This document shows, in pieces, positions 1 through 60,128 of a stretch of DNA of 60,128 bases. Every line of letters begins with the position of its first letter. Position 1 is the stretch's first letter. Position numbers and translations under genes: made by a program. The stretch spans positions 1 to 60,128 of the forward strand of contig WQUY01000004.1 in NCBI GenBank assembly GCA_009781855.1, in the 5' to 3' direction. Origin of the DNA: Oscillospiraceae bacterium (GTDB lineage: Bacteria; Bacillota; Clostridia; Oscillospirales; Oscillospiraceae). The notes beneath the pieces are model-generated. The model was not told the origin of the DNA. It worked only from the letters and a program-made list of their open reading frames with translations, and ran no database searches.

Positions 1-545
1 TCAGTCACATCGGCATCGGCCGGTATAAATACAATTTGACTCATAGCCAAATCAACAGCGTCTGCAACAGCATATTCTACAGCTCTTTCCAAAATGTCCT
101 CAACAAGTTGAATGGAAAGGATGTATTCAATGATGCCGCTATCTGCGATTGTGCGCAGTACACGATCCACTACGGCAGATACATCCACATCCGGAATGCT
201 TTGGCTGGCCTGAGCAAGCGCTGAATTGAGTACTTCATTGAGCATGGCGCTGATCAAGGGTGCGGTAAAGTCAACCAATCCTTCTGCGTCTAACAACACA
301 TTACGGATTGTAGAAAGTGCCAATTCCGCTACAAAAGCTTCAAAGGCAGCCACGGTGTTGTCTATGGCGCTACCGCTGCCTAAGAACTGATCGACATGTC
401 GCTCGACATAATTTCTAACGATGACTTCAAGATCTGCGCGGGTTGCACGGTTGGCAGATGGAGCTGCAAATGCTGGAGTTGCCATGGAAAAAAGCATGAT
501 GCAAATCACCAGGACGGCTATGAGTTTTTTTGCTATTTTACGCAA
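1..545 (-). CDS. Secreted protein of unknown function, C-terminus beyond window edge
   Basis: An open frame on the minus strand starts at a TTG (545-543), preceded at good distance by the ribosome binding site GGAGG, and runs off the left edge after about 181 codons. The start is not ATG, so a search limited to ATG would miss it. The N-terminus (RKIAKK, then a hydrophobic stretch ending in TPAFAA) is a clear Sec signal peptide with an AxA-type cleavage site near residue 26. The mature part is acidic, rich in Ala, Val and Ile, and looks mostly helical; it has no cysteine or recognised catalytic motif. I do not recognise the family. It is separated from the SDR operon by a 287-bp gap containing a long hairpin. 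Confidence 0.72.
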   Translation of the reverse strand, partial: MRKIAKKLIAVLVICIMLFSMATPAFAAPSANRATRADLEVIVRNYVERHVDQFLGSGSAIDNTVAAFEAFVAELALSTIRNVLLDAEGLVDFTAPLISAMLNEVLNSALAQASQSIPDVDVSAVVDRVLRTIADSGIIEYILSIQLVEDILERAVEYAVADAVDLAMSQIVFIPADADVT

Positions 546-740
546 GTCAAATACCTCCCAAATTTATATTTCAAGACTCTTTTAGTCCGTGTTTGGTATT
601 GTACATGCTCAACAAACCGATTGCAACCATTTTTTAGGCAAAAAGCAGGAGATTCAGCGTAGTATGTCTGCTCGTGGCGATTTTGATAAAGAATTATAAT
701 GGTGAGCGCGGAAAGCGCATGAAATGGCTGTTTTACATTC

Positions 741-773
741 GGAGGTTGTACGACAAAATGTCGTACAACCTCC
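741..773. terminator. Perfect 15-bp inverted repeat with 3-nt loop
   Basis: Positions 741-755 and 759-773 are exact reverse complements around an AAA loop. The hairpin lies downstream of the SDR operon (minus strand, ending at 833) and upstream of the secreted-protein gene starting at 545. Neither side carries a T-run, so it is not a textbook intrinsic terminator. It may stabilise a 3' end, act as a Rho-dependent or weak terminator, or be a small repeat element. The rest of the 546-832 gap shows nothing I can identify. Confidence 0.55.
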
Positions 774-832
774 CTGTGGTGAATTATGCCCAAAAGAATT
801 GATTGCTAACCGTTCACAGCGTCCCTCCAGCT

Positions 833-1729
833 TTACAGTGCCGGGACGTCTTTTTGCGTATTGAATATTGGATTTGACACCAAGAATCCAAATACCTCAT
901 CAAATCCCTCTTTTGGCTTTTCATCCGGAAAAGCTCTCAGCATAGCATCAGTACGTTCCTTAAAGCCTGCTTTGAATTCCGAATGAGTGACGATATAAAT
1001 ATCGCCCCTCTCAACGCCCCTTAATATTCTCTTTGCCGCTTCGGAAGCAGGGCGAAGCTGCTTACCCCACGCGCTCCTATCAACATCTCGCTGAGGCGGC
1101 GGATTTGCCTCGGTACCCAGTTGAATGCTTTCGATTTCGCCTGATGACTGACCGAGATCCGATTCAAAAGGGCCCGGTAAAAATACCGAAGCGCCTACAT
1201 TTGTGCCTTGAAAATCCGATACAAGACTTTCTGTCATGGCGATGAGTGCTTGTTTTGTAATATTATATAATCCGCAATTAGGTACTGCAATGAGCGCAGC
1301 TTTTGATGCGGTGCTGACAATATAACATTCTTGCCCGGATTGGAGCATACGCGGTGCCAAAATTCTGATGCCATTGAGTGCGGCGGTAAGATTTATATTT
1401 ATGGCAAGGTCTGTCTGGGCATATGAAACTTCCCAAAGCGGACCTCTTGCGCATCCTATTCCCGCATTGTTGACAAGCAGATGAATATTTCCGAATCTTG
1501 CCTCAGCGTCATCAACGGCTGTTTGATAAGCCTCTCTATCGGTAACATCCAAGGCAATTGCCATAACCGGCCAATCTTTGAGCGTCTTTGCCGCTTCATC
1601 AAGAACGTTTTGACGAATATCAGCGATAACCACACTCATGCCCTGCGCACAGCACTCCTCTGCCAGTGCCAGTCCTATACCACTTGCTCCACCGGTGATA
1701 AATGCGGTCTTACCTCTGAAGTTTTTCAT
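833..1729 (-). CDS. Short-chain dehydrogenase/reductase (SDR), classical type
   Basis: The protein (298 aa) is a Rossmann-fold NAD(P)-dependent alcohol dehydrogenase or ketone reductase. Visible motifs are the cofactor loop TGGASGIG near residue 13, NNAG near residue 91, a serine in the VSTAS segment, and the catalytic pair YNITK. An in-frame GTG lies three codons upstream at 1738, but I prefer ATG at 1729 because the protein then begins MKNFRGK, matching its neighbour's MKDFAGK. It is the last gene of a three-gene SDR operon, 18 bp after the previous stop. Its N-terminal half closely resembles the next SDR (shared VVIADIRQ and LDVTDREA), suggesting tandem duplication. The acidic end of strand 2 (ADIR) suggests NAD rather than NADP. 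Substrate unknown. Confidence 0.88.
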   Translation of the reverse strand: MKNFRGKTAFITGGASGIGLALAEECCAQGMSVVIADIRQNVLDEAAKTLKDWPVMAIALDVTDREAYQTAVDDAEARFGNIHLLVNNAGIGCARGPLWEVSYAQTDLAININLTAALNGIRILAPRMLQSGQECYIVSTASKAALIAVPNCGLYNITKQALIAMTESLVSDFQGTNVGASVFLPGPFESDLGQSSGEIESIQLGTEANPPPQRDVDRSAWGKQLRPASEAAKRILRGVERGDIYIVTHSEFKAGFKERTDAMLRAFPDEKPKEGFDEVFGFLVSNPIFNTQKDVPAL

Positions 1730-1747
1730 AAAACCCACCGCTTTTCT

Positions 1748-2743
1748 TTAAGCTTTTTTGCTCTTATCAACCCAGTCCAAATCGCTTCTGGCTTTTGCAA
1801 ACCCGCTGTCAGAGGTCTCAATTCTGCGCGGCCCCGGCTTTATTTCATAGCCCTCACGCTCAGACATCATTTTGCATTGTTCTTCGGACGGCGGCTGCTC
1901 AGCTTTTTCTTTCAAATATTTCATGCCGTCTGCACTGGCGTAATGCTTAAACCGCTCAAGTTCAAGCTCAACCATCCTTGGTCCGCTTGGATAAGGAACG
2001 ATAAGAAACAGTCCGTTTTCTATTCCTTCTTTAAGCCATTGCGCAAGCACTCGCGGTTCCATTCCATGCTCATGGATGGATGCCAAAAACTCCTGAGTTT
2101 TTTCATTTACATTATATCCTGTGTTTTGCAGGTGTTCAGGACGGTTTAGAGCTGTTTCGTATATTTTTGACTTAATATTTGCCGGAGTCAGTGCCGATAC
2201 TTCGATTCCATAAGGCTTCAGCGCGTGATAGTAGCTTTCAAGCAAGTTTAGTACGGCTGCTTTAGCAGCCGTATACGGTGCAACCATCGCTGCTGCGGTA
2301 AATGCACCCCATGAAACGGTAGCGGTAATATGCCCGCCTTTTCCGGCTTTTATCATGCGCGGCACAAATGTTACCAGTCCATTAACCACGCCACCGAAAC
2401 AAACACCGACTACCCAGTCATAGTCATCATATGTTGAAGCCTCGGCAGGCCCGAAAACATTTACACCTGCGGTCATAACCAGAAGATCAGGCGGAGCGCC
2501 AAAAACCTTTTCCACCTCATCCGCTGCGGCTGCGGTGGCTTCGCGGTCGGTGACATCAAGTTTTATGGCATGAACTGCCGCGCCCTTTCCATTAAAATAC
2601 TCCATGGCCTCATCCAAATGATCCTGCCTAATGTCAGCTATAACCACTTTCATTCCGGCTTCGGAAAAAATCTGTGCCTGCCCAAATCCGGCACCGGACG
2701 CACCCCCGGTGATAAACGCAATTTTTCCTGCAAAATCTTTCAT
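1748..2743 (-). CDS. Short-chain dehydrogenase/reductase (SDR), paralogue of neighbour
   Basis: This 331-aa SDR has the cofactor loop TGGASGAGFG, MTAG in place of the usual NNAG, a serine in VSWGAF, and the catalytic YTAAK. It has about 50 residues of extra C-terminal sequence compared with ordinary SDRs. The start is ATG at 2743, with AGAGGAG six or so bases upstream. It lies 21 bp downstream of the third SDR and 18 bp upstream of its paralogue, so the three are almost certainly cotranscribed on the minus strand. The NNAG change is tolerated in some SDRs and does not by itself argue for inactivity. The ADIRQ sequence after strand 2 suggests NAD. The substrate is not evident; context suggests hydroxyl/keto interconversion on the compound handled by the surrounding cluster. 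Confidence 0.87.
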   Translation of the reverse strand: MKDFAGKIAFITGGASGAGFGQAQIFSEAGMKVVIADIRQDHLDEAMEYFNGKGAAVHAIKLDVTDREATAAAADEVEKVFGAPPDLLVMTAGVNVFGPAEASTYDDYDWVVGVCFGGVVNGLVTFVPRMIKAGKGGHITATVSWGAFTAAAMVAPYTAAKAAVLNLLESYYHALKPYGIEVSALTPANIKSKIYETALNRPEHLQNTGYNVNEKTQEFLASIHEHGMEPRVLAQWLKEGIENGLFLIVPYPSGPRMVELELERFKHYASADGMKYLKEKAEQPPSEEQCKMMSEREGYEIKPGPRRIETSDSGFAKARSDLDWVDKSKKA

Positions 2744-2764
2744 TTCTTTCTCCTCTATATTTTA

Positions 2765-3754
2765 TTATTTCTCTACAATGTTTTTATACCCGGACAGCAG
2801 TTTCTCCGGAGCTTGCTTTGTTATCTCATCAACTGTCCATGGTTGCGAACTTTCCATCACTTCCACAATGGCCGGATTGCTGTAACGCATGATTCTACCT
2901 CCGAATGTCATAAATACAGCGCCATTTATGTGCTTTGCGTTATCTGAGGCAAGATAGGGTATAAACGCCGCAAACAGCTCCGGCGGTTCCGTGCCGTCAT
3001 AAGAGAGAATCGGCACGCCACTCTTTGTGGACGTCTCATCTTTTTGCACAACTTTATCAAACAGTTCCATATCTACCGAGGCTCTGGTTTTTGCAGCCGG
3101 AGCAAACACATTAGATGTAATCCCATCTTCAAAAAGCTCACAAGCAAGACCCCAGGTAAGCCCATGAACACCTGCATTTGCTGCACAATACTCCGCCTGA
3201 CGAATCGGTCCGCCCATAAATGCCGGAGAAGAACAGTTTATTATGCGTCCCCACTTATTTTTCCTCATATACGGTACACTATGACGGATTATGTTGAAAT
3301 AGCCTTTTGGTTTTACTCCTGTTACCTTGTCCCAAAGTTCTTCCGTGATTTTCTCAATGGGTGCAAACCCAAATGCTCCCGCAACATTAACTACGATATC
3401 CACACTGCCATATGTATCAGCCGCAAAATCTACTATTTTCTTCGCCTCATCAAAGTCCGTAATATCTCCGAAACAAGCCGTGGCCTCTCCTCCTGCGGCA
3501 TTTATTGCCGCAGCGGTGGTCTCTGCATCTCCTGTGTATTTCTCAATCTCAGTGTTATACCACTCCAGTTGCTCTCGGCTCAAGCGGGACAGCCTGTCCT
3601 TATCCAATTGATTTGCTACATTTTTAACGACAGGGCCTCTATTGTTGGTTACAACTTTTGCACCATTTTCAGCCAGTGATATGGCAATCGCACGCCCTAT
3701 TCCTTGTCCGGAGCCTGTTACAAGCGCAACTTTACCTTCTAAAACTTTAGTCAT
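2765..3754 (-). CDS. SDR-family protein with catalytic Lys replaced by Asn
   Basis: The protein (329 aa) begins MTKVLEGK. I chose ATG 3754 because the GAGGAG site sits just before it, whereas the upstream ATG at 3769 overlaps that site. The cofactor loop TGSGQGIG and NVAG are present. The expected YxxxK reads EYCAANAG: tyrosine is present but lysine is asparagine (codon AAT, checked on the DNA). The insertion between strands 2 and 3 (residues ~45-80) and the long C-terminus resemble the SDR domain of multifunctional hydroxyacyl-CoA/17-beta-HSD type 4 enzymes. It is first in the SDR operon and divergent from the MFS gene. The enzyme may be altered in mechanism or act as a partner of the neighbouring SDRs; this is inference. 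Confidence 0.85.
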   Translation of the reverse strand: MTKVLEGKVALVTGSGQGIGRAIAISLAENGAKVVTNNRGPVVKNVANQLDKDRLSRLSREQLEWYNTEIEKYTGDAETTAAAINAAGGEATACFGDITDFDEAKKIVDFAADTYGSVDIVVNVAGAFGFAPIEKITEELWDKVTGVKPKGYFNIIRHSVPYMRKNKWGRIINCSSPAFMGGPIRQAEYCAANAGVHGLTWGLACELFEDGITSNVFAPAAKTRASVDMELFDKVVQKDETSTKSGVPILSYDGTEPPELFAAFIPYLASDNAKHINGAVFMTFGGRIMRYSNPAIVEVMESSQPWTVDEITKQAPEKLLSGYKNIVEK

Positions 3755-3785
3755 ATTAAATCTCCTCATAAAATAAAAACTACTT

Positions 3786-3802
3786 GGCGTTTGCGAAACG
3801 CC
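3786..3802. promoter_or_regulatory. Short perfect hairpin GGCGTTT-GCG-AAACGCC
   Basis: A 7-bp perfect inverted repeat with a 3-nt loop lies in the divergent region between the SDR operon and the MFS gene, within the likely SDR 5' leader. It could be an operator half-site pair or a leader hairpin. Confidence 0.35.
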
Positions 3803-3804
3803 TT

Positions 3805-3828
3805 ATCATATTTGCAAGTGAGGTTGCA
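3805..3828 (-). promoter_or_regulatory. Candidate SDR-operon -10 with adjacent palindromic operator
   Basis: On the minus strand TATGAT (3810-3805) is a good -10 hexamer about 50 bp upstream of the SDR start. The -35 position has no match, but the region is occupied by the palindrome TGCAA-N6-TTGCA (3813-3828). A palindrome in place of a -35 suggests activator or repressor control of the divergent SDR/MFS pair. No regulator gene is adjacent. Confidence 0.3.
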
Positions 3829-3897
3829 CTCCTGCCTTAACTATGATACCCTTGCAGATGTACAGTAAGCAGTCAAGTCAGAAAGGAAAATCGCAGA

Positions 3898-5094
3898 TTG
3901 AATGATGACATAACGGAAGCAAACAGCAAAGCGCTCATGTTAGTAATCTTACTCATCGCCTTGATTCAAATGCCGCAAGTTGCGGTTATGCCCGCAATAG
4001 AAAGGATTTCCACGGAAATCTTTCCCGATAGATCTCTGCAACATATTCAAACCTTGATGGCGCTCATCAGTCTTACCTCTATTGCCGCCGGAATTGCAGG
4101 AGCTATAATAATCAGGCATGGTTTAGCATCTAAGAAGTTTGTTACTATTTTGGGTGTAGGCTGTCTTGCCTCAGTAGGCATTTTCGCCTTTTTCTTAAAC
4201 ACAATGCTCTGGCATATCGGACTGCTCAACATCCTGATAGGTGCCGGAATGGGCTTTTGTATCCCGAATCATCAAAGTATATTGTTTGACAATTTTGATG
4301 AGGAAAACCGACAGCTTCTCTCAGGCTTAAATTCCACATTTTTGTGCGCCGGCGGCGTGCTTATGAGTACAGTGGGCGGGCTTTTGATAACCAGAATTTG
4401 GTTCGGCGGGTATTTGATGACATTAATTGCGATACCTGTCGCCATAGTCAGCATTATGTTCATCCCGCGAGACAAAAAAGTCCAGACAAGCGATGCGGGA
4501 AATCGTACCAAACTTCCCCAAAAAGTATTCTTCTACGCCTTTTTGATTTTTCTGTTTGCAGTAATGTTTGGTGTGGGCGGTATGAATATATCAACGCACA
4601 TCGCAAACGCCGAGATAGGCGATGCGGCAATTGCCGGAACAGCAAATGCAATGCCGATGTTGGGCGGCATCTTTATGGGACTCTTGTTTGTAAAAGTCTC
4701 AACCAAACTTGGTGACAATCTTCTTCCTTTGGCCTTTGTATTTCTTTTTATCGGCTTTTCAGTTTTGAATCTGTTTCATACATCACTGATTATGACTTTT
4801 ATTGCAATGTTTATGCTGGGGCTGGGGCTTACTATGTTTATGCCCAGATGTTTGTTTAATATTTCAAATATAACCAATCCATCAAACTCATCCACCGCTA
4901 CAATGCTGGTATTGAGTATTGCTCCGGGCAGCGGAGGTTTTCTGTCACCGATTATAATGACTAATCTAACCGTTGCTCTGGGTGGAGACTCAACGCGGTT
5001 CCGCTATCAATTTACGGCGTTTATTTGTCTGCTGATTGCGGCACTCATCTACATATATCTCAGACGCACTTCCAGCACCGCTAAATCCAAATAG
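3898..5094 (+). CDS. Major facilitator superfamily (MFS) transporter
   Basis: The product (398 aa) is a polytopic membrane protein with about 12 hydrophobic helices in two halves, separated by a charged loop around residues 195-210 that contains PRDKK. That is the usual size and layout of an MFS carrier. The start is a TTG at 3898 with GAAAGG roughly 11 bases upstream. It is the only plus-strand gene among the minus-strand cluster genes, divergent from the SDR operon and convergent with xdhC (22 bp between stops). By position it is likely an importer or exporter of the cluster's substrate or product, comparable with BaiG in bile-acid clusters, though no sequence feature reveals the substrate. 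Confidence 0.85.
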   Translation: MNDDITEANSKALMLVILLIALIQMPQVAVMPAIERISTEIFPDRSLQHIQTLMALISLTSIAAGIAGAIIIRHGLASKKFVTILGVGCLASVGIFAFFLNTMLWHIGLLNILIGAGMGFCIPNHQSILFDNFDEENRQLLSGLNSTFLCAGGVLMSTVGGLLITRIWFGGYLMTLIAIPVAIVSIMFIPRDKKVQTSDAGNRTKLPQKVFFYAFLIFLFAVMFGVGGMNISTHIANAEIGDAAIAGTANAMPMLGGIFMGLLFVKVSTKLGDNLLPLAFVFLFIGFSVLNLFHTSLIMTFIAMFMLGLGLTMFMPRCLFNISNITNPSNSSTATMLVLSIAPGSGGFLSPIIMTNLTVALGGDSTRFRYQFTAFICLLIAALIYIYLRRTSSTAKSK

Positions 5095-5116
5095 GTACAC
5101 ACTCCAAATGATTGGA

Positions 5117-5980
5117 CTATACTTGCGGTGCAGTTTTTCGCTTGGATGTTCTTTCTTTTATCAGCTCCGCTGCAATGCTGATAGCTATTTCCTCGGGTGT
5201 CTGAGCATCTATCGGAATGCCAATCGGCGAGCAAACCCTGTCGAGGTCTGCCTGAGTATATCCTTTTTCCAGAAGCTTTTTGTAAATGCTTTCTCTCTTT
5301 TTGCTGCTGCCAATCATGCCTATATATCCGGCATTCGTTTTCAGTGCCGATTCCAGTACAAGCTGATCATGAACATGCCCTCTGGTAACGATAACGATAT
5401 AGCTATGTGCTCCCCACTCATAATCAGCAAATGACAAATCCATAGATTGAGGCACAACAATTTCATCAGCCAAGGGAAACCGTGAGGAATTTGCAAATTC
5501 CTCACGGTCATCTATTATAGCCGTTCTAAACTCCAAAGCTGAGAGTACAGGCGCAAGTGCCATCCCACAGTGACCCGCGCCAAAAATATACACAGTGCCA
5601 TCTGCATCGGCTCCGGACTTTATTGTTGCGTCAAGAGCCTCAAAGTGCTCAAGATTGGAGCGCACTTCGGCATCAACATAGTCGAGCCTAACCGTCGCAC
5701 TGCCCCCGCAAATCATCCCGGCCGCAACTGCATCACTGCCGTCAAGTACAATATTAATAGTTTGCCCATTGCGTGCCTCAAAAACCTGTGGCGCAAGTCT
5801 GATAACTCCTGCCTCAAGGGAACCTCCACCAACAGTTCCTCGGATGCTTCCATCGGCGAGCCAAAGCATACAGGCACCTGACTCACGAGGAACAGAACCG
5901 CTGCTTGCAAGTATTGTCACCTGCACAAAACTTTCTCCCGATTTTAGTAAACGTATGGCTTCGGCACATATCCTTTTCAA
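5117..5980 (-). CDS. xdhC: XdhC/CoxI-family molybdenum hydroxylase maturation factor
   Basis: The protein (287 aa) matches the XdhC/CoxI family, which bind molybdenum cofactor, promote its sulfuration and deliver it to xanthine-dehydrogenase-type enzymes. Seen: the N-terminal XdhC/CoxI domain with SGSVPRESGA and TVGGGSLE, and a C-terminal Rossmann domain with VYIFGAGHCG, VIVTRGHVHD and GYIGMIGSSKKR. The start is a TTG at 5980, seven bases after GGAGG. It lies downstream of the UroD-like gene, separated by a 127-bp gap with a dispersed repeat. Its presence supports the reading that the nearby Xdh-like subunits form a molybdenum enzyme with a sulfurated cofactor. Confidence 0.9.
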   Translation of the reverse strand: MKRICAEAIRLLKSGESFVQVTILASSGSVPRESGACMLWLADGSIRGTVGGGSLEAGVIRLAPQVFEARNGQTINIVLDGSDAVAAGMICGGSATVRLDYVDAEVRSNLEHFEALDATIKSGADADGTVYIFGAGHCGMALAPVLSALEFRTAIIDDREEFANSSRFPLADEIVVPQSMDLSFADYEWGAHSYIVIVTRGHVHDQLVLESALKTNAGYIGMIGSSKKRESIYKKLLEKGYTQADLDRVCSPIGIPIDAQTPEEIAISIAAELIKERTSKRKTAPQV

Positions 5981-6066
5981 CTTATTGCCTCCAAAAGGTT
6001 TCTAGTGTAGCGCATTTTAAATAGCTGGACTTTAATTGTGGCAGTTTTCTCGCTTGCCACCAGCTT

Positions 6067-6106
6067 AAGCTACCGACAGGCGATAGGATTCGACTCCGGT
6101 TAGCTT
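6067..6106 (+). repeat. Dispersed intergenic repeat, copy 1
   Basis: The segment begins ACCGACAGGCGATAGG and continues TTCGACTCC; it is bounded by AAGCTA and TTAGCTT, which can pair. It abuts the stop codon (6110-6108) of the UroD-like gene. Copies 2-4 lie at 22721, 31653 and 40971, each just 3' of a stop codon. This copy is inverted relative to its upstream gene. The rest of the 5981-6107 gap holds a weak GTGGCA/TGCCAC hairpin (6038-6060). Confidence 0.6.
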
Positions 6107-6107
6107 A

Positions 6108-7148
6108 TTAACCAAACAGAATTTGCAGCGGAAGCCTCTGGATATCATTTTTGTTTATTCCGAATTTTTCCGCGCTAAAGTTGTCTACCTCTTCTATCAA
6201 TGCCTGATAAGTGCCCTTATAAAGCGAACCCGGCCCACCCTGAGTTATGCATGGGATATAATATTTGTCGCCGCAAGCTTCACAAAGTCTCCGGACAACC
6301 TTCCGGGCATCTTCCTGAGTCCAGCCGGTAAAGTCAACTGATTTATTGTCCAAACCACCCATGAAAGTAATCTGTCCACCATACTTTTTGACAAGCTCCG
6401 GAATGTTATTCGACTCCATACAACCTTGCCACACATCAATACCCATTTCAATCATGTATGGAACAAGATTTGCCGAGTAGCTATCATTGTGATGGAAAAT
6501 AAATTCAACACCATTGTCTTTGTAGTATTTGTAAATCTTTTTGTAAGGCTCTACAAAAAACTCAGCAAACATTTCAGGTCTTAAAAACGAACTTATTTCA
6601 CTGCCCCAGTCATCATGATGGAATATTGCATCGGGCTTTAAGTGCTTGCAAATTCCCTCTGCAAGCTCAAGCTCCCATTCCATAAGATAGTTAATCATAT
6701 CATGCATTTCGTCGGGATTAGTCAGGTAGTAAGTCAATGCATTTGTGATTTCACAAAGATGGTGTGTCTGCTCGAAAAGACCCGGAGCAACAAAAGCTGC
6801 CTTATATGTTTGCGTTCCGTCAATGGCATCATATTGCTCTTTGAATGTACCCCATTGCTCATCGGTAAACTTCAGCGGAGGCGCTTTGACATAGTCTCGC
6901 CACTTTTCAATATCTTTAACCACAATCTTATCGGGTGTATGAAGAGGGAATGGCCCCGGTGTATGCGCAGGATAGGAGTTTGTTACACCCCATGCATTGA
7001 CCACATCCGGCCCGCCTTTTTCAACCATTTTGCTGCCGAAAGCCAGATATGGGTGAAATAACAACTGGATAGCCTCAAATTGGTTTACAAACCGGTCAGG
7101 TGTTCCTCCAAGGATACATTGTCTCATATTTTCTTTTGCTGTAAGCAT
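6108..7148 (-). CDS. Uroporphyrinogen decarboxylase-fold protein (UroD/MtaA-like)
   Basis: The protein (346 aa) belongs to the UroD superfamily, which includes heme-pathway decarboxylases and many cobalamin- or zinc-dependent methyltransferases. Seen: the C-terminal barrel half with FHHDDWGSE, FIFHHNDSY, ITFMGGLDNK and ITQGGPGSL, in the order usual for the family. It lacks an N-terminal substrate-binding arginine motif like that of true HemE, and no other heme genes are near, so a methyltransferase or demethylase-like role is more likely. ATG 7148 follows GGAGG closely. It sits 37 bp after the fused flavoprotein gene in the same minus-strand run. No corrinoid protein is encoded nearby, although a B12 importer lies 12 kb away. 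Function is unassigned. Confidence 0.82.
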   Translation of the reverse strand: MLTAKENMRQCILGGTPDRFVNQFEAIQLLFHPYLAFGSKMVEKGGPDVVNAWGVTNSYPAHTPGPFPLHTPDKIVVKDIEKWRDYVKAPPLKFTDEQWGTFKEQYDAIDGTQTYKAAFVAPGLFEQTHHLCEITNALTYYLTNPDEMHDMINYLMEWELELAEGICKHLKPDAIFHHDDWGSEISSFLRPEMFAEFFVEPYKKIYKYYKDNGVEFIFHHNDSYSANLVPYMIEMGIDVWQGCMESNNIPELVKKYGGQITFMGGLDNKSVDFTGWTQEDARKVVRRLCEACGDKYYIPCITQGGPGSLYKGTYQALIEEVDNFSAEKFGINKNDIQRLPLQILFG

Positions 7149-7185
7149 ATTTTTCCTCCGAATAAATTAAAATTAAACTACTCCG

Positions 7186-9522
7186 CTATGCAAGCTCTAA
7201 AAGTGCCCGCTTTATCAGAGTCTTTAGAATCTGGACTTTATACTTTGTTGATTCAAACGGAGTTGCATCACGCACTGCTGCTTCCCCAACTTGTCCCGCA
7301 AGCTTTTCATCCAGCGTCTTTCCGCGCAAAACCTGCTCTGCCTCCATTGCTCTGAGTGGATGCGGTGCGACTGCACCAAGGCTTATCCTGGGCTCTGAGC
7401 CGGTTACAATGGCAAAGTTTATGATAGGAAAGTCAATCGACTTACGCAGCGCCATTTTTTTAAAAACGCTTTTTGCTCCGTCCGGGAGCGCAGGTATTAT
7501 TATTTCAGTTATTATTTCATCAAACCCAAGTGTTGTGCTTGTCATTACTCCTGCATTAAAAAAGTCCTCGGCATTTATTGTGCGCTCATGAGTCACAATT
7601 TGCGCATTTAATGCAATTAGTGCAGGTGCTATATCGGATGGACTCACAGCATAACAACCGCAGTTGAGGCAACGTTTGGCTTCCTTTTCCGCCTCCTGAA
7701 CGCCCGGAGTCTGGGAATCCTCTGTTTCAAGTGTCCGCTTATTGATATCAAGCTCCCGAAGTTTAAGGGAGGTTGTACATGTTATACCGTTTGCATCTAC
7801 TGTTACGGACGCACATCCGCCCGGATTATCTTGCTGCGTAGAAATTCCAAGGTGCAGACAAAGTCCGTCCGCAGCTTTTTTTCCATTGCTCACTGCCGAT
7901 ACAACGGTGGCAGGCCCTGTTGTTGCGTCTCCCGCTGCGAAAACACCGGGTCTTGATGTCCTTTGTGAGTCCGCATCTACATCAATCAAACCCCGTTCAT
8001 TGAGTTGAAGATGATACTTATCTCCTAAAAATGACAAGTCTACGCGCTGTCCTATGGCTAAAAGAATATTCTGTGCGCTTACTACCAACTGTTCATTTTC
8101 GTCATATTGGGGGTTAAACGTTCCATCGTCACCAACCACCGAGACACACCGCTTGAGTTCCATGCCATTTAATACGCCATTGTTTTCAATGACCTTTGAC
8201 GGCCCCCAAGATGGCATTATGACAATCCCCTCTGCTTCAGCACGCGCTATTTCCTCTGAGCTTGCCGGCATACGTTCCCGTGGCTCTACACATGCCAAAG
8301 TAACTTTTCTCGCACCCAGACGTTTTGCCGTGACCGCAACATCCATTGCCACGTTGCCTCCGCCAACTACGAGAACTTCTTCGCCCACCTTGCCGTCCAT
8401 CCACTTGCGAACCTCTACCAAGAAATCCAAACCAAAAACAGTCAGCTCTTCTCCGGAGATCCCCACAATAGGTCTCTTCCACGCTCCTGTTGCGTAGCAA
8501 ACACCGTCATATTCCTTTTCCAGCTTTTCCGGAGTAATTCCATTGGCAAAATCGTGTCCGAGAACAAACTCAATGCCCATATTCTCGAGTATGGATATAA
8601 TTTTCTCTACGATGTCTTTAGGAAGCCTATATGCCGGAATCGCATATCTGAGCATTCCTCCTGCACAATCCATGCGCTCATAAACTGTTACCTTGTTTCC
8701 GGCACGGCGCAGGAAATATGCGGCGGTCAGTCCGGCAGGCCCTGAGCCCACTACAGCAACTGATTTGTTTGTTTCCTTTGTGGGTTTTTTATAGAATTTG
8801 TCGCTGTTTTCAAGTATATAATCCCCAAGTGCACGTTCCACGCCTCCGGTGAGTACGCCCTCGTCAGTCTGGTGACGGTTGCAAGCGGATTGACAGAAAT
8901 GAGCACAGACTCGCCCGGTAATCATTGGGAAAGGGTGGGCGCTTAGAAATATCTCGGCGGCCTTATCCCAATTGTCTTTTCTGATTTCCTCAAGATATGC
9001 AGGAATGTTTGTTCCCGCAGGACATTGCGACATACATGGCGTGTCTGCACATCGGCTTCCGCCAAAGATTGAATGATATCGGTTGTCGCCTAAAATGGCA
9101 AAACATTCTTCACCGCCTTTTCTGATACAATTAAAGCGGTTATCCGCTTTCCTAAAATACCAACAGCGCGGAAGTTGTGCCAAGTTTCCCCCTATTGTCG
9201 CCATATTCCTGATATGCGGAGTTGCGACACTTCCGGCAGCCTGAGAAAGTGCGGAGTATTTTTCTTTTATTACCGGATGTTCTGATATGGCAGAGAGTTT
9301 TGTCAGCGAGCCTATTCTCAACAGGCTCTGCTCCTGCTTGACATAATCAAGGTTTTTGATTGCTTTAAGGTTTACGACTTTATCAGGATAGATTGGAAGC
9401 AGGTTATCTTTAAGCGTTCCTAAAAGGTCGGTACCTCCCGCAATTGCCTTAGCGTTACCGCTTGATAACTGAACCGATGCCTCATGCACGGTTTGAGCAT
9501 TGGCATGACTAAAAGGTCTCAT
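7186..9522 (-). CDS. Molybdenum-hydroxylase FAD subunit interrupted by a GltD-like oxidoreductase module
   Basis: The 778-aa protein combines two flavoprotein types. Residues 1-158 are a CoxM/HcrB-like FAD domain (AGGTDLLG at 28-35, TIGGNLAQ at 109-116) with cysteines C120, C132, C140 and C158, spaced like the [4Fe-4S] loop of the 4-hydroxybenzoyl-CoA reductase beta subunit. Residues ~158-620 are a full GltD/NfnB-like unit: Cys-rich N-part (C163, C167, C206, C210, C214), FAD Rossmann motif VVGSGPAG (258-264), NAD(P) motif VVGGGN (385-390) and FAAGDATTG (528-536). The Xdh-type fold resumes at SPSDIAPALIAL and ends with the CO-dehydrogenase flavoprotein C-terminal domain (~680-778). Its start overlaps the stop of the [2Fe-2S] gene (TGATGA). 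It probably exchanges electrons between NAD(P)H and the molybdenum enzyme. Electron bifurcation is conceivable but unproven. Confidence 0.87.
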   Translation of the reverse strand: MRPFSHANAQTVHEASVQLSSGNAKAIAGGTDLLGTLKDNLLPIYPDKVVNLKAIKNLDYVKQEQSLLRIGSLTKLSAISEHPVIKEKYSALSQAAGSVATPHIRNMATIGGNLAQLPRCWYFRKADNRFNCIRKGGEECFAILGDNRYHSIFGGSRCADTPCMSQCPAGTNIPAYLEEIRKDNWDKAAEIFLSAHPFPMITGRVCAHFCQSACNRHQTDEGVLTGGVERALGDYILENSDKFYKKPTKETNKSVAVVGSGPAGLTAAYFLRRAGNKVTVYERMDCAGGMLRYAIPAYRLPKDIVEKIISILENMGIEFVLGHDFANGITPEKLEKEYDGVCYATGAWKRPIVGISGEELTVFGLDFLVEVRKWMDGKVGEEVLVVGGGNVAMDVAVTAKRLGARKVTLACVEPRERMPASSEEIARAEAEGIVIMPSWGPSKVIENNGVLNGMELKRCVSVVGDDGTFNPQYDENEQLVVSAQNILLAIGQRVDLSFLGDKYHLQLNERGLIDVDADSQRTSRPGVFAAGDATTGPATVVSAVSNGKKAADGLCLHLGISTQQDNPGGCASVTVDANGITCTTSLKLRELDINKRTLETEDSQTPGVQEAEKEAKRCLNCGCYAVSPSDIAPALIALNAQIVTHERTINAEDFFNAGVMTSTTLGFDEIITEIIIPALPDGAKSVFKKMALRKSIDFPIINFAIVTGSEPRISLGAVAPHPLRAMEAEQVLRGKTLDEKLAGQVGEAAVRDATPFESTKYKVQILKTLIKRALLELA

Positions 9523-10175
9523 CAGGCGGCTCCTCCTTTAGCTTGACTGTCTTCTGCAATTTTTAACGCCGCCTCGACAATTGCTGTGGCATGACGAGGA
9601 TATGTTCCGCAAATACAAATATTCCCCGCCAGAGCTTCATTACATTCTTCTATAGTGGGATTTGGATTCCGGTCGAGAAGAGCCTTTGCGGTTACCAGAA
9701 AGCCTGGTGTGCAGTACCCGCATTGCATAGCATCCCATCTGCAATAAGCATCAACGAGAGGCTTCCACGTTGCATCAGCGGCAATACCCTCAACGGTCAG
9801 GATATCTTTACCATGACATTCTACAACTAAAGTGGTACATGAGAGCGCCGGACTGCCGTCTATGATGACCGTGCATGAGCCGCAGACACCTTTGTCACAC
9901 ATATGCTTAGCGCCGGTGAGACCCAGCTTAAACTGCAACGCGCGTTGCAAGCTCCAATGCTGAGGCACCAAAAGCTCGGTGTGCCTGCCGTTTAGAGTCA
10001 GTGCGACCATCATGGGAGGAATGTCTTCCTGATGACACTCATCATAATGTCTGCGCAAGCTATCGTAGCTTGCTGATGCTTTCTTGCAAATTGGACAGCG
10101 AAATTCCTCAACTACGTCGGGAATAGCATCTATAAGACCCCGCGCTGCCGCTCTTGTTGACTCTTGTGTATACAT
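9522..10175 (-). CDS. [2Fe-2S] subunit of Xdh/Cox-type molybdenum hydroxylase with N-terminal C2H2-like zinc finger
   Basis: Residues ~55-210 form the small iron-sulfur subunit that relays electrons from the molybdenum site: plant-ferredoxin cluster ligands C93, C98, C101, C113 and helical-domain ligands C152, C155, C187, C189. The family is usually about 160 aa; this protein (217 aa) has a ~50-residue N-terminal extension with C27-x2-C30-x12-H43-x4-H48, the exact spacing of a classical C2H2 zinc finger. The start is ATG 10175 with GAGGG nine bases upstream. The gene overlaps the FAD-subunit gene by one base, so the two are translationally coupled. The finger could bind a metal, nucleic acid or a protein partner; its role is unknown. 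Confidence 0.9.
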   Translation of the reverse strand: MYTQESTRAAARGLIDAIPDVVEEFRCPICKKASASYDSLRRHYDECHQEDIPPMMVALTLNGRHTELLVPQHWSLQRALQFKLGLTGAKHMCDKGVCGSCTVIIDGSPALSCTTLVVECHGKDILTVEGIAADATWKPLVDAYCRWDAMQCGYCTPGFLVTAKALLDRNPNPTIEECNEALAGNICICGTYPRHATAIVEAALKIAEDSQAKGGAA

Positions 10176-10206
10176 ACATGCGCCCTCTTCATTATATTTA
10201 TAAATC

Positions 10207-12270
10207 TTACTTTTTCAGTTTTGGGTCAAATGCATCACGAAGTCCGTCTCCAAGCAAGTTAAATGCCATAACAGTCAGCATGATAAACAAACCCGGGAAA
10301 ATGGTAAGCCACGGAGCTGTTCGCAACCACTCTCTGCCCGTTGATACCAGTGCCCCCCACTCGGGATTTGGAACCGGGATACCAAAGCCAAGAAATGACA
10401 GCCCGGCAGAGATAAGGATTGCCATACCTAAGCTTGCTGTAAATGTAATCATTATCGGAGCAAGACCATTAGGCAATACCTGTGTATAGAGTATTCTAAA
10501 GTTAGACAATCCGATTGCCTTTGCTGCCTCCACAAACTCATTGCCCTTTAAGGTGAGTATGGAAGCTCTTGATATTCGGATAAATACCGGTATTGCCGAC
10601 ACTCCAATCGCAATGATCAAGTTCGGAACAGAGCGTCCCAGCGTTGTTATTATGACCATGCCCAAGAGTATTCCGGGTATCGAAGCCAGAGCATCAGAGA
10701 ATCTCATAATGATTTCATCTGCTACACTTCCCTCAAAAAACGCAGATATTGAACCTAGGAAAACGCCTCCAAGTGCTGCAATTGCTGTAGCACCAATACC
10801 TATCGGCAAGGAAAATCTCGTAGCATATACAACCCTGTAAAACAAATTACGACCCATGTGGTCAGACCCGAATAAAAACTCAAAACTAGGCGGTGAGTTT
10901 CGGTATGCAACATTAGTGCTTGTAACCATGTCAAATGGCATACGCAAAGCGACCACGAATAGTATTAACATAACAGCCAGAATGATCATTCCGGTCAAGG
11001 CACCCGGATTTTTCAACAAATGGCGGAATACTTCGGCTCCGCGGCTGCGTTTCTTATGCTTTTTGATGACAGAGCCAACAGTGTCGGCTGTGTAGGATTG
11101 TTCGTGTACAAAGTCTGCCGCTGTCCGCGTCGCAAAGGAAACAAAGTGTTCCTCTGTTTTCTTTATCGGTTGCGCAAACGCTTCCGTAGCGGTGTGCGCT
11201 TGCTCAGCTTTAGTGGGTGTGTCAGATAGCCGCTCCGTCATAATCGGTTCCGATGCTTTTACCGCGCTTGTATTAGCTTCCGGAACGCTTTGAGCTGCCG
11301 CGATTGCTACAGCCTCCGCTTTTTTCTTTTTTCTTCCGGATTTTGTATATTGAGCTCTGATTCTAGGGTCAATAAATGCATAAGCAAGGTCAACCATAAG
11401 CAATATCAGAACATATAAAACAGTCGTTAATATAACAGCGCCCGTCGTAGATGTAACATCGCGAGCTGCAACGGATTCTACAATAAAACGACCTACGCCG
11501 GGCCAAGCAAAAACAGCTTCAATAACAGCAGTTCCCGAAACTGCGATTGCCACACTCACGCCGACAGTTGTTACAATCGGAATAAGTGCGTTGCCCAGAG
11601 CATGTTTTCTGATTACGGCATGCTCAGATACGCCTTTTGCTCGCGCTGTGCGCAGATAATCGGCCTTTAACACTTCAAGCATACTGGAGCGGGTCTGTCT
11701 GGTACATGCCGCCAAGAGTGTCATTGAGGCAACTACTGCGGGAAGTACAACACTGCGTAACCCATGATTGAATCCGCCTGCCGGAAACCATCCGAGAACA
11801 TCCGAAAATAATAGCATCATCAACACACCGAGCCAAAATCCTGGCATGGACATACCAATCATTGTAAAACCGGTAGTTATATTATCCGAAACTTTACCCG
11901 AACGTCTTGCGGCAAATATGCCCAAGGGTATGGCTATGGAAACGCCTATTATAACTGTAAAGAATGCCAAAATAAGTGTGTTCGGAAGTCTTGTTATAAA
12001 GTTTTCCCAAACACTTATTCCGCTGAAATCGCCCACGCCCAAGTCACCTTGAACTAAGCGGAACATATATCTGCCATATCTCACTAAGAGGGGGTCATCC
12101 AGACCCATCTCGGCCCTGAGTGCGGCTATTTCTTCCATGGACATGTTACCTAAATCTAAGCCTGAAATAGCATCCCCGGGCGCTAAATCCATAAGGGTGA
12201 ACACGATGAAAGAAACCAGGATAATGACAGGAATAAGCAGCAAGAGTCTTCTCAAAATATAGCGAATCAA
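10207..12270 (-). CDS. Fused DppB-DppC-type ABC transporter permease
   Basis: The 687-aa product contains two complete oligopeptide/nickel-type permeases in one chain. Residues ~1-310 are DppB-like (RYILRRLLLLIPV start, EAA loop DYLRTARAKGVSE, WPGVGRFIVE). Residues ~310-425 are a charged, low-complexity, Ala/Lys/Glu-rich linker. Residues ~425-687 are DppC-like (FGSDHMGRNLF, EAA loop FVEAAKAIGLSN, FLGFGIPVPNPEWG). DppB and DppC are normally separate genes. It lies downstream of a solute-binding protein gene and 31 bp upstream of the [2Fe-2S] gene, tying uptake to the redox enzymes. No DppD/DppF ATPase gene occurs in the window, so the ATPases must come from elsewhere. Confidence 0.9.
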   Translation of the reverse strand: MIRYILRRLLLLIPVIILVSFIVFTLMDLAPGDAISGLDLGNMSMEEIAALRAEMGLDDPLLVRYGRYMFRLVQGDLGVGDFSGISVWENFITRLPNTLILAFFTVIIGVSIAIPLGIFAARRSGKVSDNITTGFTMIGMSMPGFWLGVLMMLLFSDVLGWFPAGGFNHGLRSVVLPAVVASMTLLAACTRQTRSSMLEVLKADYLRTARAKGVSEHAVIRKHALGNALIPIVTTVGVSVAIAVSGTAVIEAVFAWPGVGRFIVESVAARDVTSTTGAVILTTVLYVLILLMVDLAYAFIDPRIRAQYTKSGRKKKKAEAVAIAAAQSVPEANTSAVKASEPIMTERLSDTPTKAEQAHTATEAFAQPIKKTEEHFVSFATRTAADFVHEQSYTADTVGSVIKKHKKRSRGAEVFRHLLKNPGALTGMIILAVMLILFVVALRMPFDMVTSTNVAYRNSPPSFEFLFGSDHMGRNLFYRVVYATRFSLPIGIGATAIAALGGVFLGSISAFFEGSVADEIIMRFSDALASIPGILLGMVIITTLGRSVPNLIIAIGVSAIPVFIRISRASILTLKGNEFVEAAKAIGLSNFRILYTQVLPNGLAPIMITFTASLGMAILISAGLSFLGFGIPVPNPEWGALVSTGREWLRTAPWLTIFPGLFIMLTVMAFNLLGDGLRDAFDPKLKK

Positions 12271-12331
12271 GGTTTATCCTCCTAGATTAACCAACATAAC
12301 ACAAAGCATAGTTTTGCTTGCGTTTTCCCAT

Positions 12332-12369
12332 ACACAGCGACCGAGGCGTAAGGCCTCATGCCGCTGTGT
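12332..12369 (-). promoter_or_regulatory. Hairpin between solute-binding protein and permease genes
   Basis: ACACAGCG (12332-12339) pairs with CGCTGTGT (12362-12369), with an inner GAGGC/GCCTC stem. The structure lies 45-80 nt past the solute-binding protein stop. Hairpins here commonly protect the abundant upstream mRNA or cause partial termination, so the binding protein is made in excess over the permease. There is no T-run. Confidence 0.5.
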
Positions 12370-12414
12370 AATTGGGTTATATTTATTACTTTACGATGTA
12401 TCCGTGCGTTACGT

Positions 12415-14085
12415 TTATGGTCTGAGTGACTCAGGGGTGTCATTGAGATCCCAGAATATGCCCCTAAGGTGGTAGCGGAATGTATCGCCCCATAGGTGCA
12501 GGCCACCGATACCATTAACTGTTGTGATTCCCAAAGTGCCATGCCAAAGCGACAACGCTGTTACATCTTCCCAGAAGAACTCTTGGATATCATAGGCTAT
12601 TTGTCTTTGAATATCAACATTAGGCTCCGATGCCAAGGCACGGATTAATTCGTTGAGATGTTCATTGTTTACATTCAGTCTGTTGTTACCAACGCCGGGA
12701 TAGAATACACCTGTCATAGAACCTACAGCCGATGGGCCGAAGCCAAGTGCGAACAGAAGCATTTGACGTTCTGAGTCAGTGCTATACAGAAACGCGCTAA
12801 CCAGACCCGGAATATCCATAACTTCAACTCTAATGTTGATTCCAACGTCTGCAAGCTGCGCTTGAATCATTTCTGCGGCTCTGATTTGTGTCGGACCCGC
12901 TGTAGCAATCTCAAGTTCCTCGCCATTATATACCGACATCGCCAGATATTCTCTTGCGCGGTCTTGGTTAAATTCCCAAGCCGGAATGTCATTTCTGCGG
13001 TAAGGTGTACGCAGTCCCCACAGTGTGCCATCCCAAAGCGGCACTGCCCAGTTGCCATTTGCAACCATTGCAATGTCAGGAAGATACAGCGCATGAGCAA
13101 CAGCTCTTCTGAAATAGTGGTCTCTCATGATGTCATCACCCTGAGAATTAAATCCAAGCGGCACAGGGAATGCAAGGAGGTCTTCGATGACTGTAAAGTC
13201 GTCCATAGCAACAAATCTGTCAAGTTCATCAGCAGATAGCTCGAAGCTCACTTGCATATCACCGGCTTGCAGCATAACCGCACGTGCAGCAATTTCCGGA
13301 ATCGCCCAGAAAGTTATGCTGCGTGTAGGTGCCGGCTCACCCCAGAAATCGTCAAATCTTTCGAGTGTGATAGACTCTGTTGATATAAAGTCAGTGACTC
13401 TGAATGGGCCTGTTCCGACCGCTGCCCACATGGGATTGTCAGGATCTTCTCTGTATGATCTTTCGTTGAGAATCGGAGTCGCCCAATGTGAGACCATGAA
13501 CAAGAAGTCAACGTCCGGTGCCTCAAGAGTCATTTCGATGGTGTATCTATCAATCGCTACAACTTCTTCAACCACACGCCATCTCGCAAACGCAGTTCCG
13601 GCAGGGTTTTCTTTTGCTATATTGATTGTAAATAAAACGCACTCTGAGGTGAATTCATCGCCATTATGCCAAACAACGCCTTCACGCAGGTTGAATCTGA
13701 TGGTCTGGAAGTCGTCAGTTTCCCAGCTAACGGCCAAACCCGGAACATAGTCGCCCGGCCCCATTATCTCAACAAGCCTGTCATGCACAAGATTGTACAC
13801 CCAAGCTGTCGGAACTGTGCCGCCTGCGGGAAGGTTCGGGTTTACTACTGTAACGGTAGATGTGTCTTTGATGATGTTTATGTGCTCCGCAAGATTTGCA
13901 CCTTCTTCTGGACCTGTTGCTTCAACAGTTAGTCCCGCATCGCCTCCGGCGGCGGGAGGGGGGGTGGGAGTTGCGGGTGTTTGAGCCTGTGTGTCTCCCG
14001 GTGCCGGAGCTTCCGGGGTGCTGCACGCTGCAACAAGCGCAAGGGCCATTACGCACACCAATACTAAACTTATTACTTTCTTCAT
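12415..14085 (-). CDS. ABC transporter solute-binding lipoprotein, family 5 (peptide/nickel type)
   Basis: The 556-aa protein starts with a lipoprotein signal (MKKVISLVLV, lipobox LVAAC, Cys21) followed by a Pro/Ala/Thr-rich tether. The body fits the SBP_bac_5 family: PTAWVYNLVHDRLVE, LAVSWETDDFQTIRFNLREG, VVWHNGDEFTSECVLF, VGTGPFRVTDF and a C-terminal catch domain. Family members bind peptides, nickel chelates, opines and varied organic compounds. It is the first gene of the minus-strand run with the fused permease, and has a near-consensus promoter at 14131-14159. Given the neighbouring redox genes, the ligand may be the cluster's substrate rather than a peptide. It is anchored outside the cytoplasmic membrane. 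Confidence 0.92.
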   Translation of the reverse strand: MKKVISLVLVCVMALALVAACSTPEAPAPGDTQAQTPATPTPPPAAGGDAGLTVEATGPEEGANLAEHINIIKDTSTVTVVNPNLPAGGTVPTAWVYNLVHDRLVEIMGPGDYVPGLAVSWETDDFQTIRFNLREGVVWHNGDEFTSECVLFTINIAKENPAGTAFARWRVVEEVVAIDRYTIEMTLEAPDVDFLFMVSHWATPILNERSYREDPDNPMWAAVGTGPFRVTDFISTESITLERFDDFWGEPAPTRSITFWAIPEIAARAVMLQAGDMQVSFELSADELDRFVAMDDFTVIEDLLAFPVPLGFNSQGDDIMRDHYFRRAVAHALYLPDIAMVANGNWAVPLWDGTLWGLRTPYRRNDIPAWEFNQDRAREYLAMSVYNGEELEIATAGPTQIRAAEMIQAQLADVGINIRVEVMDIPGLVSAFLYSTDSERQMLLFALGFGPSAVGSMTGVFYPGVGNNRLNVNNEHLNELIRALASEPNVDIQRQIAYDIQEFFWEDVTALSLWHGTLGITTVNGIGGLHLWGDTFRYHLRGIFWDLNDTPESLRP

Positions 14086-14108
14086 TCATGTTCCTCCAAA
14101 TTAAACTT

Positions 14109-14124
14109 ATTGTTAATGAACAAT
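14109..14124. promoter_or_regulatory. Inverted repeat ATTGTT-AATG-AACAAT in SBP leader
   Basis: Six-base perfect arms around four bases lie at the predicted transcript start of the solute-binding protein gene. It could be an operator or a short leader hairpin. Confidence 0.3.
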
Positions 14125-14130
14125 GGCAGT

Positions 14131-14159
14131 ATTATATACACTACCTACAAACCAGTCAA
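14131..14159 (-). promoter_or_regulatory. Sigma-A-type promoter for solute-binding protein operon
   Basis: On the minus strand TTGACT (14159-14154), 17 bp, TATAAT (14136-14131), about 45 bp upstream of the ATG at 14085. Confidence 0.8.
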
Positions 14160-14244
14160 TACAATTGTTAACAAATTATGCAGAATTGTCAAATATTATT
14201 AGCAAAGTATTAGCATATCATTACGCAGTTATAAAATAAAATTG

Positions 14245-14273
14245 TTGAAAAACCTTTTAAATCAACATATAAT
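14245..14273 (+). promoter_or_regulatory. Sigma-A-type promoter for the BaiCD-like flavoenzyme
   Basis: TTGAAA (14245-14250), 17 bp, TATAAT (14268-14273), 58 bp upstream of the ATG at 14332. The 246-bp divergent region therefore contains two back-to-back strong promoters. Confidence 0.8.
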
Positions 14274-14331
14274 AGGCGTCAAATAGGCATCAAGATTAAA
14301 TAAATAATTTAAGGGAAAGGAAAAAATCTCA

Positions 14332-16344
14332 ATGGGATCAAAATTTACTCATGTATTCGAGCCAATAACAATAAGAGGTGTTGATTTTAAGAATCGAATC
14401 TGCTTGGCTCCCCCTTCACCTAATCTTGCCAGCGAAGAGGGTTATGTGACCAAGGATTTTGTAAACTTCTTTCGTATGTTCGCAAGAGGAGGAGCCTGTA
14501 CACTTTTCGTTGGCAACTGCTCTATAGATATCACCGAGTGCAAAGACGAAGCATATCAGCTTAACCTGATCAGCGATAATGGAATTTTGCCCCTGACTTG
14601 GTATGCCGATATGGCAAAGGAATACAGTTGTCATGCATCATTGGAAATTAATCACAATGGTGAAAACAGTGCGCCGGAAGATGTTGGGGCAGAAAACCGC
14701 TACTCATCATCTTCGTTCATTTCAGCAACCGAAGCCAATCGTGCCAAGCGGCTTGGCCGCGACCCCATCCCCTGTAAAGAGATGACGCATGAAAAAATTA
14801 AAGAGACCGTGGAAAAATACGCGATGGCAGCCTATCGTATGAAACGCGCAGGTATGGATATTGTGATGGTTCACGGCGGTCATGGCAATCTTATATCTCA
14901 GTTTATGAGCCCGATGTACAACAAGCGCACCGATGAGTATGGCGGAAGTACGGAAAACCGTGCGCGTTTTGCTATTGAGGTTTGCAAGAGCATCCGTGAA
15001 AAATGTGGCGAAAACTTTGTTATTGAGATGCGAATCTCAGGTGATGAAATAGCTCCTGAGGGTATGCGCGTCGAAGAAACCATTGAAATGCTGGGTTATC
15101 TAAAGCCATATATAGACATTGCTCATGTATCCGCAGGCATTCACAGTGATTTTGATATGAAGTATTACCGCAATTGGTGTCAGAACTTCATGATGCCTCG
15201 TGGGTTTAATGTTCATTATGCTGAGAAAATCAAAAAAGCTCATCCCGATCTTCTGGTTAACACAGTCGGCTCTATTACAAGCTTAGAGCTTGCGGAAGAA
15301 ATTATTTCCAGCGGTAAAGCCGACTTTGTATCTATGATGAGACCTCTGCTCGCAGATCCTGACATGCCCAGAAAGTATGCCAATAACAAGCCGGAGGACA
15401 GACGCCCATGTTTACGCTGTGATGCTTGCACAGGCCACCTGTTTATCCCTAAGCCGCAGTATTGTGCGGTAAATCCTATGGCATTTTTCAGCAGAGATTT
15501 AACAGATGGTATCGTTCCAAAAGCTCCTGTGAAAAAGAAAGTTGCCGTCGTGGGCGGTGGCCCTGCCGGCATTACAGCACTTACTACGTTGGTAGACCGT
15601 GGCCATGATGTAACATTGTATGAGCAATCCGGTGCGCTTGGCGGCAATGTCATAGGTGCCGCAGTTCCTCCATTTAAGCTTGACTGTCAGGATTACCTGA
15701 AATGGTTGGTTGCGCAACCGGGGAAAACAAATGCAAAGGTTTTGCTCAATACAGAGGCGACAAAGGAACTTTTGGATAAAGAAAACTATGATGCACTCAT
15801 TATCGCAGTCGGTGCAGATCCGGTATTCCCGGATGTTCTCGGCGTTAACAAGCCTCATGTCAGTTGGGCTCCCGATGCCGAATGCGGCAAAGCCCCTGTC
15901 GGCAACGACATTGTTGTTGTCGGTGCCGGTTCAGTGGGTCTTGAAGCAGCGATTGAGTTTAAGCGTGAGGGCAAAAATGTCACTGTAATTGAGCTTTTGG
16001 AAGAAGGCCCTGCAATGATGGCGCTTTTCAAAAGCGCGAAAATGGTCGCGCGTGAATTTCCGACTATTCTCGCCAATGAAAAAGTCCCGGTTAAGTATGG
16101 TTATGAACTTACTGAGATAAAAGATGATAAGGTTGTTTGCCGAATGCTTGCAACCGGGGAGACGGTTGAGATTCCCTGCGACACAGTCCTTATAGCTATA
16201 GGCATGAAATCCAGAATTAAAGCCGCTCATGCACTGCGCCGTTGCGCACCTGAGACCGAGGTTCATATTGTCGGTGACGCTGTTGAAGTCGGCAACATTT
16301 ACGATGCTGTACACACAGGATTCCAAGCGGCACTGCATTTGTAA
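14332..16344 (+). CDS. NADH:flavin oxidoreductase, Old Yellow Enzyme/2,4-dienoyl-CoA reductase/BaiCD type
   Basis: The 670-aa enzyme has the three-part layout of 2,4-dienoyl-CoA reductase, trimethylamine dehydrogenase and the bile-acid enzymes BaiCD/BaiH. Residues 1-~350 are an FMN-binding TIM barrel (FKNRICLAP, HGGHGNLISQFMSP, NKRTDEYGGS). A [4Fe-4S] site follows at C360, C363, C366 and C378. Residues ~402-670 form FAD- and NAD(P)-binding domains (VVGGGPAGITA from 406, VVVGAGSVGLEA). Such enzymes reduce or oxidise C=C bonds conjugated to a carbonyl or thioester. The ribosome site GGGAAAGG precedes ATG 14332. It has its own promoter and is convergent with the molybdenum subunit gene. Steroid-like or cyclic enone/enoate substrates are plausible; the exact one cannot be read from sequence. 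Confidence 0.92.
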   Translation: MGSKFTHVFEPITIRGVDFKNRICLAPPSPNLASEEGYVTKDFVNFFRMFARGGACTLFVGNCSIDITECKDEAYQLNLISDNGILPLTWYADMAKEYSCHASLEINHNGENSAPEDVGAENRYSSSSFISATEANRAKRLGRDPIPCKEMTHEKIKETVEKYAMAAYRMKRAGMDIVMVHGGHGNLISQFMSPMYNKRTDEYGGSTENRARFAIEVCKSIREKCGENFVIEMRISGDEIAPEGMRVEETIEMLGYLKPYIDIAHVSAGIHSDFDMKYYRNWCQNFMMPRGFNVHYAEKIKKAHPDLLVNTVGSITSLELAEEIISSGKADFVSMMRPLLADPDMPRKYANNKPEDRRPCLRCDACTGHLFIPKPQYCAVNPMAFFSRDLTDGIVPKAPVKKKVAVVGGGPAGITALTTLVDRGHDVTLYEQSGALGGNVIGAAVPPFKLDCQDYLKWLVAQPGKTNAKVLLNTEATKELLDKENYDALIIAVGADPVFPDVLGVNKPHVSWAPDAECGKAPVGNDIVVVGAGSVGLEAAIEFKREGKNVTVIELLEEGPAMMALFKSAKMVAREFPTILANEKVPVKYGYELTEIKDDKVVCRMLATGETVEIPCDTVLIAIGMKSRIKAAHALRRCAPETEVHIVGDAVEVGNIYDAVHTGFQAALHL

Positions 16345-16360
16345 AATCGTTACAAACATT

Positions 16361-16399
16361 GAAGTCCGCAAATGCTCAAAATGAGCACATGCGGACTTC
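16361..16399. terminator. Nested hairpin between convergent genes
   Basis: An outer 10-bp perfect stem (GAAGTCCGCA/TGCGGACTTC) encloses an inner 6-bp stem (TGCTCA/TGAGCA). It lies between the stops at 16344 (plus) and 16425 (minus), where a bidirectional terminator is expected. The T content after it is low on both strands. Confidence 0.6.
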
Positions 16400-16424
16400 T
16401 CGCAATGCAATATTTAACACACCA

Positions 16425-18791
16425 CTATGCTTTGCCTAACGCCTTGAGTATTTTGTCGGGTGTCGCCGGAGGGTCTACCCAAACTCCTATAGCATTGTGA
16501 ATCGCAATAACTACCATGTGAGTATTTGCCAGTGAATGACTTATACCTGACGCACCATAAGCGGCGTTACCCGCACGCGTCTCAAGAAAATGCCTATCCA
16601 CACGCGGAACATCAAGGGTTGTCGGTTTTTTGTAGTCAATCATGTTGTTATTGAGCCGTACCCCGGTGCGCTCATCATATACAATATCTTCAAGAAGTTG
16701 GCAACCTTGGCTAAAGAACATAACCTGGTCTATCTGGCTTTCAAGCGAAGTAGGCCGTAAAACCTTGCCCGGGTCGGCGACAACACCAAAGCGAAGCACT
16801 TCGACCTCACCTGTCTCAGCGTCCACAGCAACTTCACAATAAGCAGTGTTCATTGTATCAAGCAGCTTACCCAACCCTACACTCCAAAGAGCCGCAGGAG
16901 GCCTGCCGGCATATGTGGCGACAAGATGTTGCAACGCCGCAACCTGAAGCGGTCTCTTTATGGAGGGGTCTTTTTTAACAATGACATGCCCGTTAACAAT
17001 ATCCAGCTCCTCGGCTTTATAACCCTCAAGCGGATTTGGTCCCAAAGGTGCTTTCGGCCCTTTCATAGCCGGTGGCGGTGGGTATTGTGCTTCATAAGCG
17101 GCGGCTTCCAAAATCTGTTGTTTAAGCCTTGCTGCACATTCTTTCATGCACCAAGCCGATGCGGTCGTGCCGTCAGAACCTCCACCCACAGGCGTAAATG
17201 TTTCACGATAGTCATATTCTACGATAACATCATCATAATCAATACCCAACTCCTCGGCAACAACCATGGCGTTACACTCTACGGCAAATATCCCTGTTAC
17301 AGGCCCTTGGGTTGGCATGACAATCTTGCCAAACCTATATTCAAGCTTGCAGTAGTAACTTGTAAACGCATGTCGCGGGCACATCTGATATCTAAATGAT
17401 GCGCCATGATACCTGCCGTCCGGCAGTTTTTTTGTTCCCGACTTATGCCAATTCCAGTTCATAAGCTTCTTGCCCTCATCCAGGCAAGCCTCGAAACTCG
17501 GAACAGGCCTTTCATCTTCCTGAGAATCAGGGCCATGAAGATTTAACTTTGCAATATCAATCGGGTCTTTGCCCAGCTTTTCGGCAATCAGATATATCGC
17601 CATTGTGCCGGAGTCCCAATTAAATGGGCAGTGCTGTCCGCTTAAATGCATTTTGCCGCGGTTTGAATCAACTATTTCCATATATTGCCTGATATTCAAA
17701 CATTTCATGGTATAGTACGGGCCGTACCCTTGGTCATTCGCGGTACCGAAGCTGGCATTACCGTCAGTTCCTCCATCCGCTATCGAGTAATCGTCGATTG
17801 CTGTGATAAGACCGTCGTTGGTAAAGCCCACTTTCATGTGCATATAGCGCTGATTCATAAGGAAGTCAAATGTTTCTTCACGAGTGTTTGCGCATCGGAC
17901 AGGTCTGCCGGTGCGGCGCGCAAGGAGCGGAGTTATTTCTTGCGCACGGCGCATACCCCAGTCGCAATATTTACCACCCTGGAAAATACCCTCCTGTACG
18001 GTTTTTTCCACCGGAACCTCGTATAATGCGCTTATGAGTTCTCTCCTTTGAACTGCGCCCTCAATGTGCAAACTGTCACCCTCGGTTGCATAAGGATCCT
18101 TAAACCACCAAGCCACCGAAGCCGGTGGATTCGGAATATGGGAGGCAAAAGAGGGAAGCGTCAGGGAGTATTCGATTATGTTTTCAGCTTCTTCCAGCGC
18201 CTTATCCACATCTCCTTGAACCGTAATGGCTTTTGAAACATTACCAACTTTTGGCTCATCTACAAGTCTTGCAAATGGGTCTTTTGCATGATAGATTTCG
18301 TCTTTCGGACGCGCAAGAGGACTCTCTGCTTTTAATCCCTCAAGTATGTTTACCACAGGAGGCATTATCTCCCACTCAACATCAAGCAAAGATAGTGCCT
18401 GCGCACAAATATCCTCATCCTCCGCTACGACAATTACGCCTACCTCTACGCCTTCTTGGTCGGCATAATTATCAAGCCATCGACGCCGCGGCCCACCCGG
18501 AGATGCATAAAAGCTTACTTTGAAGAAGTCTTTGAGGTCATCATCCTCCCATGTAACGATGTCCGCAACGCCCGGCAAATTCTTTGCTTTTGTGGTATCC
18601 ACTTTTATAACTCTTGCATTTGCATATGGGCTTCTCAAAAACTTAGCATGAAGCATGTTGGGAACAACATAGTCTATACCAAATTTCGCGATGCCGGTTG
18701 CTAATGCATAGGACACTTTTCCGGGCAAATTAGGCTTGCCTACTACTCTAAAATTCTCTCTTTGTCCATTTACGCCTATAAGATCAGCCAT
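16425..18791 (-). CDS. Divergent xanthine dehydrogenase/CoxL-type molybdopterin subunit
   Basis: The 788-aa protein matches the large molybdopterin subunit of Xdh/Cox/Hcr enzymes in length and order: an N-terminal a/b hammerhead domain (KVSYALATG, FLRSPYANARV), then the cofactor domain with the FQGGK motif, RTGRPVRCANTREE, VGGGSDGTT and a C-terminal repeat. Two normally conserved spots differ. The segment usually reading GxGE(P/S), which supplies the base glutamate, reads YGASG at 745-749, and the usual RGFG/RGPG region reads LSGQH. Substrate specificity or chemistry may therefore be unusual. The gene stands apart from its small subunits, 6.2 kb away, and is divergent from the carboxymuconolactone-decarboxylase-like gene. 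It could use the nearby [2Fe-2S] and FAD subunits. Confidence 0.88.
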   Translation of the reverse strand: MADLIGVNGQRENFRVVGKPNLPGKVSYALATGIAKFGIDYVVPNMLHAKFLRSPYANARVIKVDTTKAKNLPGVADIVTWEDDDLKDFFKVSFYASPGGPRRRWLDNYADQEGVEVGVIVVAEDEDICAQALSLLDVEWEIMPPVVNILEGLKAESPLARPKDEIYHAKDPFARLVDEPKVGNVSKAITVQGDVDKALEEAENIIEYSLTLPSFASHIPNPPASVAWWFKDPYATEGDSLHIEGAVQRRELISALYEVPVEKTVQEGIFQGGKYCDWGMRRAQEITPLLARRTGRPVRCANTREETFDFLMNQRYMHMKVGFTNDGLITAIDDYSIADGGTDGNASFGTANDQGYGPYYTMKCLNIRQYMEIVDSNRGKMHLSGQHCPFNWDSGTMAIYLIAEKLGKDPIDIAKLNLHGPDSQEDERPVPSFEACLDEGKKLMNWNWHKSGTKKLPDGRYHGASFRYQMCPRHAFTSYYCKLEYRFGKIVMPTQGPVTGIFAVECNAMVVAEELGIDYDDVIVEYDYRETFTPVGGGSDGTTASAWCMKECAARLKQQILEAAAYEAQYPPPPAMKGPKAPLGPNPLEGYKAEELDIVNGHVIVKKDPSIKRPLQVAALQHLVATYAGRPPAALWSVGLGKLLDTMNTAYCEVAVDAETGEVEVLRFGVVADPGKVLRPTSLESQIDQVMFFSQGCQLLEDIVYDERTGVRLNNNMIDYKKPTTLDVPRVDRHFLETRAGNAAYGASGISHSLANTHMVVIAIHNAIGVWVDPPATPDKILKALGKA

Positions 18792-18810
18792 ATTTGCGCC
18801 TCCCTTTATA

Positions 18811-18826
18811 TGTCATTATGATGACA
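18811..18826. promoter_or_regulatory. Inverted repeat TGTCAT-TATG-ATGACA in leader
   Basis: Perfect 6-bp arms, 20-35 bases upstream of the molybdopterin subunit's ATG and downstream of its predicted -10. The position fits a repressor operator or roadblock site. Confidence 0.4.
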
Positions 18827-18847
18827 GCATCATTGCATTTTAAAGAT

Positions 18848-18876
18848 ACTTTATCACCATACATACTTTTTGTCAC
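18848..18876 (-). promoter_or_regulatory. Promoter for molybdopterin subunit gene
   Basis: On the minus strand GTGACA (18876-18871), 17 bp, TAAAGT (18853-18848), 57 bp upstream of ATG 18791. Moderate match to sigma-A consensus. Confidence 0.5.
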
Positions 18877-18931
18877 GCTTTGTTTTGCGCACTATGAATA
18901 AGTCCCATTTGGCTCAGTACAGTATTTGCAG

Positions 18932-18960
18932 TTGACGTACATTATGTAACATGTTAGATT
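18932..18960 (+). promoter_or_regulatory. Promoter for the carboxymuconolactone-decarboxylase-like gene
   Basis: TTGACG (18932-18937), 17 bp, TAGATT (18955-18960), 57 bp upstream of ATG 19018. Confidence 0.6.
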
Positions 18961-19017
18961 GTTTAAGTAAACTCAGCGTCAACAGCTTTCAAAAATATTG
19001 TTTTAAGGAGCACTAAC

Positions 19018-19335
19018 ATGGATTTGCCAAAATTCTTTTCTATCATGAACGATGAAACCCCTACAATATTCAAAGGATTTTTTGACATGGCAGGAGCCAT
19101 CCAAAAAGACGGCGGTCTTGACGAAAAAACTTTCCAGCTCATTTACATAGCGATAAAAGCTTCCCAAGGTACTGATGGATTAGGCTCGGTTGTTGCACAT
19201 ACCGCTATGGCAAAAAAGGCAGGAGCAACTCGTGAGGAAATCCGGGGTGCAGTTCTTGTCTCCCTGATGACTGATGGGCTTACCGGTGTCAGCTCCTGTT
19301 TAGAAGCCGCGCTTGATGCATATGACAACGCATAG
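19018..19335 (+). CDS. Carboxymuconolactone decarboxylase/AhpD-fold small protein
   Basis: A 105-aa all-helical protein with the family's pattern: a LDEKTFQLIYIAIKAS helix, then VVAHTAMAKKAGATREEI and a Gly-rich helix end. Members include gamma-carboxymuconolactone decarboxylase and AhpD-type peroxidatic enzymes. AhpD relies on a CxxC pair; the equivalent region here has no cysteine (only one Cys in the protein, near the C-terminus), while the histidine is kept. A non-thiol role such as decarboxylase or ligand binding is therefore more likely. ATG 19018 follows AAGGAG. Divergent from the molybdopterin subunit, it closes the redox cluster. Confidence 0.82.
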   Translation: MDLPKFFSIMNDETPTIFKGFFDMAGAIQKDGGLDEKTFQLIYIAIKASQGTDGLGSVVAHTAMAKKAGATREEIRGAVLVSLMTDGLTGVSSCLEAALDAYDNA

Positions 19336-19389
19336 AAATCTGCGGCAATAATTTACCATATACCGAATCGCCCACACCTCAAAAACACC

Positions 19390-19419
19390 TTGACAGTCGT
19401 GATTGCGACATGCTATAGT
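19390..19419 (+). promoter_or_regulatory. Promoter driving the cobalamin riboswitch and btu operon
   Basis: TTGACA (19390-19395), 18 bp, TATAGT (19414-19419), about 45 bp upstream of the aptamer. Confidence 0.8.
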
Positions 19420-19464
19420 CTATTTTCCAGAATTTATGTTAACAAAACTGAATATTGATGAAAT

Positions 19465-19650
19465 GATGGTGCGCACAACCTTGTGCGATAATAGGAAATC
19501 AGGTGAGAACCCTGAGCAGTCCTGCTGCCGTATTGACAAGCTGCGCCTCTCCGCCCGATTCAGACGGGCAACCATTGGGTGCTTTTTGCCACCCGAGAAG
19601 GTGAGTTCTTGCGTTTTAAGTCTAAGCCGGAAAGCCTGCCTAATTTCAAC
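19465..19650 (+). promoter_or_regulatory. Cobalamin (adenosylcobalamin-type) riboswitch
   Basis: The conserved blocks of the class appear in order: TAGGAAATCAGGTGAGAACC with GCAGTCCTGCTGCCG (19492-19530), a central region with GCCACCCGAGAAGG (19588-19601), and the closing GCCGGAAAGCCTGCC (19626-19640) like the usual gccaGgAgAcctGCC. A perfect 8-bp hairpin with a CTA loop follows at 19647-19665 and may belong to the expression platform. The aptamer lies in the leader of a B12-type importer, fitting repression by cobalamin. Exact borders are approximate. Confidence 0.9.
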
Positions 19651-19857
19651 GGCACTATGCCGTTGCTGTAGCGACTCCACAGAGTATGGGGCGGTATAGT
19701 TATTGTAGGTACGGCCTATTTGATATGAGCGGACACGTGGTCTATCAATTGGTATGCTTGCGTTATTATAGACTTACAATATATTATCCCGATTCATGGC
19801 GAGAAGAGGTGTCGCTAATGGATTGGGATTTTTGTTTTATGAAAGAGAGACATACCA

Positions 19858-20856
19858 ATGTATAAAAAGAGAAACATTGCAATACTACTACTGACTCTGC
19901 TGATTGCGGTGGTTGGGCTATCGGCCTGTGCCGGAGAACCCGCATTGCCGACTGTGGGAGAAACCTCGTCGGCGCAAGAGCAGCACCCGACAGAAGAAGC
20001 ACCGGAACAGAATCCGACCATCGCAGCGATTACGCACGATAGAGAGGGATATCCAATCACTCTGCCGGAGGAAATAAACACGATTATATCTATCGGCCCA
20101 GCCTATACAGAGCTTCTTGTGGCATTGGGCTTCGGCGATCAGATTATTGCTACGGATATCCACTCAGAGGGAATCGAAGGGATACAGCCCGAAATTGCGG
20201 TGCTAAATATGATGTCACTGGATGCGGAGTTTATTATCAACTTGCAGCCGGATATTATTTTCATAACTGGCCTTACAAGACAGGGCGGAGAAGACGACCC
20301 ACTTCGCATAGTCTCTGACACCGGAATTGCTGTGATTTACGTGCCGTCCAGCGCCACCATTTCGGATATTATCGAGGATATACGATTTGTGACGGCAGTG
20401 ATGGATGTGCGGGCTGTCGGTGATGAGATTATAGCCGGTATGCAGACAGAAATCGACAATATAAGGCAGATAGCAGAAAGCATAACGGAAACACGGACAG
20501 TGTATTTCGAGCTTTCCCCCGCGCCACACATGGTAAGTTTCGGCCACGGAACATTCTTGCACGAAATGATTGAGCTCATAGGTGCAGAAAATATTTTGGG
20601 AGATATGGAGGGTTGGGTGCGTGTCTCTGATGAGGAATTATTGTCGCTAAACCCCGATGTAATCCTTACTTCGGTGGATTTTATTGATGCCCCCATAGAG
20701 GACATTATGGACAGACCTGGTTTTAATGCGATAACAGCGGTACGCAACGGCGATGTGTTCCTGATAGACACCGACTCCAGCAATCGTCCGAACCATAATA
20801 TAGTAATTGCATTGCGGCAGATAGCGGAGGCGGTATTCCCCGAGTATTTTAGATGA
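19858..20856 (+). CDS. btuF: Cobalamin/iron-siderophore ABC transporter substrate-binding lipoprotein
   Basis: The 332-aa protein has a lipoprotein signal (MYKKRNIAIL, lipobox LSACA, Cys24) and the Peripla_BP_2 fold: TIISIGPAYTELLVALG, the central INLQPDIIFITG, LNPDVILTS, and AVRNGDVFLID near the end. The fold serves cobalamin, heme and siderophores; the cobalamin riboswitch upstream points to cobalamin or a precursor. Start ATG 19858 follows GAAAGAGAG. Its TGA overlaps the permease start (ATGA), so the two are coupled. A short upstream frame, ATG 19818 to TAA 19865 (15 codons), preceded by GAAGAGG, overlaps this start and may couple translation. Confidence 0.88.
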   Translation: MYKKRNIAILLLTLLIAVVGLSACAGEPALPTVGETSSAQEQHPTEEAPEQNPTIAAITHDREGYPITLPEEINTIISIGPAYTELLVALGFGDQIIATDIHSEGIEGIQPEIAVLNMMSLDAEFIINLQPDIIFITGLTRQGGEDDPLRIVSDTGIAVIYVPSSATISDIIEDIRFVTAVMDVRAVGDEIIAGMQTEIDNIRQIAESITETRTVYFELSPAPHMVSFGHGTFLHEMIELIGAENILGDMEGWVRVSDEELLSLNPDVILTSVDFIDAPIEDIMDRPGFNAITAVRNGDVFLIDTDSSNRPNHNIVIALRQIAEAVFPEYFR

Positions 20857-21872
20857 AGATAAAGGTGATCATAGCGGTATGTGCAACTTTGATCATTGTA
20901 TTGTTTGGCATTGCAATTGGCAGTGTTTACATACCGCCGGGGAATATTCTGCGGATAATCGGACATAATATATTCGCGCAGGATTTGGCCGAACATGTTA
21001 CACCGGCTCATGCCGCCATTATTTGGAACCTACGCCTGCCCCGCGCACTGCTGGCATTTTTCGCCGGTGCTGCGCTGTCAGTCAGCGGTGCTGTCATGCA
21101 GTCAGTATTGCGAAATCCACTTGCGTCATCATATACATTAGGGGTATCTTCCGGTGCGTCATTTGGTGCGGCGCTTGTGATTTTTCTGGGGGTGAGCCTC
21201 CCGATTTCGCAGATGATGACGCTGCCTGTGTTGGGTTTTGTGTTTGGCCTTGGAACCATTTTGCTTGTAATGGCCATTGCCGCCCGTATGGACGTGCATA
21301 TGGAAAACCACACAATCATACTGACCGGTATGGTGCTTGCGCTGTTTATCAATGCAATAACAACGCTGATGTTTGCCCTGTTCCACGAAAACATGCAACG
21401 CATGGTGTTCTGGCAGATGGGAAGCTTCTCCATGCGCGACTGGCATACAGTGTTTATCATGGCTCCTGCGGCATTGCTTGGTGTGCTATTTATCACGCGC
21501 TATAAATGGGAGCTGGATATTATGACTTTTGGTGAGGAGCAGGCGCAGACGGTAGGTGTGCGGATAAAAAGCGTGAAATTAATACTACTTATAGGCGCTG
21601 CAGCTCTGACAGGGGTCACGATTGCATTTGTCGGTGTAATCGGATTTGTAGACTTGGTCGCCCCGCACATTGTCCGAAAAATATTCGGCTCTTCTCATAG
21701 GTATGTCATACCTATGTCAGCATTACTGGGCGGTGCATTCATGGTTTTGGCAGATCTCGCCGCAAGAACTGTGGTTGCCCCTGTAGAACTGCCTGTCGGT
21801 GCGGTGACGGCGATAATTGGTGCGCCGTTTTTTGCCTACATATATTTCGGCAGACGAAAAAAAGAGGCTTAA
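20853..21872 (+). CDS. btuC: FecCD-family permease of cobalamin ABC importer
   Basis: The 339-aa integral membrane protein has about ten hydrophobic segments and the family signatures: HAAIIWNLRLPRALLAFFAG, GAVMQSVLRNPLA, SYTLGVSSGASFGAAL, GFVDLVAPHIVR and the C-terminal PVGAVTAIIGAPFFAYI. It forms the homodimeric channel of type II importers such as BtuCD. It overlaps btuF by four bases and precedes the ATPase gene by 92 bp, so cobalamin control extends to it. Confidence 0.92.
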   Translation: MKIKVIIAVCATLIIVLFGIAIGSVYIPPGNILRIIGHNIFAQDLAEHVTPAHAAIIWNLRLPRALLAFFAGAALSVSGAVMQSVLRNPLASSYTLGVSSGASFGAALVIFLGVSLPISQMMTLPVLGFVFGLGTILLVMAIAARMDVHMENHTIILTGMVLALFINAITTLMFALFHENMQRMVFWQMGSFSMRDWHTVFIMAPAALLGVLFITRYKWELDIMTFGEEQAQTVGVRIKSVKLILLIGAAALTGVTIAFVGVIGFVDLVAPHIVRKIFGSSHRYVIPMSALLGGAFMVLADLAARTVVAPVELPVGAVTAIIGAPFFAYIYFGRRKKEA

Positions 21873-21875
21873 TTG

Positions 21876-21950
21876 ATGATAAAAATAGACACAGAGTTTT
21901 CAATAACTGCGATTGCAAATATTTCCCCTGTCACTCTGAGGCGGAAATAG
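21876..21950 (+). CDS. Possible 24-codon ORF between btuC and btuD
   Basis: An ATG at 21876, about nine bases after AAGAGG, opens a 24-codon frame (MIKIDTEFSI...) ending at TAG 21950, filling most of the btuC-btuD gap. It has no recognisable features and could be chance, a translational coupler or a remnant. Confidence 0.2.
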   Translation: MIKIDTEFSITAIANISPVTLRRK

Positions 21951-21964
21951 AACGGAGTGTATGA

Positions 21965-22720
21965 ATGCTGACTTTAAATAATGTATCTGCCGGTTATGGT
22001 GGTGTGGATGTGGTGCGAAATATATCGCTAGAAGTAAACGGTTGCCTGTCAATCGTCGGGCCGAACGGTTGCGGGAAAACAACACTGCTGAAAGCTATCG
22101 CTAACATCTTGCCCAGCACCGGAGAGATAAAGATTTTTGGAAAACCCTTTAAAGGCATGAAGCGGAGAGAAATTTCACGTAATATAGCGATGCTTAGCCA
22201 ACAGCCGAACCTCTATTTTGCTTACAGTGTGTTCGACACCGTGATGATGGGGAGATACCTGCATATACGAAGCCGCATAACATCTACCCCGACCAAAGAG
22301 GATAAAGAGGTTGTCACACGGTCGCTGGAAGCCGTAAATATGCTGGAAGATAAGAACAAGGATATAACCAAACTATCCGGCGGACAGCTTCAGCGCGTGT
22401 TTTTAGCAAGGGCGTTGGCACAAGAGCCTCGGATAATACTGCTGGACGAACCGACGAACCATTTAGATTTAAAATGCCAGATAGAGCTGATTGAGTATCT
22501 CAGAAAATGGGCAAGGGAAGAAAGTCGTGCCGTTGTTGGTGTGTTGCATGATATAAACCTGGCAATGCGTCTGAGTGATTATCTCATAGTGATGAAAGAG
22601 GGAAAAATACTGGCAAACGGCAAAGCAGATGAAATAATCGCAGATGGAAAGTTAAATCAGGTATACGAAATAGATGTTGCTGAGTACATGCGGGGGTCAC
22701 TTGAAAAATGGAATAAGTAA
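21965..22720 (+). CDS. btuD: ATP-binding protein of cobalamin ABC importer
   Basis: The 251-aa ABC ATPase has Walker A GPNGCGKTTL (residues ~35-44), Q-loop LSQQPN, signature LSGGQLQRV, Walker B IILLDEPTNHLD and the switch histidine in VLHDINLA. It belongs to the FecE/BtuD group. ATG 21965 follows GGAG at good distance. It is the last gene of the riboswitch operon, and the dispersed repeat copy 2 begins immediately after its TAA. Confidence 0.92.
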   Translation: MLTLNNVSAGYGGVDVVRNISLEVNGCLSIVGPNGCGKTTLLKAIANILPSTGEIKIFGKPFKGMKRREISRNIAMLSQQPNLYFAYSVFDTVMMGRYLHIRSRITSTPTKEDKEVVTRSLEAVNMLEDKNKDITKLSGGQLQRVFLARALAQEPRIILLDEPTNHLDLKCQIELIEYLRKWAREESRAVVGVLHDINLAMRLSDYLIVMKEGKILANGKADEIIADGKLNQVYEIDVAEYMRGSLEKWNK

Positions 22721-22764
22721 GGGTGATGGGGGTCGAACCGATGGGGTTTCGACTCCCGTCAGCT
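22721..22764 (+). repeat. Dispersed intergenic repeat, copy 2
   Basis: Directly after the btuD stop, GGGTGATGG leads into GTCGAACC-GAT-GGGGTTTCGAC, a local hairpin, and then TCCCGTCAGCT. It shares the YGATGGG and TTCGACTCC blocks with copies at 6067, 31653 and 40971. The 10-mer AGGGTGATGG recurs at 22842. Confidence 0.55.
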
Positions 22765-22800
22765 AAATAGGCAACATATACACATTTTCCCCAAAACCAA

Positions 22801-22829
22801 TTGACTTTCAAAACACTTTAATATAGAAT
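22801..22829 (+). promoter_or_regulatory. Promoter for glyS operon
   Basis: TTGACT (22801-22806), 17 bp, TAGAAT (22824-22829); predicted start near 22836. Confidence 0.75.
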
Positions 22830-22840
22830 TTCCAACTACA

Positions 22841-22864
22841 TAGGGTGATGGCGCAATCACCCTA
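22841..22864 (+). promoter_or_regulatory. Hairpin at 5' end of glyS leader
   Basis: TAGGGTGAT and ATCACCCTA form a 9-bp stem with a 6-nt loop (GGCGCA) just after the predicted start site. It may stabilise the 5' end. It does not match a T-box: the leader is under 80 nt and lacks the stem I and TGGNACCGCG elements. Confidence 0.5.
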
Positions 22865-22913
22865 AACGAAAGCTCCAGCAAAATCTCTTGATTTCGCTGC
22901 ATGGGAGGAAAAA

Positions 22914-24314
22914 ATGCTTAATACCGAAAAAACAATGGACAAAATAACAGCGCTATGCAAAGGCAGAGGATTTGTTTTCGCAGGCAGTGAAATTTACGGA
23001 GGACTTGCGAACACATGGGATTACGGCCCATTGGGCGTTGAGCTGAAAAACAATGTCAAAAAAGCATGGTGGCAGAAGTTTGTCCAGGAAAATCCATACA
23101 ATGTTGGACAAGACTCTGCAATATTAATGAACCCCAAAGTTTGGGAAGCATCGGGACATGTTGCGACATTCAATGACCCACTGATAGACTGCAGAAGCTG
23201 CAAAATGCGCCATCGTGCAGACAAGCTTGTCGAAGAATGGAACCATGAAAACAACATAACCGATGTGGTAATTGAGACAATGGACGATGAAACACTCGTC
23301 GGATATATACGTGAGCAAAATGTAACTTGCCCACACTGCGAAAAGTCAGACTTCACGGATATAAGAAAGTTTAACCTGATGTTCAAAACATTCCAGGGCG
23401 TCAATGAAGACACCGCAGCTCAGATTTATCTGCGCCCGGAAACTGCCCAGGGCATATTCGTTCAATTTAAGAATGTCCAGCGGACAACACGCCGCAAAAT
23501 CCCTTTCGGCATTTGCCAGATAGGAAAATCATTCCGCAACGAAATAACACCAGGCAATTTCATTTTCCGTACCAGGGAATTTGAGCAACTAGAACTCGAA
23601 TTCTTCTGCAAACCCGGAACCGATTTAGAATGGTTTGATTATTGGAGAACGTTCTGTAAAGATTGGTTGCTCGCACTTGGAATGCAAGAAAAAAATATCA
23701 AGCTTCGCGACCATGAAAAAGAGGAACTCTCCCATTACTCAAATGCCACAACAGATTTTGAATTTTTGTTCCCATTCGGCTGGGGTGAGCTTTGGGGTGT
23801 TGCCGACCGCACGGACTTTGACCTCACGGCACATCAAACACACTCGGGCGAAAACATGGAATACTTCGATCAGGAAACTGGAGAGAAGTATATACCGTAC
23901 GTCATAGAGCCGTCTCTGGGCGTTGATAGGGTGCTACTGGCATTTCTTATAGATGCATATGATGAAGAATTGATTGATGCAGAGAAAAACGATGTGCGCA
24001 CAGTGTTGCGTTTGCACCCTGCGCTTGCGCCATATAAATGCGCGGTCTTGCCGCTTTCGAAAAAGCTTTCGCCTGCAGCGGAAGAAGTTTATGTCAGCCT
24101 GCAAAAAAAGTTCATGACAGACTTTGACGATAGCGGATCAATAGGGAAAAGATACAGAAGGCAGGATGAAATAGGCACGCCGTTTTGCGTTACATACGAT
24201 TTTGATTCCGAAACCGACAAATGCGTCACAGTCCGCGATAGAGACGCTATGACCCAAGAGCGAATTCCGATAGAAGAACTATCAACATACATCGCAGAAA
24301 AACTATTGTTTTAA
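22914..24314 (+). CDS. glyS: Glycyl-tRNA synthetase, homodimeric class II type
   Basis: The 466-aa enzyme charges tRNA-Gly and is the single-chain (GlyQS) form typical of Gram-positive bacteria, eukaryotes and archaea. Seen: [18 protein letters not shown] near the N-terminus, class II motif 2 ([20 protein letters not shown]), motif 3 ([18 protein letters not shown]), and a C-terminal anticodon-binding domain ([13 protein letters not shown]). A CxxC...CPHC pair around residues 95-140 may bind zinc. ATG 22914 follows GGGAGG. The length is normal. It is followed after 21 bp by split transketolase genes, an apparent operon closed by the terminator at 26198. Confidence 0.97.
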
Positions 24315-24335
24315 CACTCATATAAAGAGGTGCCT

Positions 24336-25205
24336 ATGAACATAACTAAAGAAACACTTGAACTCAGAGTAGTTGCCGAGAGCATCCGCTTAGTGACACT
24401 CCAGACCCTTGCGCACATTGGATTTGGCCATGTGGGCGGAGCAATGTCTATAGTTGAGACACTGGCTGTGCTTTATGGGGGAGAACTCAAATGTGACCCT
24501 CAAAACCCAGATTGGGACGCTCGCGATAGGCTTGTTATGTCAAAAGGACATGCAGGCCCAGCTCTGTATGCAACCCTTAGCCTTAGAGGCTTTTTTCCAA
24601 AAGAAATGCTCAAAGAACTCAATCAAGGTGGAGGCAGACTGCCGAGCCACTGCGACATGAACAAAACAGCCGGTGTTGATATGACCACGGGCTCATTGGG
24701 GCAGGGCATCTCAACGGCCATTGGCCTGGCTCTGGGTATGAGATTGAACAAGGCGAATAATTATGCATATTTGGTTCTGGGCGACGGAGAATGTAACGAG
24801 GGTCAGGTCTGGGAAGGCGCAATATTTGCCGCCCACAACAAACTAGGTGAGCTGATTACATTTGTAGATTGGAATAAGCAGCAACTTGACGGGTATACAA
24901 AAGACATCATGGACATGGGCAATGTTGAAGAAAAGTTCCGAGCGTTTGGCTGGCATTGCCAAACCGTAGCCGGACATGAACCGGAAAAAATCAAAGCTGC
25001 AATTATTGAGGCAAAAGGTGTAAAAGATGCTCCGAGTGTAATAATACTCGACACGATAAAAGGGTATGGATGCAGTTTTGCTCAGGGTGTCGAGGCAAAC
25101 CACCACATGAACTTCACAAAAGAACAGATGGAAGAAGCCATAGACATTCAAGTAAAGCGGCTGGAAGCGGCCAAGACTTCAGCAAAAGAAGGAAAGGGGG
25201 AATAA
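24336..25205 (+). CDS. Transketolase, N-terminal (thiamine-diphosphate binding) subunit
   Basis: The 289-aa protein carries the PP domain of transketolase: IGFGHVGGAMSIVE, SKGHAGPALYA, GSLGQGIS and the ThDP/Mg motif GDGECNEGQVWE. I chose ATG 24336 (MNITKETLE), five bases after AGAGG; the upstream GTG at 24330 overlaps that site. The enzyme moves two-carbon units in the nonoxidative pentose phosphate pathway. Splitting into two genes is common in clostridia and archaea. The second half starts 3 bp downstream. Confidence 0.95.
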   Translation: MNITKETLELRVVAESIRLVTLQTLAHIGFGHVGGAMSIVETLAVLYGGELKCDPQNPDWDARDRLVMSKGHAGPALYATLSLRGFFPKEMLKELNQGGGRLPSHCDMNKTAGVDMTTGSLGQGISTAIGLALGMRLNKANNYAYLVLGDGECNEGQVWEGAIFAAHNKLGELITFVDWNKQQLDGYTKDIMDMGNVEEKFRAFGWHCQTVAGHEPEKIKAAIIEAKGVKDAPSVIILDTIKGYGCSFAQGVEANHHMNFTKEQMEEAIDIQVKRLEAAKTSAKEGKGE

Positions 25206-25208
25206 TCC

Positions 25209-26174
25209 ATGTTTACTGTGAATGAAAGCTTTGATAAGACCCCCAAAATGATGCGAGAAATCTATTGCGAAACCCTTACAGAACTTGCACAAGAAAATAG
25301 GAACATTGTGGTGCTGGATGCCGACCTTGTGAGTTCATCGGGCATGAAGCCGTTTTTTAAACAGTTTCCCGATAGGGCGATAAACTGCGGTGTTGCCGAG
25401 GCAAATATGATAGGAATAGCTGCCGGACTAAGTGCCATGGGCAAAATTCCATTTGCGCACTCATTTGGCTGCTTTGCATCGCGCCGTGTTTGTGACCAAA
25501 TCATGATATCGGCGGCATATGCTCAGCAAAATGTCAGAATAATCGGCACCGATCCGGGTGTAACGGCAGCCTATAATGGCGGCACACATATGCCGTTTGA
25601 AGACATGGGTGTATTACGTTCAATCCCTCATATCACACTCATTGAACTGACCGATACGGTCATGCTCGCTGACATAATAAAGCAACTTGAAAAACTTTAT
25701 GGAGTTTATTATCTGAGAATGGCCAGAAAAAATGTTGTCTCAGTCTATCGTGAGGGCTCAACATTTGAAATCGGACGAGGCAATGTGCTCAAAGACGGAC
25801 GTGATGTCTCGATAATTGCAAGCGGCATTATGATAGGGGAAGCCCTCAAAGCTGCCGACATGCTGCGTTCTGAAGATATATCAGCAAAGGTTGTGGATAT
25901 GTTTACGTGGAAGCCAATAGATGCGGAGATTATCGAATACTGTGCAGCGACCACCGGCGCTTTAGTGACAGCAGAAAACCACAATGTAATAGGTGGGTTG
26001 GGTTCGGCTGTGGCGGAAGCTCTGGTTCAAACGCATCCCGTGCCGATAGAAATGATTGGTGTCAAAGACAGATTTGGCCAGGTGGGCACTGAAGACTTCT
26101 TGCGTGAAGAGTACAACTTGACGGCAGCAGCTATCGTTGCGGCGGCAAAACGTGCAATCTCTAGGAAAAAATAG
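25209..26174 (+). CDS. Transketolase, C-terminal (Pyr and C-terminal domain) subunit
   Basis: The 321-aa protein has the pyrimidine-binding domain (VLDADLVSSSG, INCGVAEANMIGIAAGLS with the catalytic glutamate, FAHSFGCFASRR, TDPGVTAAYNGGTH) and the C-terminal domain (KVVDMFTWKPID, ENHNVIGGLGSAVAE). It pairs with the preceding N-terminal subunit to form active transketolase. ATG 25209 follows AAAGGGGGAA. Length and motifs are normal for the split enzyme. Confidence 0.95.
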   Translation: MFTVNESFDKTPKMMREIYCETLTELAQENRNIVVLDADLVSSSGMKPFFKQFPDRAINCGVAEANMIGIAAGLSAMGKIPFAHSFGCFASRRVCDQIMISAAYAQQNVRIIGTDPGVTAAYNGGTHMPFEDMGVLRSIPHITLIELTDTVMLADIIKQLEKLYGVYYLRMARKNVVSVYREGSTFEIGRGNVLKDGRDVSIIASGIMIGEALKAADMLRSEDISAKVVDMFTWKPIDAEIIEYCAATTGALVTAENHNVIGGLGSAVAEALVQTHPVPIEMIGVKDRFGQVGTEDFLREEYNLTAAAIVAAAKRAISRKK

Positions 26175-26197
26175 AGGGTAAGTTTTCTATGAATCGA

Positions 26198-26232
26198 ATA
26201 CAGGCGCTGCAAACAGAAGGCAGCGTCTGTAT
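26198..26232 (+). terminator. Terminator of the glyS-transketolase operon
   Basis: ATACAGGCGCTGC and GCAGCGTCTGTAT form a stem of about 13 bp (one G-U pair) with an 8-9-nt loop, then TCTTTATG. Located 23 bp after the stop and before the metG promoter. Confidence 0.65.
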
Positions 26233-26263
26233 CTTTATGAAAAACATTCGAAATGTATCCAAT

Positions 26264-26292
26264 TTGCATAATTACATAATATATGGTATAAT
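26264..26292 (+). promoter_or_regulatory. Promoter for metG
   Basis: TTGCAT (26264-26269), 17 bp, TATAAT (26287-26292), 54 bp upstream of the GTG start. The short leader leaves no room for a T-box. Confidence 0.8.
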
Positions 26293-26346
26293 TCCACAAC
26301 ATATGGTACACTGTTTTGAAAGACAGAACCAAGAGGAGGCAATAGC

Positions 26347-27924
26347 GTGGATAAAGGAACATTTTACATTACAACGCCGATTTATTACCCATCAAGCAAG
26401 CTACATATAGGGCATACATACAGCACTGTGGCAACGGACGCGATGGCAAGGTATAAGCGAATGCGCGGCTATGATGTATTGTTTCTGACCGGAACCGATG
26501 AACATGGAATGAAAATCGAAGACAGCGCTAAAGCTGCGGGTGTTACACCAAAGGAATTTGTTGACAACATCGTATGCGGTGAGGGCGGGGTTTTAGACCT
26601 GTGGAAACTAATGAACATCTCTTATGACCGTTTTATCAGGACGACTGATGAATACCATATAGAGTCAATCAAATATATATTCAAAAAAATGTATGAAAAC
26701 GGCGATATTTATAAAGATGCCTACAGGGGTTCATATTGCACGCCCTGCGAGTCTTTCTGGACGTCATCGCAGCTTGCAGAAGGTAAATGCCCCGACTGTG
26801 GTCGTGAGGTAAAATATGCTGAAGAGGAAGCGTATTTCTTTCGTCAATCAAAATATGCAGAAAAAATAATGAAACTCTATGCTGATGACCCAGATTTTCT
26901 TCAACCCCAGTCGCGCATGAATGAAATGCTCAACAACTTCCTCAAACCCGGTCTTGAAGATGTTTGCGTATCCCGGACAACCTTTAAATGGGGAGTTCCG
27001 GTAGATTTCGATCCGGGACATGTTGTCTATGTCTGGGTTGATGCGTTGAGCAACTACATTACCGCACTGGGTTATGGCAATGATAAATATAACGACTTTG
27101 ATAAGTACTGGCCTTGTGATGTCCATTTTGTAGGGAAAGAAATAGTGCGCTTCCACTCTATTCTTTGGCCTGCAATGTTAATGTCGCTGGGTCTCGAATT
27201 GCCTAAGAGGGTGTTTGGCCATGGATGGCTACTCTTTGATGGCGACAAAATGAGCAAGTCGAAGGGTAACATTAAAGACCCGGCTCTATTAGCCGAGCGT
27301 TACGGCGTAGATGCACTGCGGTTTTTTCTGCTCAGAGAATTTCCGTTTGGTTCTGACGGCAGCTTTACCAATGAGCTGCTGATAACGCGCATAAACTCTG
27401 ACCTTGCAAATGATTTGGGAAATCTGGTGTCGCGCACGGTATCGATGGTAGAAAAATACTTTGGCGGTACGCTGCCGGAAAATCATGAAGACGGTGTAGA
27501 AGATAACGAGCTTATCACTATGGCAGCGGGCTTGCATAGTACATATGAAACACAAATGGAGAAATACTCATTTCAGAATGCGCTGGCGGAGATCTTCAAA
27601 GTGACCTCCCGTGCAAACAAATATATTGACGAAACAGCGCCATGGATATTGGCTAAAGACGAGGATAAAAAGCCGAGACTGGCAGCAGTGTTATACAACC
27701 TGCTTGAAACGATACGTATATGTACAATCATGCTTTCGCCGGTGATGCCTGATTCATGTGAGGAAATCTTCAAGCAGATTGGAGTGCCTGAGCAGTTAAC
27801 GACCTTTGAAAATGCATCTGTTTACGGCGGTTTGCAAAAAAATACAACCGTTTGTAAAGGGGAAATCATTTTTCCACGATTGGATGTGGAAAAAGAACTG
27901 GAAGCGCTGGCTTTAATAGGATAA
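26347..27924 (+). CDS. metG: Methionyl-tRNA synthetase
   Basis: The 525-aa class I synthetase has the HIGH motif as HIGHTY (residue ~22), a CTPC...CPDC zinc knuckle (~130-150), WVDALSNY, and the KMSKS loop DKMSKSKGN (~300). It starts at GTG 26347 behind AAGAGGAGG. The protein ends after the anticodon-binding helical domain and lacks the C-terminal EMAP-II/Arc1p-like dimerisation domain found in longer MetG proteins. One knuckle suggests the shorter MetG class. It is the first gene of a likely metG-uppP-ftsK run. Confidence 0.96.
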   Translation: MDKGTFYITTPIYYPSSKLHIGHTYSTVATDAMARYKRMRGYDVLFLTGTDEHGMKIEDSAKAAGVTPKEFVDNIVCGEGGVLDLWKLMNISYDRFIRTTDEYHIESIKYIFKKMYENGDIYKDAYRGSYCTPCESFWTSSQLAEGKCPDCGREVKYAEEEAYFFRQSKYAEKIMKLYADDPDFLQPQSRMNEMLNNFLKPGLEDVCVSRTTFKWGVPVDFDPGHVVYVWVDALSNYITALGYGNDKYNDFDKYWPCDVHFVGKEIVRFHSILWPAMLMSLGLELPKRVFGHGWLLFDGDKMSKSKGNIKDPALLAERYGVDALRFFLLREFPFGSDGSFTNELLITRINSDLANDLGNLVSRTVSMVEKYFGGTLPENHEDGVEDNELITMAAGLHSTYETQMEKYSFQNALAEIFKVTSRANKYIDETAPWILAKDEDKKPRLAAVLYNLLETIRICTIMLSPVMPDSCEEIFKQIGVPEQLTTFENASVYGGLQKNTTVCKGEIIFPRLDVEKELEALALIG

Positions 27925-28022
27925 GCAGAGATTCATTTAAAGAATAGAATGTAGAAGAGTAAAGAATATGAAGTAAAGGGGGCTACCACGGCCTCACGGT
28001 TTATCGCACAGGGGGGATTATT

Positions 28023-28865
28023 GTGTCAATACTCATGGCTTTATTTCTCGGACTTATTCAGGGAATAACAGAATTTCTTCCGATATCAAGCTCAGGGCAT
28101 CTGTCAATACTGCAAAACCTGCTTAATATGGGGTATAATGACGAAAGCCACTTGCTGTTTCAGGTTTTGCTGCACCTGGGTACGCTGGTTTCGATTTGCG
28201 TAGTTTACAGGCAAGAACTCAAACTGATGGTGTCAGATGGGATTGAGTACCTGCAACTCAGAGGCGATAATGAAGCAGATGAGCCACTTGTACTAAAGGC
28301 CCCTGCCAGAACGCTGTTGTTTGTGTTCATAGGCACATTGCCGCTCTTTATTGCCTTAATCTTTTGGGGCAGCATTTCGCAGCTGTTTTTCCACACGGGG
28401 TTTGTAGGGTTTGCCCTAATCGTAACGGGCGGACTTCTTTTCGTATCGGATAAATATATAAAAAGAGGCAAGAAAAGCGAAAAGACAATAAAACTCTCTG
28501 ATGCGCTGGTCATAGGATTAGCTCAGGCAGTTGCGACATTGCCTGGACTCTCACGTTCCGGCACAACTATTTCTGTCGGGCTTGCAAGAGGGCTCAGCGG
28601 CAGTTTCGCCGTCCGCTTTTCGCTATTGCTGTCTATCCCTGCGGTCGTAGGCGCAACTATTGTTGCCCTGTACAGAGCAATCAGGGAAGGCGTAGATTTT
28701 TCGCTGTTTCCGACATATTTTGCAGGCTTTATAGTTGCTGCGGTCGTCGGGTTCTTTACGATACAATTTCTTCGCCGCCTTGTGGCTAAGGGTGGATTTG
28801 GTAAAATAGCGTATTACTGCTGGATTCTGGGCGGTGTAACCATACTATTATCGCTTGTACTATAA
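28023..28865 (+). CDS. uppP: Undecaprenyl-diphosphate phosphatase (UppP/BacA)
   Basis: The 280-aa membrane enzyme recycles the cell-wall lipid carrier by dephosphorylating undecaprenyl diphosphate. Both family signatures are visible: QGITEFLPISSSGHL near the N-terminus and PGLSRSGTT with a downstream GLARG (~175-190). About eight hydrophobic segments are present. It begins at GTG 28023 after a GGGGGG ribosome site. The preceding 98-bp gap shows no promoter or terminator I trust. It lies 21 bp upstream of the ftsK/spoIIIE gene. Overproduction in the family gives bacitracin resistance. Confidence 0.95.
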   Translation: MSILMALFLGLIQGITEFLPISSSGHLSILQNLLNMGYNDESHLLFQVLLHLGTLVSICVVYRQELKLMVSDGIEYLQLRGDNEADEPLVLKAPARTLLFVFIGTLPLFIALIFWGSISQLFFHTGFVGFALIVTGGLLFVSDKYIKRGKKSEKTIKLSDALVIGLAQAVATLPGLSRSGTTISVGLARGLSGSFAVRFSLLLSIPAVVGATIVALYRAIREGVDFSLFPTYFAGFIVAAVVGFFTIQFLRRLVAKGGFGKIAYYCWILGGVTILLSLVL

Positions 28866-28886
28866 GCGGTCTGCTTTGGAGGCTAA

Positions 28887-31652
28887 ATGGCACAGTCAAA
28901 TCGTGGAAAGCAAACATCTGCAAAACGTAAAACAAATTCAAAAAGCTCTGGAAAAAGCACTTCGCGGTCAGAAAAAACCACCGCAAAGGCACCGTTGAGA
29001 CGCGAAATAATGGCCGCTGTTTGTTTTTTTCTTGCAGCATTTACATTTATAGCGTATTTTAACGATGATGGCGCATTTATAGGACTTTTTGCCGGATTTG
29101 TCCGCGGCCTTATAGGTCATGGGTTTTTCTACCTTGCACCTGTTTTGCTGCTTTGTGCAGTAGTCCTTACATTCCATAGGGGTCGTCCGGTCGCTTTTAG
29201 AATAAGCTCGACCCTCATACTTTGCCTTTTGGCAGGTGCTCTGACGCATCTGATTACCCGCTCACCTGAGTATGCATTCGAAATCTCGTTTTCCATGATT
29301 CCGGAGCTTTGGGTAAGCGGCCTGAATCTTGAATCCGGTGGTGCACTCAGCGGGTCGATTGCAGACATATTTGGCTGGTTATTTGGCAGCGTAGGCGCTA
29401 TTGTCCTGCTTGTAATCGCTTCACTATTTCTGTTGCTGGTCGCACTGAACAAGACAGTAGTTGGCATTGTCGATGCAATCAGAAATAGGACGAGGGCTGA
29501 ATATATACCAGAACCTATGCCCGAACATATGCCCGCAGAAGAAAGCCAATCAAGGCAGGTTCAAAAACGAGTGTTACCGCCTTTAAGGGGCAGAAAAGCA
29601 ATTGATATATCAATCGACAGCGAAACTGAGCCGACAACCGAAGTGATTGAAGAACCGCAAAAAGAACCGCTCTTCAAACCATCTCCGACAGTAAGGACTC
29701 CCGACCAACTGATAAACGAATATGCGTCCCAAAAAAATGACAGTGAAAAAAGAAATAATCCGCTTGAGGGTGAATCCGGACGCGACAAGAATATAGCGTT
29801 AGACAATAAGACAATCGATGGGACAGATGTCTCTGATAACGGTGTCGCTGAGGTAGGTGCTGATGATTCTGCAGAGCAAATAGCTACAGAAGACCTCCCT
29901 TTAGATATTCCGTTTATGGAAAGCAAGCGCCGCAAACGTCCTGAAAAAGCGCCGATAGTCCCTGAGCCTCCGACATATGATGAACCCGTTGAGGAAGCTA
30001 AGCCAGAAGAGAAAAAAACAGTGGAAGTAAAAGCACCATCGATTACGCCGACTGTGGTTGACAGTGGCGCATATGTTTTCCCACCGCTGGACTTGCTGGC
30101 CGCCGGTTCCTCAAAAGGCCATAGTGGCGATGATGAAGTTCGGCTAAACTCCGAGCGGCTTGAATCAGCCTTTCAAAGCTTTGGCGTCAATGTCAAGATT
30201 TCAAACGCAACTTGCGGGCCTGCTGTCACCAGATATGAAGCGGCAATGGAAGCAGGTGTGAAACTCAGTAAATTGACGAATTTGGCCGATGACATAGCTT
30301 TGTCACTTGGGACAAGTGGTGTTCGTATAGCGGCCATGCCAAACATGATTTCGACTGTGGGTATAGAGGTTCCGAATAAGAGCGTAAGCGTGGTCTACCT
30401 GCGTGAAATAATAGAGTCAACAGCGTTTGTGAGTGCAAAATCTAAACTGACATTCGCAATCGGCAAAAACATATCCGGCGAAGCAATAGTAGGTAATGCT
30501 TCCAAAATGCCGCATATGCTTGTTGCAGGAACTACGGGGTCGGGCAAATCAGTTTGCCTTAATTCAATTATATTGAGTTTATTGTACAAAGCAAACCCTG
30601 AAGAGGTGCGCTTTATAATGATTGACCCCAAAATGGTCGAGTTCAATGTTTATAATGAAATACCGCATCTGCTCGTGCCGGTGGTAACTGATGTTAAAAA
30701 GGCCTCTGGGGCATTGCAATGGGCTGTTTTTGAAATGACAAAGAGATATACCCTGTTTAAAGAGACCAATGCGAGAGATCTTGAGGGTTACAACAAAGTG
30801 GCAAGGGAATCGGAGGAACTGACGGAGTTTCCACAAATTGTAATTATCATTGACGAACTTGCCGACCTGATGATGACGGCGGCTAAGGAAGTCGAAGAAT
30901 CGGTTTGCCGTGTGGCGCAGATGGGGCGGGCAGCAGGAATGCATCTCATTATTGCAACACAAAGCCCACGCGCCGACGTCATAACGGGACTGATGAAAGC
31001 AAATATTCCATCGCGTATTTCATTTAAGGTATCAAGCGCACTCGAATCCCGAATCATACTTGATGCGGGGGGCAACGCCGATAAGCTGGTAGGCAACGGA
31101 GATATGCTATTTGCGCCCATTGGCTCAGACAAACCTATGCGTGTTCAAGGCACATGGGTTTCGGACGCGGAACGTGAAAAAGTGGTCGAGTTCATTAAAA
31201 AGAGCGGCCAGACGCAATATTCAGAAGAAGTCATGGACGAGATAGAAAAAGCTGCAATCGAAAAAACTTCCGGCGGAGATAAAGTCAAGGAAGAAACAGA
31301 TGCGGCCGATTATGACGAGCTTCTTCCACAAGCAGTTGAGCTTATTTTCGAGACAGGCCAAGCCTCGGTTTCGATGCTGCAAAGGAGGCTGAAATTAGGA
31401 TTCTCACGCGCAGGACGCATAGTAGATCAAATGGAGCAAATGGGCGTTGTAGGGCCGTATGAGGGGTCAAAACCACGAGCGTTACTGGTGACCAAAGATC
31501 AGTGGCGACAGATGCAATACATCAGCGGAAATGCGCCTGAGGATAGCATAGTGCCTGAACCGGTCGTGTCCGTAACCTCCGTTACTGACGAGAGGCCGCT
31601 GGCAGTCAATCCTCTGCCCTTGATTGTCAACGAAAGCCCAGAAGATGACTAA
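28887..31652 (+). CDS. ftsK: DNA translocase FtsK/SpoIIIE
   Basis: The 921-aa protein has a Lys/Ser-rich N-terminus, about four membrane helices in residues ~50-200, a long variable acidic linker (~210-400), the motor with Walker A GTTGSGKS (548-555) and Walker B VIIIDELADLMM, and a C-terminal winged-helix gamma domain (SVSMLQRRLKLGFSRAGRI) that reads polar DNA sequences. It pumps chromosomal DNA across the division or sporulation septum. FtsK and SpoIIIE cannot be told apart by motif alone; the size fits either. GTT-rich housekeeping context and the terminator at 31699 mark the operon end; repeat copy 3 starts at the stop codon. Confidence 0.95.
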   Translation: MAQSNRGKQTSAKRKTNSKSSGKSTSRSEKTTAKAPLRREIMAAVCFFLAAFTFIAYFNDDGAFIGLFAGFVRGLIGHGFFYLAPVLLLCAVVLTFHRGRPVAFRISSTLILCLLAGALTHLITRSPEYAFEISFSMIPELWVSGLNLESGGALSGSIADIFGWLFGSVGAIVLLVIASLFLLLVALNKTVVGIVDAIRNRTRAEYIPEPMPEHMPAEESQSRQVQKRVLPPLRGRKAIDISIDSETEPTTEVIEEPQKEPLFKPSPTVRTPDQLINEYASQKNDSEKRNNPLEGESGRDKNIALDNKTIDGTDVSDNGVAEVGADDSAEQIATEDLPLDIPFMESKRRKRPEKAPIVPEPPTYDEPVEEAKPEEKKTVEVKAPSITPTVVDSGAYVFPPLDLLAAGSSKGHSGDDEVRLNSERLESAFQSFGVNVKISNATCGPAVTRYEAAMEAGVKLSKLTNLADDIALSLGTSGVRIAAMPNMISTVGIEVPNKSVSVVYLREIIESTAFVSAKSKLTFAIGKNISGEAIVGNASKMPHMLVAGTTGSGKSVCLNSIILSLLYKANPEEVRFIMIDPKMVEFNVYNEIPHLLVPVVTDVKKASGALQWAVFEMTKRYTLFKETNARDLEGYNKVARESEELTEFPQIVIIIDELADLMMTAAKEVEESVCRVAQMGRAAGMHLIIATQSPRADVITGLMKANIPSRISFKVSSALESRIILDAGGNADKLVGNGDMLFAPIGSDKPMRVQGTWVSDAEREKVVEFIKKSGQTQYSEEVMDEIEKAAIEKTSGGDKVKEETDAADYDELLPQAVELIFETGQASVSMLQRRLKLGFSRAGRIVDQMEQMGVVGPYEGSKPRALLVTKDQWRQMQYISGNAPEDSIVPEPVVSVTSVTDERPLAVNPLPLIVNESPEDD

Positions 31653-31692
31653 CCGCCGTCAGGTGATGGGGCTCGACTTCCGTAGCCTACCC
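31653..31692 (+). repeat. Dispersed intergenic repeat, copy 3
   Basis: Immediately after the ftsK TAA comes CCGCCGTCAGGTGATGGGG, then CTCGACTTCCGTAGCC. It aligns with copy 1 (ACCGACAGGCGATAGG, TTCGACTCC) and with the reverse complement of copy 4. Confidence 0.6.
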
Positions 31693-31698
31693 GATATG

Positions 31699-31730
31699 AA
31701 ATGCCTCCGGCTGAGCTGGGGGCATTTATT
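31699..31730 (+). terminator. Terminator of the metG-uppP-ftsK run
   Basis: AAATGCCTCC and GGGGGCATTT form a 10-bp stem with a 9-nt loop, followed by ATTAGTT. Lies 47 bp after the ftsK stop. Confidence 0.7.
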
Positions 31731-31786
31731 AGTTACATTCAACTATATTGCAATCACTTTTTTGTATAGTTTGTCAAAAATGCAAG

Positions 31787-31815
31787 TTGACACCAACGCG
31801 CTAGTGTAGTAGTGT
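31787..31815 (+). promoter_or_regulatory. Candidate promoter for the 35-codon membrane peptide gene
   Basis: A perfect TTGACA (31787-31792) is followed after 17 bp by TAGTGT, a weak -10. The small gene starts 32 bp further on. Confidence 0.45.
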
Positions 31816-31846
31816 GTTAAACAGTTGGGAAAAAGAGGTAATTATT

Positions 31847-31954
31847 GTGACAATTCTTGAATTTGGTTTCGTGTTTCTCCTTATTGGTTTTATTATCGCC
31901 CTTGTGGGCAATAGCGCCAATAGGGATGTCATTGCGAACTTAATTGTAGAATAA
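31847..31954 (+). CDS. Small single-span membrane protein, 35 aa
   Basis: A GTG at 31847, seven bases after GAGGT, opens a 35-codon frame ending at TAA 31954. The peptide begins MTILEFGFVFLLIGFIIALV, a single strong membrane helix, then has a short polar tail (GNSANRDVIANLIVE). It is too short for usual gene calling. It lies between a terminator (31699-31727) and another (31977-32005), with a TTGACA element upstream, so it has a complete transcription unit of its own. The codons look protein-like. I do not know a matching family. It may be a regulatory membrane micropeptide; a type I toxin is possible but no antisense RNA is evident. Confidence 0.5.
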   Translation: MTILEFGFVFLLIGFIIALVGNSANRDVIANLIVE

Positions 31955-31976
31955 AGTTAAGATAAAATCTACGATT

Positions 31977-32014
31977 AGACCTGTAGTGAAATCCGCTACA
32001 GGTCTTTATTTTTT
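31977..32014 (+). terminator. Intrinsic terminator after the small membrane gene
   Basis: AGACCTGTAG and CTACAGGTCT form a perfect 10-bp stem with a 9-nt loop, followed by TTATTTTTTC. Confidence 0.85.
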
Positions 32015-32094
32015 CTGACAACAGAAACCACGAGCAACCAGAACCAATCCAGGCGCAAAAAATTACTTTACAAAAATAGGGGGAATTTTACAGC

Positions 32095-34455
32095 ATGAAA
32101 ACAAAAAGTGTTCAGAGAGTATGGGCCATAATCATTATTCTCGCAATGATTTTATCAGGGTCTATGCAAGCGCTTGGAGCGCAAGGAAATCAAGATGTGT
32201 TTTTGGATATTGCCGGACACTGGGCTAGAGAAACAATACTCAATGCATATGAGACAAATCTTGTGTCCGGATATTCGGACGGAACATTCAGGCCCAATGC
32301 GTCTATCACACGCGCGGAAACAGTCACAATTTTGAATACGCACTTCGGCATAACCTCTGGAGAAACTGTTCATTTTACAGATGTTGCTTACGGCACATGG
32401 TTTTACGATGCGATTGCTGCGGCTATTGATGCCGGTTATGTCAGCGGATTCCCGGACAATACGTTCCGACCGAATGCAAATCTTACCAGACTGCACGCAG
32501 CGTTGATGATATACAGACTATCGGGCAGTCCAGAACCGAATGATGTAAATGTCGTCGATGATTTTGCAGATGCCGCAGAAACTTTGGCCAACAACGCAGA
32601 AAATACACAGGCCGTTGCGTTTTTTGTTGAAAATCAAATCATGCATGGATATGCAGACCAAACGTTGCGTTTGGACAATGCAGTTACACGAGCAGAGTTC
32701 TTGACATTGTTGATGAGAAGCGCTGTGCTTGCTGACAACAATATTGAAGAAGACGACGTACCGCTTGGAGCATATCCACTACCACCCGCAACACCAACAA
32801 CACTGCCAATAACAGGCGGCGGCGGTGGCGGTGGAATCCCACGTACAGCTGATGAGAGAGCTGTTGCTCTTGTCTGCGTCAATAGGACTTGGGACAGCAT
32901 CTACTATATGAGCGTTGAAATTGGCACTCGTGTGGGCGGAATGGCCGGCGAACGCAGAGCGATTGAATGGCTGATTGCTGAGTTTGAAGCGCTTGGACTG
33001 GAAACAGAAATCCATGAGTTTGACGCAGCAGTTCAGACCAGAAACATCGGATATCTCACCATACATAACGCAGAAAACTTCTACGGCATGGGTCGGTTCT
33101 TCGGCGGAGTAACAGATGGTTTTAGCCGATACGGCGGCCCGTTCATGCCATGGCATGGACATATCTGGGAAGTCGGTGCGGCCGCTAATGGGCTTATTAC
33201 CCACAATTTTATTACCGGTGAGGTCGCCGCACCTGTTACCGGAGAAGTTGTGTTTGTTGGCGACATCCCCGGCAATCTTAATGCTGATGCAGCTGCAGCC
33301 CTGGCGCAAGAACTGTTTGAAGCTGCGGACGTGGACGGAAAAATTGCACTGATCGGAATGAGAAACCCAAATGCCGCGATTGCCAATATCGCAACGGCAA
33401 ATGGCGCGATTGGCCTCATGGGACATACTGTAATAGGTGGACGCGGCAACTTCGGTGCAGCCGGTAGCCCCAATATACCTGTCGCAAATGCAGTTGATAT
33501 TCCCGTACTGGGGCTGGCGCTTGCTCAAGCCGAGTGGCTCAAGACATTTTTAGAACAAGAGTCGGTGACGGTGACCATAGAGACACAACGTTACAGCACA
33601 CCTGTTTCATGGAATGCCATCGGCAGAAAGCCCGCAATCAACAACCCCGATACAGCACCCATCTTTTATGTCATCGGCCATATTGATACGGTTATAGGTG
33701 CACCGGGTGCTAATGACAACGCAAGCGGTGTGGCGGTTACGCTAGAAGCTGCAAGAGCATTATCACAACTGCACACCCCTGATGTAGAGCTCCGTTTTGT
33801 CGGCTTTGGAGATGAAGAAAACGGCCTGCGTGGGGCTTGGCGATATGTACAGCGTCTGCCGCAAGCAGAGCGCGACCGTATCCGCGGCGTGTTCAACATG
33901 GATATGACCGCATCTGCGGCATACGATGAGGCTCCTTACTGGGTCATGGCGACTGTTGACGGTCTGCCCAACTTGGTTACCCAAACATTCATAGCAACTG
34001 CAGACCGTCTCGGATTTGAAGGAATCCTTCAGCAAGCTATGTTCAGCTCCAGCGATCATGTTCCGTTCCACTTCAACGGTATACAGCAAGCCAACCAACG
34101 ACCAAATCCATTTGTTCCCAGCATACCGGCGGCCATGGGCATATGGCTGGGCAGAGTGAACGAAGGCATGATAACACCATCAAACTTCACAGTAGAGTTT
34201 TATTACCATACGCCTCAAGATACAATTTGGGAGAACGTATGTAAGGATCGTTTGGAGATGTGCATACAAATTGTTTCTGCGGCAGTCTACTATATGGCAC
34301 GCAACTACTTGAAATACTATGCAAATGCATCTGTAGCACTAAGCCCAGCTATGTTTGGAGGCAGAGCTTTTCACATAGAGTCCGACATCCATGAACTCAA
34401 CGGTTCGTGGTCAGATTTAGTGGAAAGTGAAATAGAGTTTGAAATAGCCTCATAA
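32095..34455 (+). CDS. SLH-anchored M28-family metallopeptidase
   Basis: The 786-aa exoprotein has a signal peptide (cleavage near residue 29, LGAQG), three S-layer-homology repeats (~35-85, ~95-150, ~155-220; each with FRPNA or related TRAE motifs) and a Pro/Thr linker ending in a Gly run (~240-250). The M28 aminopeptidase-type domain holds zinc ligands in GHIDT (H529, D531), D541 (GANDNASG), the acidic pair in FGDEENG, and SSSDHVPFH. A PA-like insert (~370-500) interrupts the domain. SLH repeats bind pyruvylated wall polymer, so the peptidase is held at the cell surface, probably trimming peptides. ATG 32095 follows GGGGGAA. A terminator follows at 34484. Confidence 0.9.
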   Translation: MKTKSVQRVWAIIIILAMILSGSMQALGAQGNQDVFLDIAGHWARETILNAYETNLVSGYSDGTFRPNASITRAETVTILNTHFGITSGETVHFTDVAYGTWFYDAIAAAIDAGYVSGFPDNTFRPNANLTRLHAALMIYRLSGSPEPNDVNVVDDFADAAETLANNAENTQAVAFFVENQIMHGYADQTLRLDNAVTRAEFLTLLMRSAVLADNNIEEDDVPLGAYPLPPATPTTLPITGGGGGGGIPRTADERAVALVCVNRTWDSIYYMSVEIGTRVGGMAGERRAIEWLIAEFEALGLETEIHEFDAAVQTRNIGYLTIHNAENFYGMGRFFGGVTDGFSRYGGPFMPWHGHIWEVGAAANGLITHNFITGEVAAPVTGEVVFVGDIPGNLNADAAAALAQELFEAADVDGKIALIGMRNPNAAIANIATANGAIGLMGHTVIGGRGNFGAAGSPNIPVANAVDIPVLGLALAQAEWLKTFLEQESVTVTIETQRYSTPVSWNAIGRKPAINNPDTAPIFYVIGHIDTVIGAPGANDNASGVAVTLEAARALSQLHTPDVELRFVGFGDEENGLRGAWRYVQRLPQAERDRIRGVFNMDMTASAAYDEAPYWVMATVDGLPNLVTQTFIATADRLGFEGILQQAMFSSSDHVPFHFNGIQQANQRPNPFVPSIPAAMGIWLGRVNEGMITPSNFTVEFYYHTPQDTIWENVCKDRLEMCIQIVSAAVYYMARNYLKYYANASVALSPAMFGGRAFHIESDIHELNGSWSDLVESEIEFEIAS

Positions 34456-34483
34456 AGCGCATTTATATCTGAGTATATACAAC

Positions 34484-34521
34484 AATCATGGCCATTGGAC
34501 TACCCGATGGTCATGATTTAT
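34484..34521 (+). terminator. Terminator after the SLH-peptidase gene
   Basis: AATCATGGCCAT and ATGGTCATGATT form a 12-bp stem (one G-U) with an 11-nt loop, followed by TATTATG. Lies 28 bp after the stop. Confidence 0.65.
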
Positions 34522-34534
34522 TATGCGATGATTA

Positions 34535-34563
34535 TTGAACAAATTCCCATTTTATGTTAACAT
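34535..34563 (+). promoter_or_regulatory. Promoter for the PAS-GGDEF gene
   Basis: TTGAAC (34535-34540), 17 bp, TAACAT (34558-34563), 53 bp before ATG 34617. Confidence 0.55.
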
Positions 34564-34616
34564 GATTAGAGTGGGGAGCACTAAGCTGACTTTCAACATA
34601 AAGTGGGGATAGTCTT

Positions 34617-36092
34617 ATGGATGAAAAAACCGAAAGCGCACTGCTTTGTGAGCTGGAGCGCATCCTTGACTCAGGCGGCGTGGCAATCTCTGCCGACTTT
34701 AAGGGCAATCAATTGACCGATGAAGAAAAACAGGCCATTGAGCTTGTTCAAAAGATAGTCCGTAAGCACAGTGAGCAGACAATCAATCAACTCAAAATCA
34801 TGTCCAGTATTGTTGAAAACTCGCCTTATTTCATCGCATACAAAACTTTCGAAGGTAAGTGCCTGTACGTTAATCCGGGAGCATCGTTGCTTACCGGATA
34901 TTCTCGTGAGGAACTCATGGAGAACTATGTCGGCTTGCTATTTGGTGACGCGGGGCTGGGTCGTGCGACATCGTTTAAGGAAGTTTTGGCTGAAAAGGGA
35001 ATTATAAAAAATGAACATGTCGCAACAATAAAAGGTGGAGAAGAGCGCGTATTCTCAGGCACATCTTTTGTAATAGAGGACGGCGCATATGCAACTTTGG
35101 TATTGGATGTTACCGAAGCGAGGAAAATTGAAAGCGAGCATATGCAAACGCTGCAAACGATGAATTCAATACTAAACTCACTGGATGCGATGATATATGT
35201 TACCATTCCGCAAACCGGTGAAATACTGTTTATGAATGAGCAAATGAGAGAACACTATAACTTTGGAGATGATGTAATAGGGAAGCGTTGCTATAATGTG
35301 TTACAGGACGATGAGGATGGGAAGTGCAATTTTTGCCCATGTCACCAATTAGATGAAGCCCCTAATAGCGTTGTAGTTTGGGAAAAAGCCAATCCGCTCA
35401 CCATGCGTCTATATAAAAATACCGACAGATATATTGACTGGCATAATGGTGAAAAGGTTCATATTCAATACTCGGTAGATATAACCGACATAGAGCGAAC
35501 AACAAGATCACTTACAGAAGCGTTGACTGACATTTCAAAAGCACAAGATTCTTTAGAAAAAGCGCTTGTCGAAACAAATACTGACCCTCTGACCGGAATT
35601 TACAACAGACGGTTCTTTAATGACAAGTTGCCAAACCTGGTGATGTCCTTGTCGCGCTCGTCAAGCCCACTGAGTGTACTCATGGTGGATATCGACTTTT
35701 TCAAAAAATTCAACGACACATATGGTCATGGCGAAGGCGATTACTGTCTCAAAAAAGTCTCGCAGGCGCTTAAAGATAGCTTGCCCCGAGATGAGGACTT
35801 TGTAGCCCGGTATGGTGGTGAAGAGTTTGTGGTTGTTCTTCCAAACACCTCAGAAGATGGTGCGAAGGTTGTTGCTGAAAGATTACTAAACACCATCAGA
35901 GAACTCAAGATACCTCATGAAAACAGCGAAATGGCCGACCATGTCACTGTTTCGATAGGCGTTACAACCGGTCAAGCGTCGCACACCCATGCTGCTGAGG
36001 CATACATTAATTGGGCAGATAAGATGTTGTACAAATCCAAAAATGAAGGCAGGAACAGATACACATACGCACACTTTGAAGAGGAGACCTGA
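34617..36092 (+). CDS. PAS-PAS-GGDEF diguanylate cyclase
   Basis: The 491-aa cytoplasmic protein has two PAS domains (~60-170 and ~180-290) and a GGDEF domain (~325-487). The active site is GGEEF at 400-404, and the inhibitory I-site RxxD is intact (R391-D394), so it should make c-di-GMP with feedback inhibition. The second PAS carries a cysteine group (CYNVLQ, then CNFCPC) that may bind a cofactor or metal, as in related clostridial PAS proteins. No membrane segment is seen. It lies just upstream of the Tad pilus locus but is separated from it by a strong terminator, so the link to pilus control is suggestive only. Confidence 0.93.
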   Translation: MDEKTESALLCELERILDSGGVAISADFKGNQLTDEEKQAIELVQKIVRKHSEQTINQLKIMSSIVENSPYFIAYKTFEGKCLYVNPGASLLTGYSREELMENYVGLLFGDAGLGRATSFKEVLAEKGIIKNEHVATIKGGEERVFSGTSFVIEDGAYATLVLDVTEARKIESEHMQTLQTMNSILNSLDAMIYVTIPQTGEILFMNEQMREHYNFGDDVIGKRCYNVLQDDEDGKCNFCPCHQLDEAPNSVVVWEKANPLTMRLYKNTDRYIDWHNGEKVHIQYSVDITDIERTTRSLTEALTDISKAQDSLEKALVETNTDPLTGIYNRRFFNDKLPNLVMSLSRSSSPLSVLMVDIDFFKKFNDTYGHGEGDYCLKKVSQALKDSLPRDEDFVARYGGEEFVVVLPNTSEDGAKVVAERLLNTIRELKIPHENSEMADHVTVSIGVTTGQASHTHAAEAYINWADKMLYKSKNEGRNRYTYAHFEEET

Positions 36093-36133
36093 CAGGAGAC
36101 AGGAGCTTTATAATCAAGCGAAGAGAGGGTCGC

Positions 36134-36152
36134 GACCGAGCTTGGCTCGGTC
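36134..36152 (+). other. 8-bp hairpin in the GGDEF 3' region
   Basis: GACCGAGC-TTG-GCTCGGTC, a perfect stem lying 42 bp after the GGDEF gene stop and before the terminator. Confidence 0.4.
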
Positions 36153-36198
36153 ATGACCGAACGAGCGCAGATTTCACAAGTTATAAAATATATAAAGG

Positions 36199-36243
36199 GA
36201 AGATTTTTTTGGCTGTTGCAGCAAAAGAATCTTCTCTTTTTTT
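36199..36243 (+). terminator. Intrinsic terminator before the Tad locus
   Basis: GAAGATT (36199) pairs with AATCTTC (36228-36234), with an inner TTTTGGCTG/CAGCAAAA extension, followed by TC and seven T residues. Apart from this, the promoter at 36399 and the small hairpin at 36134, the gap 36093-36533 is AT-rich with no convincing gene. Confidence 0.8.
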
Positions 36244-36398
36244 GAAAAATTTTTACTGATGAAGATTTTGTTTATTTTGATGAAACAGCTAATGTGTTTT
36301 CTGAGTCAAGAAAAGAGAAGTGTGAAAAATATGCATAAATACATGACGAATATTGACATAATAAAATGATAATTAATACGAAATGATGACATTTGCTA

Positions 36399-36427
36399 TT
36401 GACGGAGCAAAAAAGTTGTTGTATAGT
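36399..36427 (+). promoter_or_regulatory. Promoter for the Tad pilus operon
   Basis: TTGACG (36399-36404), 17 bp, TATAGT (36422-36427). It is 106 bp upstream of the first gene, leaving a leader of about 100 nt. Confidence 0.75.
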
Positions 36428-36533
36428 TTAGTTCCGCTGCACTGGCAAAAAGACAAAACAGAGGCGAAAAAAGCACGGCCTTTGGTCTATGTTGCACAGT
36501 TGCGCCTGGATATGCGAAAGGAATGATTACAAA

Positions 36534-37541
36534 ATGAGGACAAAACTGCTTATAGCATCTGCTGATGTGGGTTATGCAGAGCACCTTTCAAATTACATAT
36601 CGGAACACTACAGGAGCACAATTGAGGTGAGCATGTTTAGGACACAGAAGAGCTTGGCTGATTTGCCGGAAAATCAAAGGTTCGATGCTGCATTATTTGA
36701 TGTGGATTTGCTGGAGGGATTTGATACAAGTCGCATTGTTTTGCCGGTGTTGTTGGTATCGGAAGATGCAGAGGAATCCACAGGATTCGAAAACTTTGAG
36801 ACAATCAGCAAATATCAACGCATTTCTGCGATTGTTTCTGAGCTTCTGTCAAAATGTGCAAAGATTACAAAATACAGCGGGGATCCGGACAGTAATAATG
36901 CAAATATAACTGCGGTTTGGTCACCATCGGGTGGGGTCGGAAAGACCACGGTAGCACTATCATATGCCGCAAGCAGAGCTGCTGTGGGAAAACGGGTTTT
37001 ATATCTCAACCTTGAGCCGTTTTCAAGCGTTCCTGCGTATTTCAACGACTCAGGAAAGAGCATCAGTGCAGCTTTTGAAATGCTGGAAAATGCACAGGGC
37101 AACCTGCAGATGCTGATTAGGGGAATCTGCCAGCAAGACCGGGAAGCTGGTGTCGCTTATTTTTGCCGACCAGAAAATTTTGATGATATGTATGCGCTAT
37201 CTTCCGATAACATCGCAGAGCTGACAACGGTGTGTGCAGGTGTTACAGAGGAACTGGTCGTAGACATGTCTTGCGTTTGTGATTGGCGTACCAGAAAGGT
37301 ATTTGAACTTGTTGACACGATATTCATTGTTACAGACAAAACCACAACGGCACAAGTCAAACTTTCACAGTTTTTATCTCAGCATAATGTTTTTGAAAGC
37401 ATAAAGGAAAAGGTTACTCTGGTTGCAAATAAAGGAGCTGCTGTTAGCATGGAAGTCGATGGTGCTATATGGAAGCTCCCATGGGTTTCTTCCTCAGATC
37501 CCAAAACTGTATACAAAACACTTTCTAGCTGTTTTGAATGA
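36534..37541 (+). CDS. CpaE/TadZ-like MinD-family ATPase
   Basis: I chose ATG 36534, behind GAAAGGA, giving 335 aa that begin MRTKLLIASADVGY. Residues 1-~110 resemble a receiver-like domain (atypical, as in TadZ/CpaE), and the rest is a ParA/MinD-type ATPase with the deviant Walker A SGGVGKTTVA (~132-141). CpaE/TadZ proteins position the Tad pilus machine at a cell pole. Walker B-like and switch regions are weakly conserved (VDMSCV). An upstream in-frame ATG at 36489 has no ribosome site. It opens the Tad operon and is 30 bp from cpaF. Confidence 0.85.
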   Translation: MRTKLLIASADVGYAEHLSNYISEHYRSTIEVSMFRTQKSLADLPENQRFDAALFDVDLLEGFDTSRIVLPVLLVSEDAEESTGFENFETISKYQRISAIVSELLSKCAKITKYSGDPDSNNANITAVWSPSGGVGKTTVALSYAASRAAVGKRVLYLNLEPFSSVPAYFNDSGKSISAAFEMLENAQGNLQMLIRGICQQDREAGVAYFCRPENFDDMYALSSDNIAELTTVCAGVTEELVVDMSCVCDWRTRKVFELVDTIFIVTDKTTTAQVKLSQFLSQHNVFESIKEKVTLVANKGAAVSMEVDGAIWKLPWVSSSDPKTVYKTLSSCFE

Positions 37542-37571
37542 TGTCAAGTTGACGCAACAGGAGACAGGACT

Positions 37572-38852
37572 ATGACCGAACAAATGCGCGATGAACTTGT
37601 GAGCCAAATAAAAACTGAAATTCAAAATCATGCAGACCTCACCAACTCCAGTAATGACAGACTTCAGGAAATTGTATCTGAGGCACTTGAAGAAAAAATC
37701 AAGCAAGGGAGAGAAAACCTCGGAAAATCAAATCTTGCAATTGCATCACTGAATTTCCGAGATAGAAAAAGCATTACCGAGTCTGTATTTGAGTCGATAC
37801 GTGGACTTGGGGTTTTGGGAAGGATAATTTCTGACAACGATATCACAGAAGTGATGATTAATGGGCATAGTGATATTTATATAGAAAAAGACGGCAGACT
37901 TTACAGGAGCACAGATAAATTTGAAAGCCGCCGTGAGCTTGAAATAATCATAACAAAATTTGTATCTAGAGCGGGCAGAGCCGTTAACGAAAGTGACCCA
38001 ATTGTGGATTTTAGGTTGGAAGATGGTTCACGTGTCAATGTAGTTATGCCTCCAATTGCGCTCAATGGCCCAATCGTTACGATACGGCGTTTCCCCAAGG
38101 AAGCCATGACAGCCCGGAAGCTGATAGAATTTGGATCTATCACACCGGAAGCAGCAGAAATACTCAGACTGCTGGTGACGGCAAAATATAACATTTTTGT
38201 CAGCGGTGGAACCGGCAGTGGCAAGACGACATTTCTCAATGCACTCTCAAATTTCATCCCAAAAGACGAACGAATCATCACTATTGAAGATTCAGCTGAG
38301 TTGCAAATAAAAAATATAGAAAATCTTGTTCGGCTTGAAACGCGCAATGCAGGGCCGGACGGCAAGGGAGCCATCACGATAAAGGAACTTATAAAATCTG
38401 CTTTGAGAATGCGACCCGAACGTATAGTTGTAGGTGAGGTGCGAGGCGCGGAAGCGCTGGATATGTTGCAGGCGATGAATACCGGACATGATGGCTCGCT
38501 TTCAACAGGCCACGCCAACTCAACGCATGACATTTTGAGCCGTTTGGAAACTATGATACTTCAAGGGGCAGCCGGGCTGCCGCTCGAAGCGATTCGCCAG
38601 CAGATCGCCTCATCGGTCGATATAATTATTCACTTGTCCAGGCTTCGGGACAGGAGCCGCAGGACGATGGAGATTGCCGAGGTTTTGGGTTATGACACAC
38701 AAAGCAGGCGAATCAGTCTGAATACACTTTTCGAATTCAAAGAATCGGGCGAAAGTACGCAAACAAAGGTTATCGGTCAGCTTTGCAGGACATCAAACCC
38801 TATGCAGAATACTTATAAACTGGAAATGGCAGGGGTCAGAATGGTTATATGA
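37572..38852 (+). CDS. cpaF: Tad pilus assembly ATPase CpaF/TadA
   Basis: The 426-aa secretion ATPase of the GspE/VirB11 superfamily powers Flp pilus assembly. Residues ~70-190 form the N-terminal domain (DITEVMINGHSDIY, SRVNVVMPPIALNGP). The motor has Walker A GGTGSGKTT (212-220), Asp box IEDSAEL, Walker B RIVVGEVRGAEA and the His box TGHANS. It lacks the tetracysteine of GspE, typical for CpaF. ATG 37572 follows CAGGAGACAGGA. It is tightly followed by tadB and tadC. Confidence 0.96.
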   Translation: MTEQMRDELVSQIKTEIQNHADLTNSSNDRLQEIVSEALEEKIKQGRENLGKSNLAIASLNFRDRKSITESVFESIRGLGVLGRIISDNDITEVMINGHSDIYIEKDGRLYRSTDKFESRRELEIIITKFVSRAGRAVNESDPIVDFRLEDGSRVNVVMPPIALNGPIVTIRRFPKEAMTARKLIEFGSITPEAAEILRLLVTAKYNIFVSGGTGSGKTTFLNALSNFIPKDERIITIEDSAELQIKNIENLVRLETRNAGPDGKGAITIKELIKSALRMRPERIVVGEVRGAEALDMLQAMNTGHDGSLSTGHANSTHDILSRLETMILQGAAGLPLEAIRQQIASSVDIIIHLSRLRDRSRRTMEIAEVLGYDTQSRRISLNTLFEFKESGESTQTKVIGQLCRTSNPMQNTYKLEMAGVRMVI

Positions 38853-38879
38853 CAGTCGTACAATTAAGAGGGTATTAAA

Positions 38880-39659
38880 ATGGAAACAACAAAGTCTGAG
38901 ATGGTTAGCAACGCAGCAAACGACTATTCAAAAAGCCCATGTACAGTGTTTGACTATGTGCTGCCCTGTCTTGCCGGAGCTTTCGCCGGGTTTATCATCT
39001 TGTTCATTTTCTACAGGATTATTACGCTGTCGGTCATTGGCGGTCTTGTTTTTGGCCTGATCAGCATATTCGTTTATGCGCGTAATGCTGTGCAAAAGCG
39101 AAGACAAAAACTTAGGTTGCAGTTTTTTGACCTGCTTGAAGCAATGTCTGTTGCGATGAGGGCAGGCAACACAATACTAATCTCACTTCAAAGCGCAAAG
39201 GCAGACCTAATGCTCATTTACGCGCAAGACAGTGACATAATCACAGAACTCGACATCATAATAGGGCGATTCAATAATGCCGTACCTTTATCTGAAGCAT
39301 TTTCTGACTTGGCGCAGCGCTCAGGTCTTGAAGACATAACCAGCTTTGCAGCAATATATGCGACGATAGAGGGGAAGTCTGGGCGTGCAGACGAGATTGT
39401 ACGCGAAACGCAACAGATCATATCAGATAAGATGGAAATTGAAATGGAAATAGATACACTGATGACTGCAGCAAAAACAGAGGTAAGCATCATGCTGGTC
39501 ATGCCGCTAATCATCCTTGGGATTATAGGCTATGCAGGCGCGGGTTTTATGGATGCAATATACACATCAGGTGTTGGGCGTGTGGTGTCCACCGGTGGAC
39601 TTATTGTTCTGATAGTCAGTTATATATTGGCCAGAAAATTCAGCAACGTGAAGCTGTAG
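38880..39659 (+). CDS. tadB: Tad pilus inner-membrane platform protein TadB
   Basis: The 259-aa protein has two hydrophobic segments near residues ~28-65 and two at the C-terminus, with a T2SS-F domain between them (FFDLLEAMSVAMRAG, LSEAFSDLAQRSGLED, IYATIEGKSGRADEIV). TadB and TadC together form the platform on which the pilin is assembled. It lies 27 bp after cpaF and 11 bp before tadC. The N-terminus is shorter than in proteobacterial TadB, as usual in Firmicutes. Confidence 0.9.
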   Translation: METTKSEMVSNAANDYSKSPCTVFDYVLPCLAGAFAGFIILFIFYRIITLSVIGGLVFGLISIFVYARNAVQKRRQKLRLQFFDLLEAMSVAMRAGNTILISLQSAKADLMLIYAQDSDIITELDIIIGRFNNAVPLSEAFSDLAQRSGLEDITSFAAIYATIEGKSGRADEIVRETQQIISDKMEIEMEIDTLMTAAKTEVSIMLVMPLIILGIIGYAGAGFMDAIYTSGVGRVVSTGGLIVLIVSYILARKFSNVKL

Positions 39660-39670
39660 AGGAGTATGGC

Positions 39671-40726
39671 ATGATTATTGTGATTATGGTTATCGCTACA
39701 CTGCTTATAGTTTCCTGGCTTATTTTGCTCAGCAGGGTAAATGCCGACGACTGGAAAGTAGCGGCATATAACAAAGTGCTTGAAAACTGTGCGACAATAG
39801 AAAAACTGCGGCAAAAAGAAAACGAAAAAGACAAAAAGTCCGACACATATGGAGGCATTGCAAATTTTGATATGAAGCTTTTCACGGGCAGAGGCACTGG
39901 CAAGCGCGTCAAAAAGCTTGAAAGTGATTGCATCGCCTTGCAAAATGGCAACCTGAGCAGTGTCAACATTCTTGCGATGCCTGGATATGTGCTTGTACGA
40001 GAGTTTGCGACGATAGGAAAAGGAGAACTCCATAAAACCATTATGGCAAATAGCTGTGAGCTGTATGGCAAAAAACACGCAGCATACAAAACAAAACACG
40101 TGCTTGCAAAGCTTCTGTCATATCCTGTCATCGGTGCTTCTATAAACCTAATGATAGGCGCTATGCTGCTCGGAACAGGTAATCGGGCTCAAGGACTTGC
40201 CACTATAGGGCTTGGCAGCACTCTGGTTCTGGTGCTTGTCTATGCCATATATGACGAGCAGAGTGACTGCTTAAAAAAACGGCGTTTTGCAATCAGCAGA
40301 CAATTTCCGAATGTTGTGTCAAAACTGGCTCTACTCGTAACATCAGGAATGGTTATGGACAGGGCGTGGAAAGAGGCAGCATATAGCCAGGAGTCAGAGA
40401 TATATATGGAAATGAGAAAAACATCCATGGAACTTGACAACCTTGTATCTCCCGAAGTTGCATTCGGAAATTTTATCAGCAGGTGCAATACCAAAGAAAC
40501 AGCAAAGCTGGCATCGGCGATTATGCAGAATCTCTCTAAAGGCAACGCCGAAGTGGGCAGGCTTATGAAAGATATGGCGCGTGAAGCGTGGCAGGAGCGC
40601 CGACATATGGCAAAGCGAGAAGCAGAGAAAGCAAACTCTAAACTGATGTTGCCGACAATGCTTTTGTTTTTGGCAATATTGGTTATGTTGATGGTGCCCA
40701 TAGCAATGAATTTTTCAGGAATATAG
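39671..40726 (+). CDS. tadC: Tad pilus inner-membrane platform protein TadC
   Basis: The 351-aa protein has an N-terminal membrane helix, a cytoplasmic region rich in Lys/Arg (~45-100), two central hydrophobic stretches (~150-195) and the T2SS-F domain toward the end (RQFPNVVSKLALLVTSGM, MDRAWKEAAY), finishing with a C-terminal helix. This is the second T2SS-F protein of the locus and pairs with TadB. The start is ATG 39671, preceded by GAGGAG, 11 bp after tadB. Confidence 0.88.
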   Translation: MIIVIMVIATLLIVSWLILLSRVNADDWKVAAYNKVLENCATIEKLRQKENEKDKKSDTYGGIANFDMKLFTGRGTGKRVKKLESDCIALQNGNLSSVNILAMPGYVLVREFATIGKGELHKTIMANSCELYGKKHAAYKTKHVLAKLLSYPVIGASINLMIGAMLLGTGNRAQGLATIGLGSTLVLVLVYAIYDEQSDCLKKRRFAISRQFPNVVSKLALLVTSGMVMDRAWKEAAYSQESEIYMEMRKTSMELDNLVSPEVAFGNFISRCNTKETAKLASAIMQNLSKGNAEVGRLMKDMAREAWQERRHMAKREAEKANSKLMLPTMLLFLAILVMLMVPIAMNFSGI

Positions 40727-40741
40727 AAAGGAGGGGTGATC

Positions 40742-40963
40742 ATGATGCAGAAAATATCTAAACTTCCGATGCTTGCACATAAATCTATCTATGGGTTTAT
40801 CGGAACACTGAAAGAAGATCAGCGAGGACTTTCAGGGGTAGTGGTTGCGATTTTGCTGATACTTGTCGCAGTGTTGGCGGTTGTACTGATTTGGGGATTT
40901 TTGAGTGGATGGCTTCAGGACTTATGGGAGCAAATCACCGGGCAGGCAGGTATGATTAGCTGA
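40742..40963 (+). CDS. Divergent Flp/type IV-like pilin
   Basis: I prefer ATG 40742 (73 aa), since AGGAGGGG lies just before it and the in-frame GTG at 40736 overlaps the ribosome site. Residues ~27-32 (LKEDQRG) precede a long hydrophobic helix starting LSGVVVAILLILV, giving a prepilin peptidase site after RG. Bacterial Flp pilins normally have Glu at +5 and a Tyr beside it; here neither is present, and the RG-LSGVVVAIL pattern resembles archaeal type IV pilin N-termini (RGVSPVVG...). It is the only small pilin in the operon, located right after tadC, so it is most likely the major subunit. Repeat copy 4 follows its stop. Confidence 0.82.
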   Translation: MMQKISKLPMLAHKSIYGFIGTLKEDQRGLSGVVVAILLILVAVLAVVLIWGFLSGWLQDLWEQITGQAGMIS

Positions 40964-40970
40964 CTAAAAC

Positions 40971-41013
40971 TCGCCAGCTCAAGTGGGAGTCGAACTCCAC
41001 CGCCTGACGGTGG
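40971..41013 (-). repeat. Dispersed intergenic repeat, copy 4
   Basis: On the minus strand this reads CCACCGTCAGGCGGTGG then AGTTCGACTCCCAC, closely matching copies 1 and 3. It contains two small hairpins: GTGGGAGT-CGA-ACTCCAC, and CCACCG-CCTGA-CGGTGG. It starts seven bases after the pilin stop and ends 23 bp before the next start. Confidence 0.6.
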
Positions 41014-41036
41014 ACAAAGGAAGGAGGAGGGCTGTA

Positions 41037-41666
41037 TTGTTTGGTAATGACAAGGGGCAGGCATTTGTGGAAGCAGCCATTCTCTTTCCGATTATGATTA
41101 TGATTTTTGCCGCATTAGTTTTGCTGTCGATTTACTTGCCAACAAGAGGAGCGCTTCAACGTGCCACACAAAATGCGGCAACGACAATTGCGACAATCAA
41201 AAGCGACACCTGGCTCTTTTTTGATGAAAGCACAATGACATTCTATTGGGAGCGAAACAAAGATAATTTGAAAAATGTTTATGCCGCCATATTTTCTGAT
41301 ATAACCGATGTCCAATCATTGGGGGAGGAAATCGTTGCATCAGTCGAAGCAAGAAATTTGAGCGCCAAGGCTGGCACCCTGACAGTTGAGAGTGTTGTCA
41401 TCGACAGGATTTTGTACAAAGAAGTAATTGTAACAGCGAATCGGGAGATTCCAATTCCGGTGAACTTATCTTTCGTTGGCTTCCCTCAGACAATTCCAAT
41501 CATAGTGACATCATCAGCATCTGTGCAAAGTGGAGGGGAATTTGTCAGAACCATTGACATGGCTGTCGATTTTGGACAGTTCTTGTTAGAAAAATTTGGA
41601 ATTACAGACATTGCAGGAAATATAAGCTCATCCGGACAAAGAATTAGAACATTGCTGGGGTGGTAA
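41037..41666 (+). CDS. TadE-like minor pilin/pseudopilin
   Basis: The start I choose is TTG 41037, six bases after AAGGAGGAGG; an upstream in-frame GTG at 40983 would place the start inside the repeat. The 209-aa product begins MFGNDKGQAFVEAAILFPI, the TadE signature of short positive leader, G-Q cleavage site, Glu at +5 and a single hydrophobic helix, followed by a mostly beta extracellular part (~50-200). TadE-type proteins are processed by the prepilin peptidase and needed for pilus assembly. It lies 30 bp before the large TadG-like gene. Confidence 0.85.
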   Translation: MFGNDKGQAFVEAAILFPIMIMIFAALVLLSIYLPTRGALQRATQNAATTIATIKSDTWLFFDESTMTFYWERNKDNLKNVYAAIFSDITDVQSLGEEIVASVEARNLSAKAGTLTVESVVIDRILYKEVIVTANREIPIPVNLSFVGFPQTIPIIVTSSASVQSGGEFVRTIDMAVDFGQFLLEKFGITDIAGNISSSGQRIRTLLGW

Positions 41667-41696
41667 TAGTGCAGTACATGATCGGGGAGAGGTGTT

Positions 41697-44288
41697 ATGA
41701 AAAAATTTCTAAAAGATACAAAAGGCGCCGTTACTGTATTTATTACATTGCTCTTAATCCCTGCAATGTTGATTAGCGGCACTGCCGTTGATTTGGCGCG
41801 AATACATACAGCGCACAGCACCATTCAAAATGCAAACCAATTGGCAGCGAACACGGTAATGACACAATACAATGCGCTTTTGTACGATATTTACGGATTG
41901 ATGGCAGTGGCTAAAGATGACCAGATACTCTATGCGCTTTTGGATGAATATATCAAAGTTACAGTTTTCGGTGGGCAATGGGCAGATAGGACGATTGGTA
42001 CATTGCAGGTGTTTTACGGCGCGGATATTGCGCTGGATGAGCCATACTTTCCCGAAGGTAAAAACCTCAGGAATCCAGATGTTTTAAGGCGACAAATTGA
42101 ACAATACATGAAGTTTCGAGGCCCGATTTTGTTAGTTCAGGAGTTTTTGGATAGGCTCACAGAAAATAGGATCCTTAATGACGCTCAAATCATTAACGAC
42201 AAGGTGACAATTGACTCTGCGATAGCGGATATTTTTGAGAAATATAAAGAACTGTATAATGCCATAATCGCTGCGGACAGATGCACCCATGCTATAGGCG
42301 GGATTGCAGGAGGCTCATTTGGATTTATGTCAACATTGCTGACTATTATTCACGAGGATTTCGTTATGCTCAGAAGCCTAGCTAATGCCTATATGAACTC
42401 AACTTGCCCTATAGAGCAAGATTACTATAGCGCAATTTATGATACGGTGCGAAGAAATATTAGAGCGGTTCTTGTTGGTGGAAGCCGACATGGATTTACA
42501 GCAAATGGAGGGTGGGACGTTACCGGAAACATCAACAGAACACTTCCGCAAGCTATTGAAAATGCAAGACAACAAGCGGAAGACTTCAAGCCAAGGTTTG
42601 ATTTGGTGGTTACACTTGCAAGACAGCTCGATGAGATGAAAGCAGAACTGGCCAATAAAATCAACGATTTTGAACAAAAGTTATATAGCGGAGAAATCAG
42701 TGAGGAGCTTAGAATTGCCTTTTCAGAGCAGGTAGGCTCACCTCCAAAATCCATAATAGAGCGATATCGGAATATTCTGAAATGGGATATTGAACCAATG
42801 GCTGATGTATATAGGGATGGGGGATACAGCTATATTGACGATATCCACAAACCAATGCTGGAGGATGTGCGATTCAGAAACAGGCTGGCTCCAGGCGCTC
42901 AAAGCCTTTCACAAGCCGAGCTTACAAACCTGCCAAATGACAGCAGATTTGGGATAAGCAGCGGTGGCGCAGCGCATTTTGCAAACATTCCAAGAGATAA
43001 TGTCACATATAAAATGGAACCGGGATTTCTACGCTTTGCGGAACACCCGGGAAACAACGCCGCATTTTTTGCAGAGCTTTCAGAGATGATGAATCAGCCG
43101 GAATTGCCGCCAATTAAACTGTTTGATGGACAAGAAGATGCAAGTGGGGCAAATGCAGAGCAGATACAGCGAAACCTCATAAATGATTTATTGAATATTG
43201 TTAACACAGCATACAACGGACTTGAAAATGAGCCTTTGGGTGCAAAATATATAAATAATGCGACAACGTCAACAAATCAGCCTGTAAATATGCTGGATGT
43301 TTCTGAGCTGATACCTGAGGCAACTTCGATGTCGGTTTTAAATATCATCCAGGATCCGCTGAGCAGTTTGGCTTTAGTGGGAGACTATATGCTGTTGCTT
43401 ATTTATTGTGCTTCAATGTTTTCTAATTACGCGACCGCAAAACCTGAAACCATTGGACAAACGCGGAATGAATTTGATGCAACCAACCTTGCGAGGGCGG
43501 CAAGCGGTGTTCCCATGAGTCCCGAAGTAAATTACTTCTACCAATCAGAACTAGAATATCTTTTCCACGGAAGCGAAAACGCTGAGACAAATCTGAGTGC
43601 AGTAACAAGGCTTTTGTTGTTGGTGCGGCTTATATGCAACTACATACGGGTTTTTAGTGTTTCTGAAGTGACCGCGGTCGTTTCGAGCATCAAAACCGCA
43701 TTTGCGTGGGCACCGCCGCTTGCACTCATATTGGGGGAATTGGCTCGTGCTGCTTTTGTTGCAGCCGAGTCGGTAATAGATGTAGCAGCATTGCGCTCAG
43801 GGCATAGGGTTTCATTACTGAAAAATATTTCAGCAGGGGAATGGGTGAGCACACCAAGTGGGCTTCTTAAAGCGACAACAAACATGCTTCGTGGCGAACA
43901 TGCAGATGGGAGCGTGTTTGGCAATGAAAGAGGATTAACATATATGAACTACATGCTGTTTTTCTTTGTTGCTAAAGCAGTGTTTTACACAGGCAGTTAT
44001 GGAAATGCGGCAAATGAGCTGGCTGTCAGGACAGCCAATCTCATAGAATGGAATATTGTAAATTTTGAAAGCGGCAGTAATGCAGACGAAGGAAATATGG
44101 CCGAGGCGATGAACTGCCCCAATAGGTTCAGGCTTGAAGATATGAAGACAGACTTCAGCCTAACTACGACAGCCAGTCTCCGTATGCTATTTCTGTCTAT
44201 GGCTTTTGCAAGAAACTTTTCAGATTCAAGGGGCATAGGAATTCCGCCGGCCATGCAACTGAGGGTGACAGACTATAGGGGGTATTAG
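41697..44288 (+). CDS. Large TadG/DUF5702-like Tad-locus surface protein
   Basis: The 863-aa protein begins MKKFLKDTKGAVTVFITLLL, with a TadG-like N-terminal hydrophobic helix after a KGAVTVF leader. The rest is a large, mainly helical extracellular region with no recognised catalytic motif, and a further hydrophobic stretch near residues ~660-690. Firmicute Tad loci often carry such large proteins. TadG is implicated in pilus anchoring or surface display. ATG 41697 follows GGAGAGG. It is followed one base later by a GTG start of the next TadE-like gene, indicating coupling. Confidence 0.8.
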   Translation: MKKFLKDTKGAVTVFITLLLIPAMLISGTAVDLARIHTAHSTIQNANQLAANTVMTQYNALLYDIYGLMAVAKDDQILYALLDEYIKVTVFGGQWADRTIGTLQVFYGADIALDEPYFPEGKNLRNPDVLRRQIEQYMKFRGPILLVQEFLDRLTENRILNDAQIINDKVTIDSAIADIFEKYKELYNAIIAADRCTHAIGGIAGGSFGFMSTLLTIIHEDFVMLRSLANAYMNSTCPIEQDYYSAIYDTVRRNIRAVLVGGSRHGFTANGGWDVTGNINRTLPQAIENARQQAEDFKPRFDLVVTLARQLDEMKAELANKINDFEQKLYSGEISEELRIAFSEQVGSPPKSIIERYRNILKWDIEPMADVYRDGGYSYIDDIHKPMLEDVRFRNRLAPGAQSLSQAELTNLPNDSRFGISSGGAAHFANIPRDNVTYKMEPGFLRFAEHPGNNAAFFAELSEMMNQPELPPIKLFDGQEDASGANAEQIQRNLINDLLNIVNTAYNGLENEPLGAKYINNATTSTNQPVNMLDVSELIPEATSMSVLNIIQDPLSSLALVGDYMLLLIYCASMFSNYATAKPETIGQTRNEFDATNLARAASGVPMSPEVNYFYQSELEYLFHGSENAETNLSAVTRLLLLVRLICNYIRVFSVSEVTAVVSSIKTAFAWAPPLALILGELARAAFVAAESVIDVAALRSGHRVSLLKNISAGEWVSTPSGLLKATTNMLRGEHADGSVFGNERGLTYMNYMLFFFVAKAVFYTGSYGNAANELAVRTANLIEWNIVNFESGSNADEGNMAEAMNCPNRFRLEDMKTDFSLTTTASLRMLFLSMAFARNFSDSRGIGIPPAMQLRVTDYRGY

Positions 44289-44289
44289 T

Positions 44290-45027
44290 GTGAGAAAAGA
44301 TGATAATGGATATATTGTGGTTGAAACAGTTTGCGCTTTCATCCCATTTGTGCTGCTAATCGTGTCGATTTTGAGCCTTGTAAATATCGTAACGCTCCAA
44401 GCAAGAGTCCACTTTGCACTTACCCAAGCAGCAAAGACCTTGTCGGTATACAGCTATGTTTTGGAAGTGGCAGGAGTGGCAAACGAATTGACAGCTCTTG
44501 ATAATAAAGCAGACAATACAGCCAGAGTTTCAAATGAACTCAGAGCGAACATAAATGATGTGCTTAGCGGAATCGAAGCTTTGGCAGGGACACGCAATGT
44601 AGCAAACCGTGTATACGGTTGGGGAGAAGAGGCGCTGGGTAATCCCCAAGCGGTGATAAATCAATTGAAAAGTTTCGGCATAAACGAATTGCGAAATCAA
44701 GTGTTTGAAATCATGGTGCGTCCTTTGGTTGGGCGGTATCTGGCAAATGGGGAAATGACCGGAGATGAATATTTAAAAAGCGTTAGGGTTGTAAACAGAC
44801 GCACCGGAGCGACAGGGCTTGATGCTTTAGAATTTTATCAGCTTAACAATCTTGGTATAGGCAATTCAGTGCTGATTGATGCGGATGGAAATGTCAAGCT
44901 GACTGTCGCATATGAGGTTGAATATACATTTGGAGCTCTGCCACTACCATTTCGGCCGACCCTTAGGATAACACAAACAGCAATTACAAGCGCGTGGCTT
45001 AACGGCAGTGGGAGAGGGTACTGGTAA
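44290..45027 (+). CDS. TadE/TadG-like minor pilin
   Basis: The 245-aa product starts at GTG 44290, overlapping the region of the previous stop by one base gap. It begins MRKDDNGYIVVETVCAFIPF: a short positive leader, GY at the cleavage point, Glu at +5 and a hydrophobic helix. This is the same layout as the TadE-like protein encoded at 41037, so the locus has two such proteins plus the large TadG-like one. The remaining ~200 residues are hydrophilic and of unknown fold. The next gene (prepilin peptidase) begins immediately after its stop. Confidence 0.8.
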   Translation: MRKDDNGYIVVETVCAFIPFVLLIVSILSLVNIVTLQARVHFALTQAAKTLSVYSYVLEVAGVANELTALDNKADNTARVSNELRANINDVLSGIEALAGTRNVANRVYGWGEEALGNPQAVINQLKSFGINELRNQVFEIMVRPLVGRYLANGEMTGDEYLKSVRVVNRRTGATGLDALEFYQLNNLGIGNSVLIDADGNVKLTVAYEVEYTFGALPLPFRPTLRITQTAITSAWLNGSGRGYW

Positions 45028-45474
45028 ATGCTTAACATTATGGTAATGGTGTTCGGATGCATTGCAATGGGCTTTGACCTTAAAGCGAGACGGATTCCCA
45101 ATAAACTTATTTTAGCTATGATCGCTGGCTGGGCTGCAATAATCTCGGCAAAATTGCTATTAGACCCCGATGCTTCAATCGATCAACTTTTGGATTCATC
45201 GCTGGGATTTGTTGCGGGTGGAGGCCTCTTTTTGCTGGTATATCTGCTGAGCAAAAAGGGTGTGGGTGGAGGTGATGTGAAGTTTATGGCGGCATCAGGG
45301 CTGTATCTTGGTCTTTTTGGAATTATTTCCGCCATACTTTATGGCACTATTCTTGCTGCAATAGTCGGACTATGTCTTATTCTTTTGAAAAAGATAGGCC
45401 GCAAAGACCCTATCCCTCTGGCTCCGTTTCTGCTTGCCGGAATACTAATAACCATCCTCCTACAGCGCGTATGA
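45028..45474 (+). CDS. cpaA: Prepilin peptidase CpaA/TadV (A24 family)
   Basis: The 148-aa membrane aspartic peptidase cleaves and matures pilins and TadE-type proteins. It has the two catalytic aspartates in FDLKARRIPN (D18) and GGGDVKFMA, and about five hydrophobic helices. It lacks the N-terminal methylase domain of PilD, as usual for Tad-type enzymes. It starts directly after the preceding stop. It closes the core Tad operon; a 125-bp gap without clear structure follows. Confidence 0.92.
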   Translation: MLNIMVMVFGCIAMGFDLKARRIPNKLILAMIAGWAAIISAKLLLDPDASIDQLLDSSLGFVAGGGLFLLVYLLSKKGVGGGDVKFMAASGLYLGLFGIISAILYGTILAAIVGLCLILLKKIGRKDPIPLAPFLLAGILITILLQRV

Positions 45475-45599
45475 ATATCCGTTAAAAGCCATAATCCGTA
45501 AACCAAACGCAAGCTAAAAATCAAGAGCATAACTCCAGCCACAGACTAAAAATATAATCAGACCAACAATTGCCAATGTTTACAAGGGGGTAAGCTGTC

Positions 45600-46895
45600 A
45601 TGAAAGTTAGAATCCGTATATTTATAGGCATAGGATGTACAATACTTATGCTCGCCTCTTGGATAGTTACAGTGAATGCGCAAACCACTGCGGAGAAACA
45701 ACTTGAGCTCATTGCACAAGCTGCTTATTTGATGAATGACGGGATCTATATTCGTGCGGTTACGCTGTTGGAGGAAGCGGCAGGATATAGTGATGAATTT
45801 ACACTTGAAGCTGAGCGAAAGCTGAAACAAGCGTATCTGGCGCTGATTGACAATAGGGGATTTGGCCGCAGATACACCACGCTGCTCGAAAGACAAATAA
45901 ACCGGCACAATCATAGCCCGGATATGTTTGAGGAATTAGCAAACTACTACTTGTCCATATCAAGAACAGCACAGGCACTCAATGTACTCAAGGCGGGGCT
46001 TGAGAGAACGGGATGCCAAATCCTTATAGCAATGTATGAGGATAGTCGGTACGCTTTTGAAACTTCACGCTCATCATATGACTACGTCTCTGCGATATAT
46101 AATGGGACGGTTCGGGTGCGGCGAGATGGTTTGTGGGGCATAGCCAATAGCCAGGGAACTATTATCATACCTTGTGCATATGACAAAATCAGCACATTTT
46201 GCACTGACCGTGCAGTTGTAAAAAGAGACGGTGAGATTTTTGCTGTTGATAGAAACAACAACCGTATAGCGCTGCTACGAAATGGGGCAGAAGACTTTGG
46301 CAATCTGGCGAACAATCGGATTTCAATCCGGGTAGATGGAGTTTGGCGCCGAGCTACAGGCGATTTTTCGCTGGGAAGCGCCGAATTTGAACAGATAGGA
46401 ATGTATGCTGATGGCTATGCCGCTGCAAAAACAGGTGGAAGATGGGGCGTAATCGATTTGGGTATGAACTGGCTTGTGCCTCCCATATACGATGGGATTA
46501 TTATGGATGAACTTGGCAGATGTTTTGGACAAGGGGCAGTCTTTGTTAAATCAGAAGGGGCTGTATATCTTGTTGTAGAAAATCAGATTGTCGGTGTATA
46601 TGAGGATGCACGCCCATTTTCTAATGAGGGATTTGCCGCAGTTAAAAATGATGGAAGATGGGGATTTATCAACACAAACGGCGAGGTTATGATCGATTTT
46701 ATTTTTGACGATGCATTATCTTTCGGCCAGCATTTAGCAGCCGTCAAAATTGGTGAATTATGGGGATATATCAGTATTGGTGGCGCTGTAGTCATTGATG
46801 TACAGTTTATTGAAGCGAAGAGTTTTTCTGGTGGCAGTGCTCCGGTTTTGACGGAGCGAGGCTGGAGCTTTATCACATTACTTGAATACAAATAA
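45600..46895 (+). CDS. WG-repeat protein with N-terminal membrane anchor or signal
   Basis: The 431-aa protein has a hydrophobic N-terminal segment (~5-28, ending VNAQT), a helical TPR-like region (~30-160), and then WG (Trp-Gly) repeats: RRDGLWGI, RVDGVWRR, GGRWGVID, DGRWGFIN and ELWGYI units, each about 40-50 residues. WG repeats form beta-propeller-like surfaces found in many surface and signalling proteins. It lies 125 bp after cpaA, on the same strand; ATG 45600 follows AAGGGGG. It may be part of the Tad system, but a link is not proven. Confidence 0.82.
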   Translation: MKVRIRIFIGIGCTILMLASWIVTVNAQTTAEKQLELIAQAAYLMNDGIYIRAVTLLEEAAGYSDEFTLEAERKLKQAYLALIDNRGFGRRYTTLLERQINRHNHSPDMFEELANYYLSISRTAQALNVLKAGLERTGCQILIAMYEDSRYAFETSRSSYDYVSAIYNGTVRVRRDGLWGIANSQGTIIIPCAYDKISTFCTDRAVVKRDGEIFAVDRNNNRIALLRNGAEDFGNLANNRISIRVDGVWRRATGDFSLGSAEFEQIGMYADGYAAAKTGGRWGVIDLGMNWLVPPIYDGIIMDELGRCFGQGAVFVKSEGAVYLVVENQIVGVYEDARPFSNEGFAAVKNDGRWGFINTNGEVMIDFIFDDALSFGQHLAAVKIGELWGYISIGGAVVIDVQFIEAKSFSGGSAPVLTERGWSFITLLEYK

Positions 46896-46939
46896 GATGA
46901 TGGTTCAAGATTACGCCATCACCCTGGGAGGAAAACAAA

Positions 46940-48334
46940 ATGAGTTATAAAATACAATGTAAACATGACATGCTTACGGGTGCTGAGCTGACAATAAGAA
47001 TTCCGGATTCAGAGCTTGATGAAAAGGCGCTCAATACAATTTTGTCGGACATGCCGCCGTTTATTCTGCCTTTTCACAGCTTTTCCATTGACGGAGAAAC
47101 TTGTTTTGTATATCGAATCGGAATATATAACAAACTTCAGCACCTGGCTGGAAATCGTGAACCCAAAGAGTATGCACAGTTGTGGGCAAGTGTCATAAGC
47201 CCTTTAATTGACTGCGGAGATTGGTTGATGCAACCTTATTCGTTTTTGCTGGATGCACAGTATCTGTATTATGATCAGAAAAGCAGAGAAGTTCGGTATG
47301 TTTATATCCCTACAATCCAAGACGTTTCCAATCATGGCAGGCTAAAAGAACTTGCAGCGGACGTGTCAAAGATGATTTCCGTCCAGGATGCAAATTTAGA
47401 AAACAAAGTACTGCGTGCAATAATGAAAAACTTTGCGCCGGATGAATTCCTAGAAATGCTCCGGTCATATATGCTCCGTAGTGACAATCAAATGAATAAA
47501 CATGCCCATCCGCTTTTGCAAGAAAGCGCAAGCGATATGGGTGATATGAGTTTTGATTATGGTGATATTATGGAGTCTGCCCCACAGTCAGATAAACAAC
47601 AATCATTGATGTTAGATGAGCTTGCACTAAAGCCGCAAGACGATGTACAATTTGACTCCAGAGATATAATCATTGAGATTCCGGACAAAGCGGCAAGAAA
47701 AGAAAAGGTCAAGAAATCACAAAAGGTCAAAAAGAGTCAAGCTGAAAAGAAGCAAAAGAAAAATGATGGGCTGAGCGCATTGCTGGGCAGAAAAAAAGCA
47801 AATTTGCCGTTTGCATCCTTTTTTATGCCAGATAATTACGATGCCAGTATGAGCAACGACCGTCAAGGGCATATGGAAAGCGCACCATCTCCGCTTATAG
47901 AAGCTTGGGATTCAGAACAGATGAGTACAAACAGCTATTACGGACATGCTTTTAATACGAAAATAAGCGGTATTAACGATGACATAGAAAGTGATACATG
48001 TGGTGCAAAACTCAGAAATATAGGACATGCACACTTGCCATCGTTAATCAATATTACGGTCGATGAGGGTGAGCTGTTCAGTATCGGTAGATTTGATGAT
48101 GCAGTAGGCAGGCCGCAATCAAGCTTTGAGTTTGATAAAAATGCAAAAGCTGTCAACACACGACATGCAGTTATAGAGCGAACACATGAGGGGTATCGTG
48201 TTGTCGATCTGTCGTCAAACGCAGGGACGTTTGTAAATGGAGAAAGGTTGCCTCCAAATACAGCCTTTATGCTGACTCAGGGCAACCGGATATCTTTTGG
48301 GAATTTTGGAGCTGACTACATTTTCGAATCATAG
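46940..48334 (+). CDS. FHA-domain protein with N-terminal DUF6382-like region
   Basis: The 464-aa protein has an N-terminal globular region (~1-180) similar in character to the DUF6382 domain often found with FHA, a Lys-rich stretch (~250-285, KVKKSQAEKKQKK), a low-complexity linker, and a C-terminal FHA domain (~370-460) with FSIGRFDD, NTRHAVIE and DLSSNAGTFVNG. FHA domains bind phosphothreonine, so it is probably a kinase-linked scaffold. In Firmicutes such proteins occur beside Tad loci. ATG 46940 follows GGGAGG. It is convergent with the telA-like gene, 21 bp away. Confidence 0.84.
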   Translation: MSYKIQCKHDMLTGAELTIRIPDSELDEKALNTILSDMPPFILPFHSFSIDGETCFVYRIGIYNKLQHLAGNREPKEYAQLWASVISPLIDCGDWLMQPYSFLLDAQYLYYDQKSREVRYVYIPTIQDVSNHGRLKELAADVSKMISVQDANLENKVLRAIMKNFAPDEFLEMLRSYMLRSDNQMNKHAHPLLQESASDMGDMSFDYGDIMESAPQSDKQQSLMLDELALKPQDDVQFDSRDIIIEIPDKAARKEKVKKSQKVKKSQAEKKQKKNDGLSALLGRKKANLPFASFFMPDNYDASMSNDRQGHMESAPSPLIEAWDSEQMSTNSYYGHAFNTKISGINDDIESDTCGAKLRNIGHAHLPSLINITVDEGELFSIGRFDDAVGRPQSSFEFDKNAKAVNTRHAVIERTHEGYRVVDLSSNAGTFVNGERLPPNTAFMLTQGNRISFGNFGADYIFES

Positions 48335-48355
48335 CAGTCGGCTCAATAATAGCGG

Positions 48356-49525
48356 TTAACGCTGATCTCTAATTTCAAGCAGCTTTTGTTTCAGCTCGCC
48401 TTCAATGCGAGCCAGCTCAACTTCAGCAGAATGCCTGCGTTGCGAGCCTTCGGACTGTATGGAACGAACTTCTTCCAGTGTCTCTATAAGCCGCTGGTTT
48501 GTACTGACAAGCGTTTCTATATCAACAACACCGCGCTCCGACTCTTTGGCGATTTCAACCGTACCCATTTTCAACTGCTCTGCATTTTTTGTAAGCAGCT
48601 CATTGGTCATGTTTGACACTTCGCGTTGAGCATCCATAGCTTTTTGTGCATTATGCATTCCAAGCGCCAGAATCATCTGGCTTTTCCAAAGAGGAATGGT
48701 GTTGACAATAGAGGTCTGGATTTTCTCTATCATAAGTGTATCATTATTCTGAATCAGCCGGATTTGAGGAGCCATCTGAATGGATACCATCCGGGTGAGT
48801 TCAAGATCATGCAGCTTCTTTTCAAACCGGTTAATCATGTTGGCATAATCGTTTGCTGCCTGAGCGTCCTCCGGCTTTCCGCTCTCAGCAGCTTTCGTTT
48901 GAAGCTTTGGAAGTTCAACATTAATACATTCTTGCAATTTTTGTTTGCCTGCAATAATATACATAGAAAGTTCTTTGAAGTAAGCTTGGTTTACCTCGTA
49001 CATCTTATCAAGCATCGCCGTGTCTTTGAGCAAGATAATCTGATGGGTTTCAAGCATTTCCGAGATTTTGTCAACATTTGCAGAAACTCTGGAATGTTCG
49101 GCTCTCATAGACTCGACCCGATTGCGAACCTTTTTCTTTATGCCGAGGATACCTTTTTTCTCTTCCTGATCGGCAGAAAAACCTTTGAGCTCAACAACGA
49201 GTGCGGACAACATGTTGCCGACCTCACCCATATCCTTTGTTTTTACACTCTTAAGAGTGGTTTCAGAAAAATTGGCAATATTTCGTTGTGATGCCGCACC
49301 ATATGTCAAAACAGCATTGGTATCTTTTATGTCAATCTTTGAAGCAAAATCAAGAACAAGCTTCTGTTCTTCATCACTCAGCTGGCTCAAGTCAAGCTGT
49401 GCAGCTTCGTCGGCAGTTTTTAATTCGAGATCAGCCGCCTCAGGTATGGGCGGTGTTGCCAACTTATCCTCATTGGGAGCAAGTGTAAGTGTTGGCACAT
49501 ATTCCATAGCATTCGAATTTTGCAT
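48356..49525 (-). CDS. telA: TelA-family toxic anion resistance protein
   Basis: The 389-aa, cysteine-free, mostly helical and coiled-coil protein fits the TelA/KlaA/YceH family: an N-terminal acidic part, the KGILGIKKKVRNRVESMR segment (~125-145), repeated helices and the conserved IQTSIVNTIPLWKSQMIL stretch (~265-285). The family is linked with tellurite or envelope stress tolerance and often sits beside stress genes, but the mechanism is unclear. ATG 49525 follows GAGGAGA. It is alone on the minus strand here, with no terD-type genes adjacent. Confidence 0.85.
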   Translation of the reverse strand: MQNSNAMEYVPTLTLAPNEDKLATPPIPEAADLELKTADEAAQLDLSQLSDEEQKLVLDFASKIDIKDTNAVLTYGAASQRNIANFSETTLKSVKTKDMGEVGNMLSALVVELKGFSADQEEKKGILGIKKKVRNRVESMRAEHSRVSANVDKISEMLETHQIILLKDTAMLDKMYEVNQAYFKELSMYIIAGKQKLQECINVELPKLQTKAAESGKPEDAQAANDYANMINRFEKKLHDLELTRMVSIQMAPQIRLIQNNDTLMIEKIQTSIVNTIPLWKSQMILALGMHNAQKAMDAQREVSNMTNELLTKNAEQLKMGTVEIAKESERGVVDIETLVSTNQRLIETLEEVRSIQSEGSQRRHSAEVELARIEGELKQKLLEIRDQR

Positions 49526-49579
49526 TTTTATGTCTCCTCACCAAAAAGCCACATTATTACTTATATACACTAAATTATG

Positions 49580-49608
49580 TTGACCATTATATACTCATGG
49601 TATATGAT
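49580..49608 (+). promoter_or_regulatory. Promoter for rpe-recR
   Basis: TTGACC (49580-49585), 17 bp, TATGAT (49603-49608). It overlaps the ATG at 49597, which would then not be transcribed, favouring a downstream GTG start for rpe. Confidence 0.6.
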
Positions 49609-49623
49609 AGTCAAGTGAAGCAA

Positions 49624-50286
49624 GTGATTAAGATAGCGCCGTCAATACTCTCGGCGGATTATGCAAAACTTGGAGTAGAAATAGATAGTGTAAGCAGTGC
49701 GGACTACCTGCATTTCGATGTGATGGACGGAGTATTCGTTCCAAATATTTCGATTGGGCTGCCCGTGCTTGAATGTGTGCGGAAAGTTACGGACATGGTA
49801 CTGGATGTCCACTTGATGACCACATCGCCGACAAGATACACAGCTCGTTTTGCAAATGCAGGTGCCGATATAGTGGTTTTTCATGTAGAAGCTGAAGCTC
49901 CAGAAAACATAACCCCAGCGATAAATGAGCTGCATGGGCTCGGGAAAAAAGCCGGGTTATCCATAAAACCAAATACTCCTGTTGAAGCGATAGTGCCATA
50001 TATAGACATGCTTGATATGGTGCTCATCATGACTGTCGAGCCTGGATACGGCGGTCAAAAATTTATGCCGAATATGCTTGCAAAGATAGCGCAGCTTCGT
50101 GACCTGCTGGACAGCCGCAAGCTCACTTGTGATATAGAAGTTGACGGAGGAATCAATCTTGAAACCGCAAAGCTCTGTATAGAAGCAGGTGCAAATGTAT
50201 TGGTTGCGGGAAGCGATATTTTTGGTGCGGAAAACCGGGCTCAAAGAATAGCGGAGCTTCGACGCTCGGCAGTCTTGGGCTTGTGA
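49624..50286 (+). CDS. rpe: Ribulose-phosphate 3-epimerase
   Basis: The TIM-barrel enzyme interconverts ribulose 5-phosphate and xylulose 5-phosphate. Seen: IAPSILSADYAKLG, HFDVMDGVFVPN, LDVHLM, MTVEPGYGGQKF, VDGGIN and GANVLVAGSDIFG. The start is uncertain. GTG 49624 gives MIKIAPSILSAD, exactly as in other family members, and lies after the promoter. ATG 49597 (nine codons earlier) and GTG 49615 are alternatives, none with a good ribosome site. With GTG 49624 the protein is 220 aa, a normal length. It lies upstream of recR with a 39-bp gap. Confidence 0.95.
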   Translation: MIKIAPSILSADYAKLGVEIDSVSSADYLHFDVMDGVFVPNISIGLPVLECVRKVTDMVLDVHLMTTSPTRYTARFANAGADIVVFHVEAEAPENITPAINELHGLGKKAGLSIKPNTPVEAIVPYIDMLDMVLIMTVEPGYGGQKFMPNMLAKIAQLRDLLDSRKLTCDIEVDGGINLETAKLCIEAGANVLVAGSDIFGAENRAQRIAELRRSAVLGL

Positions 50287-50325
50287 AAGCCAGGGACACT
50301 GATTTTTAGATGAAAGCGAAAGAAT

Positions 50326-50925
50326 ATGGATTTTTTCCCCTCAGCATTAGAAAACTTGATAGATAAATTTTCGACGCTTCCGGGAATCGGGCGCAAAACA
50401 GCACAGAGACTTGCTTTCTTTGTTATTTCGTTGCCGGATGGAGAAGCGCAAGCTTTTGCACAAGCAATTGCAGATGCAAAGCATTTTGTACGTTGCTGCT
50501 CAATTTGCCTCAACCTCACAGACGGCGACACTTGCGCTGTTTGCCGCAATGAACGCCGGGATGCGAGCGTGATTTGCGTAGTTTCTGACCCGAAAGGAGT
50601 GCTCGCAATAGAGCGCTCACACGAATACAACGGAAGATATCACGTATTACACGGTGTAATTTCGCCTATGAATAATGTTGGCCCCGATGATATAAGGATA
50701 AAGGAACTGATAGAGCGTGTTGCGGACACCGGCGTTGAGGAAGTGATTATGGCGACAAACCCTGATACAGAAGGAGAAACAACAGCCAGGTATATATCGC
50801 GGCTGCTCAAACCTTTTGAAATTAAAGTAACACGGCTTGCCTACGGAATCCCAGTTGGCGGCAGCTTGGAGTTTGCAGATGATGCAACCCTTATGCGTGC
50901 GCTTGAGGGAAGACTAGAGATATAA
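50326..50925 (+). CDS. recR: Recombination protein RecR
   Basis: The 199-aa protein has the RecR layout: N-terminal helix-hairpin-helix (LPGIGRKTAQRLAF), a zinc knuckle with CSIC and CAVC (~58-75), a Toprim domain (ICVVSDPKGV, NPDTEGETTA) and a C-terminal Walker B-like IPVGGSLEFAD. It acts with RecF and RecO in gap repair. DnaX and the YbaB/EbfC gene, frequent upstream partners, are absent here; it follows rpe instead. ATG 50326 follows GCGAAAG. Confidence 0.96.
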   Translation: MDFFPSALENLIDKFSTLPGIGRKTAQRLAFFVISLPDGEAQAFAQAIADAKHFVRCCSICLNLTDGDTCAVCRNERRDASVICVVSDPKGVLAIERSHEYNGRYHVLHGVISPMNNVGPDDIRIKELIERVADTGVEEVIMATNPDTEGETTARYISRLLKPFEIKVTRLAYGIPVGGSLEFADDATLMRALEGRLEI

Positions 50926-50973
50926 CTTTAGGAATCACGGCATATACTTCCCTGCTTTCTGAAATAGTAAATA

Positions 50974-50993
50974 AAGAACGTGTTGCCGTTCTT
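50974..50993. other. 7-bp hairpin in recR-rnj gap
   Basis: AAGAACG-TGTTGC-CGTTCTT lies in the 111-bp gap. An A-run follows on the plus strand, so if it terminates anything it would be minus-strand transcription. Confidence 0.3.
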
Positions 50994-51036
50994 CAAAAAA
51001 GCAACTAATTAACTATATAAGGAGTTTAAATACTAC

Positions 51037-52695
51037 ATGCCAGAAAAATTGAAAATTATTGCCCTGGGCGGCCTTAACGAGATCGGCAAGAATCTCACCG
51101 TGTACGAGTATGGTCAAGATATCATAATCGTAGACTGCGGTCTTGGGTTTCCGGATGACGACATGTATGGCGTGGATATCGTCATACCCGATGTAACCTA
51201 TCTTGTCAAAAATCATAACAGAATTCGCGGAATAATTCTGACGCATGGACATGAGGATCACATAGGCGCTCTTCCTTATGTGCTTCGTGAGATCAATGCG
51301 CCTGTTTACGCAACCCCCCTTACAGCCGGACTGATACAGTTAAAACTGACCGAACACAGGCTTATGGAAAAAACTGAGCTGGTTGTTAAAAAACCTGGCG
51401 AAAAAATCCAACTCGGCTGTTTTAAGATTGAGTTTATACATGTCAATCACAGTATACCTGATACTGTTGCACTGGCAATAAAAACACCTGTAGGTATGAT
51501 CGTTCATACAGGCGACTTCAAGATCGACACGACCCCGGTATCCGGCGGCATGATAAATCTTGCAAAGTTTGGAGAGCTTGGCAACAGGGGTGTGCTTGCA
51601 TTACTCTCTGACTCCACCAATGTTGAAAAACATGGATATTCGCATTCTGAGCGAAATGTCGGAGAAAGACTTGATGAACTATTTGACGGTTGTACTCAAC
51701 GCATAATCGTGACGACGTTTGCGTCGAATGTTCATCGTGTGCAGCAGGTTATTGACTGTGCCGCTAAGTATGGCAGGCGTGTTGCAGTAACGGGACGAAG
51801 CATGGAAAATGCCATGAGAGTTTCCATGGAGCTTGATTGCGTCAAAGTTCCAGAGGGGCTGTTTATGGAGCTAAACCAAATAAAGAATCTGCCGCCAGAA
51901 AAAATTGTTATAATAACAACCGGCAGCCAGGGTGAACCGATGAGTGCGCTATATAGGATGGCTTTTGCAGGCCACCGCCAAATAGAAATCAAGGCCGGAG
52001 ATAGGGTAATCATATCATCATCAGCGGTGCCGGGAAATGAAAGAATGGTCAGCCGTGTAATAGATGAATTATTCCGACGTGGAGCGGATGTAATGTATGA
52101 CAAGACATCCGAACTTCATGTTTCAGGCCATGCCTATCAGGAAGAACTGAAAATGATGCTTGCTTTGACAAAACCAAAGTTCTTTATCCCGGTGCATGGA
52201 GAGCATAGACATCTATGCACCCACGCAAAGCTTGCCCAGCAAATGGGGATAGCACCAAAGAATATAATGATTCCTGATATAGGCAAGGTTGTTGAGCTTA
52301 CAGGCAAGAGCATAACCAGAAATGGAACAGTGCCCTCAGGCAGAATTTTGGTAGATGGAACCGGTGTGGGTGATGTTGGTTCAGTGGTGCTGAGAGACAG
52401 AAAGCACCTGGCCACAGATGGAATGATTGTGGTTATCGTCAACCTCTCCAGCGAAGACGGAAGCTTGGTCACAAGCCCGGACATCCTCACCAGAGGGTTT
52501 ATATATGTCAAAGAGTCAGAAGAACTTATGCGAGAGCTAAAAGATGTTGTGGTGAATACGGTTGAGGACTTCACAGCAGAAAACATCTCAGACTGGACTG
52601 CGCTTAAAGGCTCAATAAAAAGGTCTCTTTCAGAGCATCTTTACAAGAAAACAAAACGAAACCCTATGATTCTTCCGGTAATTACCGAGATATAG
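51037..52695 (+). CDS. rnj: Ribonuclease J
   Basis: The 552-aa metallo-beta-lactamase/beta-CASP nuclease has zinc ligands in HGHEDHIG (from H70), HVNHSIPD, HTGDFKID, SDSTN, FIPVHGEHRH and the beta-CASP segment (~210-360, including TTGSQGEP). The C-terminal dimerisation domain (~450-550) is present. RNase J does 5'-exonuclease and endonuclease RNA maturation and decay in Firmicutes. ATG 51037 follows AAGGAG. It is usually one of two paralogues, J1 and J2, but which cannot be told here. Confidence 0.95.
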   Translation: MPEKLKIIALGGLNEIGKNLTVYEYGQDIIIVDCGLGFPDDDMYGVDIVIPDVTYLVKNHNRIRGIILTHGHEDHIGALPYVLREINAPVYATPLTAGLIQLKLTEHRLMEKTELVVKKPGEKIQLGCFKIEFIHVNHSIPDTVALAIKTPVGMIVHTGDFKIDTTPVSGGMINLAKFGELGNRGVLALLSDSTNVEKHGYSHSERNVGERLDELFDGCTQRIIVTTFASNVHRVQQVIDCAAKYGRRVAVTGRSMENAMRVSMELDCVKVPEGLFMELNQIKNLPPEKIVIITTGSQGEPMSALYRMAFAGHRQIEIKAGDRVIISSSAVPGNERMVSRVIDELFRRGADVMYDKTSELHVSGHAYQEELKMMLALTKPKFFIPVHGEHRHLCTHAKLAQQMGIAPKNIMIPDIGKVVELTGKSITRNGTVPSGRILVDGTGVGDVGSVVLRDRKHLATDGMIVVIVNLSSEDGSLVTSPDILTRGFIYVKESEELMRELKDVVVNTVEDFTAENISDWTALKGSIKRSLSEHLYKKTKRNPMILPVITEI

Positions 52696-52703
52696 GGCAT
52701 AGT

Positions 52704-53036
52704 ATGAATATTCAAATTTTTGGGAAATCAAAATGCTTTGACACAAAAAAAGCCGAAAGATATTTCAAAGAACGCCGCATAAAGTATCAACTGATTGACT
52801 TAGTTCGATACGGCATCAGCCGAGGTGAATTCACGAGTGTAAAAAACGCCGTAGGCCTTGCCGCACTCATTGACGAAAAAGCTGACGACGTAGAAATACT
52901 CGCCTATTTGGCATATGATAATGACAAAGAAGAAAAACTACTTGAAAATCCAGCCATGATAAAAACCCCAATTGTAAGAAATGGTAAGAAGGCAACTGTG
53001 GGCTACAGCCCTGAAATATGGAAGCAATGGGAGTGA
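52704..53036 (+). CDS. ArsC/Spx-family thioredoxin-fold protein
   Basis: The 110-aa protein matches the ArsC/Spx/MgsR fold: an N-terminal active-site region with a single cysteine (GKSKCFDTKKAERYF) and the conserved KTPIVRNGKK segment near residue 90. There is no CxxC, so arsenate reduction by a disulfide pair or a Spx-type CxxC switch is unlikely. The fold often serves redox or transcriptional roles. It lies 8 bp after rnj and 7 bp before the phosphorylase gene, so is in the same operon. Confidence 0.82.
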   Translation: MNIQIFGKSKCFDTKKAERYFKERRIKYQLIDLVRYGISRGEFTSVKNAVGLAALIDEKADDVEILAYLAYDNDKEEKLLENPAMIKTPIVRNGKKATVGYSPEIWKQWE

Positions 53037-53043
53037 GACATCT

Positions 53044-53808
53044 ATGAGCATGGCACTTGGCGCAAACGAAGAAAACAAGCAATATCACATTGACCTCTCA
53101 CCCGGGCAGGTTGGGCAATACGCGATATTGCCAGGAGACCCTGGGCGAGTTGAAGAAATAGCACAATACCTCAGCAACCCGGCATTCGTAGCAGAAAAGA
53201 GGGAGTACAAAACCTTCAGAGGTGAAATAGCCGGGAAAAGCGTAATCGTCATGTCTACGGGAATCGGAGGCCCATCAGCAGCAATCGCTATCGAAGAACT
53301 GATAAAATGCGGTGTGCATACATTCATCCGTGTAGGCACATGCGGAGGTATGCAACCGGAGATCTTGCCCGGCGATGTGGTCATAGCCCAAGCAGCGATA
53401 AGGAGCGAGGGCACGAGTAATGAATACCTGCCTAAAGGATATCCTGCATGTGCGGATATGGAAGTAATCCTTGCGCTGCAAAACAGTGCAAAGGCCGCGA
53501 AGCTGCGCCATCACACAGGTGTGATTCACAGCAAAGACAACTTTTATGGCCAAACAGAGCCGGATGGTATGCCGATTTCAGCGCGGCTGAAAGAGCGATG
53601 GGATTCATATATTCGTTCGGGATGTCTTGCCTCGGAAATGGAAGCAGCAGCGCTCTTTTCTGTTGGGCTTACGAGACGAGTTCGTGTAGGATGTGTCCTG
53701 ACCGTGGTGTGGAATCCCGAATTGCACAAAGCAGGAATATCACAAACTCAGTTTCTGAGCAATGAGCGGGCAATAAAATGTGCCATAAGCGCTATTGAAA
53801 TGTTGTGA
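53044..53808 (+). CDS. udp: Uridine phosphorylase-like nucleoside phosphorylase
   Basis: The start I choose is ATG 53044 (254 aa), seven bp after the previous stop; an upstream frame from 52981 would overlap it. The product has the nucleoside phosphorylase NP-I motifs YAILPGDPGRVE, STGIGGPSAAIAIEEL, RVGTCGGMQPEI and the ribose/base contact EMEAAALFSVG. It resembles E. coli uridine phosphorylase. It would cleave uridine (or a related nucleoside) with phosphate to give ribose 1-phosphate and the base. It ends a likely rnj-arsC-udp operon with a terminator at 53841. Confidence 0.88.
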   Translation: MSMALGANEENKQYHIDLSPGQVGQYAILPGDPGRVEEIAQYLSNPAFVAEKREYKTFRGEIAGKSVIVMSTGIGGPSAAIAIEELIKCGVHTFIRVGTCGGMQPEILPGDVVIAQAAIRSEGTSNEYLPKGYPACADMEVILALQNSAKAAKLRHHTGVIHSKDNFYGQTEPDGMPISARLKERWDSYIRSGCLASEMEAAALFSVGLTRRVRVGCVLTVVWNPELHKAGISQTQFLSNERAIKCAISAIEML

Positions 53809-53840
53809 TAACAGACTATTTGCGCAAAAATACTGACAGG

Positions 53841-53871
53841 CTGCTGGGGCGCAATGCTCCAGTAGTTTTTT
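53841..53871 (+). terminator. Terminator of the udp operon
   Basis: CTGCTGGGG and CTCCAGTAG form a 9-bp stem (two G-U pairs) with a 7-nt loop, then six T residues. It abuts the stop of the minus-strand XRE-S24 gene, so may work in both directions. Confidence 0.8.
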
Positions 53872-54586
53872 AGGCAACGACCTTGCCTACAGTTTTAAAT
53901 CCAAAATCATCCTTTATTTCGATGTCCTCATACTCCGGATTGAGAGACCTCAAAAAAGCCTTGCTTCCGTCTATGACAAGCTCTTTGCAGTATACATCAT
54001 CAGAATAGACAAAAATTCCTATATCACCGCTGCAAAGTGCTTGCTGCTCTTTGATCCAAATAATTTGCCCATCTTTGATTTGTGGCTCCATGCTATCTCC
54101 GCTTACACGCAAAGCAAAAGCAGCACTTTCCGGAACATAACTTGGCGCACTGATCATTTCGTATCCGCTTTCGTCAAGGAACGTTCCTAAGCCGGCTGAC
54201 ACGGGGATGTCATACAAGCGATACAACTGTGGGATTTCGTCTGATGCGACAGGCTTGTCTGGTGTGTCCGGATTAGTCCTATACCTGTCAGATTCAAACA
54301 ACAAGTCAATAAATTCGCGTACTTTTTGCCGTCCGGCCTGATTAAGACCGGCGTATGAACCTTTTTGGATTTTAGCAAATTGCCATAACACATCATCTAC
54401 ATCAAGGATATCGCACAGGGCAACAAACTGATTGGCGTTGGGAAACGCCAATTCCTTTTCCCAGTTGTAGATAGTCTTGCTGCTTACATGGATACCATAG
54501 GCTGAAAGTTTTGCAGCAATGTCTTTTTGCATAAATTTTTTTGCCTTACGCAGTTCGGAAAGTGTTGATCCGATAGAAATTTTCAT
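53870..54586 (-). CDS. XRE-type HTH transcription factor with LexA-like S24 peptidase domain
   Basis: I choose ATG 54586, after GGGGG, giving 238 aa; a further ATG eight codons upstream has a poorer context. Residues ~5-70 are an XRE-family helix-turn-helix, and ~125-235 an S24 peptidase fold with AG (131-132) as a likely self-cleavage site and the catalytic dyad S165 (in GDSME) and K201. This is the architecture of phage CI-like and stress repressors that self-cleave on DNA damage, and is not LexA itself. No SOS-box or prophage genes are near. It may autoregulate through the palindrome at 54585-54602. Confidence 0.88.
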   Translation of the reverse strand: MKISIGSTLSELRKAKKFMQKDIAAKLSAYGIHVSSKTIYNWEKELAFPNANQFVALCDILDVDDVLWQFAKIQKGSYAGLNQAGRQKVREFIDLLFESDRYRTNPDTPDKPVASDEIPQLYRLYDIPVSAGLGTFLDESGYEMISAPSYVPESAAFALRVSGDSMEPQIKDGQIIWIKEQQALCSGDIGIFVYSDDVYCKELVIDGSKAFLRSLNPEYEDIEIKDDFGFKTVGKVVA

Positions 54587-54602
54587 ATGGATACCCCCAT
54601 AT
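54585..54602. promoter_or_regulatory. Palindrome overlapping the XRE-S24 start
   Basis: ATATGG-ATACCC-CCATAT, six-base arms covering the ribosome site and the start codon. A plausible autoregulatory operator. Confidence 0.35.
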
Positions 54603-54606
54603 ATAA

Positions 54607-54635
54607 ACAATAACGCATAAAAAAGAAAAATTCAA
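54607..54635 (-). promoter_or_regulatory. Promoter for the XRE-S24 gene
   Basis: On the minus strand TTGAAT (54635-54630), 17 bp, TATTGT (54612-54607), 20 bp upstream of the start. Confidence 0.55.
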
Positions 54636-54704
54636 GCCCAAAACAGCAAAAATCTTATAAAATGGCCATTGAGCTATGCGAAATCGCAAAAATAGGGAGT
54701 GCAA

Positions 54705-54732
54705 TATAAAATCCCCCGGCTTAGCCGGGGGA
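54705..54732 (-). terminator. Terminator of the sugar-transport/Gfo operon
   Basis: On the minus strand TCCCCCGGC-TAA-GCCGGGGGA, a perfect 9-bp GC-rich stem, is followed by TTTTATATT. It lies 26 bp after the Gfo/Idh stop. Confidence 0.85.
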
Positions 54733-54757
54733 CACATTCAAAACATTTTGCCTGGAG

Positions 54758-55783
54758 TTAGTACTCAACTTTAACAGGCATCCGCGTTTTTGCAGACTCC
54801 ATAACAGCAAGCAAAGCCAAAGAACCTTTTGCGGCCTCCTCGACACTGACAAGAAACGGCTTGCCATCAATCAAGCGGTCGAGAAAAGACCGGATGCTTT
54901 CAAATGCAAACCCTTTCGGCTCCCCTTCGATATAATGCTGAACGAGAATATCGGGGGTGCTGACCTTTTCCTCCGTAGTCAATTGAATCAAATTGTGGGT
55001 TGAAGCATCAATGTTTACCATACCCTCTGTGCAAAGCAAAGTAAACTTGATATCATTTAAACATGGATTGCCATTGGGCGTGATCCATGCATTTTCCATT
55101 TGAGCAACACATCCGTTTTTAAATTCGAGTGTGGTCAAATATATATCTGTTGTGTCAACTCCGTGTCCCTTCATGATGCCCTCTCTGGAAGCGCAATAAA
55201 CTCTTTCGACATCACTGCCAAACATCCACGCCAGAGTATCAAGGCTATGGCTTCCAAGAAACCAAAGTATTGAAGAGCTTGCAGTCCATGACAACATATC
55301 GGTGGCCACCCACTTGACATCATTCAGACGAAAATAACCGGAATAAGGCTTGCCAAGCTTACCCTCATCCAGTGCCTGTTTGGCGGTATGAAATGGAGGG
55401 CTCCATCTGTTATGCAAATCGACCATTGTGCGGACATTATTCTTTTCAACAGCTTCTAAAATGGCAAATACATCTTTCCTTGACGTGGCAAGGGGTTTTT
55501 CTATCAAAATATGTTTCTTTGCGTTAGCCATTGCAATTGAAGCCTCTGCATGAAGGTAATCTGGAGTGACTATGCTCACAGCATCGCAATCACACTTTTT
55601 CGCCATTTCATGGAGGTCAGAGTATACATCTTTTATCCCAAACTTATCTGCGACAGCTTGAGCTCTTGATACATTCAAGTCGCAAATTGCAGTGATTTCC
55701 ACAAGTGGGTGACTATTGAATATCGAAGCATGACGCTCTCCCCATATTCCCGCTCCGACTATGCCCATCTTTAACTTTTCCAT
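54758..55783 (-). CDS. Gfo/Idh/MocA-family dehydrogenase
   Basis: The start I choose is ATG 55783 behind AAAAGGGA, giving 341 aa (an ATG eight codons upstream is possible). The N-terminal Rossmann fold has GIVGAGIWGERH, the EKP motif is in LIEKPLAT, and the C-terminal beta-sheet domain is normal in length. The family oxidises or reduces sugars, inositols and related polyols with NAD(P). It is the last gene of a CUT1 sugar-import operon, 30 bp after the permease, so the transported sugar is probably its substrate. Confidence 0.9.
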   Translation of the reverse strand: MEKLKMGIVGAGIWGERHASIFNSHPLVEITAICDLNVSRAQAVADKFGIKDVYSDLHEMAKKCDCDAVSIVTPDYLHAEASIAMANAKKHILIEKPLATSRKDVFAILEAVEKNNVRTMVDLHNRWSPPFHTAKQALDEGKLGKPYSGYFRLNDVKWVATDMLSWTASSSILWFLGSHSLDTLAWMFGSDVERVYCASREGIMKGHGVDTTDIYLTTLEFKNGCVAQMENAWITPNGNPCLNDIKFTLLCTEGMVNIDASTHNLIQLTTEEKVSTPDILVQHYIEGEPKGFAFESIRSFLDRLIDGKPFLVSVEEAAKGSLALLAVMESAKTRMPVKVEY

Positions 55784-55813
55784 CTTTATATCCCTTTTCC
55801 TTTCCATAGCTTA

Positions 55814-56668
55814 TTAACCTTTTACGGCCCCGAAAGTAAGGCCGCGAACCATATAACGTTGCACAAACATTGCAAACAATAAAATCGGGCCGGTCGAAAT
55901 AACGCCGACGGCAGCCATTTCGTTCCACTGAATGCCCTGAATTGACATGAACATCTGCACGGTGGTAGGTAATGTCGGGGCACGGAAAGTGGTGAGGAAC
56001 AAAGCGAATATGAGCTCGTTCCATGAATTGATTATGCAAAAAATAGCGGTTGCCATCAATCCCGGTGTCGAAAGCGGTAGCACGACCTTGATGAGCACCC
56101 CTATAGTTGAGCAGCCATCGACCAAAGCAGCCTCCTCAACTTCTTTTGGAATCTCTTCAAAGAACCCACGCATCATCCAGACAGTAAATGGAATATTAAA
56201 TGTCATGTATGCAATAATCAGGACGAGGCGGGTATCAAGGATTCCAACAAAAATCGAAATTACAAAAAACGGTATAACCGCAGCGATTGCCGGAATCATG
56301 CGCATGGACAGCAAGAAAAATGCCATGCTTTCCTTCTTCTTGAAGTTATATCTGGCCATTCCATATGCTGTGATACTGCCTAAAATGAGTGAAACAACAG
56401 TTGTGGTGATAGAAATTACAAAGCTGTTTACCAAGAAGCTCTGGATATTGCGCAACCGAAACAAATTAATATAACTTTGTAAATTGACATTGGCAAACCA
56501 GTATGTGATTGACGGATTTCCAGCAAAGGCGATATCACGTAAGGAGAGTGATATCATCCAAAACAACGGAAAGATAGCCGCAATACAAATAATTACAATA
56601 GCTATTGTGATAGCAGTAGATTTTGCACCTTTAAGCAGACTGCTTCCATATCTGACATTCGTATACAT
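55814..56668 (-). CDS. ABC sugar transporter permease (CUT1, MalG-like)
   Basis: I choose ATG 56668, which follows AAAGGA and sits two bases after the upstream stop (giving 284 aa), rather than the distant ATG 56728 inside the preceding gene. The protein has six hydrophobic helices and the EAA loop EEAALVDGCSTIGVLIKVVLP characteristic of binding-protein-dependent permeases (shown here as a motif only). It pairs with the preceding MalF-like permease. Confidence 0.9.
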   Translation of the reverse strand: MYTNVRYGSSLLKGAKSTAITIAIVIICIAAIFPLFWMISLSLRDIAFAGNPSITYWFANVNLQSYINLFRLRNIQSFLVNSFVISITTTVVSLILGSITAYGMARYNFKKKESMAFFLLSMRMIPAIAAVIPFFVISIFVGILDTRLVLIIAYMTFNIPFTVWMMRGFFEEIPKEVEEAALVDGCSTIGVLIKVVLPLSTPGLMATAIFCIINSWNELIFALFLTTFRAPTLPTTVQMFMSIQGIQWNEMAAVGVISTGPILLFAMFVQRYMVRGLTFGAVKG

Positions 56669-56670
56669 TT

Positions 56671-57606
56671 TTAATCCTTTCCTTTTCGCATTTGCCATAT
56701 CAAAAACCGGCTGATGATGGTTGTGCAAAGCATCAGAACAACAGCCATCGCTGCGGCACGACCTATCCAGTTAGTTTGGAAAAATCCCAACCGGAATACC
56801 CGCATACTCATAAACTCGGTTTCATTTCCGGGCCCTCCGAGGGTGAGGACAAAGGGTAAGTCAAATAATCTCAGGGCATCAATGCTTCGTAAAACCACTG
56901 CAAGCAGAAGCAACGGTTTGAGTAAAGGCAGAGTGATATAGCGAAACAACTGAAAAGATGTGGCTCCATCAATAAGCGCAGATTCGTAAGGCTCAACGGG
57001 AAGAGAGCTCAAACCGGCATAGATTATAAGAGCCATAAACGGAGTCCACTGCCAGATGTCAACCATCAGCACAGACCAATACGCATAACCAAACGATAGC
57101 CAGGGGACACTTACATCAAAGAAAGATAGAAAATAATTGATTACACCGCGTTCGGAATCAAGCATAAGCTTCCAAATTTGTGCGGCAATACTCGGCATTA
57201 TGGTTATGGGGACAATAAGGCATCCGAAGACCAGGGGTTTGAATTTTATTTTTCTATTGAGCAATGTCGCAATGAAAAAGCCCAAAATCAATTGGCTTGT
57301 TGTAGCCAGAAACATGAATAAGAGGCTGATTCTTATGGAATGCCAAAAAGCTCTGTCAGCCCCAGAAAACAATCTGATATAGTTTTGAAGCCCAACAAAC
57401 TCTACACTGCTCAAGGGGCGACCGAGCTCATAGTTTGTTAAGCTTATAACATATAGGAAAATGGCCGGAAATATGACCACCAGCACCATGATAAAAAAAG
57501 TAGGATATACAAACGGACCGTAATCCTTCTTCTTTGAATAGTAAAGACTTGATTCTTTAGCGTCGACTGCTTTCAACGATACCATCCTCGCTTTCAACTT
57601 GACCAT
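56671..57606 (-). CDS. ABC sugar transporter permease (CUT1, MalF-like)
   Basis: The 311-aa membrane protein has about six hydrophobic helices, a cytoplasmic N-terminus, and an EAA loop (ESALIDGATSFQLF, then LPLLKPLLLL). It is the first permease of the pair; its stop lies two bases before the next start. The start is uncertain, as there is no clear ribosome site before ATG 57606; ATG 57585 is an alternative. No ATPase gene occurs in the operon, so a shared MsiK/MalK-like ATPase is expected elsewhere. Confidence 0.88.
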   Translation of the reverse strand: MVKLKARMVSLKAVDAKESSLYYSKKKDYGPFVYPTFFIMVLVVIFPAIFLYVISLTNYELGRPLSSVEFVGLQNYIRLFSGADRAFWHSIRISLLFMFLATTSQLILGFFIATLLNRKIKFKPLVFGCLIVPITIMPSIAAQIWKLMLDSERGVINYFLSFFDVSVPWLSFGYAYWSVLMVDIWQWTPFMALIIYAGLSSLPVEPYESALIDGATSFQLFRYITLPLLKPLLLLAVVLRSIDALRLFDLPFVLTLGGPGNETEFMSMRVFRLGFFQTNWIGRAAAMAVVLMLCTTIISRFLIWQMRKGKD

Positions 57607-57697
57607 CCGACACGCATGGAGTATACATAGATTTTTAAAGGTTGCTGCTTATCTTTATAAGCAACAACGTTGATAGGTCATTAAGAAACAAATGAAC

Positions 57698-57724
57698 CAG
57701 TGAGGGGCAAAATGCCCCGCACTG
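57698..57724 (-). promoter_or_regulatory. Hairpin between sugar-binding protein and permease genes
   Basis: CAGTG-A-GGGGC and GCCCC-G-CACTG form a stem of two five-pair blocks around one mismatch. It lies 18 bp past the binding-protein stop, matching the stem-loop at 12332 in the peptide-type operon; it probably gives unequal expression. A second weaker hairpin (about 57640-57668) follows. Confidence 0.5.
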
Positions 57725-57741
57725 ATCCATCAAACAAATTT

Positions 57742-59121
57742 TTACAGATCGAGATCCAGCAATGCTTCCTGTGATCTTTCGATTGCGTCCTCTACAGATA
57801 TCTGGCCGATTATGGCCATGTTGGCATATGTGCCGACGACATCAAGCATAGGACCAAGATTTTCGGTTGGTGGCAACCATGAAATACCACGCTCGACCAA
57901 AGCTTGCGCTCTGTCAAATGACTCAAGCTGAACTGGGAATGAGGCATCTGCTGCGACCATTTCTGGGTCTAAATAGATGGATGCACGTGTGGGCGTTCCA
58001 CCGTTTTGTACGTAAACCTTAGCTTGAGGTCTGCCGGTCATGTATACGATAAATGCCCATGCAGCATCTTGGTTTTGTGAGTTTGCGCCAATACCTAAGC
58101 CCCAGCCTGCAAGCGCAGCGGCATCACCAGCAGGGCCTGTGGGTGTCGGAACAAAACCTACTCTGTCGTATATTCTGGATTGCTCAGGGTCAAGGATTCT
58201 GCTTGCAAGAGCAGTCGCATCGAGCCACATAGCAGCTCTTCCTTCAAGGAATGTTCCGAGCGCTTCTTCATGAGTGAATGTTGCGACATCGGGAGGTGCG
58301 TTTTGTAGCAAGTCTACAAAGAATTGGAGAGATTCGACAGTGCCTGGGTCTGTCATGGTTGGCTCCAGTGTTTGTTGGTCAATAAAACCATCTGAGAAAT
58401 TGTACATAATGGTCATCCAGCCTGATGCGCAATGTATGCCTCTGGCTGCACGCATAGAAACGCCAAACAGGCCATCTTCTATGCCATTGAAGAAACGTGC
58501 AAGTTCAAGAAATTCTGCCATTGTTGTTGGCGGTGTTTGTCCATGTGCTTCAAACAAGTCGGTTCTATAGGCAATAAATCTGGTTTCGCCTGCCATCGGG
58601 ATGGTCAGCTGTACACCGTCAAATGAGCTGATACCTTGGCGGTATGCGGCGATGATGTCTTCAAAATCATACCATGGAGGAGTTTGGTTCGCGTCGTTTA
58701 TAAAGCGGCTCAGAGGTTCCGCAACGCCTCTTGAAGCAAATTCGCCAATCCAGAAGCCATCGACCATGATTACATCATATTGCCCTGTGCCGCCGGCAAA
58801 ATCGAGCAAGAGGTCTGTGTTGAGCTGGACTTCGTTTATAACTCTCCAGTTTACTTCAATTCCTGTCAGCCTGGTAAAATCTTCTACCATAGCTCTTTGC
58901 ATGGCTTCTGTTCCGGGATGGGTAGCCATAGCAACAGTGATTTCTGTTCCTTCGTGCATAGCCCTCATCGCAGCGCCCCAGCCTTCGACTGTGGACATGT
59001 CTGCGTCTGCGGGCAGTTCAGCAGGGGGTGTAGGGTCGGTGGTTGCTGTCTGAGGGGTACATGCCGCAAGCAGTGTAAATGCCATGACGGCGCAGAGTAC
59101 CAGTGCGAGTAACTTTTTCAT
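57742..59121 (-). CDS. Extracellular sugar-binding lipoprotein, family 1 (CUT1)
   Basis: The 459-aa protein has a lipoprotein signal (MKKLLALVLC, lipobox LLAAC, Cys21), a Thr/Pro tether, and an SBP_bac_1 fold with EITVAMATHPGTEAM, YDVIMVDGFWIGEFASRG, LTIPMAGETRF, ALGTFLEGRAAMW and GWGLGIGANSQNQDAAW. It delivers a sugar or oligosaccharide to the two permeases downstream. ATG 59121 follows GGAGGC. Its promoter at 59280-59308 leaves a leader of about 150 nt. Confidence 0.92.
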   Translation of the reverse strand: MKKLLALVLCAVMAFTLLAACTPQTATTDPTPPAELPADADMSTVEGWGAAMRAMHEGTEITVAMATHPGTEAMQRAMVEDFTRLTGIEVNWRVINEVQLNTDLLLDFAGGTGQYDVIMVDGFWIGEFASRGVAEPLSRFINDANQTPPWYDFEDIIAAYRQGISSFDGVQLTIPMAGETRFIAYRTDLFEAHGQTPPTTMAEFLELARFFNGIEDGLFGVSMRAARGIHCASGWMTIMYNFSDGFIDQQTLEPTMTDPGTVESLQFFVDLLQNAPPDVATFTHEEALGTFLEGRAAMWLDATALASRILDPEQSRIYDRVGFVPTPTGPAGDAAALAGWGLGIGANSQNQDAAWAFIVYMTGRPQAKVYVQNGGTPTRASIYLDPEMVAADASFPVQLESFDRAQALVERGISWLPPTENLGPMLDVVGTYANMAIIGQISVEDAIERSQEALLDLDL

Positions 59122-59152
59122 TTTATAGTTGCCTCCTAATATATTACATTAA

Positions 59153-59166
59153 CTCGCAAATGCGAG
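59153..59166. promoter_or_regulatory. Palindrome CTCGCA-AA-TGCGAG in the sugar-SBP leader
   Basis: A 6-bp perfect inverted repeat lies 32-45 bp upstream of the ATG, within the long predicted leader. It could be an operator (LacI-type sites are similar) or a hairpin. Confidence 0.4.
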
Positions 59167-59279
59167 GAATGCACGTTAACCCACCGCATAGAGTTACTCA
59201 AAGAGATATGCGATTGAAAAAATTGAGTCTCATGATATGCGGTCATAGAGGATATTTTTATTTGAGGGACTAATATCAA

Positions 59280-59308
59280 ATTCTATAGCACAATGCTATT
59301 TTTGTCAA
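59280..59308 (-). promoter_or_regulatory. Promoter for sugar-transport operon
   Basis: On the minus strand TTGACA (59308-59303), 17 bp, TAGAAT (59285-59280). Apart from this, the hairpins and the terminator at 59396, the gap 59122-59463 shows nothing I can name. Confidence 0.7.
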
Positions 59309-59395
59309 TGATTTGTAATAAAGTCTTAATAATATAAACAACAGGGTCTCAATGATATAGGGGTGTTGTTTCGAGGTTGTATCAAAATGAAAAAC

Positions 59396-59417
59396 GGAAC
59401 ACACATATGTGCGTTCC
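59396..59417 (-). terminator. Terminator of the right-end XRE gene
   Basis: On the minus strand GGAACGCAC-ATAT-GTGTGTTCC (one G-U pair) is followed by GTTTTTCATTTT. It lies 46 bp after the XRE stop. Confidence 0.75.
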
Positions 59418-59463
59418 AAAGAGAGAAGGCAAATCCCTGTGTATGCGCAATATAATTCTTATA

Positions 59464-59853
59464 TCACTTAAATCTGAATTTTTTGCCGGATTTTAATATT
59501 TCGTTGCCGCTAGAGCGAGCGCTTATAGCATCAATCACATTATAAACTGCATTTTTGTCCTCTTCAGAGAGCGGACGGAGACACTTGATAATCTCGCCAA
59601 AGGTGACACCATCAATGAACCTATCCTCCAAAATTCTGGGTGAAATATCTGATGATGTTTTTCCTAGTATGTAGTCAATCGTTACATCATACACTTCCGA
59701 CAAATCCGTTAGGACATCAAAATTCGGATCTCGCTTTCCTCTCTCATACGAGGAAATAGAGCTGGCTGAAACATTAATGAGTTCCGAAACATCACTTTGT
59801 TTTAGCCCACGATTTTTGCGCAATTCAGATAATCTATCACCGACATCGCTCAC
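59464..59853 (-). CDS. XRE-family transcriptional regulator
   Basis: The 129-aa protein has an N-terminal helix-turn-helix (GDRLSELRKNRGLKQSDVS, then SASSISSYERGKRDPN) and a C-terminal region (~75-129) without known enzymatic motifs. It starts at GTG 59853 after GAGGG. A TATAAT hexamer on the minus strand (59889-59884) may be its -10, though no good -35 is seen. It is divergent from a gene at the right edge; repeated AATCGGCAAT elements between them may be its operators. Confidence 0.85.
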   Translation of the reverse strand: MSDVGDRLSELRKNRGLKQSDVSELINVSASSISSYERGKRDPNFDVLTDLSEVYDVTIDYILGKTSSDISPRILEDRFIDGVTFGEIIKCLRPLSEEDKNAVYNVIDAISARSSGNEILKSGKKFRFK

Positions 59854-59955
59854 TTTGATACCCTCAATCCATTTATTACCAGAATTATACTAGAAAAAAA
59901 TTGGGTTAAGCGCATATTACACATATTGGCGATTGCGCATTTATTTTCTGGTTAA

Positions 59956-60049
59956 AATCGGCAATTTGGCGAATTGAGAGAATGTATTCAGAGCATTGAT
60001 GATGACGTGACTATTTATATTGACATGAATCGGCAATGTATGTTATGTT
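59956..60049 (+). promoter_or_regulatory. Promoter region with direct repeats between divergent genes
   Basis: The 10-mer AATCGGCAAT occurs at 59956-59965 and 60028-60037. For the right-edge gene, TTGACA (60020-60025), 18 bp and TATGTT (60044-60049) make a promoter whose spacer contains the second copy. This is the layout expected for repression by the divergent XRE protein. Confidence 0.45.
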
Positions 60050-60102
60050 CGATTGTGTGAGCCGTGAAAATTGGTACAATCGTTTGAGAATTGAGGAAAG
60101 AT

Positions 60103-60128
60103 ATGGAACTAACAAAAAATGAGCTGCA
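60103..60128 (+). CDS. Start of a gene cut by the right edge
   Basis: ATG 60103 lies six bases after GAGGAAAG and opens a frame of eight codons (MELTKNEL) before the window ends. The ribosome site and the promoter at 60020 support a real gene. Too little remains to name it. Confidence 0.5.

Follow-up and report, generated by a model that had tools for sequence, protein, structure and literature searches.

A complete GltD/NfnB-type oxidoreductase module lies inside the CoxM/HcrB-type FAD subunit of a molybdenum hydroxylase family enzyme encoded in the window, by which we mean the whole 60,128-nucleotide stretch of Oscillospiraceae DNA analyzed here. This arrangement is a real architecture. A search for homologues with the same domain order returned 29 further full-length sequences (28 of them distinct), including one isolate and one single-contig genome. 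The three-subunit, xanthine oxidase family enzyme to which the fused protein belongs is probably a linear conduit that connects its molybdenum site, through the inserted module, with a nicotinamide nucleotide, more likely NAD(H). The features on which this description rests are as follows.

5117..5980, minus strand: XdhC-family maturation factor (NF045664, 353.7 bits, cut-off 350)
7186..9522, minus strand: fused FAD subunit, CoxM/HcrB type with an inserted GltD/NfnB-type module, 778 amino acids (open reading frame, Pfam, alignment, and structure model)
7189..7656, minus strand: remainder of the CoxM/HcrB fold, residues 623 to 778, with CO_deh_flav_C at 687 to 777 (Pfam and structural alignment)
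7654..7656, minus strand: C623, first residue past the insert and probable fourth ligand of the 4-hydroxybenzoyl-CoA reductase (HBCR)-type cluster (conservation and empty-site relatives)
7657..9054, minus strand: GltD/NfnB-type module, residues 157 to 622, predicted to hold two [4Fe-4S] clusters, FAD, and a nicotinamide nucleotide site (Pfam, sequence and fold matches)
7660..7671, minus strand: C618 and C621 (RCLNC), residues 618 to 621, putative remaining ligands of the module clusters (conservation)
8284..8364, minus strand: nucleotide-binding GGGN and invariant E413, which replaces the second Arg of YRR, residues 387 to 413 (alignment)
8836..9036, minus strand: C163, C167, C206, C210, C214, and E229, residues 163 to 229, putative ligands of the module clusters (conservation)
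9103..9165, minus strand: C120, C132, and C140, residues 120 to 140, putative first three ligands of the HBCR-type [4Fe-4S] cluster (conserved in all 31 fusion sequences)
9175..9522, minus strand: N-terminal FAD-binding part of the CoxM/HcrB fold (FAD_binding_5), residues 1 to 116 (Pfam and invariant residues)
9522..10175, minus strand: [2Fe-2S] small subunit (Fer2, Fer2_2) with an N-terminal C2H2-finger-like extension (Pfam)
16425..18791, minus strand: molybdopterin large subunit with a His-type active site, C276, H387, and H752 (Pfam and alignment)

RESULTS

One FAD-binding domain is split by a complete oxidoreductase module

The fused subunit is encoded by an open reading frame that starts with ATG and contains no internal stop codon. 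The sequence-only reading of this DNA had described an HcrB-like FAD subunit enclosing a complete GltD-like module, and Pfam, the alignment of the relatives, and the structure model all confirmed it. Searches with CO_deh_flav, FAD_binding_5, and Pyr_redox_2 profiles returned the expected order, with every domain above its cut-off: FAD_binding_5 at residues 6 to 116 (the better of its two stretches), Fer4_20 at 157 to 239, Pyr_redox_2 at 254 to 547, and CO_deh_flav_C at 687 to 777. The first and last of these, in agreement with the fold alignment, place the protein among the CoxM-fold FAD subunits of the xanthine oxidase family, and Fer4_20 followed by Pyr_redox_2 with its two Rossmann folds identifies a GltD/NfnB-type module. 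Pfam was run on the window protein and on L147, and the layout of the remaining fusions was taken from the alignment. When the window's own genome (92% complete) was searched, FAD_binding_5 matched the fusion reading frame over profile positions 7 to 113 and then 112 to 169, and no other reading frame matched at an E value of 0.001. Since the profile breaks at 113/112, the insert splits one domain at one point. Residues G29, G30, T31, D32, and G112 were invariant in all 20 sequences of an alignment of the window protein with 19 full-length relatives. Two further Cys residues are conserved in the same alignment, C459 in 20 of 20 sequences and C411 in 19 of 20. As had been anticipated, this single polypeptide carries two flavin motifs and one for a nicotinamide nucleotide, as judged from sequence and model, and the sites would presumably be occupied.

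An AlphaFold model of the 778-residue chain keeps both the CoxM and the module folds. Structural alignment with VIA-align over model positions 1..778 covered 308 of 330 residues of 5y6q_B, an aldehyde oxidase medium subunit, and 296 of 323 residues of HBCR (1rm6_B), so that a continuous CoxM-like fold, the absence of which would have counted against the proposed fusion, surrounds the insert. Subunit A of Nfn-ABC (9bov_A) aligned over 155..719, and the fold of the insert matches those of Nfn-ABC and StnC. The model rests on 20 sequences, contains neither cofactors nor distances, and is weak at the junction, with pLDDT below 50 at residues 121 to 145 and 157 to 161.

Uninserted relatives show the empty site

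We used the window protein minus its insert as a query and obtained five uninserted relatives (L178 to L182) that were 45 to 50% identical to it over their full length. In L179 and L180, the segment NRYHAIMGGKK is directly followed by CFAVCPSD. At the same site, the window protein reads NRYHSIFGGS, continues with 466 residues ending in RCLNCG, and then resumes with CYAVSPSD. An insert of approximately 460 residues at the [4Fe-4S] loop had been proposed; the large insert at that loop stands, and its end was corrected to approximately residue 622, which gives approximately 466 residues. Over 30 sequences, insert length ranged from 464 to 579 residues, the longest being that of L147. In a tree built from the flanks only, from which L026b was left out, the 30 inserted sequences were separated from the others by a modestly supported branch (84/52, and 86% of bootstrap trees), and the 23 sequences of the window's clade grouped with strong support (100/100). 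No separate GltD-like gene was found beside the uninserted FAD subunits in the 12 stretches searched, two of which were only about 5 kb long.

The fusion is rare and patchy within Bacillota

A scan of a species-genome collection confirmed 230 stretches, of which the best 80 were used. These comprised 19 full-length relatives (L007 to L022, L024, L026, and L027), two truncated fusions (L023 and L025), which were left out of the 20-sequence alignment, and, as the remainder, 59 non-fused relatives, which were found with the window protein as the query and are therefore biased toward close ones. The 19 full-length relatives lie on 19 other contigs, are 49 to 66% identical to the window protein from end to end, and are free of stops. 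Ten more full-length sequences came from whole-genome searches; one of them, L144, is identical to L011 and was counted as a sequence of its own in the locus survey, the ligand counts, and the insert lengths and tree. The GltD-like proteins L028 to L042 of Desulfobacterales were considered as further proteins with a FAD flank and were ruled out, the flank HMMs having matched none of the 59 non-fused relatives.

The fusion was present in 3 of 394 genomes sampled from the order, in 4 of 391 from the class, and in 4 of 398 from the phylum, where only matches spanning the whole query were counted and the window's genome was included each time; these samples overlap with one another and with those searched for uninserted relatives and for the His-type molybdenum subunit, and at most two candidates per genome were scored at strict E values, so that absences from these counts are unproven. 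Two copies per genome were found in G592 and G968, and L026 has a tandem pair of sets, with the contig ending inside its second fusion. Carriers include Sporobacter termitidis DSM 10068 and the single-contig genome G482. Many of the named matches are Oscillospiraceae or Clostridiales metagenome-assembled genomes, and several of the matched bin series presumably derive from termite guts.

The fusion is encoded with xanthine oxidase family partners

Fer2 and Fer2_2 in the small subunit and all three domains of the large subunit (Ald_Xan_dh_C, MoCoBD) scored above their cut-offs, which assigns both proteins to the xanthine oxidase family, and moaA is present in the window's genome. In the window, the small subunit gene shares one base with the fusion gene, and the molybdenum subunit gene lies about 6 kb away, past a transporter and a flavoenzyme gene. 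The three genes cluster in 23 of 32 loci. Within their stretches, the other nine lack a partner or contain only part of one; several are cut by contig ends, and one is a 5.3-kb slice of the window itself. L008 also pairs the fusion with the small subunit and has no molybdenum subunit within its 22 kb, and none was found in the stretches of L010, L020, L023, L025, L142, and L143. No substrate pathway emerged from the gene context, as the neighbors that we looked at differ between loci or look unrelated.

Twelve conserved residues could ligate three [4Fe-4S] clusters

Candidate ligands were counted over 31 fusion sequences, one of which is truncated and one identical to another. Cys was present at positions 120, 132, 140, 163, 167, 206, 210, and 214 in all 31, and at positions 618, 621, and 623 in all 30 with a letter there. 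The five Cys from C163 to C214 were also found in 59 of 59 non-fused GltD-like relatives, as were C618 and C621 in all 58 that have a letter at these positions. C623 was present in 1 of 58 such relatives (L063 only); the segments of the solved references ended before this position. In the four-Cys loops of 1rm6_B, 5y6q_B, and 5g5g_B, the last Cys falls at the C623 position, as it does in the empty-site relatives, and on these grounds we assign C623 to the HBCR-type cluster. The sequence-only reading had named C120, C132, C140, and C158 as its ligands; the first three are retained as putative ligands, and C158, which is a Cys in only 5 of 31 fusion sequences, was ruled out in favor of the better-fitting C623. 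C623 is thus more likely the fourth ligand, but it may instead come from or serve the module, since an RCxxCGC motif is also present in the module relatives 9bov_A, 9n5u_A, and 8oh5_C. The presence of the motif in these three proteins likewise weakens the view of C623 as fusion specific, although it is rare among the 59 non-fused relatives.

The conserved residues would provide twelve ligands for three [4Fe-4S] clusters. Cys residues occupy all four places that match the HBCR loop (C120, C132, C140, and C623) and would share one cluster. The other seven Cys together with E229 make up an eight-ligand set that could hold the two clusters of the module; the model is free of cofactors, and C623 could belong to this set as well.

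The module resembles NfnB and probably uses NAD(H)

The best sequence match of the insert is subunit A of Nfn-ABC (9bov_A, residues 161 to 624, E value of 2e-81), followed by 9n5u_A and StnC (8oh5_C). Where StnC and 9bov_A have YRR in the nucleotide site, the two Arg positions are [LV]E in 31 of 31 fusion sequences and LE in 59 of 59 non-fused relatives. An acidic residue at this position usually favors NAD(H), and NAD(H) is more likely than NADP(H) to be the nucleotide of the module. E. coli YgfK has YRR and is nonetheless reported to rely on NADH (PMC12507026), so the presence or absence of YRR is by itself no firm guide to the nucleotide. At position 229, all 31 fusions have Glu, the 59 non-fused relatives have Lys or His, and both StnC and 9bov_A have Lys; NfnB is described as having Glu at the aligned position (PMC10482914). 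R299 of the fusion aligns with an Arg of StnC that is said to correspond to the N5-arginine of NfnB (PMC10482914), and Arg is present at this position in 42 of the 59 non-fused relatives.

The molybdenum subunits of the window's clade lack the catalytic Glu

Three motifs that we take to line the molybdenum site, RGxG, GGxFG, and the one with the catalytic Glu, are changed in the window's clade. In 18 of 18 molybdenum subunits of this clade, the catalytic Glu of the xanthine oxidase family is replaced by His (H752), RGxG by SGQH (H387), and GGxFG by GG[KR]YC (C276). The Glu is kept in 13 of 13 comparison sequences, which were five Glu-type fusion partners, seven uninserted relatives, and E. coli XdhD, and it is also found at this position in the large subunits of HBCR and quinoline oxidoreductase. 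Left out of the comparison were L144 (the copy of L011), L012 (partial), and L141 (split molybdenum subunit gene). The molybdenum subunits of L012 and L144 also show His, so that every clade member with a molybdenum subunit in its locus has it. The window subunits scored well below the cut-offs of the NCBIfam HBCR equivalogs, with 138.7 bits versus 257.8 for TIGR03193, 175.1 versus 994.55 for TIGR03194, and 125.3 versus 404.55 for TIGR03195.

Fusions of the other branch have Glu-type partners (L021, L026, L139, L140, and L141), which suggests that the insertion and the His-type site arose separately. When the 398 genomes of the phylum sample were searched, again with at most two candidates per genome scored at strict E values, His-type subunits were found in G000, G860, G968, and G1041, the same four in which the fusion was found. 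A second His-type copy is present in G860 and G1041, with an XdhC-like gene in those stretches, and no window-like small or FAD subunit gene was found near the second copies in those stretches. Because the partner subunit has lost the catalytic Glu, ordinary molybdenum hydroxylase chemistry is uncertain in the window's clade, and ordinary hydroxylation should not be assumed.

DISCUSSION

The observations described above are best explained if the FAD subunit of a three-subunit molybdenum hydroxylase family enzyme took in a complete GltD/NfnB-type nicotinamide nucleotide module between the third and fourth Cys of its HBCR-type [4Fe-4S] loop. HBCR presumably takes up electrons from outside through this loop, and a module placed there would convert the likely docking point of an outside electron carrier into a covalently attached NAD(P)H dehydrogenase. 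The resulting chain would run from the molybdenum site through the two [2Fe-2S] clusters of the small subunit to FAD-1 in the CoxM part, on to the [4Fe-4S] cluster of C120, C132, C140, and C623, through the two module [4Fe-4S] clusters (C163, C167, C206, C210, C214, C618, C621, and E229), and via FAD-2 to NAD(P)(H). Electron flow is most likely linear, and either direction is possible. We consider such a conduit probable; this judgment covers the conduit statement as a whole, and the likelihoods given to the different readings are not meant to sum to one.

Two precedents favor a linear, NAD(H)-linked conduit. In the reductive urate pathway of E. coli, the GltD-like module (YgfK), FAD subunit (YgfM), and molybdenum subunit (XdhD) are encoded in one cluster and NADH is used, and XdhD that was copurified with the putative YgfM is reported to reduce urate with NADH (PMC12507026). 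Unlike the fusion, these three are encoded separately; YgfM is free of Cys where the four-Cys loop would lie, XdhD keeps the Glu, and YgfK has been modeled with an FMN site for substrate reduction (PMC12507026). The second is AadN of Rhodopseudomonas palustris, a fused Nfn-type enzyme that is genetically tied to anaerobic aromatic degradation: it is encoded beside the hba genes, and strains from which it has been deleted show impaired growth with benzoate and 4-hydroxybenzoate (PMC9973337). AadN is a separate enzyme that is proposed to supply electrons via ferredoxin and, in contrast to the module described here, is not part of a molybdenum enzyme (PMC9973337).

The closest known relatives of either part of the fusion lack the other. 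HcrB (1rm6_B, the HBCR beta subunit), PaoB (5g5g_B), and 5y6q_B share the FAD fold and have four Cys in the same loop but no inserted module. StnC of Sporomusa ovata and Nfn-ABC subunit A of Caldicellulosiruptor carry a GltD/NfnB-type module with the same RCLxCGC tail in another redox scaffold, which in StnC is described as NuoG/FdhF-like (PMC10482914), not CoxM-like. No description of the fusion or of the His-type molybdenum subunit was found in the open-license PMC papers searched.

The direction of flow bears on a reading that is compatible with the conduit and that we regard as a genuine possibility, though we lean somewhat against it. The molybdenum site would hydroxylate or oxidize a substrate and the module would pass the electrons to NAD+, taking over the role of the NAD site in the FAD domain of xanthine dehydrogenase. 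Oxidation is the ordinary direction of the molybdenum hydroxylase family, and the catalytic Glu is retained in the Glu-type partners (the five compared sequences plus the split L141 gene), which also occur with the fusion. HBCR, however, a solved relative with the same extra cluster, reportedly works with an inverted electron flow, according to the title of the 2004 structure paper, and the window's clade has His in place of the Glu throughout. More tentatively still, this clade might represent a new class of enzyme with the molybdenum hydroxylase fold, in which a rebuilt active site is driven by NADH via the inserted NfnB-type module in a reductive reaction of anaerobes, for example, dehydroxylation or aromatic ring reduction, with or without bifurcation.

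Bifurcation itself, which the sequence-only reading had raised together with reversed electron flow for difficult reductions, appears unlikely. FAD-2 would split the electron pair of NAD(P)H, sending one low-potential electron to the molybdenum site and the other to a second acceptor, so that a difficult reduction could be driven. In favor of this reading, the module is NfnB-like in both sequence and fold, E229 is the Glu reported for NfnB, R299 aligns with the counterpart of its N5-arginine (PMC10482914), and the Nfn homologue AadN has the ties to aromatic degradation noted above (PMC9973337). Nevertheless, the FAD of the near relative StnC is described as non-bifurcating, with a linear path leading from it, despite the same Arg (PMC10482914), and the frequency of this Arg among non-fused relatives makes it nondiagnostic. 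In addition, no third redox branch, such as an NfnA-like or ferredoxin subunit, was found among the annotated window proteins; the other loci were covered for the three subunits and ten annotated open reading frames. The proposal of bifurcation or reversed flow is thus not supported.

It is improbable that the molybdenum subunit in the window's clade has lost catalysis at molybdenum, which would leave the fusion as a remnant or diaphorase. The changes of Glu to His, RGxG to SGQH, and GGxFG to GG[KR]YC could be taken in this way, but the invariance of the new residues points to use rather than decay, the subunit is kept at 62 to 78% identity to that of the window within the clade, an XdhC factor is encoded in the window, and the fusion and the His-type subunit occur in the same 4 of 398 genomes. 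Finally, the joining of two adjacent genes through a sequencing or assembly error, with a stop or frameshift hidden between them, is virtually inconceivable and was ruled out, as the reading frame is continuous in 30 full-length sequences (29 distinct) from many assemblies, those of S. termitidis DSM 10068 and single-contig G482 included, and as the flanks are two halves of one domain, which a side-by-side gene pair could not yield.

The linear conduit that we favor is built on an architecture that shows evolution wiring a nicotinamide nucleotide oxidoreductase straight into a molybdenum enzyme by insertion at a cluster loop, and it points to a set of molybdenum subunits that accompany the fusion and lack the catalytic Glu. 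The fusion enzymes may carry out unusual NADH-linked chemistry. Since the system is carried by a named strain, S. termitidis DSM 10068, the enzyme is open to purification and to direct tests of its substrate and electron donor.

Mo and small subunits of the window clade

Sequence comparison of the molybdopterin large (Mo) subunit encoded in the window revealed His in place of the catalytic Glu, together with changes in two further conserved motifs. The changes, at residues 276, 387, and 752, were invariant in the clade of fusions to which the window belongs (18 of 18 rows). A C2H2 zinc-finger-like extension was present in 17 of the 19 small subunits of this clade, those of relatives L016 and L017 being the two that lacked it, and in none of 10 small subunits from outside the clade.

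16425-18791, (-) strand: Mo subunit with altered active site (residues 276, 387, 752)
10032-10097, (-) strand: C2H2 zinc-finger-like extension of the [2Fe-2S] small subunit (residues 27-48, CPIC...H....CH)

Other genes in the window cluster

The genes for the Mo-enzyme subunits have a transporter gene in their midst, the product of which looks from its sequence like a fusion of OppB and OppC. A flavoenzyme gene also lies within the cluster, on the strand opposite to the Mo-enzyme genes.

10207-12270, (-) strand: 687-aa transporter chain with two BPD_transp_1 stretches, BPD_transp_1_N and OppC_N (Pfam)
14332-16344, (+) strand: BaiCD/bilirubin-reductase-like flavoenzyme, scoring below the curated cut-offs for both families

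Variant arrangements at related loci

By Pfam and alignment, the L147 fusion carried an insert of 579 residues, versus approximately 466 usually, with domain order unchanged. L026 (30-13966) held a tandem pair of small-subunit, Mo-subunit, and fusion sets, the second fusion being interrupted by the contig end. At L141 (6517-8970), two adjoining ORFs made up a split Mo subunit, recalling nicotinate dehydrogenase, with a fused FAD subunit alongside. Two loci encoded a second His-type Mo subunit.

L147, 2188-4905, (-) strand: fusion with long insert
L199, 8321-10717: second His-type Mo subunit
L200, 8608-10965: second His-type Mo subunit

Window-like small and FAD subunit genes were not found in the L199 and L200 stretches around these second copies, which suggests that the second His-type Mo subunits share electron-transfer subunits.
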